A stretch of DNA of 28,887 nt from positions 1-28,887 of the IMG/VR virus record IMGVR_UViG_3300021197_000219; one strand, written 5' to 3'. Below are positions 1-28,887 of the stretch, piece by piece; the first letter of the stretch is position 1, and the number at the start of each line of letters is the position of its first letter. The notes under the pieces were generated by a model, which saw nothing but the letters and a program-made list of their open reading frames with translations, was not told where the DNA came from and ran no database searches. Position numbers and translations under genes: made by a program. This DNA is from a virus.

Positions 1-3000
1 ACTAGTAAGAATATTTTTAGGTTGTGCATCTGTTAAAAAATCTTTTGGAGTTTTCTCTCCAGCCGTAAATGTGCCGTCTTCATTTTTTGTAACCGTAAAA
101 GTAGAACCAAAAGGATTTTTAGCGTAAAGTTGACCAAGGCTATTACTAAATACTGTATGCTCTGTAACATTACCATTAGATAAAGTTTTCTCCACTTTAC
201 TAACATATCCTGGATTATTAACATCTGGTACTACACCTTCAGGGCCAGTTACTCCAGCTATATTACCACCTTCAGATATTACACCACCCATACCTGATCC
301 TGTGTAAGCACCCGAAACTAAACTTGAAGTGTCGTATTTTTTTACTACAGGAGTTTCTACTGGTGCAGTTTTTACTGGAGCTTCTAAGAATCTAAAATCT
401 TCTGTTAATGTTGGTGAAGAAGTTATTCCTGTGTCTCCAATACCAATGTCATATCCTACTCCTGCTGCAGGTGCTGTTGGAGTTAATCCCATCATTTGAT
501 TTGTAATCATTTGTTGATTAGATAACTGTTGTGCTGTAGGTACATTTGACGGAGAAGTAGAATACTGGCTTTCTAAGTCTCCTATTGTTTGTGCAGGTGC
601 TGGTGTAGGTACAGCTAAAGCTGCAACAGGATCTCCAACAGGTTCTTGAAGTTCAGCAGGTATATTACTACTAGTATCAAAATCTGCAGCACCAGGTATA
701 TCTTTTACTTGTTGTTGATAGTAACCAAAAGGTGCTGCTATTTCTCCAGACCCATAACTTACCATTGCTGGTGTGTCAATTCCAAGGGCTGTTTGTGGAG
801 CTTCTACTCCAATATCAAAACCTTGTCCTGCAGCAACAGGTGAGGCAGTAGCAGGTGCTGTTATTCCAATGTCATATCCTACTCCTGCTGCAGGTGCTGT
901 TGAAGGTTGTGATGCAGGTTGATAACCACCACCAAAACCTGTCATGCCTGGCATTCCAGTTTGTTGTCCATATCCTAAATTAAACATATCTAGTTGCGCT
1001 TGTGGAGAAAAAGCATTTCCATAGTCATCTGTTACAGGTGCAACTGAAGAAATAGATGTGTCTCCTAATCCAATATCATAGCCTACTCCTGCTGCAGGTG
1101 CTGTTGGAGTCATAGGCATACCTAATGTAGGATTTATATTTTTTATATTTGAAGTGTCTATCATTGAAGCATCCATAGGCATACCTAACATAGGATCTAT
1201 ACGATCTATAGGTCTACCTACAGCAGCTTTGTTTGAAACAAGTTGATCAAATGTAGGTGGAGCAACAGGAGTAAAAGGTAGTTTACTTTCTAGTTGTCCT
1301 GTGACAGGATTAAACTCTGCAGTAGGCATAGATTTTTGAATAATAGAATCTGCAACATTGCTAGGTTTTGTATTAAGAGATTGACCTTCAAGAACTGGCC
1401 CTTGTATTGGTGAGGCTAATGCATTATTACGAAATCTTTCTTCAAGAGCTTGTCCTCTAGCTGTTTCATTTAATTGTGTATTTGATAGTGGTGCTGTTCC
1501 ATATGGATTTATTTCTCCAGGTTTATCTACACCAGGAGTTCCTGAAACAACTTTATTTGTTGTTTTTGTAAAGCTAGGTGCAATTTTTGCCTGATCTTTA
1601 AATGTAAGTTGTTTTGTAGCATTACTAACAAAAGTATTAACATTTTCATTATTATTTGTTTCAGTATTTACTGCTGCATTTGTAGCTTGCGTAGCATTAT
1701 TTTTATATTGTTCTATTTGCTGTGGGTTTAAACCTAATGCTTTTGCTATAGAGTCTGTTATAGTTAATACACCTTTTGCAAATGCACTTCCTATTTTATC
1801 TTTAGCAATAGCTATTGCTGCATCTAATGCTTTTGTTTGTTCTGTAGTTAAACTTCCTTGAGACTTTCTGGCTTCCATTCTTGCAATGTCTAGTTGAACA
1901 TCTTTATAGTGAGCAATAGTAGCAACAGCACCTATAGGAGGAGCTACAATAGATATAAGACTTAAAGCAACTTTATCAGTGTTAAGACCCTTTGTATGTT
2001 TTGTGGTCATTGCAGAAGTAAATTCTACATTATCCATAGTAGAATAGTTTGGAGGTGTATGTACTGAACCTACAGGTCTACCTAAACTATCCAGTTCTCC
2101 ACCATATTCAGGTGTTTCTTTTACTAAAATGTTAGGTTCTGTAACAGGTGCTGTACCACCTATTCCAGTGCTAGGATGACTATCAGGATTATTAGGATCA
2201 TAATAAGTATAACCATCAGGTATAGGATATAAAGGTACATTTCCTAAAAAAGCAATAGTCATACTTTCACCTGCAGCATTTCTATATTCTTTAAATATTA
2301 TTCTATTTTGACCCATAATTTCTTTATATGTAGTTTTGCGATTAGATCTAGTTGGCACTGCAGAAGTAGCTAGTGATCTAGTACCTGCAACTCCACCTTC
2401 TGCCATTTCTAATGGTTCACCACTTTCTGATACAACAATTAAATCTGCCATACCAAAAGGTAACTCTTCATCTTTAGATGCATCACGTTCTTCACCCATT
2501 TGACCCATAGCTTCCATTTTAGCTAAACCCATTTTAGCATCTTGTCTTAATGACATTAATTTATCTAACCCTATATAACGAGTAACATCAGCAGGAAATA
2601 CAAATTCTCCTTCACTTAACATTGCAGGTATATCATCAGCAACTTCTTCACGAGAACTACCTGATGGAACAACATTACCTGACTCAGGTTCTATCATGCC
2701 ACCTTCTTCTTTAAGACCACCATCTTCAAATAATTCCATTTGTCTTTTCATCATTGGAGTTCCACCTTTACTAAAGTCTATTGTTTTACCTATTCTAATT
2801 TCGTCTGCACTTATTTTTCTAATTAAAGATAATGGACTTTCATTATATTTTTTTACTAATTTTTTTAGTCTATTAAGATCTTTAGATGAAGTTGTTATAT
2901 CTTTTAAAACAACATCACTACTATCTGTAGAATCATAGTTAGATAAATCTATGTCTGTTAACTTTCTTTTAAGATGTCCTAAACCTACACTATCAAGATC

Positions 3001-3063
3001 TACTATATTTTTATCTGTATTATCTCTAGCTTTTGGTATTATTGATTTTTTTACATCTGCCAT
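1..3063 (-). CDS. Large virion-associated / tail-region protein, partial (runs off left edge)
   Basis: An open frame of 1021 codons without a stop starts at ATG 3063 and continues past position 1, so the C-terminus is missing. The start overlaps the stop of the preceding 68-aa gene (TAATG), suggesting coupled translation. The N-terminal third has a motif reading DIPAMLSEGEFVFPADV (about residues 150-166), which I recognise from large proteins encoded beside the portal in marine podophages, usually annotated only as structural or hypothetical. The middle is low-complexity, rich in Pro, Ala, Thr, Asn and Gln. Around residues 650-880 a segment resembling TAPAAGVGYDIG recurs four times. A short hydrophobic, glycine/alanine-containing stretch lies near residue 350. 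Position after terminase and portal supports a virion or head-assembly role. No enzymatic motif was seen. Frame and existence are secure; function is inference. Confidence 0.8.
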   Translation of the reverse strand, partial: MADVKKSIIPKARDNTDKNIVDLDSVGLGHLKRKLTDIDLSNYDSTDSSDVVLKDITTSSKDLNRLKKLVKKYNESPLSLIRKISADEIRIGKTIDFSKGGTPMMKRQMELFEDGGLKEEGGMIEPESGNVVPSGSSREEVADDIPAMLSEGEFVFPADVTRYIGLDKLMSLRQDAKMGLAKMEAMGQMGEERDASKDEELPFGMADLIVVSESGEPLEMAEGGVAGTRSLATSAVPTRSNRKTTYKEIMGQNRIIFKEYRNAAGESMTIAFLGNVPLYPIPDGYTYYDPNNPDSHPSTGIGGTAPVTEPNILVKETPEYGGELDSLGRPVGSVHTPPNYSTMDNVEFTSAMTTKHTKGLNTDKVALSLISIVAPPIGAVATIAHYKDVQLDIARMEARKSQGSLTTEQTKALDAAIAIAKDKIGSAFAKGVLTITDSIAKALGLNPQQIEQYKNNATQATNAAVNTETNNNENVNTFVSNATKQLTFKDQAKIAPSFTKTTNKVVSGTPGVDKPGEINPYGTAPLSNTQLNETARGQALEERFRNNALASPIQGPVLEGQSLNTKPSNVADSIIQKSMPTAEFNPVTGQLESKLPFTPVAPPTFDQLVSNKAAVGRPIDRIDPMLGMPMDASMIDTSNIKNINPTLGMPMTPTAPAAGVGYDIGLGDTSISSVAPVTDDYGNAFSPQAQLDMFNLGYGQQTGMPGMTGFGGGYQPASQPSTAPAAGVGYDIGITAPATASPVAAGQGFDIGVEAPQTALGIDTPAMVSYGSGEIAAPFGYYQQQVKDIPGAADFDTSSNIPAELQEPVGDPVAALAVPTPAPAQTIGDLESQYSTSPSNVPTAQQLSNQQMITNQMMGLTPTAPAAGVGYDIGIGDTGITSSPTLTEDFRFLEAPVKTAPVETPVVKKYDTSSLVSGAYTGSGMGGVISEGGNIAGVTGPEGVVPDVNNPGYVSKVEKTLSNGNVTEHTVFSNSLGQLYAKNPFGSTFTVTKNEDGTFTAGEKTPKDFLTDAQPKNILTS
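431..1110 (-). repeat. Four dispersed copies of a TAPAAGVGYDIG-encoding repeat
   Basis: Inside the large virion-associated gene a unit of about 40-55 bp recurs near 431-484, 806-842 (degenerate), 861-903 and 1057-1110. The three good copies encode TAPAAGVGYDIG followed by I/L and, in two of them, GDT. The degenerate copy encodes a VAAGQGFDIG-like version. Copies are in the same frame, separated by unrelated Pro/Gln/Ala-rich linkers, so they look like protein-level repeats (docking or binding modules) rather than a DNA-level array. Confidence 0.8.
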
Positions 3064-3269
3064 TATTTTAATACTTCATCTCTAAGTTTTTGCAGTCTAC
3101 GCAAAGTATATATAGCTCCCTGCGCTCTGTGAACTGCAACCATATTATCTGCTTGTTCCATAGTACGATACTGTTGATTAACTAACTCTTCTAAGTAGTT
3201 ATTGAAGTTGGCCCATTCCTTCGGGCGGCTGACCAGCCCCTTGAGTTTGCTGAGTATTTCCTTGTTCAT
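3063..3269 (-). CDS. Small protein overlapping the portal gene, unknown function
   Basis: 68 aa, charged and predicted largely helical (Lys/Glu/Arg/Leu-rich, no membrane segment). It overlaps the 3' end of the portal gene by 71 bp in another frame. ATG 3269 is preferred over an in-frame GTG at 3275 because AAGGA lies 10 nt upstream of the ATG but only 4 nt from the GTG. Its TAA shares a base with the ATG of the downstream large gene. Position between portal and a large virion protein suggests an adaptor, scaffold or assembly role, but nothing in the sequence proves this. I do not recognise the family. Confidence 0.7.
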   Translation of the reverse strand: MNKEILSKLKGLVSRPKEWANFNNYLEELVNQQYRTMEQADNMVAVHRAQGAIYTLRRLQKLRDEVLK

Positions 3270-5328
3270 TACCACTAAATCCTTGTTCTTGAGGTCTAGG
3301 TGCTGTACCTGTACCTATGTTACCACCACCTGCTCCTGTTGGATCTGCTGGATTAGCTCCTGCTGGTGCAGGTGCTTGTTCTTCTGGTGCAGGTTGTTGA
3401 AACGCTTTCATAAGCTCTGCTTGTATAGCTGCTTCATTCATATTGTTGGTTACTTTGTCAGGGTCTAGGTCCATAGATTTTGCAATCTCACGGATTATGT
3501 AATCAAACTTAGCAAAGGGTGCTAGTGTAGGACTAGATGCAACTTGCATAAATTGCATTAATCTTTGGCTACGTACTTCATTAGCCATAAGACTTTCTGT
3601 TCCTCTTGCCTTAACTTCTAAATCTCCTTTAATATCAGAGTCATAATCAAACTGCATATTAAAACGAAATAAACCCTCTCCTAAAGGGCGCAATAAATAA
3701 TCATCTACATTTTTAATAACATTCTTAATGCCACCACTAGCAGCATTCATTAACATACTTATACCTGAAGCTGTTCTACCTACTCCTGATACGCCAGTTT
3801 GACCATGTGAAAAACTAGGTAGCCCAGTGCTTTCATCAGATAATTGTCTAGCCTTATCAAATAACTGTAAATTTTCTCCTGCAACATTAGGAAACTTTGT
3901 ACCAAAAATAGCCTGACCAGGTGCGCCACCCTGTCTTCTAAATACTTTTCCTGGGTATACTGATAGATCTTGGCCTGGTACTAGATTTGTTTCATCTACT
4001 TCTATAAGAAGATTACCAGACAATACAGCATTGTCAACAGCCATTCTCATAAAGCCGTTCATTAATGTCTGAGTATCATCCATGTTTTCAGCTATACCCA
4101 CACCAAAAAAACTGTATGGGTTAAGTTCATATGGAGCAGCCATGTAAGGTATACGTGCAGGTTTAAATGGATTAATAACCATTCTAATTAGTTTACCGTT
4201 ACATATCCAGATGTTAGCCTGTAGTTCGTCTGCTTCTTCTAGCTCTTCAGGTATATCTACACCCTGTTCTTGTAACATTTCTATATCACACATACCCCAA
4301 TATTCTAGTACTTCAAATCTTTCTGTACCATGCTCTGGTGCATAATCAGATAAATCATCTTCCCAATGTTCTCTATCATAATTTTCACCTATCTGTATAG
4401 CTTCATCTATTACAGCAGATCTAAAGTAGGGTCGTTTTTTTAATGCACGTAATTGACTACGTGACATTTTGTGACGTTCAATTACATACTGTGCTTCTTC
4501 CATATTGTTTGCATCAGGGTCAGGATAAAAGTTCCATACAGATACATGAGATACTTGAGGAACTGTTTTTATTGTAGGTTCATATTCTCCGTTGTCATTC
4601 CAACTAGGGTACTCTTTATCTACAGCAAATGGCCCTTTCATTACACCTGTACCAAACAAAGCCATTTCAAATGCTGTACTACGTAAATGTTTAGATGCAC
4701 TAGACTCTTCTAATTGATCTTGTATTTTCTTTTGCATTTTTTTAGCTGCAATCATTGCAGGACTAAAAGTTATAGCTGATGGAGTTTTACCTGCTCCATT
4801 TTTTAAACTGTCTATACCTTCAAGATCATCTGATAGTGGCCCTAGTAAATCTACTAATGTTTGTTCGGTAGCTCCTGCTGGTAATTTTTTACCATCTCCT
4901 GCAAATCCATAGGGATTAACATTTCTATCACTAAGTTGTTCAGGTAGTTTAGGATCAAAGTGTACACTATCTACTACACCATCAGGTAACTCTGTAGGAT
5001 CAACAGATAAAGGAAATTTATTATTAGCAAATAATACGTCTACTATTTGTCCATATGCTGCTAAAGTTTTAGTTTTAGTTACTTTTATAAAAACACGAGA
5101 TTTTTCAGCTTCTGTAAATTGAACATCTGAACCATATATACCTCTATAATTTCTATACGATTTTAACCATCGTGTTTCATCTTGTTGACGATAATCATCT
5201 GCTCTAGTGTACCTATCCATAACAAAAGGAATAATACTAGACACATCTGCATCTTCTATAATAGAGTCTTCAGAATCTTCTAAAGCTATTGCTTCGTCTT
5301 CAATAAATACTTCGTTTTCTTCTTCCAT
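3199..5328 (-). CDS. Portal protein (head-tail connector)
   Basis: 709 aa. It would form the ring at the head vertex through which DNA is packaged and ejected, and which binds terminase and tail. Recognised by its position directly after the large terminase, its length, and the central conserved segment around residues 405-435 (YSFFGVGIAENMDDTQ, then a hydrophobic helix MNGFMRMAVDNAVL), typical of podovirus portals of the P22/marine podophage kind. The N-terminus is acidic. The last 60 residues are low-complexity, rich in Gln, Pro, Ala and Gly, a common disordered tail. AAAGGA sits 6 nt before the ATG. The 3' end overlaps the next small gene by 71 bp. Confidence 0.88.
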   Translation of the reverse strand: MEEENEVFIEDEAIALEDSEDSIIEDADVSSIIPFVMDRYTRADDYRQQDETRWLKSYRNYRGIYGSDVQFTEAEKSRVFIKVTKTKTLAAYGQIVDVLFANNKFPLSVDPTELPDGVVDSVHFDPKLPEQLSDRNVNPYGFAGDGKKLPAGATEQTLVDLLGPLSDDLEGIDSLKNGAGKTPSAITFSPAMIAAKKMQKKIQDQLEESSASKHLRSTAFEMALFGTGVMKGPFAVDKEYPSWNDNGEYEPTIKTVPQVSHVSVWNFYPDPDANNMEEAQYVIERHKMSRSQLRALKKRPYFRSAVIDEAIQIGENYDREHWEDDLSDYAPEHGTERFEVLEYWGMCDIEMLQEQGVDIPEELEEADELQANIWICNGKLIRMVINPFKPARIPYMAAPYELNPYSFFGVGIAENMDDTQTLMNGFMRMAVDNAVLSGNLLIEVDETNLVPGQDLSVYPGKVFRRQGGAPGQAIFGTKFPNVAGENLQLFDKARQLSDESTGLPSFSHGQTGVSGVGRTASGISMLMNAASGGIKNVIKNVDDYLLRPLGEGLFRFNMQFDYDSDIKGDLEVKARGTESLMANEVRSQRLMQFMQVASSPTLAPFAKFDYIIREIAKSMDLDPDKVTNNMNEAAIQAELMKAFQQPAPEEQAPAPAGANPADPTGAGGGNIGTGTAPRPQEQGFSGNEQGNTQQTQGAGQPPEGMGQLQ

Positions 5329-5338
5329 TTATTTTCCT

Positions 5339-6928
5339 TTAATATCCAAACGTTGTATCTGCTATAGCCATTCTATTTGTTCTAGAGCTATTGGGATCAT
5401 AATCAAATATACTAAACCTTGGTCTTGACATAATACCATACCTTAATGCATCGTACAAGTGGTCTTCTGAAGTTGTGTCAATATCTTCTGGATTTTTCTT
5501 GTCTATTGGTAGTGCAGGTAGTTGCGCTATCATATTAGTGCAGTTATTAAAAAACACAAGTCTAGGTTCTTCTGTGTATTCATCTATCTGTAAACGCCTG
5601 TGTATTTCGTTTTTACCTGCGACACGAGATCCTTTTGATCTATCTGAAGGCCGCCATCTGCAACCTCGTTGTACCATTTGTTCAGCTAGAGATGGGCCTG
5701 TGTCACCACGTTTGTGCCATAGTGAGGAGTCAAGTACTCCGTATCTCATTCCACCATCACCAGCTTCTAGTTCTAGTATCATGTCAGCTAAATCTGTAGC
5801 TAATACTTTACTTACATATAACTCTCTATATACAATAAGCTGTTCATTTGGGGATACAGCGAACCATACAACGCCTGACTTACTTCCGTATCCGTAGTCA
5901 CATGCTCTAAATCTAACCCAGTTGTTAGGTATATCAAAGGGTTCAACGACATGTACATTCCTATCAAACTCTGTAAATGCTGCACCTTCTTTAATATCCC
6001 AATCACCGTCTAGTAACTGTCTACGTTGTTGTTCAGGCAAAGATAGAAGCATTGCTTCGTAGTCACCTTGTTCAGCTAAGTAGGGGTTGTCTTTTAGTCT
6101 TGCAGGTATAAACTTTCTTTTAAATAATGCTTTACCTGCTTTTTGATGTCCTGCTGGGTACTTTAACTCTTCTCCTGTTTCAATGTCTGTAGCATTAAAT
6201 GCTGTATTAATTGATGCAGGATCTATAAACATTTTCTTTACCCAGTGATGTCCTCTACCGCCAGGGTTGGTAGTAGCCCTCATGTATACTGGTAAATCGG
6301 TTGCAGTGGATCGTAGACGAGAACGCATGTAATTCCATGCAAATGGTGTGGGCCATTGAGTCAATTCGTCAAAACCTATCCAGCTAAACGCTAGACCCTG
6401 ATAACGCAAAGCATCATCTTCTCTATCAAGATATGACATCCACAATCTTGCGCCAGATGGTGCGACCCACTGCATCTTTCTTTCTGACCATTTTATTCCA
6501 GGCCAGATTTTTGGATACATCTCTTGAGACTTAAATATAAGTTCTCTAAGCTCTTCCGTAGTGTGTCGTAACAACAACCCAGAAAATGCAGGATGCCCCA
6601 TGTATCGTAACGGATCGGCAAGCATAGCGTAACTTTTACCACCACCAGCAGAACCACCGTAAAGAACTTCTCTTTCGCCTGCTGCAAGAAACGCAGTCTG
6701 CGGCCCAGCATTAGGTTTAAATATAACATTATGTTGTTCTTCAAGAGTTTCAATAGGATCTAGTTTATCTATTTCTACTACTTTAGATTGCTCTTGCTTC
6801 TTCTTTGCTGTTGTCTTCTTTTGAACCGACTCTTTGGCTTTCAATTTTTTCCGCTTTGGCGATTGCCTCTTTCGCATAGTCTGCCCATCTGCGTAAGCTT
6901 GCAGCTTGGTTGTTTCTTCTTTTTTCAT
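5339..6928 (-). CDS. terL: Terminase large subunit (DNA-packaging ATPase/nuclease)
   Basis: 529 aa, normal length for the family. It translocates DNA into the prohead using ATP and cuts concatemers. The N-terminal ATPase shows Walker A GGSAGGGKS (residues 91-99), Walker B ending in FDE (residues 186-188), and an ATTNPGG coupling segment (about 218-224). The C-terminal RNase H-like nuclease shows acidic motifs RACDYGYG, GVLDSS and a final EDHLYDALRYG. The first 50 residues are strongly basic and unlike the rest. That extension overlaps the upstream helix-turn-helix gene by 146 bp, so the true start could be internal (Met18 is an alternative). AAGGA lies 12 nt before the chosen ATG. Confidence 0.95.
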   Translation of the reverse strand: MKKEETTKLQAYADGQTMRKRQSPKRKKLKAKESVQKKTTAKKKQEQSKVVEIDKLDPIETLEEQHNVIFKPNAGPQTAFLAAGEREVLYGGSAGGGKSYAMLADPLRYMGHPAFSGLLLRHTTEELRELIFKSQEMYPKIWPGIKWSERKMQWVAPSGARLWMSYLDREDDALRYQGLAFSWIGFDELTQWPTPFAWNYMRSRLRSTATDLPVYMRATTNPGGRGHHWVKKMFIDPASINTAFNATDIETGEELKYPAGHQKAGKALFKRKFIPARLKDNPYLAEQGDYEAMLLSLPEQQRRQLLDGDWDIKEGAAFTEFDRNVHVVEPFDIPNNWVRFRACDYGYGSKSGVVWFAVSPNEQLIVYRELYVSKVLATDLADMILELEAGDGGMRYGVLDSSLWHKRGDTGPSLAEQMVQRGCRWRPSDRSKGSRVAGKNEIHRRLQIDEYTEEPRLVFFNNCTNMIAQLPALPIDKKNPEDIDTTSEDHLYDALRYGIMSRPRFSIFDYDPNSSRTNRMAIADTTFGY

Positions 6929-7208
6929 TCTCTAAACGTTTCCTTAAACCTACATGTGATATGTATCTATTTGTATTGCGAGTTAACCATTGTGATACTT
7001 CTCTATACGAATATTGTTTTAAATATCTTTTTGCTATTTCTAGTTTATCTAGTTGGTCAGGTATTGGGTTTAGTATTCCACTATCTTCTTTATCTAGCTC
7101 GTAGCCAAAAGGTATAGTGCGAGAAATCTTAGGTATAGATACCCATTCATTATCTTCTTTTATGTCTGTTGGTTGTGGTAGTTTCCATTTACCTAATGAT
7201 CTAGTCAT
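6783..7208 (-). CDS. Helix-turn-helix protein just upstream of terL
   Basis: 141 aa. Residues about 60-95 (KRYLKQYSYREVSQWLTRN followed by a SHVGLRKRLENEKRR-like helix) have the rhythm of a helix-turn-helix of the resolvase/transposase type, in which the second helix reads the DNA. The C-terminus is charged, Lys/Glu-rich and likely helical. Placed directly before the large terminase, it could help select packaging sites or act as a regulator. Another protein two genes upstream looks more like a classical small terminase, so this one is not named TerS here. Its 3' end overlaps terL by 146 bp, an unusually long overlap. Existence is likely; function is inferred from motif and place. Confidence 0.75.
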   Translation of the reverse strand: MTRSLGKWKLPQPTDIKEDNEWVSIPKISRTIPFGYELDKEDSGILNPIPDQLDKLEIAKRYLKQYSYREVSQWLTRNTNRYISHVGLRKRLENEKRRNNQAASLRRWADYAKEAIAKAEKIESQRVGSKEDNSKEEARAI

Positions 7209-7211
7209 TTA

Positions 7212-7475
7212 TTATTTTTTCTTTTTTAAATGGTCAACAATAGTTACAGGATTTACATAGTTTTTTGTTACTAATCCACCTGAACGCATTTTTAAACCCT
7301 CACGTTCTAATGCTTTTCTTATTTCCATTTCTTCTTCCATGTACTCTTTATACATGCGTTCTTGGTCTTCTTTTTCTAGTCTTTTTTCTCTCTCTTTTTT
7401 AGTTTCTTTTTTAGTTTTCTTTTTCTTTTTAGCTGCTTTAGCTGCTGCTTTTACTGCTGCTCCTAAAAAACTCAT
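7212..7475 (-). CDS. Lysine-rich small protein with MSFLGA leader
   Basis: 87 aa. The N-terminus MSFLGAAVKAAAKAAKKKKK is followed by long Lys/Glu/Arg stretches predicted as a charged helix, and ends in four lysines. The first 20 residues match almost exactly the N-terminus of another gene in this arm (10352-10798, MSFIGAVARAAAKAGKKKKK), so both share a short hydrophobic/Ala leader plus poly-Lys. AAGGA precedes the ATG by about 9 nt. It could bind nucleic acid or be packaged in the capsid with DNA; no known domain was recognised. Confidence 0.75.
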   Translation of the reverse strand: MSFLGAAVKAAAKAAKKKKKTKKETKKEREKRLEKEDQERMYKEYMEEEMEIRKALEREGLKMRSGGLVTKNYVNPVTIVDHLKKKK

Positions 7476-7479
7476 AATA

Positions 7480-7848
7480 CTATTCCTTTTCTACATTTTT
7501 AGGTGGCATTAACATGACTCCACCTTTAGCTTCTACTTGTACTTTCTCAGTTTTAACAAGTCCAGTACGATCTAGTAACTCTTTAGCTGCTGCCATCTTA
7601 TCTCGTATGCCTAGTTCAGTAGGATCATATAGTCCACCTACCATAGCCATTGCAGCTTTAGGAGCATTACGAGCCATAAAGCTCTGTGTGCTTTCTAATA
7701 TTTCTTCTTTCATAGAATTAACAACTTCAGTAGTGCTAGTTGCATCAGAGTATCCAGCTATCTTTTTTGCTGTTACTACATCACCACCTGCGTCATCAAA
7801 TAACACAGATAAAAACTTTTGTTGTCGTTCTGTTAGTTGTCTAGCCAT
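7480..7848 (-). CDS. Putative terminase small subunit
   Basis: 122 aa from ATG 7848; an in-frame start further upstream would lie inside the endolysin gene and lacks support. The protein starts MARQLTERQQKFLSVLFDDA and has a KKIAGYSDATSTTEVV segment, a pattern of phage small terminases in which an N-terminal DNA-binding helical domain precedes an oligomerisation helix. It ends with a KELLDRTGLVKTEKVQVEA-type tail also common in that family. The small subunit recognises the packaging site and delivers DNA to TerL, encoded two genes downstream. It overlaps the endolysin stop by 8 bp (ATGGCTAG). Assigned from sequence resemblance; the exact family was not searched. Confidence 0.75.
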   Translation of the reverse strand: MARQLTERQQKFLSVLFDDAGGDVVTAKKIAGYSDATSTTEVVNSMKEEILESTQSFMARNAPKAAMAMVGGLYDPTELGIRDKMAAAKELLDRTGLVKTEKVQVEAKGGVMLMPPKNVEKE

Positions 7849-8356
7849 GTAACATTTCCAATGCTTTTTCTTTTGTTTCATCGTTACGTCTAGTCCACCC
7901 TTTACCGAAGGTATCAAAGGTAGATAGTTTCTCGTAGAAATTTTGACGTGTATAATGCATTTGTTCTATTATATCTTCTGGGTCTACTTCAGCGACAGCC
8001 TGTAAAGTCATCGGGCCTATACCACCATCCTGCTCTACACCGACTATACGTTGCAACGCTTTAGCTGATCGTGAGACTCCTGAGTTAACAGCCCAGTCAA
8101 ATACACAAAGATCAACCCCACTAGGAAGTTGATCACATTTTGCTCTATTCCAATAATTTTTCTTGTAAATAGGAGCTACATCTTCGTGCGTCAAGTCACG
8201 CATCTCTTTAGGTGTAGTCTCTCTGCCTACCCATTTATCATAGACTTTTTTAGTGACACCATAATTCGTAATGCCACCTGGATCTTTAGGATGATTTACA
8301 AAACCACCTTCGTGTTCAAGTATTATTTCTAAACACGTACTGTAATTGCTCATCAT
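7841..8356 (-). CDS. Endolysin, glycoside hydrolase family 108 (N-acetylmuramidase)
   Basis: 171 aa, the usual size. It cleaves the glycan backbone of peptidoglycan at the end of infection. The GH108 signature is at the N-terminus: HEGGFVNHPKDPGGITNYGVT (residues 15-35), with Glu16 of the EGG triplet as the expected catalytic acid. The C-terminal half (about 95-165, including VGVEQDGGIGPMTLQAV) matches the predicted peptidoglycan-binding domain usually joined to GH108. No signal peptide was seen, so it needs a holin; a GTA-type holin lies two genes upstream in the operon. The start overlaps the preceding stop (ATGA); a second Met directly follows the first. Confidence 0.93.
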   Translation of the reverse strand: MMSNYSTCLEIILEHEGGFVNHPKDPGGITNYGVTKKVYDKWVGRETTPKEMRDLTHEDVAPIYKKNYWNRAKCDQLPSGVDLCVFDWAVNSGVSRSAKALQRIVGVEQDGGIGPMTLQAVAEVDPEDIIEQMHYTRQNFYEKLSTFDTFGKGWTRRNDETKEKALEMLHG

Positions 8357-8589
8357 TTTTTCTTTTTCATTACACCGCCTTTAGCGTAACCTTTTTTCTT
8401 TTTAGTCATACCACCTTTAGCATAACCTTTTTTCTTCATCATGCCACCTTTAGCAGCTTTTCTGACTGGTGTTTTTCTTTTATCTGCTCCTCTAGGTTTA
8501 GGCATATATTTAACTAGTAGATCTTTAAAATCTAATCCTTTTTCTTTAGCTTCTTTCTTTAAGCCTTTTAGCCATGCTGGGTCTGCCAT
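8353..8589 (-). CDS. Lys/Gly-rich small protein with KKGYAKGG repeats
   Basis: 78 aa and very basic. The first 30 residues are ordinary (MADPAWLKGLKKEAKEKGLD). The C-terminal half repeats KGGMMKKKGYAKGGM-like units about three times and ends KKKK. Related short KKGYAKGG-type proteins are frequent in marine phages and have no known function. It may bind DNA or be a packaged virion component. It sits between holin and endolysin, coupled to both by TAATG and ATGA overlaps. Confidence 0.75.
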   Translation of the reverse strand: MADPAWLKGLKKEAKEKGLDFKDLLVKYMPKPRGADKRKTPVRKAAKGGMMKKKGYAKGGMTKKKKGYAKGGVMKKKK

Positions 8590-8951
8590 TACTTCTTTCC
8601 TCCAAAAAATTTAGTTGCTGATCTTATTCCAAATGAAGCAGCTATTACTACTCCTAAACTATAACTATACCATTGCGGTGCTTCTCCTAGCGCAGCAAAC
8701 CCTGCTGCTGCAATCTCTCTGCCCCAATCTCCACAGAATGATAAAATAAATGGGCCACTTAACAGCAGTGTCAACCATTCATCTTTCCACGAGTTCTGTG
8801 TAGCTTTCATAGCTTCCAGATCCCAGTCTATTTCACCTGTAGCAATCTTTAAATCTTTAGTCGCTTTAGCCTTTTGTACAGCAGTCTTGCCTTCAATCCA
8901 TGAACCAGCAAGTCCAGCTATAGGGCCAAGTACATTACCTAACCCAAACAT
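8589..8951 (-). CDS. Holin, GTA-type three-transmembrane family
   Basis: 120 aa. The pattern fits the GTA_holin_3TM family (holin of gene transfer agents and alphaproteobacterial phages): a short N-terminal hydrophobic stretch (LGNVLGPIAGLAGSWI), a central charged region with the characteristic NSWKDEWLTLLLSGPFIL segment (about 53-70), and a C-terminal hydrophobic helix (YSLGVVIAASFGI). It would permeabilise the inner membrane and release the GH108 endolysin encoded downstream. It is coupled by TAATG to the cysteine-rich micropeptide before it and to the Lys/Gly-rich gene after it. Family assignment is by recognition only. Confidence 0.8.
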   Translation of the reverse strand: MFGLGNVLGPIAGLAGSWIEGKTAVQKAKATKDLKIATGEIDWDLEAMKATQNSWKDEWLTLLLSGPFILSFCGDWGREIAAAGFAALGEAPQWYSYSLGVVIAASFGIRSATKFFGGKK

Positions 8952-9034
8952 TATTTACCACACTGACATTTGTCACAGCAGTTACAAGGCATAGCAAGTA
9001 TTGCACGTAGAATACGATTTAGATAGGGCATCAT
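8951..9034 (-). CDS. 27-aa cysteine-rich micropeptide
   Basis: A very short frame reading MMPYLNRILRAILAM and then a C-terminus CNCCDKCQCGK with five cysteines in nine residues (CxCCxxCxC). The start overlaps the stop of the 54-aa membrane gene (ATGA) and its stop overlaps the holin start (TAATG), so it fills the space between two real genes exactly, which argues for translation. An amphipathic helix followed by a cysteine cluster could bind metal (Zn or Fe-S) or be cysteine-lipidated/palmitoyl-like; neither is shown. I know of no named family. Confidence 0.6.
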   Translation of the reverse strand: MMPYLNRILRAILAMPCNCCDKCQCGK

Positions 9035-9195
9035 TCTGCCCCACCTTTTTCTTTTAATACAATACCAAAGATACCGCCTATAATACCTGCCCATGTTAGT
9101 ATAGGCAAGCTAAACATAAAACCTAGTCCTACACCTGCTAGAGCAAGTGCTAGATAAGTTGTAGGCTCTTTAAGTCTTCCAGTAATCCAATCCAT
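9031..9195 (-). CDS. 54-aa small membrane protein
   Basis: Reads MDWITGRLKEPTTYLALALA, followed by two hydrophobic glycine-rich segments (about residues 13-30 and 33-48) and a short charged tail. This resembles the small two-helix membrane proteins that marine podophages carry next to their lysis genes. GGGAGAA lies just before the ATG. The stop overlaps the next start by ATGA. It may be an antiholin, a second holin, or a membrane anchor; the sequence does not decide. Confidence 0.72.
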   Translation of the reverse strand: MDWITGRLKEPTTYLALALAGVGLGFMFSLPILTWAGIIGGIFGIVLKEKGGAE

Positions 9196-9206
9196 ATTTA
9201 TTCTCC

Positions 9207-9566
9207 CTATTTAAATGTAATAGCGACACCGATTGACAGGTCACTATATTTAAAGTCTTTGTCTAAAGATAGTTCAGAGTAAGCAGACAGGCTGTTACTT
9301 AAAGCCATTGTACTCTTTACTGATGCACCAGAAACACTAAAAGAATCTCCGCTTGCATATCCCCAGTCTAACGCTGGTCTAATTGATAGTCTTGAAAGGT
9401 TTGCAGTTACGCCTACATCACCTGACCATTTTTTAGTTTTAATGCCGTACTCTACAGTAGCATCAGGCTTAAACATTGACATAATGCCACTCTTTATAAC
9501 GCCTTCAGCCTGTGCTGACATTGCTGTTAGTGTAACGATAGCACCTGCAAGAAATAACTTTCTCAT
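9207..9566 (-). CDS. Exported beta-rich protein, outer-membrane-like
   Basis: 119 aa. Residues 1-20 are a clear Sec signal peptide (MRKLFLAGAIVTLTAMSAQA, AxA cleavage site). The mature part alternates polar and hydrophobic residues in short strands rich in Ser, Thr, Gly and aromatics (WSGDVGVTANLSRLSIRPALDWGYASG) and ends in an amphipathic strand with a terminal Phe-Lys (SIGVAITFK), resembling an outer-membrane beta-barrel end. The phage would thus place a small protein in the host envelope, perhaps for superinfection exclusion or lysis. GGAGGA lies about 6 nt upstream, inside the end of the preceding gene. Function is inferred only. Confidence 0.75.
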   Translation of the reverse strand: MRKLFLAGAIVTLTAMSAQAEGVIKSGIMSMFKPDATVEYGIKTKKWSGDVGVTANLSRLSIRPALDWGYASGDSFSVSGASVKSTMALSNSLSAYSELSLDKDFKYSDLSIGVAITFK

Positions 9567-9570
9567 ATTA

Positions 9571-9717
9571 TCATCCTCCGAATCCTGTTAGTCTTCTAAT
9601 TTCACCACGAGATATTCCTAGATCTTGTAGTTGTCTTTCTGTCATACTCATTAAAGTGTAGTATGCAGCTCTATTTTCCATGTATACATGGTATTTTTCT
9701 AGTAGTTTTTTAAACAT
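9571..9717 (-). CDS. DUF1127-like mini-protein
   Basis: 48 aa. The segment MTERQLQDLGISRGEIRRL (about residues 25-43) matches the core of DUF1127 (YjiS-like) proteins, in which a short arginine-rich helix follows an L-x-D-I/L-G-I-S-R turn. In alphaproteobacteria such small proteins have been linked to RNA binding/turnover and to phosphate and carbon metabolism. It is the first gene after the mid-arm spacer, with AAGGAG about 7 nt before the ATG (9717) and a promoter-like sequence 65-95 bp upstream, so it may be made separately from the rest of the arm. A host-derived regulator is plausible. Confidence 0.75.
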   Translation of the reverse strand: MFKKLLEKYHVYMENRAAYYTLMSMTERQLQDLGISRGEIRRLTGFGG

Positions 9718-9741
9718 AGTATAACTCCTTTATGTACATAT

Positions 9742-9760
9742 GTCAGTACTATTGACTGAC
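9742..9760. promoter_or_regulatory. Inverted repeat GTCAGT-N7-ACTGAC (operator candidate)
   Basis: Six-base perfect arms separated by 7 bp lie between the mid-arm promoter candidate and the DUF1127-like start. Placement just downstream of the expected transcription start would suit a repressor site or a 5'-UTR hairpin. No regulator is identified. Confidence 0.4.
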
Positions 9761-9781
9761 TAGTAAGTTATACCATAGTTA

Positions 9782-9810
9782 GTTATAACATAAAAGAGAT
9801 AATAATGCAA
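9782..9810 (-). promoter_or_regulatory. Sigma-70-like promoter inside the leftward arm
   Basis: Read on the minus strand: TTGCAT, 17 bp, TATAAC, i.e. 4/6 and 5/6 matches to consensus with ideal spacing. It lies in the only sizeable spacer (9718-9825) of the leftward arm and points at the DUF1127-like, exported protein and lysis genes. A second TATAAC-like copy lies about 15 bp downstream (GGTATAACT). Confidence 0.5.
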
Positions 9811-9825
9811 CCCTGTTATGCAAAT

Positions 9826-10152
9826 TTATTCTTTTGATTTAGTTTTAGTTAAAGCTGTAGCACCCATAAAGCCTAATACGACACCCATCTGTGCTACAAG
9901 AAAGGTGTTAAGAAACCCTGATGCAGATTCCATACGAGCTACATTAATGATAGGCGTAAGTAATACTATAACAGTTACAATGGTTGTACCCATAGCTAAC
10001 CAAGCCATAGTACGTTGAGTGTCCATCATTTTGTCTTCGTTCTCTAAACGTATCCATCTTTCATGACGATCCATTTCATCATCTGTTATGATGCCATCAC
10101 CGTCTGCATCTGCCATTGCATACTTGCTATCTGCTTGTAGTTTCTTTGACAT
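9826..10152 (-). CDS. Membrane protein with an EF-hand calcium-binding loop
   Basis: 108 aa. Residues 15-26 form a canonical 12-residue EF-hand loop, D-x-D-x-D-G-I-I-x-D-D-E, with acidic ligands at positions 1, 3, 5, 9-equivalent and a Glu at 12. A charged helical linker follows (about 27-47), then two hydrophobic segments (about 48-70 and 80-101), and a basic tail. The loop would lie on one side of the membrane and could sense or bind Ca2+, abundant in seawater. Place near the lysis genes suggests a holin-like or lysis-timing role. It overlaps the preceding stop by one base (TAATG). Confidence 0.78.
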   Translation of the reverse strand: MSKKLQADSKYAMADADGDGIITDDEMDRHERWIRLENEDKMMDTQRTMAWLAMGTTIVTVIVLLTPIINVARMESASGFLNTFLVAQMGVVLGFMGATALTKTKSKE

Positions 10153-10352
10153 TACGCTTCTTCTCCATAAGGATTAAATGCAAAACATTTAGCTTTTACA
10201 TAGTGTCCTGTAGTCAGTAAACCCTGTGCTACTAGCCTTATTTGTTCTTGACACTCTGTTTCTGTTTTAAACAAATGATTCTTACGTATCATGACATCAC
10301 AAGAAGTAGGGTCAGTAAGAACTGAACAGTATAATATTACAGCAAGAAACAT
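10152..10352 (-). CDS. 66-aa secreted or membrane-anchored Cys-containing protein
   Basis: Begins with a short hydrophobic segment (MFLAVILYCSVL) that could be a signal or anchor, followed by a polar body with cysteines at about 9, 18, 34 and 57, suggesting disulfides outside the cytoplasm. Overlaps both neighbours by TAATG. The size and place near holin/endolysin genes would suit a spanin-type or other lysis accessory protein, but no lipobox or second membrane segment is seen. Family not recognised. Confidence 0.65.
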   Translation of the reverse strand: MFLAVILYCSVLTDPTSCDVMIRKNHLFKTETECQEQIRLVAQGLLTTGHYVKAKCFAFNPYGEEA

Positions 10353-10798
10353 TATTTTTTCTTTGGTTTAAAGTTCGGTGCTAAACTTACTTTATCTCTC
10401 ATTTTTTTAGAACGAGCAGCGTTAGAAGCAGTGCGACTAGCTTTATCTTTTTCACTAGCTTGCATTTTTTCAAAACCTTTGCGTTTATCTTGTACAACTT
10501 TTTTCAACATATTTTTTATATTGCCTGGTTTCATAGCATTAACTTTATTTTCGTAAGCATCTAATGCTCTTTTAGTTTTTGCCTGCTCAATATCTGACCT
10601 AGATACACTTGCTTTTTTAGCAATAGAACCTTTACGTTGTGGTGATATTCCTTTAGGTTTTACTCTTGCTGATCCTACCATAGCTTTAGCTTTAGTACTT
10701 GTTAATAGATCTGGTTTTACCTTTGTAGATTTTTTAACTTTCTTTTTCTTTTTACCTGCTTTAGCTGCTGCTCTTGCTACTGCTCCTATAAAACTCAT
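10352..10798 (-). CDS. Highly basic protein with MSFIGA leader
   Basis: 148 aa from ATG 10798, chosen because AGGAG lies 7 nt upstream; a longer in-frame version would start inside the previous gene. The N-terminus MSFIGAVARAAAKAGKKKKK is near-identical to that of the 87-aa gene at 7212-7475. The remainder is rich in Lys, Arg, Ala and Ser with no hydrophobic core, resembling a DNA-condensing or capsid-packaged protein. The shared leader may be a targeting or processing signal. Function unknown. Confidence 0.75.
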   Translation of the reverse strand: MSFIGAVARAAAKAGKKKKKVKKSTKVKPDLLTSTKAKAMVGSARVKPKGISPQRKGSIAKKASVSRSDIEQAKTKRALDAYENKVNAMKPGNIKNMLKKVVQDKRKGFEKMQASEKDKASRTASNAARSKKMRDKVSLAPNFKPKKK

Positions 10799-10811
10799 TT
10801 GGTTTCTCCTA

Positions 10812-11090
10812 TTACCATTTAACTTTATCAGCCCAGTAAGCAGCACTCATCTTACCCTTGGCTATATTTTTTCCGTGTCTCGCTTTAAAACTCTTACGTT
10901 TTGCTTTCATTCTTGCTGACTCACCAGCTTTGGGTTTACCTGCGGTGCTTGCACCCTTCTCTCCAAACCTTATGAGTTTAATCTTTGAGCCTTCTTTGGC
11001 AAGTACAGCGTGTGACTTCTTAGGGTGATCAGGTGTACGTTTAGGTTTGTTATATCCTGCAAACTTTTCACCTCTATAGTCTATACTCAT
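10812..11090 (-). CDS. Conserved basic marine-phage protein (DUF6321-like)
   Basis: 92 aa, basic. The segments KLIRFGEKGASTAGKPKAGE and the end KGKMSAAYWADKVKW match a protein I have seen repeatedly in pelagic podophages and cyanophages and that Pfam treats as a domain of unknown function (I believe DUF6321). It has few hydrophobic residues and looks nucleic-acid binding; it may be a virion component. It ends just before the 148-aa basic gene and begins directly after the stop of its upstream neighbour (TAGATG). Confidence 0.78.
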   Translation of the reverse strand: MSIDYRGEKFAGYNKPKRTPDHPKKSHAVLAKEGSKIKLIRFGEKGASTAGKPKAGESARMKAKRKSFKARHGKNIAKGKMSAAYWADKVKW

Positions 11091-11330
11091 CTATGATCTC
11101 CTGAACTTGCTAGTTTTCTTGCCTATATTTTTAGGTTGTCTACTAAACTGTTTACCTTTAGCTGTATCTTCTCGTTTCTTACGAGTAGTCGCTGCATACT
11201 CTGAACTTGATAGAGACTTAATAGCACTCTCAGGCAAATATCTTTCCCCTGTTTTAGAGGAAGGCTTACCTGATTTCGTTCTCCAGTTTTGTCGAGTCCA
11301 GTTAGCTAAAGACTTCTGAGGTTTCTTCAT
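11091..11330 (-). CDS. Conserved basic phage protein (DUF5872-like)
   Basis: 79 aa, Lys/Arg/Ser-rich. The N-terminal pattern KPQKSLANWTRQNWRTKSGK, continuing GERYLPESAIKSLSSSEYAAT, is that of a short domain of unknown function (I believe DUF5872) found in many phages and in some giant viruses and bacteria. The aromatic/basic pattern suggests nucleic-acid contact. The C-terminus is a basic disordered tail. Part of the same cluster of small basic proteins. Confidence 0.78.
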   Translation of the reverse strand: MKKPQKSLANWTRQNWRTKSGKPSSKTGERYLPESAIKSLSSSEYAATTRKKREDTAKGKQFSRQPKNIGKKTSKFRRS

Positions 11331-11334
11331 ATAG

Positions 11335-12009
11335 TTATTCCTCGTTGTACATATTATTAAATACTCTACCTGTATCCCAGACGTAATCTAAATCTTCTTT
11401 AGAGTGAAACACTCTCTGACTAGGTTTGAAGTCTGGCGCACCTTCTCCTGTCTCAAACCAAGCAGGATGGGTAACTCTTACTCTGTTATTCGGTAATGCT
11501 ACAATGTTTCCTGTGTAGCTACCTGCATCTACTAGCTCTAATACGTGGCTCTGTTTATGCTGTGCTGGGTCATCTGCTATCTCTGATCCTGTATAGTCTA
11601 CAGTGAAGTAATATTTAGCTGGATAGAACTCACCATCTACTTTCGCCATCCAAGGGGCTGGTGTAGCTCTGTTCAACACGTAGACTGAGTGATCATGTGA
11701 CATACAATCCCAAGGCTGTGCTGCATAGGCTGGCAACTCTTCTGCCCACTCCTCTACAGGTGTATCACCTACGAGTGCAGTAATAGGCATTCTCGCCCAC
11801 ATCGCCCCACCGTGTACGTTAGGTTCGTCTGTATCATCTGATTCACAACCAGTAAAGATAACTTGGAAGCTGAGTGATCTATTTGGCATAGTCGTCACAG
11901 CTATTACCATGCAATGTAGGAACTCACCATGGTATCGTTCAAAGTTGCACGTATATTCTCTGCGTACCCATGCCTTGAAGTATGGGATGTTACTCTGTAA
12001 GTAGGGCAT
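11335..12009 (-). CDS. Conserved phage protein, unknown (possibly structural)
   Basis: 224 aa, acidic to neutral, mixed alpha/beta, and the only sizeable globular protein of this cluster. It opens MPYLQSNIPYFKAWVRREYT, a beginning I associate with conserved hypothetical proteins of marine phages. It is rich in Trp, Tyr and His and has no membrane segment or recognisable catalytic motif. Codon usage looks closer to the GC-richer right arm than its small basic neighbours do. Its ATG immediately follows the stop of the 58-aa gene (TAAATG). Function not known. Confidence 0.72.
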   Translation of the reverse strand: MPYLQSNIPYFKAWVRREYTCNFERYHGEFLHCMVIAVTTMPNRSLSFQVIFTGCESDDTDEPNVHGGAMWARMPITALVGDTPVEEWAEELPAYAAQPWDCMSHDHSVYVLNRATPAPWMAKVDGEFYPAKYYFTVDYTGSEIADDPAQHKQSHVLELVDAGSYTGNIVALPNNRVRVTHPAWFETGEGAPDFKPSQRVFHSKEDLDYVWDTGRVFNNMYNEE

Positions 12010-12186
12010 TTAGGATGTGTAACCGCCACCCTTGGCTTTATACTGTTTAGCGACCATTTGAGCTTTACGTGCAGACCATTGACCTGGTTTACCACCCTTA
12101 CCTCCAGCTTTAATGTTTGATACAAGACGTTTACGCATTGTAGGTTTAGTATAATTGCCTGCTTTATTTACTGTAGACTTTTTCAT
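12010..12186 (-). CDS. 58-aa basic Gly-rich conserved phage protein
   Basis: Reads MKKSTVNKAGNYTKPTMRKR, followed by an AGGKGGKPGQWSARKAQMVAK core and a KAKGGGYTS tail. The GGKPGQWSARKAQ core is a motif I recognise from small proteins of pelagiphages and cyanophages of unknown function. It is basic and Gly-rich, plausibly nucleic-acid binding. Its stop directly abuts the next ATG (TAAATG), supporting coupling. Confidence 0.78.
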   Translation of the reverse strand: MKKSTVNKAGNYTKPTMRKRLVSNIKAGGKGGKPGQWSARKAQMVAKQYKAKGGGYTS

Positions 12187-12189
12187 GCA

Positions 12190-12426
12190 TTACTCTTTTT
12201 TATAATTGGGGTCGCTATAAGACTGTTCAGTCCATCCTTCTGCTCTCATAGAATCTTCTACGTGTTTAAGTGTAAACTTTCTGCCGTATCTAGCTTCACA
12301 AGCTGCTCTTACGTAAAAAACATCACTATGAGGTATATGTAAGTTATCTACATTACCATTTAGTAATTGTTTATAGAAAGTTTCTAAAACTTTGTCTGTA
12401 TATAGTTTTACTGATTTTTGTGCCAT
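12190..12426 (-). CDS. First gene of the leftward arm, unknown
   Basis: 78 aa from ATG 12426; an in-frame TTG two codons earlier is less likely. The protein reads MAQKSVKLYTDKVLETFYKQ and contains a YVRAACEARYGRKFTLKHVEDSMRAEGW segment that looks like a small helical, possibly nucleic-acid-binding fold. No Shine-Dalgarno is visible before the ATG, and TATATAAAT lies about 20-28 nt upstream, so a short leader or leaderless mRNA is possible. It opens the whole leftward arm and could be a regulator or assembly factor. Family not recognised. Confidence 0.7.
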   Translation of the reverse strand: MAQKSVKLYTDKVLETFYKQLLNGNVDNLHIPHSDVFYVRAACEARYGRKFTLKHVEDSMRAEGWTEQSYSDPNYKKE

Positions 12427-12487
12427 TGTCAATAACTAATTTATATATTACGAATATTTATTTATACGGAATATCATAGAAGGGTGG

Positions 12488-12607
12488 CATTTAAAGTGTT
12501 ACATTTAAAGTGTATTCTTATCTTTTTTGTAATACCATTTAAAATGTTACATATAAGTGTTATTTATTTATAACTATTTAGTAGTTTAGTGTAACACTTT
12601 AAGTGTT
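12488..12607. repeat. Iterated CATTTAAAGTGT / AAGTGT motif
   Basis: CATTTAAAGTGT occurs at 12488-12499 and again at 12502-12513, a 14-bp period. A variant CATTTAAAATGT follows at 12536-12547, then ACATATAAGTGTT at 12550-12562. The perfect inverted repeat AACACTT-T-AAGTGTT ends the series at 12593-12607. TGTTACAT also appears twice. Iteron-like clusters of this kind in a divergent spacer suit a replication-initiator or repressor binding array. Confidence 0.6.
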
Positions 12608-12697
12608 GTGTTGTGTTATACTTAGTTTTACACATTTACGAAACCATGTCAACCCCTAAAATATATTATGTTCAAATAAAGTGTAAATATGTCATCT

Positions 12698-12711
12698 TTT
12701 GTGATCACAAA
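12698..12711. promoter_or_regulatory. Perfect 14-bp palindrome TTTGTGATCACAAA
   Basis: A perfectly self-complementary 14-mer in the divergent spacer, a likely dimeric-protein binding site. It contains the CRP/FNR-like half-sites TGTGA and TCACA, but with no 6-bp spacer, so those regulators would not fit as such. It also contains a BclI-type TGATCA and a Dam-type GATC core. Confidence 0.5.
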
Positions 12712-12922
12712 TCTACCCAATCCCTGTGTGCATACGACTATATACACTGTGGTTAACACCCTATTTTCCTGATCTGTGTAGATATGTGTATATACTAACG
12801 CACTACCCCCCACTGCCCCCTGCCTGCTACCCTGCTTATCGTGTGGATTATGCGCTTTCTTCGCCCAAATATGCATGATAAGTGGCTCAATAGCTGTATT
12901 CTCTTAGAATAATGCAACAAAT

Positions 12923-13107
12923 TCAACTACTTAGTTGAGAGTGACAAGTGATATGCAATCAGTTGCCATACTATGGTATGTTTATTGTTGCAAGATTGCC
13001 ACACTAAGAGTGTGTTGCAAAGTCGATGCTTATTTTACCCTATCCCCACCGAGAAGGTGGCAGATGACATTACAGTGTCAGGCAAGGAAGGTGCGACACC
13101 GTGCCAC
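12923..13107. ncRNA. Candidate structured RNA (multi-hairpin, three-way junction)
   Basis: Consecutive helices can be drawn by eye. H1 is 12923-12928/12933-12938 (TCAACT/AGTTGA). H2 is 12955-12960/12994-12999 (GCAATC/GATTGC), extended by 12963-12966/12990-12993 with an AG bulge and capped by 12967-12971/12976-12980 (CATAC/GTATG). H3 is 13000-13005/13009-13014 (CACACT/AGTGTG). Then GTGGCA/TGCCAC (13057-13062/13102-13107) encloses GACAT/GTGTC (13066-13070/13075-13079) and GGTG/CACC (13090-13093/13097-13100), a closed three-way junction. CCACC/GGTGG (13046-13050/13056-13060) would compete with the closing helix. Strand and promoter are unknown; it could be an sRNA, a leader regulator or a structured origin. 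Confidence 0.4.
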
Positions 13108-13157
13108 ATAACGAGGCAACTTGACAACTCTAGCTATTGTTAATAGTTTATAAAGAT

Positions 13158-13200
13158 AATATTTAAGGATCTCATATTTATGTGAGAGATCTTAAATATT
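13158..13200. promoter_or_regulatory. Long hairpin before the first rightward gene
   Basis: Arms 13158-13173 and 13186-13200 pair over 15 bp (AATATTTAA/GATCTC against GAGATC/TTAAATATT) with one bulged G and a 12-nt loop. It lies 37 bp before the ATG at 13238. There is no downstream T run, so a simple intrinsic terminator is unlikely; attenuation, RNase III processing, mRNA protection or an operator are options. Confidence 0.55.
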
Positions 13201-13237
13201 CTCTTATATAAACAACAATAGATAGAAAGATAAAACA

Positions 13238-13900
13238 ATGAAAAACTCAACATCAACAAAACCACTTGGTACTCTTGAAACTGAAGGTCTAGCTTTAGCT
13301 AAGGCTTGGAGATCAAGAGATCGAAAAGATAAGAATCAATTCAGTGTTGACATCAAAGATGACGGTCAGTTTGACCCTAGTCAGAAAAGACCTAGTGGTC
13401 TTCTAGTCAGGACAGGTTTTATCATGTCTCAGATTAAGATTAACAACACCACTTTAGTATTAAGTGGTTTGAACAATCTTGACAGAAGAAGAAGAGCAGA
13501 ATGTCACTGGTTCTATGAGAACCACAAAGACTGTTTAGAGTTTATCTCTAAATCTAAGAAAGGTTATACTAACCTTAGTGCCTTACAGAAAGCTATGGCT
13601 AAAGCCAACAAGCAATCAGAGATTGAGGATAAAGAGACTGATCCTAGCGAAGCTACTGATAGCGAAGCTACAACTAGCGAAGCTAAACAGTCCGACATCG
13701 GACAACTTCCAGTTACGAAGTATGATCTAGCCAAGGCAATCATGAAAACTTGTCAAGATAACGAAATAAATCCTTTGGATTTGATTGACATCATTTTGAT
13801 CAATGTTGAGAATCAACCTAAACAACCAAAGAATGTTGTTTCAATGGGAAGCCACAAAGTGGATTCAGGTTGGAAAACAGTAAAGCAAGCTAATGCTTGA
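13238..13900 (+). CDS. First gene of the rightward arm, unknown
   Basis: 220 aa, hydrophilic. The N-terminal 120 residues have a compact folded look (GLLVRTGFIMSQIKINNTTL, then LNNLDRRRRAECHWFYENH). Residues about 134-152 are an acidic linker with SEATD/SEATT/SEAKQ pseudo-repeats, followed by a helical C-terminal part (YDLAKAIMKTCQDNEINPLD). As first gene after the control region it is probably early-expressed, perhaps a takeover or regulatory factor. The linker codes at DNA level for three 15-bp repeats and one of the GTCCGA palindromes. Only a weak AGAAAG precedes the ATG. Family not recognised. Confidence 0.75.
   Translation: MKNSTSTKPLGTLETEGLALAKAWRSRDRKDKNQFSVDIKDDGQFDPSQKRPSGLLVRTGFIMSQIKINNTTLVLSGLNNLDRRRRAECHWFYENHKDCLEFISKSKKGYTNLSALQKAMAKANKQSEIEDKETDPSEATDSEATTSEAKQSDIGQLPVTKYDLAKAIMKTCQDNEINPLDLIDIILINVENQPKQPKNVVSMGSHKVDSGWKTVKQANA
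13645..13685 (+). repeat. Three tandem 15-bp repeats (TAGCGAAGCTA core)
   Basis: TAGCGAAGCTA occurs at 13645, 13660 and 13675, exactly 15 bp apart, encoding Ser-Glu-Ala plus two variable residues each time. The core is itself a small inverted repeat (TAGC-GAA-GCTA). It lies five bases before the first GTCCGACATCGGAC palindrome. Confidence 0.8.
13690..13703. repeat. Palindromic element copy 1 (GTCCGACATCGGAC)
   Basis: Six-bp perfect arms (GTCCGA/TCGGAC) around a 2-bp centre, inside the first rightward gene, where it codes SDIGQ with flanking bases. Identical 14-mer to copies 2 and 3. Confidence 0.85.
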
Positions 13901-14063
13901 ACGTGAACAAATCACAGCGTTCTGGATTGCAACACTATGCATGGCGGTATTCTTTGCCGCTATGTATATCACCTTCCCTTGGCCACAGGAGTCAATGGAT
14001 ATTATCCAACACGAGTATGAGATAGACGGATACTTGTATAATTGCGAAAGGATTGGATCATGA
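13893..14063 (+). CDS. 56-aa single-pass membrane peptide
   Basis: Starts within the last bases of the preceding gene. Reads MLEREQITAFWIATLCMAVF, continues hydrophobic to about residue 29 (one transmembrane segment), then has an acidic extracytoplasmic or cytoplasmic tail with two Tyr-rich stretches and one Cys. It overlaps the next micropeptide by ATGA. Translation is supported by the tight overlaps on both sides and the clean membrane-protein composition. Small membrane peptides early in phage transcription often act in exclusion or host inhibition; here that is a guess. Confidence 0.65.
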   Translation: MLEREQITAFWIATLCMAVFFAAMYITFPWPQESMDIIQHEYEIDGYLYNCERIGS

Positions 14064-14149
14064 GACAAGTTATACTTGACTGCATAGCACTGCTATCAAT
14101 GCTCATTATAATTTTGAGCTTGACAACGCTACTATATACAATAATATAA
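14060..14149 (+). CDS. 29-aa membrane micropeptide
   Basis: Reads MRQVILDCIALLSMLIIILS and continues hydrophobic almost to the end: one transmembrane helix with a one-basic-residue N-terminus. ATG overlaps the stop of the 56-aa peptide (ATGA). It could partner with that peptide in the membrane. The short length leaves room for chance, but overlap and composition support it. Confidence 0.5.
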   Translation: MRQVILDCIALLSMLIIILSLTTLLYTII

Positions 14150-14183
14150 ATAGTATGAATGTATTATGAATACTATTTTATTA
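14148..14183 (+). terminator. Weak terminator-like hairpin
   Basis: Nine-bp arms AAATAGTAT (14148-14156) and ATACTATTT (14170-14178) with a 13-nt loop, followed by TTTATTAT. It is AT-only apart from two G/C pairs, so its stability is modest. It closes the two-micropeptide unit before the 97-bp gap. Confidence 0.35.
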
Positions 14184-14212
14184 TATGTATATGTAGTATT
14201 GAAATTGAAACA

Positions 14213-14226
14213 GTCCGACATCGGAC
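14213..14226. repeat. Palindromic element copy 2 (GTCCGACATCGGAC)
   Basis: Intergenic copy, 20 bp upstream of the ATG at 14247 and preceded by an AT-rich stretch. This position would suit an operator or a leader hairpin that controls the following gene. Confidence 0.85.
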
Positions 14227-14246
14227 ACTTTAAATGGAATTAAAAT

Positions 14247-14849
14247 ATGACTAACAATATAATGAAAACTTTTAACAAAGCTACACCTGCTATGATACGT
14301 AATGGTGTCGCATGGTACAAACGTGCCAAGCGTGACTGTAATCAGATAGCTAAAGATACTGGCCTTCCACTATGGAAAGTTGTCGGTGTCGCATCCGCTT
14401 TGTCACCTAACAATAATTGGGAACGTAACAAAGTAGATGCACGTAATATGTGTGAGGCATATGTAGATAATGCCTATGCTGACATATGGCGAGTCAAAGT
14501 ATGTACATACAATCCCAATAAACTTAAAGCATTGAAGATACTTGGACTGTCCGACATCGGACAAGTTAAACGCCAGTTAAATGGGCAAAAGATTGTACCA
14601 TTTTATGGTTGCATAATGGGTGAAGATACCTGTGTAGTTGATGGACACGCAAAGAACATCTACTATGGCAAGAGGCATACTTTGACAGATGCCAAGTCCA
14701 ATGTAGGAGTACGTGAGTACAAGGTAATCGCTGATGCCTATGTATCTACTGCCAAGGCTATCAATAAAAAGCTAGGCACCAAGTACAAAGCATTTCATGT
14801 TCAGGCTATCACTTGGGTAGCTTGGAGAGAGATGCATGGCATAGCATAG
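14247..14849 (+). CDS. Conserved phage protein, possible DNA-repair-like fold
   Basis: 200 aa. Motifs in order: MIRNGVAWYKRAKRDC, VVGVASALSPNNNWERN (about 46-62), a lysine-rich helical stretch, VPFYGCIM (about 117), VDGHAKNIYYG (about 132-142) and QAITWVAWREMHG near the end. The spacing of an A-x-LSP...W-x-x-N block, an F-x-x-N/G block and an invariant-looking Asp-Gly-His resembles a widespread family of phage/plasmid hypothetical proteins; the general pattern (helical, with a conserved Asp late) recalls helix-hairpin-helix base-excision glycosylases, but this is a weak impression. A second GTCCGA palindrome is embedded in the gene. No clear Shine-Dalgarno; TGGAATTAAAAT precedes the ATG. Confidence 0.75.
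   Translation: MTNNIMKTFNKATPAMIRNGVAWYKRAKRDCNQIAKDTGLPLWKVVGVASALSPNNNWERNKVDARNMCEAYVDNAYADIWRVKVCTYNPNKLKALKILGLSDIGQVKRQLNGQKIVPFYGCIMGEDTCVVDGHAKNIYYGKRHTLTDAKSNVGVREYKVIADAYVSTAKAINKKLGTKYKAFHVQAITWVAWREMHGIA
14548..14563. repeat. Palindromic element copy 3 (TGTCCGACATCGGACA)
   Basis: Seven-bp perfect arms around CA, inside the 200-aa gene and in the same reading frame as copy 1 (codes SDIGQ). Confidence 0.85.
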
Positions 14850-14857
14850 GAGTTGAC

Positions 14858-15013
14858 ATGAAACGTAAGACTGTGATATATCGTAACCCAGTTGCAAAGG
14901 CTATGTTACAGGAACGTCAACCGCCCAAGGTCATACCCCCTAAGAAGGGTGGCAAGGCTAAACGTAACCGCAAGGAGGATAATAGAAATGCGATACGAGA
15001 GAATGAATCTTGA
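14858..15013 (+). CDS. 51-aa basic peptide, unknown
   Basis: Reads MKRKTVIYRNPVAKAMLQER, then a Pro/Lys/Gly-rich region (PPKVIPPKKGGKAKRNRK) and an acidic-amide tail. GGAG lies 5 nt before the ATG at 14858, which is why this start is chosen over in-frame starts inside the previous gene. Probably nucleic-acid binding by composition. Overlaps the next gene by 26 bp. Confidence 0.6.
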   Translation: MKRKTVIYRNPVAKAMLQERQPPKVIPPKKGGKAKRNRKEDNRNAIRENES

Positions 15014-15131
15014 AAAGACAATAAAGATTAGAGTGTCCAATGTTGGACAGACTAAGAAGCACTCAGACGAGTGGAAAAGAGAGCGTAGGAAACTGCGTAA
15101 ACAGAAATATGCACACAGAAAGGTAGCATAA
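14988..15131 (+). CDS. 47-aa basic peptide, unknown
   Basis: Chosen start ATG 14988 follows AAGGAGG by 9 nt, a near-perfect Shine-Dalgarno located in the upstream gene. Reads MRYERMNLEKTIKIRVSNVG, then a Lys/Arg-rich helix. Contains the fourth palindrome copy. Lys/Arg density suggests RNA or DNA contact. Family not recognised. Confidence 0.6.
   Translation: MRYERMNLEKTIKIRVSNVGQTKKHSDEWKRERRKLRKQKYAHRKVA
15034..15049. repeat. Palindromic element copy 4, variant (TGTCCAATGTTGGACA)
   Basis: Differs from copies 1-3 by C-to-T/G-to-A changes at matching positions of both arms (CCGA/TCGG becomes CCAA/TTGG), so the 7-bp inverted repeat is still perfect. It lies in the same reading frame as copies 1 and 3 (SNVGQ instead of SDIGQ). 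Confidence 0.75.
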
Positions 15132-15132
15132 T

Positions 15133-15555
15133 ATGACACAGGTAATTTTTAAGACTGTTAGAACTAAACCAACCCCAATAGCAACAGAGGAGAACCAAGC
15201 TATGACTACACCAACCCCAATCAAAGAAACTAACCCATCACTATATGCAAGACACGTAAAACATTTTGGCAGAGCTAAAGCTTTTACATATAACTATTAC
15301 CCTATTGATGAAGTTATTTTGGAGAACTATTCTACTATGTCTAAGAAAGAACTGGCTCACATGCTACGAGAATATACATGGCGTATATCATACAGAGTAT
15401 TTGTGTTACAATCTCTTGGCCTACTTGCTAGGAAGAAGATACAGCCTACTAAAGTAGAACGTACTCTCAAAGAGATTAATGCAAGGAAGATGTACCACCA
15501 GAGCGAAGCAAGAAAGGCTACATACGAAATGAAAAAAGTCTTGAAGGCCGCATAA
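15133..15555 (+). CDS. Unknown 140-aa basic protein
   Basis: N-terminal 35 residues are Thr/Pro-rich and probably disordered, with a short duplicated TPTPI/KPTPI element. The remainder is predicted helical with a conserved-looking core (SLYARHVKHFGRAKAFTYNY; KKELAHMLREYTWRISYRVF) and a Lys/Arg-rich C-terminus. ATG 15133 directly follows the previous stop. No known domain seen. Confidence 0.7.
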   Translation: MTQVIFKTVRTKPTPIATEENQAMTTPTPIKETNPSLYARHVKHFGRAKAFTYNYYPIDEVILENYSTMSKKELAHMLREYTWRISYRVFVLQSLGLLARKKIQPTKVERTLKEINARKMYHQSEARKATYEMKKVLKAA

Positions 15556-15557
15556 GT

Positions 15558-15794
15558 ATGGCAGTAATGGCATATGAAATAGGCGTTGCCATTGATGGCG
15601 TGGAGAGTGTCGTCAGATTAGATGACACTTATCCTGCCGTACAGGACTGGGAATCCGCTACGATCTTTGCTATGGAATTAGTAATGCGTCAGCACCCAGA
15701 CAGTAACGTAGAGTTTCTCTACAACAAAGAGTACCCTTCCAACGATTATGTTGGGATGGAAAACATTCACGAAGCACCATTGAGGATACAATAA
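15558..15794 (+). CDS. Unknown 78-aa acidic protein
   Basis: Short, acidic, mixed alpha/beta: a beta-like start (YEIGVAIDGVESVVRLDDTY) followed by an amphipathic helix (ESATIFAMELVMRQH). It sits two bases after the previous stop and one base before the next start, in a tight operon. Family not recognised. Confidence 0.65.
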   Translation: MAVMAYEIGVAIDGVESVVRLDDTYPAVQDWESATIFAMELVMRQHPDSNVEFLYNKEYPSNDYVGMENIHEAPLRIQ

Positions 15795-15795
15795 C

Positions 15796-16359
15796 ATGAA
15801 TAGATTCATAATAGATCACGATCAAATAGACATAGCACAGTCACTGTGTGACCAACACATTGTCAAGATGCCACTCGAAGAAGCACAGATGTTATGCACT
15901 GCACTGTGGCATCACAGGCCAGAGTATGCGGAAAGGCGTGGGCTTTACAAGCCTGTGCATCAGAAGCATCCATGTACTTTGTGGGCTATGGAGACTAGTG
16001 ATAACTACCGATATGCTTGGCTACTGTATGATGCCATGCTCGATGAGTATACACACAGGTATGGCAAGAAACATGGTTGTGCAAAACACTATGACTCACT
16101 TCATGAAGGCGTTGTTTATATACCACAGGGTGGCCTGACACCACACCCTCAGTGTTTCTCAGGTCACGATGACCTCAAGACAGGTGAGAAGTGGCCTATC
16201 AAAGCATACAGGGCGTTCTACAAGCGTGACAAGATGTCCTTTGCACGTTGGAACAAGAACAGAGCTATGCCTGAGTGGTTACGAGAGGGCATATATGAAG
16301 CTGACTTAGTAACAAAAAGAAACTTATGGTCAGTAGATTTAGAGGAGTTAGTAGCATGA
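15796..16359 (+). CDS. Conserved phage protein with His/Cys/Trp-rich motifs
   Basis: 187 aa. The sequence CDQHIVKMPLEEAQMLCTAL (18-37), then HQKHPCTLWAMETSDNYRYAW and DEYTHRYGKKHGC, forms a pattern I recognise from conserved hypothetical proteins in cyanophages and other marine phages; some annotations there call it a pyrimidine-dimer glycosylase, but it does not resemble T4 endonuclease V. The conserved His, Cys and Asp residues could bind metal or catalyse a reaction. The C-terminal YRAFYKRDKMSFARWNK segment is basic. Overlaps the next gene by ATGA. Confidence 0.72.
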   Translation: MNRFIIDHDQIDIAQSLCDQHIVKMPLEEAQMLCTALWHHRPEYAERRGLYKPVHQKHPCTLWAMETSDNYRYAWLLYDAMLDEYTHRYGKKHGCAKHYDSLHEGVVYIPQGGLTPHPQCFSGHDDLKTGEKWPIKAYRAFYKRDKMSFARWNKNRAMPEWLREGIYEADLVTKRNLWSVDLEELVA

Positions 16360-16577
16360 GTTACCCAAATCAACCACAGAATGATGGTGATGTAGACATA
16401 ATATGGGAGTGGCCTGAAGATGACTGGGTAAGTCTGGGTGAACACTGTGACATGAACATGTGGATACGTCACAATGGTGAGCTATGGATAAACATATACG
16501 CTGTTCGTGATGGCAAAACTGACACACGTCAAGCATTATGTACTTATCGTGTAGAAGTGTTTGACAATGGTAAGTGA
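16356..16577 (+). CDS. Unknown 73-aa acidic protein
   Basis: Start ATG 16356 is chosen because it overlaps the previous stop (ATGA). Reads MSYPNQPQNDGDVDIIWEWP, continuing with a beta-rich Trp-containing body (MNMWIRHNGELWINIYAV). Negatively charged and Trp-rich, somewhat like small DNA-mimic or inhibitor proteins, but without real evidence. Followed by a 66-bp gap with no gene seen other than a 13-codon frame. Confidence 0.62.
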   Translation: MSYPNQPQNDGDVDIIWEWPEDDWVSLGEHCDMNMWIRHNGELWINIYAVRDGKTDTRQALCTYRVEVFDNGK

Positions 16578-16643
16578 CTATGATACAACTATATAAGCAA
16601 GGCACAGTTGCCAAGCGTTAACCAACAATAAAGGAGATACACT

Positions 16644-16775
16644 ATGAAAATTATAATTAGTATGCCAACCCCAGAGCTACAGAAAGCGGCTGAAGAAAAG
16701 GTAGAAGACTGGACTAAGCAGTGGGGTGTGTTTGAAAAACAACAAGAGAAACTAAATGAAGAGGAGAATACATAA
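16644..16775 (+). CDS. 43-aa charged helical peptide
   Basis: Reads MKIIISMPTPELQKAAEEKV and continues as a Glu/Lys/Gln-rich helix ending EENT. AAGGAG lies 7 nt before the ATG, and its stop shares a base with the next ATG (TAATG). Small, probably helical, possibly coiled-coil. Function unknown. Confidence 0.65.
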   Translation: MKIIISMPTPELQKAAEEKVEDWTKQWGVFEKQQEKLNEEENT

Positions 16776-17608
16776 TGCCATTTGATTTCACAATACCAGA
16801 GACAGTAGACTTTGACATAGCCTTTGAGGATACAAAGGTAGATGACAAGAAGTATGTTCTTAATGCAACGACAGGTGAGTACCTGAACGTAGTAGGCAAA
16901 GACTTCACCTGTGTCAGTCACCCTGAACACTACAACGGTGTGATGAGTACCATAGTATCTACACTAGGCGAAGATGCAGTAGAAGATGCACAGGTTAGGT
17001 GGAAAGTTGCACGTAATGGAGGGTGGACTATGATGGACATGGTGCTACCTAAAGTTAAAAACTTTGTGCGTACAGATAAGCATGAGACTGAGGTAAGCCA
17101 GAGAGTTATCTCACTACATGGTGTAGACTCGTCATGTTCTAGCATCTGTCTGCATGGTTGGATAGACTTCTTCTGTACCAATGGGTGCATCTCAGGTGAG
17201 CATGACAAGGTAAAGCGTAAGCATACATCAGGCTTTGACTTTGACATATTCCAGATGCAACTGAGAGACAGTCAGCGTAGCTTTCACGAGCAGGCTCAGA
17301 GGCTACAGACATGGGCTGAACAGAGAGTCTATGTAGATGAAGTCAAAGCTATGCTTGATGACATGATAGGCTCTAAGCAGAAGGCTGAGAAGATGTATGA
17401 ATTGTACTGTGCTGAAGCATCAGTGCGAGGTCACAACAAGTACGCAGTGTACTCAGCGTTCACTAACTACAGTTCATGGGCTGATGAGCGCAACGGTTTC
17501 AGTCTACGTAACACAGGCTATGACACGAGGAATATCAGCATGTTCAATCGTGAAGTAGAAGTATCTAAGTGGATAGATAGTCCACAGTTTAATCAACTAG
17601 CCGCATAA
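16775..17608 (+). CDS. DUF932-like protein
   Basis: 277 aa. Pattern of the DUF932 / phage-plasmid-like protein family: an N-terminal beta-rich part with FTCVSHPEHYNGVMST, a central GWIDFFCTNGCISGE followed by RKHTSGFDF (about 128-152), a helical stretch, and a late NKYAVYSAFTNYSSWADERN (about 223-242). Such proteins are frequent in phages and mobile elements and of unknown biochemical role; some are linked to DNA replication or recombination loci. Coupled by TAATG to the peptide before it. The gene is less AT-rich than its neighbours. Confidence 0.78.
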   Translation: MPFDFTIPETVDFDIAFEDTKVDDKKYVLNATTGEYLNVVGKDFTCVSHPEHYNGVMSTIVSTLGEDAVEDAQVRWKVARNGGWTMMDMVLPKVKNFVRTDKHETEVSQRVISLHGVDSSCSSICLHGWIDFFCTNGCISGEHDKVKRKHTSGFDFDIFQMQLRDSQRSFHEQAQRLQTWAEQRVYVDEVKAMLDDMIGSKQKAEKMYELYCAEASVRGHNKYAVYSAFTNYSSWADERNGFSLRNTGYDTRNISMFNREVEVSKWIDSPQFNQLAA

Positions 17609-17620
17609 GGAGGGCAACAT

Positions 17621-17854
17621 ATGTATATAAATATAGACACAGTAACAATCAGATCATTTGATAAGACTAGATGGAACGATGAAATAAAAGAACGTGAGGA
17701 GATCCCAATTGAAGATCGTGAGTATGAGATTGTCGCAATAGACAAGAATGTTCATGGCATATGGGAGTTTGCTCAACTGGTAGAGTATTGGCATAGACGC
17801 CTGCCTTACGTTGATGGACTTGACTTTCATTTTACATCGTCTGGTGATGAGTAA
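17621..17854 (+). CDS. Unknown 77-aa acidic protein
   Basis: Preceded by AAGGAGGG ideally spaced before ATG 17621, one of the strongest ribosome-binding sites in the window. Reads MYINIDTVTIRSFDKTRWND and is Glu/Asp-rich with beta-like alternation; ends DGLDFHFTSSGDE. No family recognised. High translation signal suggests abundant product. Confidence 0.68.
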   Translation: MYINIDTVTIRSFDKTRWNDEIKEREEIPIEDREYEIVAIDKNVHGIWEFAQLVEYWHRRLPYVDGLDFHFTSSGDE

Positions 17855-17857
17855 TCA

Positions 17858-18034
17858 TTGGCAGGATGGGTCACAGCTACGCTAGACAGTGAACGTAACA
17901 TGATAGTCACTGTCTGGCAGGGTGCTATTGAAGGGTGGTATGAGTATACACACAATGACTGCCCTGCGTATCCTAACTGTGACATAAATCACACACCTGA
18001 CATGTGTAATTATTACAAGGAGAAAGAAGAATGA
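17858..18034 (+). CDS. Small Cys-containing protein, start uncertain
   Basis: 58 aa if translation starts at TTG 17858, or 44 aa from ATG 17900. The upstream part (AGWVTATLDSERN) reads like coding sequence continuous with the rest, and no Shine-Dalgarno precedes the ATG, so TTG is preferred weakly. The body (VWQGAIEGWYEYTHNDCPAY, then a CDINHTPDMC segment) has three cysteines and two histidines that could bind zinc. The stop overlaps the next ATG (ATGA), supporting reality of the gene. Confidence 0.55.
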   Translation: MAGWVTATLDSERNMIVTVWQGAIEGWYEYTHNDCPAYPNCDINHTPDMCNYYKEKEE

Positions 18035-18231
18035 GAAGAATAATACTGAGTAGCACACACCCTGTGAAGTCACTGCATGGTAACACGCAGGCTGAATGGG
18101 ATCTCCTGTCACAGGAGGAGCAGTTACATGCATGGCTAAAGACATGTCCGTTTGATTACCTGATGGTCAGGCATGAGGAAGGACTGAGAACTGTAAACTT
18201 TTTAATAGAGGAGACTATAGATGACGAATGA
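18031..18231 (+). CDS. Unknown 66-aa protein
   Basis: AAGGAG 8 nt before ATG 18031, inside the preceding gene. Reads MRRIILSSTHPVKSLHGNTQ, then a helix (AEWDLLSQEEQLHAWLKTCP) and an acidic C-terminus. Overlaps neighbours on both sides (4 and 11 bp). No family recognised. Confidence 0.65.
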   Translation: MRRIILSSTHPVKSLHGNTQAEWDLLSQEEQLHAWLKTCPFDYLMVRHEEGLRTVNFLIEETIDDE

Positions 18232-18481
18232 CATATACGATATCACTCGTAAGGAAATGATTGAACGCCATGTGGCATTACCTATGTACTACATACGTGG
18301 TGGAATAGAATTACACATGGACTGCACTGAGGATCTCGTAATAGAGTGTGTAGAGCAGTCTCTGGGAGAGATACGTGAAGGGTATGACACACTAGTAAAG
18401 GTCAACAACAGACATTATGATGATGCTTATATGCTCATGGTAAATATGGACTTAGATGATTGGAGAAAAGACAATGGCTAA
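18221..18481 (+). CDS. Unknown 86-aa acidic protein
   Basis: GAGGAG 7 nt before the ATG. Reads MTNDIYDITRKEMIERHVAL and is Asp/Glu/Met-rich. Two possible helical segments (DLVIECVEQSLGEIREGYDT; YDDAYMLMVNMDLDDW). Tight overlap with both neighbours. No family recognised. Confidence 0.65.
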   Translation: MTNDIYDITRKEMIERHVALPMYYIRGGIELHMDCTEDLVIECVEQSLGEIREGYDTLVKVNNRHYDDAYMLMVNMDLDDWRKDNG

Positions 18482-18671
18482 GTGGGCGGCAGAGGAATGG
18501 GATTCACCCAAGGAAGACACAAAGCGTATACTTGTACGCATCAAGCGTGTAGCTGACATCATAAAGTCAGACGCAGTGTGCAAGTCACGCCCTACTGTTA
18601 GAGATAAGGCAGAGGAGATGTTAACACTGATAGATTTATTGGAGAGTAAACTAGATGAATACAAATGGTAG
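18474..18671 (+). CDS. Unknown 65-aa protein upstream of integrase
   Basis: ATG 18474 is chosen over an in-frame upstream ATG because GGAG lies 8 nt before it. Reads MAKWAAEEWDSPKEDTKRIL, then a helical body (DKAEEMLTLIDLLESKLDEY). It overlaps the integrase start by 17 bp, so translation may be coupled. Position next to an integrase would fit an excisionase or regulator, but no winged-helix or HTH pattern is clear. Confidence 0.62.
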   Translation: MAKWAAEEWDSPKEDTKRILVRIKRVADIIKSDAVCKSRPTVRDKAEEMLTLIDLLESKLDEYKW

Positions 18672-19584
18672 AAATAAAATTGTAAGTATAGATGATCTGA
18701 TAAAACTGTACTATAATTCCAATGACTATGACATGCTTAGAGATACAACTAAGAGTGACTACAAGTATTTCCTTGGAGTTGTAGCTGATTCGATAGGCAA
18801 GGACAAGTTCAAAGGCTTTACATCTAGGAAAGCTAAGTGGGCATATGAGGATTGGGTCAGGCGTGGTGTCAGCTTCGCTAATCATGTAGCTACCTGTGCA
18901 TCTAGAGTGTTTAACTATGCCATAGAGATGGAGTATGCCATGCAGAATCCTTTCACCAGTATCAAGCGTAAGCCTGAGATCAAACGTAAGGTAGTCTGGA
19001 AGCACGAGGATGTACTCAAGTTTCTTGACGTGGCATACTCAGACTTTACGACACGTAACATTGGGTTAATTATACAGATGACATACGAATGGTGTCAGAG
19101 AATAGGAGACATGCGTACTCTACGTTGGTCTAACCTAGACTTTGAGAATAAACTACTGACACTGGAGCAGAGTAAGCGTAGAGCAGAGGTATTTCTACCC
19201 ATATCAGATGACCTGATGGCAATGTTACAGGATCAGCATGAAGACTTTGGCTTTCAAGAGTATGTAGCTCCTCATATACTGCCTGTACATGGCGTATATT
19301 ATCCTTATGCGATGCAAAGGTTCTCGAAAAATGGAAGGGCTGTCATGCGTAAAGCTGGGCTGTCTGAGAGCCTACGATTAATGGACTTACGTAGGACAGG
19401 AGTAGTACAGATGGTGGATAAGGGTGTACCTTTACCTAATATTATGTCAGTGACAGGACATGCTAATGTTGCATCTGTGAAACCCTATTTAAAAAATACG
19501 TACACTTCTGCAAATGAAGCCTTGACACGTAGAAATGTATCTGTACAATCGAACACTGTGAGTAACATTGAAAGTGATACATAA
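18655..19584 (+). CDS. int: Tyrosine recombinase (integrase) with altered His box
   Basis: 309 aa. It would catalyse site-specific integration/excision between attP and attB. N-terminal SAM-like core-binding domain (about 10-105, with ANHVATCASRVFNYAIE helix) and C-terminal catalytic domain. Catalytic set: Arg149 (CQRIGDMRTLRW), Lys174, Arg246 (DLRRTG), His269 (TGHAN) and Tyr278 (PYL). The HxxR box reads M-D-L-R: the usual His is Met243. His-to-other substitution occurs in some active family members, but can reduce activity. No attP core or tRNA-like sequence was found nearby. Overlaps the primase gene by TAATG, an unusual place for an integrase, embedded in the replication operon. Confidence 0.92.
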   Translation: MNTNGRNKIVSIDDLIKLYYNSNDYDMLRDTTKSDYKYFLGVVADSIGKDKFKGFTSRKAKWAYEDWVRRGVSFANHVATCASRVFNYAIEMEYAMQNPFTSIKRKPEIKRKVVWKHEDVLKFLDVAYSDFTTRNIGLIIQMTYEWCQRIGDMRTLRWSNLDFENKLLTLEQSKRRAEVFLPISDDLMAMLQDQHEDFGFQEYVAPHILPVHGVYYPYAMQRFSKNGRAVMRKAGLSESLRLMDLRRTGVVQMVDKGVPLPNIMSVTGHANVASVKPYLKNTYTSANEALTRRNVSVQSNTVSNIESDT

Positions 19585-20360
19585 TGAATATTAATAAATT
19601 ACTAAATGATATAACACTTATAAATGGTGATACTAAAAGAATGGATTGTCCTGAGTGTAATGGTAAGAGAACATTTACGATCACGAATAATATGGGATCT
19701 ATTGTATGGAACTGTTACAAGGCAGGGTGTACTGTATCAGGAGGTAGACGTGTACACCTATCGAGTGATGACATACGTAAGTCACTGGGTAAGACTGTAT
19801 CAGAGACTGAGAGTATACCTAAGTTTGATAAACCTGAGTGGCTAGTACGTGACTCAGATAAGATTGCACCCTACTGTGAAGAGTGGGGGTTAGACGCAGA
19901 AGAACTTGGCCTGTTGTATGACGTGAAGGAACACAGAGTTGTCTTTCCAGTGATGCATAATGGTCACACTGTTGATGCTACAGGCCGTAGTCTGGGTAAA
20001 AGATTACCTAAGTGGAAACGCTATGGAAAGAATGTCTTGCCATATGCTCACGGCTATGGTAGTGTCGCAGTAGTTGTTGAAGACTGTGTGAGTGCCGCTG
20101 TTATTGGTAGTCATGTATATGTAGGGGTTGCAGTGTTGGGTACATCTCTATCAGAATCGCACAAGAGGTATCTCGCACAGTTTTCAACGGCAGTAATAGC
20201 ACTAGACCCAGATGCCCTACCGAAGACACTGCAATTTGCTAAAGAACTAAGAGGATACGTGGACACAGTACGTGTCCTGAGACTGAACGATGACTTGAAA
20301 TATAGAAACCCTGATGACCTACATAACTTAACACGCATAGGAGAACAAGAATGGAACTGA
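19584..20360 (+). CDS. DNA primase (T7 gp4-type, zinc finger plus Toprim)
   Basis: 258 aa. Makes RNA primers for lagging-strand synthesis. Zinc-binding N-terminus with Cys22, Cys25, Cys44 and Cys49 (CPEC ... CYKAGC). Toprim core: VAVVVEDCVSAA with Glu166 and ALDPDA with Asp208 and Asp210; a later DDLKYRNPDDL gives further acidic residues. The helicase is a separate gene directly downstream, so this is the split version of the T7 primase-helicase. It overlaps the helicase start by 10 bp, favouring balanced co-production. Confidence 0.9.
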   Translation: MNINKLLNDITLINGDTKRMDCPECNGKRTFTITNNMGSIVWNCYKAGCTVSGGRRVHLSSDDIRKSLGKTVSETESIPKFDKPEWLVRDSDKIAPYCEEWGLDAEELGLLYDVKEHRVVFPVMHNGHTVDATGRSLGKRLPKWKRYGKNVLPYAHGYGSVAVVVEDCVSAAVIGSHVYVGVAVLGTSLSESHKRYLAQFSTAVIALDPDALPKTLQFAKELRGYVDTVRVLRLNDDLKYRNPDDLHNLTRIGEQEWN

Positions 20361-21574
20361 GTTTAATAAGAAGCCTGATGGACAAAGACTTTTACGATGA
20401 ACATCGTGGAGCTAGGTGTCCGAACAGATTATTCAGTAAGGATGTACGCAAGATAAAGGAAGCAGTCGATGCGGCAATGGACAGGTATGAACGCACAGTT
20501 ACACCTGCTGAGATAGAATCACTATTCATGTCGAACAATCCGACAATGACTACAGCACAGAAGCAGGCATACAGCACCCTGTTTACACAGATAAATAGTA
20601 AGCCACCACTAGGTAATGACATAGCACAGGAAGTATTGTCCAAGCTATTCCAACAGGTGGTCGGTGAGGACATAGCTAACTTAGGCTTTGACTATGTGAA
20701 TGGTGACAAGACAAGCCTTGAACCTCTACGTAATCTACTGGAGCAGTATGCAGATGACTTTACACCAGACCTAAAGATACAGTGGGATGACATAGACGTT
20801 GAGACTTTACTATCAAAGAATGATCTCGAAGCACGTTGGACATTTAATATACCTACACTAACACGTAAGTTAGAGGGTGTGAATGATGGGCATTTAATTG
20901 AGATAGGTGCTAGACCTAACACAGGTAAGACATCATTCCATGCATCACTGGTAGCATCACCTGATGGTTTTGCACATCAGGGTGCTAAGTGTATCATACT
21001 GTGTAACGAAGAAGGTTCTCACCGTGTCGGTGCTAGGTATCTGACTGCGGCTACAGGCATGACCATGCAGGAGATTAAGCAAGACCCTGCCAAGGCGAGA
21101 GATAAATACGCATCTGTAAAACAGAACATTAAAATATATGATGCAAGCAACCGTGACATGGCATGGGTTGAGAGCGTCTGTAAGTCTTACAAACCTGACA
21201 TCGTTATCTTAGATATGGGTGACAAGTTTGCTAGGACAGGAGGCTTCAGTCGTACTGACGAGGCACTCAAGGCTAATGCCATACACGCTAGGCAGATAGC
21301 TAAACAACATAGCTGTGCTATATTCTACATGTCACAGTTATCTGCTGATGCAGAGAATAAGGTGGTACTCAATCAGGCCATGATGGAAGGCTCACGTACA
21401 GGTAAGGCGGCTGAAGCTGACCTGATGATCCTGATTGCTAAGAACCCACCAGTAGAAGGGCAAGAGGAAGAGGATACAATGCGTCACCTGAACTTAGTTA
21501 AGAATAAACTGTCAGGTTGGCATGGTATTATCCATTGCGAATTAGAATATAAAACAGCGAGGTATGTAGCATGA
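20351..21574 (+). CDS. Replicative DNA helicase (SF4, DnaB/T7 gp4-like)
   Basis: 407 aa. Hexameric 5'-3' helicase that unwinds DNA ahead of the polymerase. N-terminal DnaB-like domain (about 1-140) and RecA-like motor: Walker A GARPNTGKTS (186-195), a CNEEGSH segment with the expected catalytic Glu (about 220), Walker B DIVILDMGD (283-291), and sensor segment FYMSQLSA (325-332). AGGAG lies 7 nt before the ATG. Overlaps the GIY-YIG gene by ATGA. Confidence 0.92.
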   Translation: MELSLIRSLMDKDFYDEHRGARCPNRLFSKDVRKIKEAVDAAMDRYERTVTPAEIESLFMSNNPTMTTAQKQAYSTLFTQINSKPPLGNDIAQEVLSKLFQQVVGEDIANLGFDYVNGDKTSLEPLRNLLEQYADDFTPDLKIQWDDIDVETLLSKNDLEARWTFNIPTLTRKLEGVNDGHLIEIGARPNTGKTSFHASLVASPDGFAHQGAKCIILCNEEGSHRVGARYLTAATGMTMQEIKQDPAKARDKYASVKQNIKIYDASNRDMAWVESVCKSYKPDIVILDMGDKFARTGGFSRTDEALKANAIHARQIAKQHSCAIFYMSQLSADAENKVVLNQAMMEGSRTGKAAEADLMILIAKNPPVEGQEEEDTMRHLNLVKNKLSGWHGIIHCELEYKTARYVA

Positions 21575-22128
21575 TAGATAAAATTAACTCACCAACAGGT
21601 AAAAACATAATTTTTGAGAAGGGCGAATGGTGGTATGTAGGACAATCAAATGGACGTAGGCGTGTATCAGCAAACAAAAACCATACACGTATGTTTGTTA
21701 ATGGTAAGTACATTCCCAAGTCTCACCCTTTATATAAGGTAGGTAACTATAAGTCATTTGACGATGCTGCCTTTAGCTCTCTATCTAATTATAATAAAAG
21801 TAAGGAAGGTGAGGTGTATGCCATAGTAAACAAAGCATGGGATGGTTGGGTCAAGATAGGTATGGCAGTTGATGCCGAAGACAGGCTGAATAGCTACCAG
21901 ACATCAAGCCCACATAGAGATTACATATTAATACACAAAGAGTTCTTTTCTGACAGGCGCAGGGCAGAAGCGCAGGCACACAGAGAGGCAAGAAAAGTTG
22001 CTAAAAAACACAATTCTGAATGGTTTAAACTAGATGTCTACACTGCCACCTTAATATTAAAGGGGCTTGACAAGTCTATGCCTGATGAAGTAAAACAATT
22101 AACAGGAGCTTTTGAAGCAACACAGTAG
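21571..22128 (+). CDS. GIY-YIG-type endonuclease (T5orf172 / MUG113 group)
   Basis: 185 aa. Residues about 80-155 fit the GIY-YIG superfamily branch: GEVYAIVNKAWDGWVKIGMA, then DRLNSYQTSSPHRDYIL (with Arg) and a later RRAEAQAHREARKVA (with the metal-binding Glu), ending in NSEWFKLD. The N-terminal 75 residues are a separate basic region (YVGQSNGRRRVSANKNHT), possibly DNA binding. It interrupts the otherwise standard helicase-polymerase order, so it may be a free-standing homing endonuclease or a host-DNA-degrading enzyme. Coupled to the helicase by ATGA. Confidence 0.8.
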   Translation: MIDKINSPTGKNIIFEKGEWWYVGQSNGRRRVSANKNHTRMFVNGKYIPKSHPLYKVGNYKSFDDAAFSSLSNYNKSKEGEVYAIVNKAWDGWVKIGMAVDAEDRLNSYQTSSPHRDYILIHKEFFSDRRRAEAQAHREARKVAKKHNSEWFKLDVYTATLILKGLDKSMPDEVKQLTGAFEATQ

Positions 22129-22144
22129 AAAAGGAATCACCAAC

Positions 22145-24193
22145 ATGATTACAATCCTAGATGTAGAGAACACAGTCACAAAGAGAAATGGCAAGATGCA
22201 CCTTGATCCATTCGAACCAGAGAATACATTGGTTATGGTGGGGATGCTAGATGGTACTGGACACGAGCAAATTATAACTTTTGACCACACAGAGCATCCC
22301 CCCACATTAAATGGCAGACAGATAGTACAGGATAAACTTGACCTCACCACACGCCTTGTCGCACACAATGCCGCACACGATTTGATGTGGCTGTGGGAGT
22401 CAGGCTTTACCTATGAGGGTGAGGTGTTTGATACTATGCTAGGTGAGTACATATTACAACGAGGACAGAAAGAACCTCTATCACTAGAAGCATGTGCTGA
22501 ACGTCACCAGTTACATACACAGAAGCAAGACACATTAAAAGAATATTTTAAACAGGGATTAAATGTTGCAGAAATACCACACAATGAACTGTCTGAGTAT
22601 CTATCTGCTGACTTACATGCGACACAACAGTTGTTCAGAGAGCAGGACAGGCAGTATACTTATGGTACAGGCAGGACACTTGTAGATACGATACGTCTTA
22701 CAAATCAGTTAGCTGTACACCTAGCACGTATATATCAACGTGGGTTCAAGGTAGACATGGATGCACTGGATGAAGTGCGTGTAGAGTTTGAGACTGAAAA
22801 GACTGAACTTACTAAACAACTAGAGGAACAGGTACAGGAACTGATGGGTGACAGACCTATCAATCTGAACAGCCCAGAGCAGTTGTCTTGGGTTATATAC
22901 AGCCGTAAGGTATTTGATAAGAAAGTGTGGGCTGAAGCATACGAGGATCGTGTATCAGACAGGCAACATCTAGCCAACGTAAGACAGATGACGTTGCCTC
23001 TGCATAAACAATACGCTGTGGTCTGTACTCAGTGTATGGGTCATGGTTGGATACGTAAGAAGCGTAAGGATGGCTCACCCTACAAGAACACAAACAAATG
23101 TCCTGAGTGTGATGGAGCAGGGTATCTGTACCGTGATAGAAAAGAGTTAGCTGGGCTGAAGTTCAATGCACCAGATGCTAAATGGGCAAGTGCCAATGGC
23201 TTCAGTACAAGCAAAGACAATCTCGTATACTTAGAAGGTATAGCTAGATCTCGTGGCATGTATGATGCAGAGGTGTTTCTACAACGAGTACGTAGACTGT
23301 CAGCACTTGATACTTATCTATCTAGTTTCGTTGAGGGCATAGCTACTCATGTTAAGCAGGATGGTAAGCTACATGTAAGACTACTGCAACACAGGACAGG
23401 TACAGGCAGGTTATCTGGTGCTGATCCTAATATGCAGAACATGCCCAGAGGTGGTACGTTTCCTGTGAAGAAAGTATTTGTGTCTCGTTGGGATAACGGA
23501 GAGATCATGGAGGCTGACTTTGCACAGCTAGAGTTTAGAGTTGCGGCATTCCTCAGTCAGGACAGAACAGCTATCAAAGAAGTATCTACAGGCTTTGATG
23601 TGCATAGCTACACAGCTAAAGTTATTACTGAAGCAGGGCAGAATATCTCTCGCCAAGACGCAAAGGCACATACATTTGCTCCTCTCTATGGTGCGTCAGG
23701 CTTTGGTCGTACACCTGCCGAAGCTGCATACTATCAACAATTTACCACCAAGTATTCAGGTATAGGTGCATGGCATAAGCGGCTTGCCAAGGAAGTCATT
23801 ACGACAGGTAATGTTCGCACACCATCAGGTCGTGAGTTTGCATTCCCTTTGGCTACACGTAGAGCGAATGGAAGTATCACATACTTTACTCAGGTAAAGA
23901 ACTATCCTGTGCAATCCTTTGCTACAGCAGACATCGTGCCAGTATCTCTTATCTATATAGACAAGATGTTACAGGCTAACAAATTACAATCATGTGTCGT
24001 TAATACCGTACACGATTCAATCGTGATTGACGTACACCCTAATGAGAAGGAGAAGGTAATACGGATCATCAAGCGTACTAACGAAGTACTGGTTGATATA
24101 GTCAATAAGAAGTGGAACATAGACTTTAATGTACCATTATTATTAGAAGCAAAAATAGGTAAGAATTGGCTTGACACTAAAGACGTGGCATGA
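22145..24193 (+). CDS. Family A DNA polymerase with DnaJ-type zinc-finger insert
   Basis: 682 aa from ATG 22145 (AAGGA 9 nt upstream; an earlier in-frame ATG lies in the previous gene). 3'-5' exonuclease: Asp6 and Glu8 (LDVENT), Asp79 (HNAAHDL), Tyr152/Asp156. Polymerase: motif A Asp458 (EADFAQLEFR), motif B Arg503, Lys507, Phe511, Tyr515-Gly516 (RxxxKxxxFxxxYG), motif C His623-Asp624 (VHDS). Between them, residues 294-301 (CTQCMGHG) and 319-326 (CPECDGAG) form two CxxCxGxG halves, a DnaJ-like zinc centre. The same architecture is published for phage HMO-2011. It replicates the phage genome with the primase and helicase. Phe511 aligns with E. coli Pol I Phe762. Confidence 0.95.
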   Translation: MITILDVENTVTKRNGKMHLDPFEPENTLVMVGMLDGTGHEQIITFDHTEHPPTLNGRQIVQDKLDLTTRLVAHNAAHDLMWLWESGFTYEGEVFDTMLGEYILQRGQKEPLSLEACAERHQLHTQKQDTLKEYFKQGLNVAEIPHNELSEYLSADLHATQQLFREQDRQYTYGTGRTLVDTIRLTNQLAVHLARIYQRGFKVDMDALDEVRVEFETEKTELTKQLEEQVQELMGDRPINLNSPEQLSWVIYSRKVFDKKVWAEAYEDRVSDRQHLANVRQMTLPLHKQYAVVCTQCMGHGWIRKKRKDGSPYKNTNKCPECDGAGYLYRDRKELAGLKFNAPDAKWASANGFSTSKDNLVYLEGIARSRGMYDAEVFLQRVRRLSALDTYLSSFVEGIATHVKQDGKLHVRLLQHRTGTGRLSGADPNMQNMPRGGTFPVKKVFVSRWDNGEIMEADFAQLEFRVAAFLSQDRTAIKEVSTGFDVHSYTAKVITEAGQNISRQDAKAHTFAPLYGASGFGRTPAEAAYYQQFTTKYSGIGAWHKRLAKEVITTGNVRTPSGREFAFPLATRRANGSITYFTQVKNYPVQSFATADIVPVSLIYIDKMLQANKLQSCVVNTVHDSIVIDVHPNEKEKVIRIIKRTNEVLVDIVNKKWNIDFNVPLLLEAKIGKNWLDTKDVA

Positions 24194-24228
24194 TATACCT
24201 ACAATTCTAACAAAGGAGAAATATAAAC

Positions 24229-25122
24229 ATGAATCAGATAACAAATTTAGACACAAACAACTATGAAGCAATGGCAAAGGCGATGGGCATGAGTTCACTG
24301 GCTGTGCCGACTAAAGAGAAGACTAACTCTCTTGCAAGACTACGCATACATCACACACCTTTAATGGGTCAGGAAGAGATCAAAGGTAAAATGACTAACG
24401 TTGAGGTAGTCAGTGGTGGTACATACAAACTGGAGATCCCAGAGGGTGAGACATACTACGCTGAGAGTGTAGCTATTCGCCCATTCCTACAGAGGTTTAT
24501 GTACAAGCGTTTCATTAAAGGTACTGACAGTACACCTAACAGGTATGTCAAGACTATTATGGCAGACAATCTCAACATGGATCTGAAGGATAACGATGGG
24601 CAGTTTAACTGTGGTAAACCTGCAGGGTACATCGAAGACTTCAAGGCTCTACCTGAGAAGATGCAGGATCTGATTAGACAGATCAAACGTACTCGTGTAC
24701 TGTTCGGTACTGTTGACTTAGTTAATCCTGTTGATGCCAATGGTAACTCTGTAGACGTGGAGACTACCCCATTTATATGGGAGGTAGAAAACCGTGATGC
24801 ATTCAAGACTATGGGTGATGTGTTCAACAAGTTAAATAAAATGAAACGTCTACCTGTACAGCATTATGTCAAGGCAGGAACAGAGGAACGTAAGTTGCCA
24901 AATGGTAACTCATTCTATCTGCCTAATGCTGAGTTGGATCTATCCGAAACATTGGATATGGACAAAGACACTCAGGAAAACCTAGCTAACTTCTTAGCTT
25001 GGGTGGCTAACTATAATGAATACATTATGGGTGCTTGGAATGAGAATATGCAGAAGCATCAGTCGGTAGACACCGATACCGTCAATGAGTTCATTGATAT
25101 TGATACTGCTGAGTTAGTATAA
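24229..25122 (+). CDS. Replication-module protein, possible ssDNA-binding protein
   Basis: 297 aa, starts with an excellent AAAGGAG Shine-Dalgarno. N-terminal 30 residues are flexible; then a beta-rich region (SLARLRIHHTPLM, NVEVVSGGTYKLEI, YAESVAIRPFLQRF), a helical middle and an acidic C-terminus (DTDTVNEFIDIDTAELV) reminiscent of the acidic tails of phage ssDNA-binding proteins such as T7 gp2.5. Place between DNA polymerase and two nucleases fits this role. No clear OB-fold signature by eye, so the assignment is inference. Confidence 0.6.
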   Translation: MNQITNLDTNNYEAMAKAMGMSSLAVPTKEKTNSLARLRIHHTPLMGQEEIKGKMTNVEVVSGGTYKLEIPEGETYYAESVAIRPFLQRFMYKRFIKGTDSTPNRYVKTIMADNLNMDLKDNDGQFNCGKPAGYIEDFKALPEKMQDLIRQIKRTRVLFGTVDLVNPVDANGNSVDVETTPFIWEVENRDAFKTMGDVFNKLNKMKRLPVQHYVKAGTEERKLPNGNSFYLPNAELDLSETLDMDKDTQENLANFLAWVANYNEYIMGAWNENMQKHQSVDTDTVNEFIDIDTAELV

Positions 25123-25976
25123 TGAACCATCCTGCTGAACTGCCAATTCATCAGTACCTTGATAAAGCTTCTAATGGGCAGACAACTATGTCTGATGAAA
25201 CCATAGAACAAGTAGCTCAAGACATCAAGGATGCGTTGAAGAGGCAGTTTGGTGGGGGCAATAGGAGAGGAGAGTTTCGTCTGCGTATGTCAAACATAGG
25301 TAGACCTACATGCCAACTCTGGTGGGAAAAGAACCATCCAGAGAAGGCACTTCCCAAGCCTACCACCTTCGTAATGAACATGTTAATAGGAGATATAGTT
25401 GAGGCAGCGTTTAAAGGAATACTTAAAGAAGCAGGAGTTGCTTACGAAGATTCGGACACAGTATCTTTGGAGCTTGATAACACTACAGTTAATGGAAGCT
25501 ATGATCTTGTTGTTGATGGTGCTTTGGATGACGTAAAGTCTGCATCACACTGGTCATATACAAACAAGTTTGAATCGTATGACACGTTAGCTAATGGAGA
25601 TTCCTTCGGTTATGTAGGTCAGCTTGCAGGCTACATCAAGGCATCAGGTAAGAAGACTGGTGGTTGGTGGGTAGTTAATAAGGCCAATGGTCAGATTAAA
25701 TACGTAGCTGCTACAGGCTTAGACTTAGATACAGAGATAGCCAAGTTAAACAAGACAGCAAAGACTGTTGAATCAAACGAGTTCAAGCGTTGCTTTGAGC
25801 CATCCCCTGAAGTGTACAGAGGTAAGGCATCAGGTAATAAAGTACTGCCTGAAGGCTGCAAGTTCTGTGACTACAGGTATGCCTGTTGGGATAACATAAA
25901 GGATTTACCATCAAAAGTATACCAAGGTAAGAAGACACCCCCTACTGTGTCTTACATTGGAGAAGTAGTAGGGTGA
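25122..25976 (+). CDS. PD-(D/E)XK exonuclease, Cas4/RecB-like with four cysteines
   Basis: 284 aa. Nuclease core: GDIVEAAFKGIL (about 90-101), Asp128 (SYDLVVDG), D-V-K (137-139) and a QLAGYIKASGK box with Gln167. Four cysteines frame it: Cys64 before the core and Cys246, Cys249, Cys255 at the C-terminus (CKFCDYRYAC), the layout of Cas4/AddB 4Fe-4S nucleases. Likely 5'-3' or bidirectional ssDNA exonuclease for recombination, replication-fork processing or host-DNA degradation. Overlaps the previous stop (TAATG) and the next start (GTGA). Confidence 0.85.
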   Translation: MNHPAELPIHQYLDKASNGQTTMSDETIEQVAQDIKDALKRQFGGGNRRGEFRLRMSNIGRPTCQLWWEKNHPEKALPKPTTFVMNMLIGDIVEAAFKGILKEAGVAYEDSDTVSLELDNTTVNGSYDLVVDGALDDVKSASHWSYTNKFESYDTLANGDSFGYVGQLAGYIKASGKKTGGWWVVNKANGQIKYVAATGLDLDTEIAKLNKTAKTVESNEFKRCFEPSPEVYRGKASGNKVLPEGCKFCDYRYACWDNIKDLPSKVYQGKKTPPTVSYIGEVVG

Positions 25977-26425
25977 ATGGTAAACGCTTTCAGGCTGCCC
26001 TGAAGCATGGGTACAGGAGTGGGTTAGAGATGAAGATCTCTGACTACCTAAAGGAACTGGATATACCTGTGGTGTATGAGGCCATTAAGATTGAATGGGA
26101 AGACCTCATGTACCGCACGTATACTCCAGACTTTGTGTTGCCTAATGGCATTATAATAGAAAGTAAGGGTCGCTTTACCGCAGCAGATAGACGCAAACAC
26201 ATTGAAATAAAAAAGCAACACCCTAAATTAGATATACGTTTTGTTTTCTACAACAGCAGAAACAAACTAAGCAAGGGTGCAAAGACTACATATCAAGGTT
26301 GGTGTGACAAACATAAGTTTTTATACCATGATAGGATCGTACCACTCGAATGGATACAAGAAAAAGGAAAGAACAAACATAAACCTGTAATACATTTACC
26401 CTATAAAAAAATAATAAGGAGGTAG
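25973..26425 (+). CDS. Endonuclease I / Holliday-junction resolvase (T7 gp3-like)
   Basis: 150 aa, as T7 gp3 (149 aa). Resolves branched DNA and breaks down host DNA. Catalytic set by alignment to T7 gp3: Glu19 (RSGLEMK), Asp53 (YTPDFVLPNG), Glu63 and Lys65 (IIESKGR), followed by the shared DRRKHIEIKKQHPKLDIRFV segment. Start is GTG 25973 overlapping the previous stop (GTGA). A C-terminal basic tail binds DNA backbone. Confidence 0.93.
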   Translation: MNGKRFQAALKHGYRSGLEMKISDYLKELDIPVVYEAIKIEWEDLMYRTYTPDFVLPNGIIIESKGRFTAADRRKHIEIKKQHPKLDIRFVFYNSRNKLSKGAKTTYQGWCDKHKFLYHDRIVPLEWIQEKGKNKHKPVIHLPYKKIIRR

Positions 26426-26428
26426 CCT

Positions 26429-26773
26429 ATGACAATACAAGTAGATGACTTTGATGTTAATGATATAATCATACGAATGAAACCTAACTTTACCGAGAGT
26501 AAATGGAATGGTTACATAGACATAGACATTATAACAGATAATCAACGTACAACAAACAACCAAGACTTTATAGGCTTAATGCAAGTAGCATCTCTTGTGT
26601 GTTCATCACTACCTTTAATGGAATTAAATGAAGAATTTAGAGAAATGCTTTGCGATTATGCAGAAAGTGTGATAGAACAGGAAGAGAAGTTAAAAAAGAA
26701 AGACATAGTTAAAGAGTCAGTTGCTAACACAACTGGCAATATAATTAAAGTAAACTTTGAGAGGAGTAAGTAA
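26429..26773 (+). CDS. Unknown 114-aa protein
   Basis: AAGGAGG precedes ATG 26429. Beta-like N-terminus (DDFDVNDIIIRMKPNFTESK; YIDIDIITDNQRT), then a helix (FIGLMQVASLVCSSLPLMEL) and a Lys/Glu-rich C-terminal helix. Coupled by TAATG to the DUF3310 gene. No family recognised. Confidence 0.68.
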   Translation: MTIQVDDFDVNDIIIRMKPNFTESKWNGYIDIDIITDNQRTTNNQDFIGLMQVASLVCSSLPLMELNEEFREMLCDYAESVIEQEEKLKKKDIVKESVANTTGNIIKVNFERSK

Positions 26774-27012
26774 TGAGTATTAAACCAGAATATGATGTGG
26801 TAGACAAACCAGAACATTACAATCAAGATAATTGCATTGAATGTATAGATGCAATTCGTGCTGCTCTAGGTTCAGGGTTTAAAGAGTATTTACAGGGTAA
26901 CATACTTAAATACATATGGAGACACAAGTATAAGAATGGTGTAGAAGATTTAAAGAAAGCAAGATGGTATCTTGACAGGCTCATTGAGGCAGAGGTTAGC
27001 AATGATAGCTAA
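26773..27012 (+). CDS. DUF3310 protein
   Basis: 79 aa. DUF3310 signature: VDKPEHYNQDNCIECIDAI, then a GNILKYIWRHKYKNGVEDL core and KKARWYLDRLI. Many phages carry this small helical protein in nucleotide or replication clusters, and it is often labelled nucleotide-kinase-like without biochemical proof. Location between replication genes and the ribonucleotide reductase fits nucleotide metabolism. Confidence 0.9.
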   Translation: MSIKPEYDVVDKPEHYNQDNCIECIDAIRAALGSGFKEYLQGNILKYIWRHKYKNGVEDLKKARWYLDRLIEAEVSNDS

Positions 27013-27160
27013 AATATTACTAACACTTGACATTGATGAAGAAGACTATAGGATGCCTTCAGATGGAAGGATAGAAGAAGAACTGCAAGAAGCAGTACAT
27101 GAATTTGTATATGACATAGACGGCATGGAGATTAAATCTATGCGAGTAACAACGGAGTAA
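27002..27160 (+). CDS. Unknown 52-aa acidic protein
   Basis: ATG 27002 lies in the end of the DUF3310 gene (11-bp overlap). Reads MIAKILLTLDIDEEDYRMPS, continuing as an acidic helix (EEELQEAVHEFVYDIDGMEI). Small, single domain, beta-alpha-beta look. It ends four bases before the reductase ATG. Family not recognised. Confidence 0.65.
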   Translation: MIAKILLTLDIDEEDYRMPSDGRIEEELQEAVHEFVYDIDGMEIKSMRVTTE

Positions 27161-27164
27161 TTAA

Positions 27165-28887
27165 ATGAGCAACAACTATTTACCTACAGACTACCAAGCA
27201 TTTATTCATACCTCACGGTATGCTCGTTGGTTAGAAGACGAGAACAGAAGGGAGACATGGCCTGAGACTGTACGTAGATACATGGACAATATTGTAAAGC
27301 CTATCGTGATAACTGAATCAGAATTTAAAAATATAGAGGATAGCATACTTAATCTTAGTGTCATGCCAAGCATGAGAGCCTTGATGACAGCAGGTGCTGC
27401 ATTGAACCGTGACAACACAGCAGGCTACAACTGTAGCTACCTGCCAGTAGATGACCCTAAAGCATTTGATGAAGCTATGTACATACTGTTATGTGGTACA
27501 GGTGTAGGCTTCAGTGTTGAACGTCAGTACATACAGAACCTACCTGAAGTACCAGAGCTATCAGAGAGTGAGACTACAGTAGTTGTAAAGGATAGCAAGG
27601 AAGGCTGGGCTAAAGGACTGAGACAGGTTCTTGCTCTACTCTGGGCAGGAGAGATACCGAAGTGGGATGTCAGTCAGGTACGCCCTGCAGGAGCTAGGCT
27701 GAAAACGTTTGGTGGTAGAGCATCTGGCCCTGCACCATTAATTGACCTGTTTAACTTCTGTGTAAATACATTTAGATCTGCATCAGGTAGAAAGTTGTCA
27801 TCAATAGAGTGTCATGACTTGATGTGTTACATTGGACAGATTGTTGTTGTAGGTGGTGTGCGTAGATCAGCCATGATCTCACTGTCCAATTTATCAGATG
27901 GTAGAATGAGACATGCTAAGTCAGGTAACTGGTGGGAGACAGCAGGACATAGAGCATTGGCGAATAACTCTGTCTGTTATACAGAAAAACCTGACTCAGA
28001 AACTTTCATGCGTGAGTGGCTTGCACTTGTTGAAAGTAAGTCAGGTGAACGAGGTGTCTTCAATAGACAGGCATGTAAAGTACTTGCAGAGCGTAGCGGT
28101 AGACGTGATCCAGACCACGAGTTCGGCACGAACCCCTGCTCAGAGATTAGCTTGAGGCCGTATCAATTCTGCAATCTAACTGAAGTCGTTGTACGTGCAA
28201 CTGATACACTGAAAGACATTAAAAATAAAGTTGAGTCTGCTACGATACTAGGCACAATACAGTCTAAGTATACTAAGTTTCCTTATCTACGTAAGATATG
28301 GCAGCGTAATACTGAAGAGGAAAGATTGCTAGGCGTAAGTCTGACAGGTGTTATGGACAATCCTATTATGACATCAGCTAACAAGAACTTAGCTAGAGAC
28401 TTAGAGAGCCTTAAACAACATGCCGTATACGTAAACTCTGTATGGTCTAAGCGACTGGGCATTGAACAGAGTACTGCTGTTACATGCTGTAAGCCATCAG
28501 GCACAGTGTCACAGTTAGTAGACTCTGCATCGGGCATACATGCCAGACACTCACTGCACTACATTAGAACTGTACGTGGAGATAACAAAGATCCTCTTAC
28601 ACAGTTTATGAAGTCTCAGGGCATACCGTTTGAGCCATGTGTTATGAAGCCTGACAGTACGACAGTGTTCAGCTTTCCTATTGCAGCACCAGCTAAGTCT
28701 GTCACACGTAATGACATGACAGCTATACAGCAGTTAGAGATGTGGCTCGTCTATCAAAGGCACTGGACAGAACACAAACCTTCTGTTACAATAACAGTTC
28801 GAGACAATGAGTGGATGGAAGTAGGTGCATTTGTTTATAGAAACTTTGATGAGATGAGTGGTGTGTCATTTTTACCACACTCTGATC
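27165..28887 (+). CDS. nrdJ: Class II (adenosylcobalamin) ribonucleoside-triphosphate reductase, partial
   Basis: 574 codons present; the 3' end is cut by the window. Converts ribonucleotides to deoxyribonucleotides, supplying dNTPs for phage replication; needs coenzyme B12, so activity depends on host cobalamin. Monomeric RTPR type (Lactobacillus leichmannii-like). Cys90 (GYNCSYL) and Cys336 (QFCNLTE) are the expected redox pair. Cys325-Ser-Glu327 (NPCSEI) is the thiyl Cys and catalytic Glu; the 11-residue gap from Cys325 to Cys336 matches Cys408-Cys419 of the Lactobacillus enzyme. GGAG lies before ATG 27165. Confidence 0.93.
   Translation, partial: MSNNYLPTDYQAFIHTSRYARWLEDENRRETWPETVRRYMDNIVKPIVITESEFKNIEDSILNLSVMPSMRALMTAGAALNRDNTAGYNCSYLPVDDPKAFDEAMYILLCGTGVGFSVERQYIQNLPEVPELSESETTVVVKDSKEGWAKGLRQVLALLWAGEIPKWDVSQVRPAGARLKTFGGRASGPAPLIDLFNFCVNTFRSASGRKLSSIECHDLMCYIGQIVVVGGVRRSAMISLSNLSDGRMRHAKSGNWWETAGHRALANNSVCYTEKPDSETFMREWLALVESKSGERGVFNRQACKVLAERSGRRDPDHEFGTNPCSEISLRPYQFCNLTEVVVRATDTLKDIKNKVESATILGTIQSKYTKFPYLRKIWQRNTEEERLLGVSLTGVMDNPIMTSANKNLARDLESLKQHAVYVNSVWSKRLGIEQSTAVTCCKPSGTVSQLVDSASGIHARHSLHYIRTVRGDNKDPLTQFMKSQGIPFEPCVMKPDSTTVFSFPIAAPAKSVTRNDMTAIQQLEMWLVYQRHWTEHKPSVTITVRDNEWMEVGAFVYRNFDEMSGVSFLPHSD

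Follow-up and report, generated by a model that had tools for sequence, protein, structure and literature searches.

What does the spacer between the divergent gene blocks of an HMO-2011-type phage do? The window analyzed here is a single virus record of 28,887 bases from a marine HMO-2011-type podovirus, in which a leftward gene block including portal and a rightward block including integrase, helicase and polymerase are separated by a spacer at 12433-13237. The right part of this spacer (12923-13107) had been folded by hand into a multi-hairpin element with a three-way junction and a possible two-state RNA switch, and a structured replication origin was among the guesses made about its role. 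That guess has become the leading reading: we tentatively regard the whole spacer as a composite cis-acting control region whose most likely job would be to start phage DNA replication. Full-text literature searches found no account of this spacer. The features identified are collected in Table 1.

Table 1. Features of the spacer and of the genes to its right, in window coordinates
Feature	Position	Strand	Remarks
AT-rich stretch with iteron-like repeats (ACACTTTAAGTGT type)	12501-12606		repeats at 12501-12513, 12549-12560 and 12594-12606
Block A	12748-12830	+	TGTGGTTAACAC, then ATCTGTGT ending at 12779, then a C-rich third part
Block A, third part (consensus GTGGCCCCTGCCYACCC)	12813-12830	+	window position read by eye
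IHF-like site WATCAANNNNTTR	12921-12933	+	one mismatch; overlaps the first hairpin originally predicted (12923-12938)
Block B, near-palindrome AAGTGATATGCAATCAGTT	12946-12964	+	inverted half-sites, variable centre
hp1, CATAC-TATG-GTATG	12967-12980	+	directly 3' of block B
hp2, CACACT-AAG-AGTGTG	13000-13014	+	conserved, covarying stem
Block C	13022-13048	+	GCCGATGCAT-like box, then TACCCTATCCCC; from motif search right of B
Hairpin CCACC-GAGAA-GGTGG	13046-13060	+	originally predicted competing helix; conservation in 5 sequences only
Long leader hairpin, 41 bp	13129-13226	+	within the 5' UTR of gp1
gp1	13238-13900	+	first rightward gene, 220 aa; all-helical model
Tyrosine integrase (PF00589)	18655-19584	+	profile match; short N-terminus

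We compared the window spacer with those of related viruses. Four viral loci aligned closely to it, L030, L002 and L008 over most of the spacer and L006 partly, and the same blocks were common to the window and the isolates CRP-1, CRP-345 and HMO-2011. In L006 the resemblance to the window stops at about 13031, right of hp2, as if recombination had occurred within the spacer. A pattern search of viral contigs for block A yielded at least 119 stretches; with the earlier loci added, at least 130 of 227 records matched, at least 122 of these were unique and at least 112 had enough sequence rightward. Bases inside the search pattern are conserved by construction, and the other features reported here lie outside it. 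Block A opens with TGTGGTTAA, presumably one base off the DnaA box consensus; the preceding T was found in 98 of 112 loci, and GTGGTTAACAC itself was the search key. The third part of the block kept a fixed offset of +33 in all but 8 of the 109 loci (of 116) in which it was placed, i.e. in 101. Where block A has its C-run (12806-12811 in the window, also in L030, L002 and L008), many relatives have a run of G instead, as inversion of a short piece would produce.

Among 11 isolates block A was clear in nine and weak in CRP-3 and HTVC033P, where the motif scored 14.5 and 9.7, respectively, and the best score elsewhere in the same genomes was 14.6 and 15.6. The third part was the top match of the scanned stretch in CRP-2, CRP-603, CRP-207, CRP-235 and CRP-212, with a weaker match in CRP-738 (scores of 29.4 to 17.4 over the six), and the sequence ahead of it looked related by eye, also in CRP-3 and HTVC033P. 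Since the third part or related sequence occurs in these other isolates, the presence of block A seems not to be tied to the integrase of subgroup I.

The family consensus of block B, AACTGTTATGGTATCAGTT, scored above shuffles in most of at least 112 loci, and 94 of 112 scored high enough to enter the spacing measurements. Among the 11 isolates block B exceeded shuffles only in CRP-1, CRP-345 and HMO-2011; CRP-212 was borderline among the eight others (P 0.0075). Distances between A and B clustered near 133, 144, 154, 163 and 175 bp, and the best period for 83 clusters, scanned from 7 to 16 bp, was 10.6 bp (R 0.63, Rayleigh p 4e-15). The same phase was obtained when the main mode was removed (p 7e-5); under the strictest clustering (32 clusters) the p-value was 9e-4, and 0.17 without the main mode. 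The window, at 166 bp, and a few other loci fell between the spacing groups. We also scored matches to the IHF consensus in the 60 nt left of block B. Of 90 loci, 24 had a site without mismatch and 61 a site with at most one, where shuffles gave 1.0 and 12.4, respectively, and the matches piled up exactly at -25 from B (30 of 90 loci). To the right of B, the block C motif started at +75 to +78 in 68 of 86 loci, and 10 of the 86 were under the score cut. Sequences resembling sigma-54 promoters and Fur boxes were seen right of B in L144 and L207 and in the spacers of L110 and L207. The spacing of A and B by whole helical turns is better explained by proteins assembling on double-stranded DNA than by an RNA switch.

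How does the folded element fare by the same comparison? The energy of the originally predicted segment was lower than that of dinucleotide shuffles, modestly so as RNA (z -2.43 on the plus strand, with 1 of 200 shuffles as good, and z -2.89 on the minus strand, with none of 200). With DNA parameters the margin was wider (plus strand, z -4.21, none of 200). For 12900-13237 the z-score was -6.1, with much of the stability coming from the larger leader hairpin beyond the predicted segment. The full arrangement of helices proposed for the segment was absent from its minimum-energy folds. Its capping hairpin (hp1) and hp2 were conserved and covarying in relatives. The helix 12923/12938 was present too; L030 has a compensatory change in it, and so, judging from the alignment, does L006. 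The bulged long stem around hp1 (12955-12999) did not hold up, with 54% of cells paired in five sequences, although three of the ten pairs scored had been specified in the wrong register. In the helix that would close the junction (13057-13062/13102-13107) 76.7% of cells were paired. The competing CCACC/GGTGG helix was paired in 92% of cells, with L270 alone supplying both of its double changes; a two-state switch would call for conservation of both alternative helices, and the closing helix lost one pair in three of five sequences. Thus the original prediction was right about a structured, conserved, non-coding element, while its three-way junction and switch are not retained in relatives. 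The segment matched no Rfam family at the gathering score, a tRNA search of it found none, and RNAalifold predicted zero pairs on a 29-sequence alignment.

The two short hairpins were examined in 51 distinct segments. Fully paired stems of 5 bp or more were found in 31 (hp1) and 29 (hp2) of them, relative to 2.1 and 3.8 in single-base shuffles, and comprised 12 and 14 different stems, respectively. In the 29 sequences, a set picked for perfect hp1 that favours hp1 and not hp2, there were 47 double-change cells against 15.9 ± 3.9 expected, a number that none of 500 shuffles reached. Individual compensated pairs set the hp1 stems apart from one another, the pattern that a kept structure would give, and in near-perfect stems G-T accounted for only 1 of 3 and 1 of 13 single non-Watson-Crick pairs. 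Pairing is thus kept while the sequences turn over, and on this comparative evidence we consider hp1 and hp2 to be real hairpins; their covariation leaves a role in RNA open. In L126, L140, L195 and L199 hp1 is replaced, right of block B, by the palindrome TGTTTCACGTGAAACA, which we take to resemble the bacterial ParB site parS. The helical-phase spacing, the positioned IHF-like site and the little G-T wobble together suggest a nucleoprotein site on double-stranded DNA.

The strongest RNA structure here was a separate one, the long leader hairpin, which begins ~20 nt beyond the right border of the originally predicted segment and leaves 11 nt between its right end and the start codon of gp1. 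In the window (13128-13237) its z-score was -8.0, and the 110 nt before gp1 held a long hairpin with z below -2 in 21 of 25 loci (median z -5.6). When 20 of these 21 loci were aligned (L031 was left out), the median identity was 55% and the stems were 32-44 bp long; G-U made up 21 of their 774 pairs. RNAalifold gave no structure over all 20 sequences, and two 8-sequence subsets did fold, with 23 double-change cells versus 7.5 expected and 13 versus 3.7; loops shifting register probably account for the null results with this alignment and with the 29 sequences above. Rightward early transcripts would carry this hairpin before gp1, where its probable role is to shield the mRNA or to determine how it is processed. 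The gp1 protein itself had no well-supported Pfam or PHROG family, and its predicted model (mean pLDDT 75.8) had no fold match in the PDB.

We infer from the sites, their order and their helical-phase spacing that the repeats left of A, block A, the IHF-type bend and the dimer-type site B would be gathered by proteins into one looped complex on double-stranded DNA. Such a complex would start phage DNA replication, the adjacent AT-rich stretch could be opened, and the hp1 and hp2 palindromes, kept as hairpins, may act in the opened single strand. An origin appears the most likely job because iteron-like repeats, a DnaA-like box one base off and an openable AT-rich stretch occur together. In 117 loci the 400 nt left of A contained a mean of 2.0 iteron-like sites per locus, relative to 0.08 in shuffles, and 73 loci had at least two. 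The same 400 nt were 69.5% AT, compared with 60.1% for the loci, as an opening region would be, and the inverted repeats I1/I3 were also present in the AT-rich repeat stretch. That the replication genes sit rightward of the spacer counts in favour of an origin; that the element-bearing genomes all have a single integrase type counts against it. No cognate initiator protein was identified. In four subgroup III phages the GC-skew minimum lay near the gene-strand switch and not at A (3.4-4.7 kb apart); a skew origin at A, seemingly favoured by a short-flank count, was not favoured by a larger count and was rejected. We hold the replication reading tentatively since the repeats, AT content, DnaA-like and IHF-like sites and looping fit it while GC skew lends no support and gp1 has no fold match. 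In the divergent spacer of CRP-3, TGTGGATAAC occurs at L232:4835-4844, presumably a perfect DnaA box by consensus. Passages of PMC9038755 and PMC6918029 reported neither the replication start of HMO-2011-type phages nor the integration mode of subgroup I.

The main rival to a replication start is a phage attachment site (attP), in which the integrase would bind B as the core for recombination, with the IHF site and phased A forming one arm and C the other; we consider it rather unlikely. The predicted sites do suit it: B has inverted half-sites around a variable centre, as in a tyrosine-recombinase core, so that core, variable overlap and IHF bend all have candidates in the sequence, with the IHF-like site beside B and arm A helically phased. 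PF00589 was found in 27 of 32 records, the exceptions being HTVC033P and four contigs whose ends lie 0.3-7.7 kb to the right of A, and the integrase was present in 54 of 55 helicase loci; being nearly always there, it cannot tell attP from descent. Against this reading, block A also occurs in phages of another integrase type, possibly including the integrase-less HTVC033P, the integrase gene is 5.7 kb off, and by alignment the integrases of the window and HMO-2011 lack the N-terminal extension of the CRP-3 enzyme. A search of GTDB for prophages via the integrase gave two matches, neither with a junction, the contig of one close relative ending before the site, and we recognised no host-like sequence after B in ten loci inspected. 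Searching 385 alphaproteobacterial genomes for an attB pattern gave 42 sites in 35 genomes, only about twice the reversed control (about 22), which makes them ambiguous as candidates. Just two matches had a single mismatch; one, L244, reproduces the CRP-1 type of block B at the 3' terminus of an alphaproteobacterial gene that we take from its sequence to be ybeY-like, and may be due to chance. According to passages of PMC6918029, the integration site of CRP-1 was not identified and CRP-3 integrates at tRNA-Met. A tRNA 3' end lies beside the CRP-3 primase gene (L231:3155-3205, minus strand), away from block A, and is likely the attP core of CRP-3.

Could the hairpins act in RNA instead, as an early leader with an antitermination (nut/put-like) or stability function, the upstream DNA sites being promoter and operator? 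We regard this as unlikely. The covariation of hp1 and hp2, the purine-rich plus-strand loops of hp2 in most members and the RNA-like long leader hairpin at the gp1 start codon are in line with it; however, G-T pairs are scarce, fold energies favour DNA, the helical phasing of A and B finds no explanation in RNA, promoter prediction gave nothing above chance and Rfam no match. N4-like virion RNA polymerase promoters were rejected, as no RNA polymerase family was detected in the large HTVC033P proteins scanned. An initiation site of a new kind, in which the looped, IHF-bent A-B complex extrudes hp1 and hp2, read by shape and indifferent to sequence, and serves replication, integration and early transcription alike, seems highly doubtful. 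It is very improbable that terminase binds block A as a packaging start (pac/cos): HTVC033P does have an A-like stretch just upstream of terS, but terS is 3.1-3.9 kb from A in CRP-212, CRP-3, CRP-235 and CRP-738 (subgroup III), and contig ends near A were diffuse, not sharp. A physical genome end at A was rejected, the ends being spread over 0-1.4 kb. Equally poor are the chances of operators of a divergent early/late switch looped by a dimeric repressor, hp1 turnover being a change of operator specificity, since the divergent spacer and the other palindromes (e.g. parS-like) that stand for hp1 in some members are offset by hp1 stems that vary by single compensated pairs, like structure, and by the position of A outside the divergent spacer in subgroup III.

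The abstract of PMC9038755 describes HMO-2011-type phages as dominant in the ocean and broadly distributed there. With its few hundred bp the element is a well-delimited target for studying replication start and subgroup I integration, and the leader hairpin is a clear RNA candidate for testing. The spacers of CRP-1, CRP-345 and HMO-2011, whose records carry no feature annotation for the element, have A and B equally spaced as in the window and C-like boxes too; hp1 was found in CRP-1 and HMO-2011 while CRP-345 had no clean hp1, and the stem sequences of their hairpins differ from those of the window. Hairpins in the 5' UTR that stabilise phage early mRNAs or are RNase III sites are known, and the leader hairpin is similarly long and just 5' of the first early gene; it differs in its length of about 39 bp, its almost freely exchangeable sequence and the lack of an Rfam family. 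An attP of the lambda type has a tyrosine-recombinase core with IHF sites and arms. The spacer shares with it core-like inverted half-sites, a variable centre, an adjoining IHF-like site and a phased arm; unlike in lambda-type systems, the integrase gene is distant and without CRP-3's N-terminal extension, and A is also present where that integrase is absent. Iteron-type origins with IHF and DnaA sites are those of pSC101 and R6K. Like these, the spacer combines repeats and AT-rich DNA with a DnaA-like box and an IHF-like site within a few hundred bp; it differs in having no identified initiator gene and in adding block B, hp1/hp2 and a helically phased spacing.

Follow-up and report, generated by a model that had tools for sequence, protein, structure and literature searches.

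The question raised by this locus is what reads four perfect dyads (GTCCRAYRTYGGAC) found where the rightward early arm of a virus record begins, all of them within 13.69–15.05 kb of the window, by which we mean the whole 28,887-nucleotide stretch of DNA that was analyzed. The sequence-only reading of this DNA had placed identical copies of GTCCGACATCGGAC at 13690, 14213 and 14549 and a changed copy, TGTCCAATGTTGGACA, at 15034–15049, and had proposed three explanations for them, namely a regulator-binding site, a series of RNA hairpins or a small mobile palindromic repeat. The positions were verified, as were the reading frames of the coding copies (KQSDIGQ in a 220-aa gene, LSDIGQ in a 200-aa gene and VSNVGQ in a 47-aa ORF) and the non-coding placement of the 14213 dyad 5′ of the 200-aa gene. 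All four are perfect palindromes as had been described, but their extent had to be corrected, with copies 1 and 2 spanning only 14 nt and copies 3 and 4 spanning 16 nt. The first dyad (13690..13703, GTCCGACATCGGAC) is within the gene for gp01 (220 aa; 13238..13900, + strand), in linker codons for S-D-I-G, and most CRP-1-like relatives have a site at the corresponding gp01 linker. The second (14213..14226, GTCCGACATCGGAC) is in a non-coding leader and ends 20 nt 5′ of the ATG (14247) of the 200-aa gene, which encodes a DUF7178 protein (PF23802; 14247..14849, + strand). The third (14548..14563, TGTCCGACATCGGACA) is within that gene, at a variable loop of the protein, and is limited to the close relatives of the window, L005–L008. 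The fourth (15034..15049, TGTCCAATGTTGGACA) is within a basic 47-aa ORF (14988..15131, + strand) that is kept in CRP-1-like phages. A putative early promoter, TTGACA-17-TAGTTT (13121..13149, + strand), is located 5′ of gp01; it was inferred from leader alignment and resemblance to consensus only, and has an equivalent in several relatives.

No copies had been noticed elsewhere in the window, and a search with GTCCRNNNNYGGAC bore this out, with no further match in the 28,887 bases. Nor are the dyads randomly frequent: when 14-nt dyads (6-nt arms, 2-nt centre) were counted in 300 dinucleotide-preserving shuffles, the four observed GTCC dyads compared with a mean of 0.017 and a maximum of 1, and the largest shuffled group sharing any common outer four bases had three members versus the four with GTCC in the window. 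Rfam models gave no match at the dyads at E values up to 1.

The window belongs to an HMO-2011-type phage close to the Roseobacter phages CRP-1 and CRP-345. It encodes a terminase, a portal, a tyrosine integrase, a DnaB helicase and a DNA polymerase A (PolA; 22112–24190) that matched DNA_pol_A at 6e-55 and, at residues 303–342, DnaJ_CXXCXGXG at E 4e-5, which is under the curated cut-off. Since a DNA polymerase A with a partial DnaJ central domain is the hallmark of the HMO-2011-type (PMC9038755), the window meets the criterion for membership; its polymerase shares 75% identity with the CRP-345 and CRP-1 enzymes and 66% with that of HMO-2011. Phages of this type are among the dominant marine groups, and integration is known for some members, e.g., CRP-3 (PMC9038755, PMC6918029). 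A separate observation was that 11335–12009 of the window matched PHROG 3704, annotated as ferredoxin, and is possibly a phage metabolic gene.

The dyads were kept at matching places in L005–L008, whose 200-aa genes are 74–97% identical to that of the window. At the DUF7178 site, the bases inside the arms were GACATC in the window and L005, AACGTT in L006 and L007, and GACGTC in L008, always forming a perfect dyad, and across relatives the dyads were often at matching places with paired changes. DUF7178 genes of lower identity (no more than 56%) had a different loop sequence and no dyad, from which we conclude that the DUF7178 site arose in place. Codon choice within gp01 gave a second line of evidence, as the Ser codon of the dyad was TCC in 26/26 gp01 genes (TCC is 6–8% of Ser codons) and the Gly codon was GGA in 25/26 (GGA is 17–18% of Gly codons). 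Selection on the dyad itself, which the sequence-only reading had suggested and for which it had proposed the synonymous-codon check, is thus borne out, in that both arms of orthologous sites change together and the dyad codons are fixed.

An exact scan of viral contigs for TGTCCAACGTTGGACA returned 59 stretches, many of them multi-copy, and the complete genomes of CRP-1, CRP-345 and HMO-2011 have 5–6 sites each. Recurrent sites were mapped relative to the start of gp01, the first early gene. Site A (about −235) is in the divergent region and precedes a promoter-like block by about 100 bp or more; site B (+385 to +460) is within gp01; site C (+900 to +1100) is in a leader, directly 5′ of the ribosome-binding site; site D (+2100 to +2250) is within the 47-aa ORF; and a further site (about +7000) is within the integrase gene. 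The window has B (dyad 1), C (dyad 2), the DUF7178 site and D (dyad 4), and at the counterpart of site A (13065..13080) it has only TGACATTACAGTGTCA, which we infer to be a lost or diverged copy. Confinement to the early arm, as had been claimed, therefore holds in the window but not in its relatives, many of which have the divergent intergenic copy and several the copy in the integrase gene. The early region of HMO-2011 has five copies of AGTCCGACAGCGGACT, one of them reversed, and orthologous sites in the HMO-2011 subgroup have centres of ACAG, CTGT, ATGT or ATAG in both orientations. One match, CRP-345 site 14469, was rejected as a coding coincidence: it is in a conserved replication-arm gene with nearly the same bases in the site-free phage CRP-603. 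With several copies, above chance, in regulatory places, the dyads meet the copy-number and placement criterion for an operator array, one of several. A feature that counts against the gp01 operator reading is that the flanks are asymmetric relative to transcription, with an A at −3 in 125/126 sites and the matching T in 91.

Other elements were observed in the same non-coding regions. The ribosome-binding GGA of early leaders is often in the loop of a small hairpin with a covarying stem (TAAAC-GGA-GTTTA, TTAC-GGA-GTAA, AATC-GGA-GATT); these hairpins often directly follow a dyad and also occur without one (CRP-1 1081 and 647; HMO-2011 85, 458 and about 54834; L047, G003 and others). The gp01 leader (window 13160–13200) has a hairpin (ATCTCA...TGAGAGAT) that is present in most relatives with sequence changes and is possibly an RNA element, and in the CRP-1-like phages L031, L074, CRP-1 and CRP-345 the non-coding DNA that separates site A from the putative early promoter contains a conserved block (CTCGTGAGTTT...GGGAAACGGCAGGCGCAGAGGATCAC).

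The presence of sites tracked the presence of gp01. Relatives of gp01 are encoded by CRP-1, CRP-345, HMO-2011 and the window, and these four genomes or records have 4–6 sites matching GTCCRN4YGGAC, while zero such sites were found in nine HMO-2011-type isolates without gp01. Relatives lacking the dyads would have refuted the sequence-only reading; that test was run, and phages with gp01 keep the dyads and phages without it have none. The first gp01 set was biased, as most of its contigs had been found through the dyad, and an unbiased set was therefore assembled from gp01 loci identified by protein profile alone (best 80 of 206 relatives). All 80 of these loci had sites, 2–9 each, for a total of 405 in 660 kb for the best 80 of 206, versus 2–3 for each of five permuted arm pairs. 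Among the early genes tested, only two families were in 12/12 site-bearing and 0/9 site-free genomes: gp01 and a 78-aa acidic protein (window 15558–15794, pI 4.2), which is possibly a partner or antagonist of gp01. The DUF932 and Pyr_excise genes were considered as dyad readers and rejected, being absent from some site-bearing phages; the early protein at window 15796–16359 matches pyrimidine dimer DNA glycosylase (Pyr_excise) and PHROG 624.

The proposed dyad reader, gp01, has a strongly basic N-terminal helical domain (pI 9.8–10.3), a disordered linker (residues 134–156) and C-terminal helices. In the AlphaFold2 model of the window gp01 the site B codons fall in that linker, where pLDDT is under 50, and in general the in-frame dyad copies are in a disordered linker or loop. 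It counts against gp01 as the reader that the protein matched neither a known DNA-binding family nor a solved fold: at an E threshold of 0.001 Foldseek gave nothing from the PDB, the best VIA-align Z scores were 3.4 and 4.0, and the single BFVD match (S4S2E1, E 1e-4) is unnamed there. Absence of a recognized fold shows neither novelty nor its opposite.

Further evidence came from matched differences between sites and protein. Dyads were classed by positions 5/10 as A-type (GTCCA..TGGAC, to which dyad 4 of the window belongs) or G-type (GTCCG..CGGAC), with site forms GTCCAACGTTGGAC and GTCCGACATCGGAC; a hybrid would be GTCCGACGTTGGAC. Arrays were nearly uniform by genome, as 69 of the best 80 of 206 gp01 loci were all A-type, nine all G-type and two mixed, and there were no hybrids in the 283 unique sites of those loci. 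A first impression, that covariation at 5/10 reflected base pairing within a strand, was set aside, as it proved to be a genome-wide property. Both types are mixed in the window, L005, L007 and L234/L235, yet without hybrids, and this mixture counts against gp01 as the reader. The gp01 tree, from which the two trait columns had been excluded, has seven changes of array type, at least five of them on supported branches. Outside the HMO-2011 subgroup, gp01 of G-type arrays had S113, K117 and a non-Arg residue at 120 (N, A, S or K) in 8/8 cases, including that of the window, and gp01 of A-type arrays had T113 in 64/66 and mostly R120. In the window the corresponding residues are S114, K118 and A121 (113, 117 and 120 in L172 numbering), all G-type residues, and three of its four sites are of that type too; in L005 and L007, T113 is retained and three of four sites are A-type. 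Position 117 had changed in 6/6 sister pairs examined, and the spacing of 113, 117 and 120 puts them on one face of a predicted helix, 112–127. Position 137 also splits the types and was not counted because it is encoded by the dyad itself. Since the three positions were chosen post hoc, and the independent-pairs sign test alone was not significant (five pairs, median p 0.125), we treat the matched change as strong circumstantial evidence and not as proof.

We consider it likely that the dyads are an operator array read by the phage's own gp01, with binding inferred and not demonstrated. Under this model gp01 would probably bind each 14–16 bp palindrome as a symmetric dimer, although there are no binding data; direct contact, dimerization and recognition through helix 112–127 are all inferences. 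One operator (site A of the relatives) would sit 5′ of the early promoter, others in leaders, directly ahead of ribosome-binding sites, and in early genes that can accommodate S-N/D-V/I-G in frame, and bound gp01 would most likely control early transcription and its own gene in the manner of a multi-operator repressor. Repression is our default by analogy with the SPBRE/MrpR and L5 repressors; the direction of control has not been shown, and repression in preference to activation, like a role in lysogeny, is a guess.

The same palindromes might instead act in RNA, as early-mRNA hairpins (5-bp stem, 4-nt loop) that gp01 or another protein binds to control translation or termination. Predicted stabilities of −7.7 to −11.2 kcal/mol (z about −2.5 to −3.3), the leader sites directly 5′ of ribosome-binding sites and the lack of hybrid arms in the 283 unique sites (best 80 of 206 gp01 loci) are compatible with this, although the last is accounted for by genome-wide homogeneity, and GTCC/GGAC was never swapped for other pairs, unlike in a stem selected for structure only. 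Site A also precedes the putative early promoter by >100 bp. The loops vary freely, and asymmetric centres (ACAG/CTGT) flip orientation at matching places, which would be acceptable to a symmetric reader of double-stranded DNA but not to a reader of one RNA loop; DNA is therefore favoured, and RNA action seems to us improbable. In-frame spread of a small mobile palindromic repeat among the early genes might account for the identical 24-mers that recur in some genomes (four copies in L047) and for the one frame common to coding copies, but that frame is explained by S-N-V-G being the mildest peptide. Furthermore, the DUF7178 dyad replaces aligned variable-loop residues and leaves the protein one residue shorter, not longer, dyads of close relatives differ by paired substitutions, and no clean empty sites with whole-unit insertion and target duplication were seen. 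With sites arising in place, we give a mobile repeat almost no credence, and a regulator-binding site is much the strongest of the three explanations originally offered. Selection on the protein motif S-N/D-V/I-G was likewise rejected: codon choice follows the dyad, one copy is in a non-coding leader, and gp01 proteins of the HMO subgroup lack the motif, the sites of that subgroup being elsewhere than in gp01.

Two further explanations keep a DNA-binding protein and change its role or origin. If the dyads were a centromere or replication site, ParB/parS-like or KorB-like, at which gp01 loads for DNA segregation or organization, regulation would not be the main role of gp01. The 16-bp palindromic layout of TGTCCAACGTTGGACA is as in parS (consensus TGTTTCACGTGAAACA), the sites are clustered close to the gene encoding the proposed binder, and copies within ORFs are tolerated. 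KorB of plasmid RK2, a ParB-family global regulator whose palindromic OB operators are repeated over the replicon, is similar in having replicon-wide palindromic operators and one replicon-encoded reader, but differs in its family, as gp01 has no ParB match. No ParA/ParB family match was found in the early region of the window or in gp01, Pfam gave no ParB match for 28 gp01 members, and a ParB/parS system was rejected on that criterion; recurrence at gene leaders also suggests regulation, and we judge a partition role unlikely. Borrowed host control, in which a host regulator binds the dyads, would be consistent with the same 16-mer in the unrelated phage contigs G014/G015, but is already largely refuted and can hardly be maintained: 257 Gb of bacterial and archaeal genomes gave 34 stretches versus roughly 60 estimated by chance, that scan found no Roseobacter regulon, and HMO-2011-type phages without gp01 are site-free, including some from the same host strain (FZCC0023). 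None of these rivals accounts jointly for gp01 co-occurrence, a uniform type across the genome and orientation flips.

A gp01-read operator array would have precedents. The SPBRE repeats of Bacillus phage SPbeta, also a short repeated DNA element of a temperate phage first found in silico, were subsequently shown to form the array of operators for the master repressor MrpR (YopR), which differs in that its fold is that of a tyrosine recombinase and its 15-bp motif is at promoters (PMC10516654), whereas gp01 is small and helical with no recognized fold and has sites also inside genes. Operators and stoperators of L5-type mycobacteriophages are similar in their many copies, at promoters and in the transcribed region near gene starts, bound by one phage protein; there, however, a monomer binds asymmetric 13-bp sites, which number more than twenty and keep a fixed orientation relative to transcription (PMC9283540). 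The dyad array has about 5–8 sites that are palindromic, with asymmetric HMO-type variants in either orientation, and an L5-type stoperator system was rejected on these grounds. In Pseudoalteromonas NZ_JABVXF010000030 (L121/L126) the identical 16-mer TGTCCAACGTTGGACA occurs three times beside a Phage_CI_repr gene, but there is no gp01 relative, and this is probably convergent use of a similar palindrome. Clusters of the 16-mer were seen there, also upstream of an L5 gp82-like gene, and in Pseudocolwellia L141. L096–L098 (contigs G014 and G015; unrelated phages, 48% G+C) have eight and five copies or near-copies of TGTCCAACGTTGGACA with AT flanks, contig-wide, and two other DUF7178-bearing phage contigs, L021 and L023, have a different palindrome, GTTTACASTGTAAAC, in an operator-like array of 7–9 copies.

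A phage regulator with an operator array is thus of a known kind, while the gp01 family, its dyad sites and the array-wide specificity switch appear to be new within the open-access literature; two main HMO-2011-type genome papers (PMC9038755, PMC6918029) contain no mention of "palindrom", "promoter" or "repressor". We suggest only tentatively, as something that may well prove otherwise, that gp01 is the founding member of a new phage master-regulator family whose DNA-binding fold is undescribed and in which specificity switches array-wide with three residues of one helix and defines immunity-like groups in HMO-2011-type marine phages. The gp01–dyad pair is present throughout one branch of these abundant marine phages. 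If the operator reading is true, it would supply a regulator and its sites for HMO-2011-type phages, a candidate for their missing master gene switch, and early-gene control, perhaps including lysogeny, would be testable with cultured CRP-1, CRP-345 and HMO-2011. It would also provide a natural record of a DNA-binding protein and its whole set of sites changing specificity together, even inside coding sequence.
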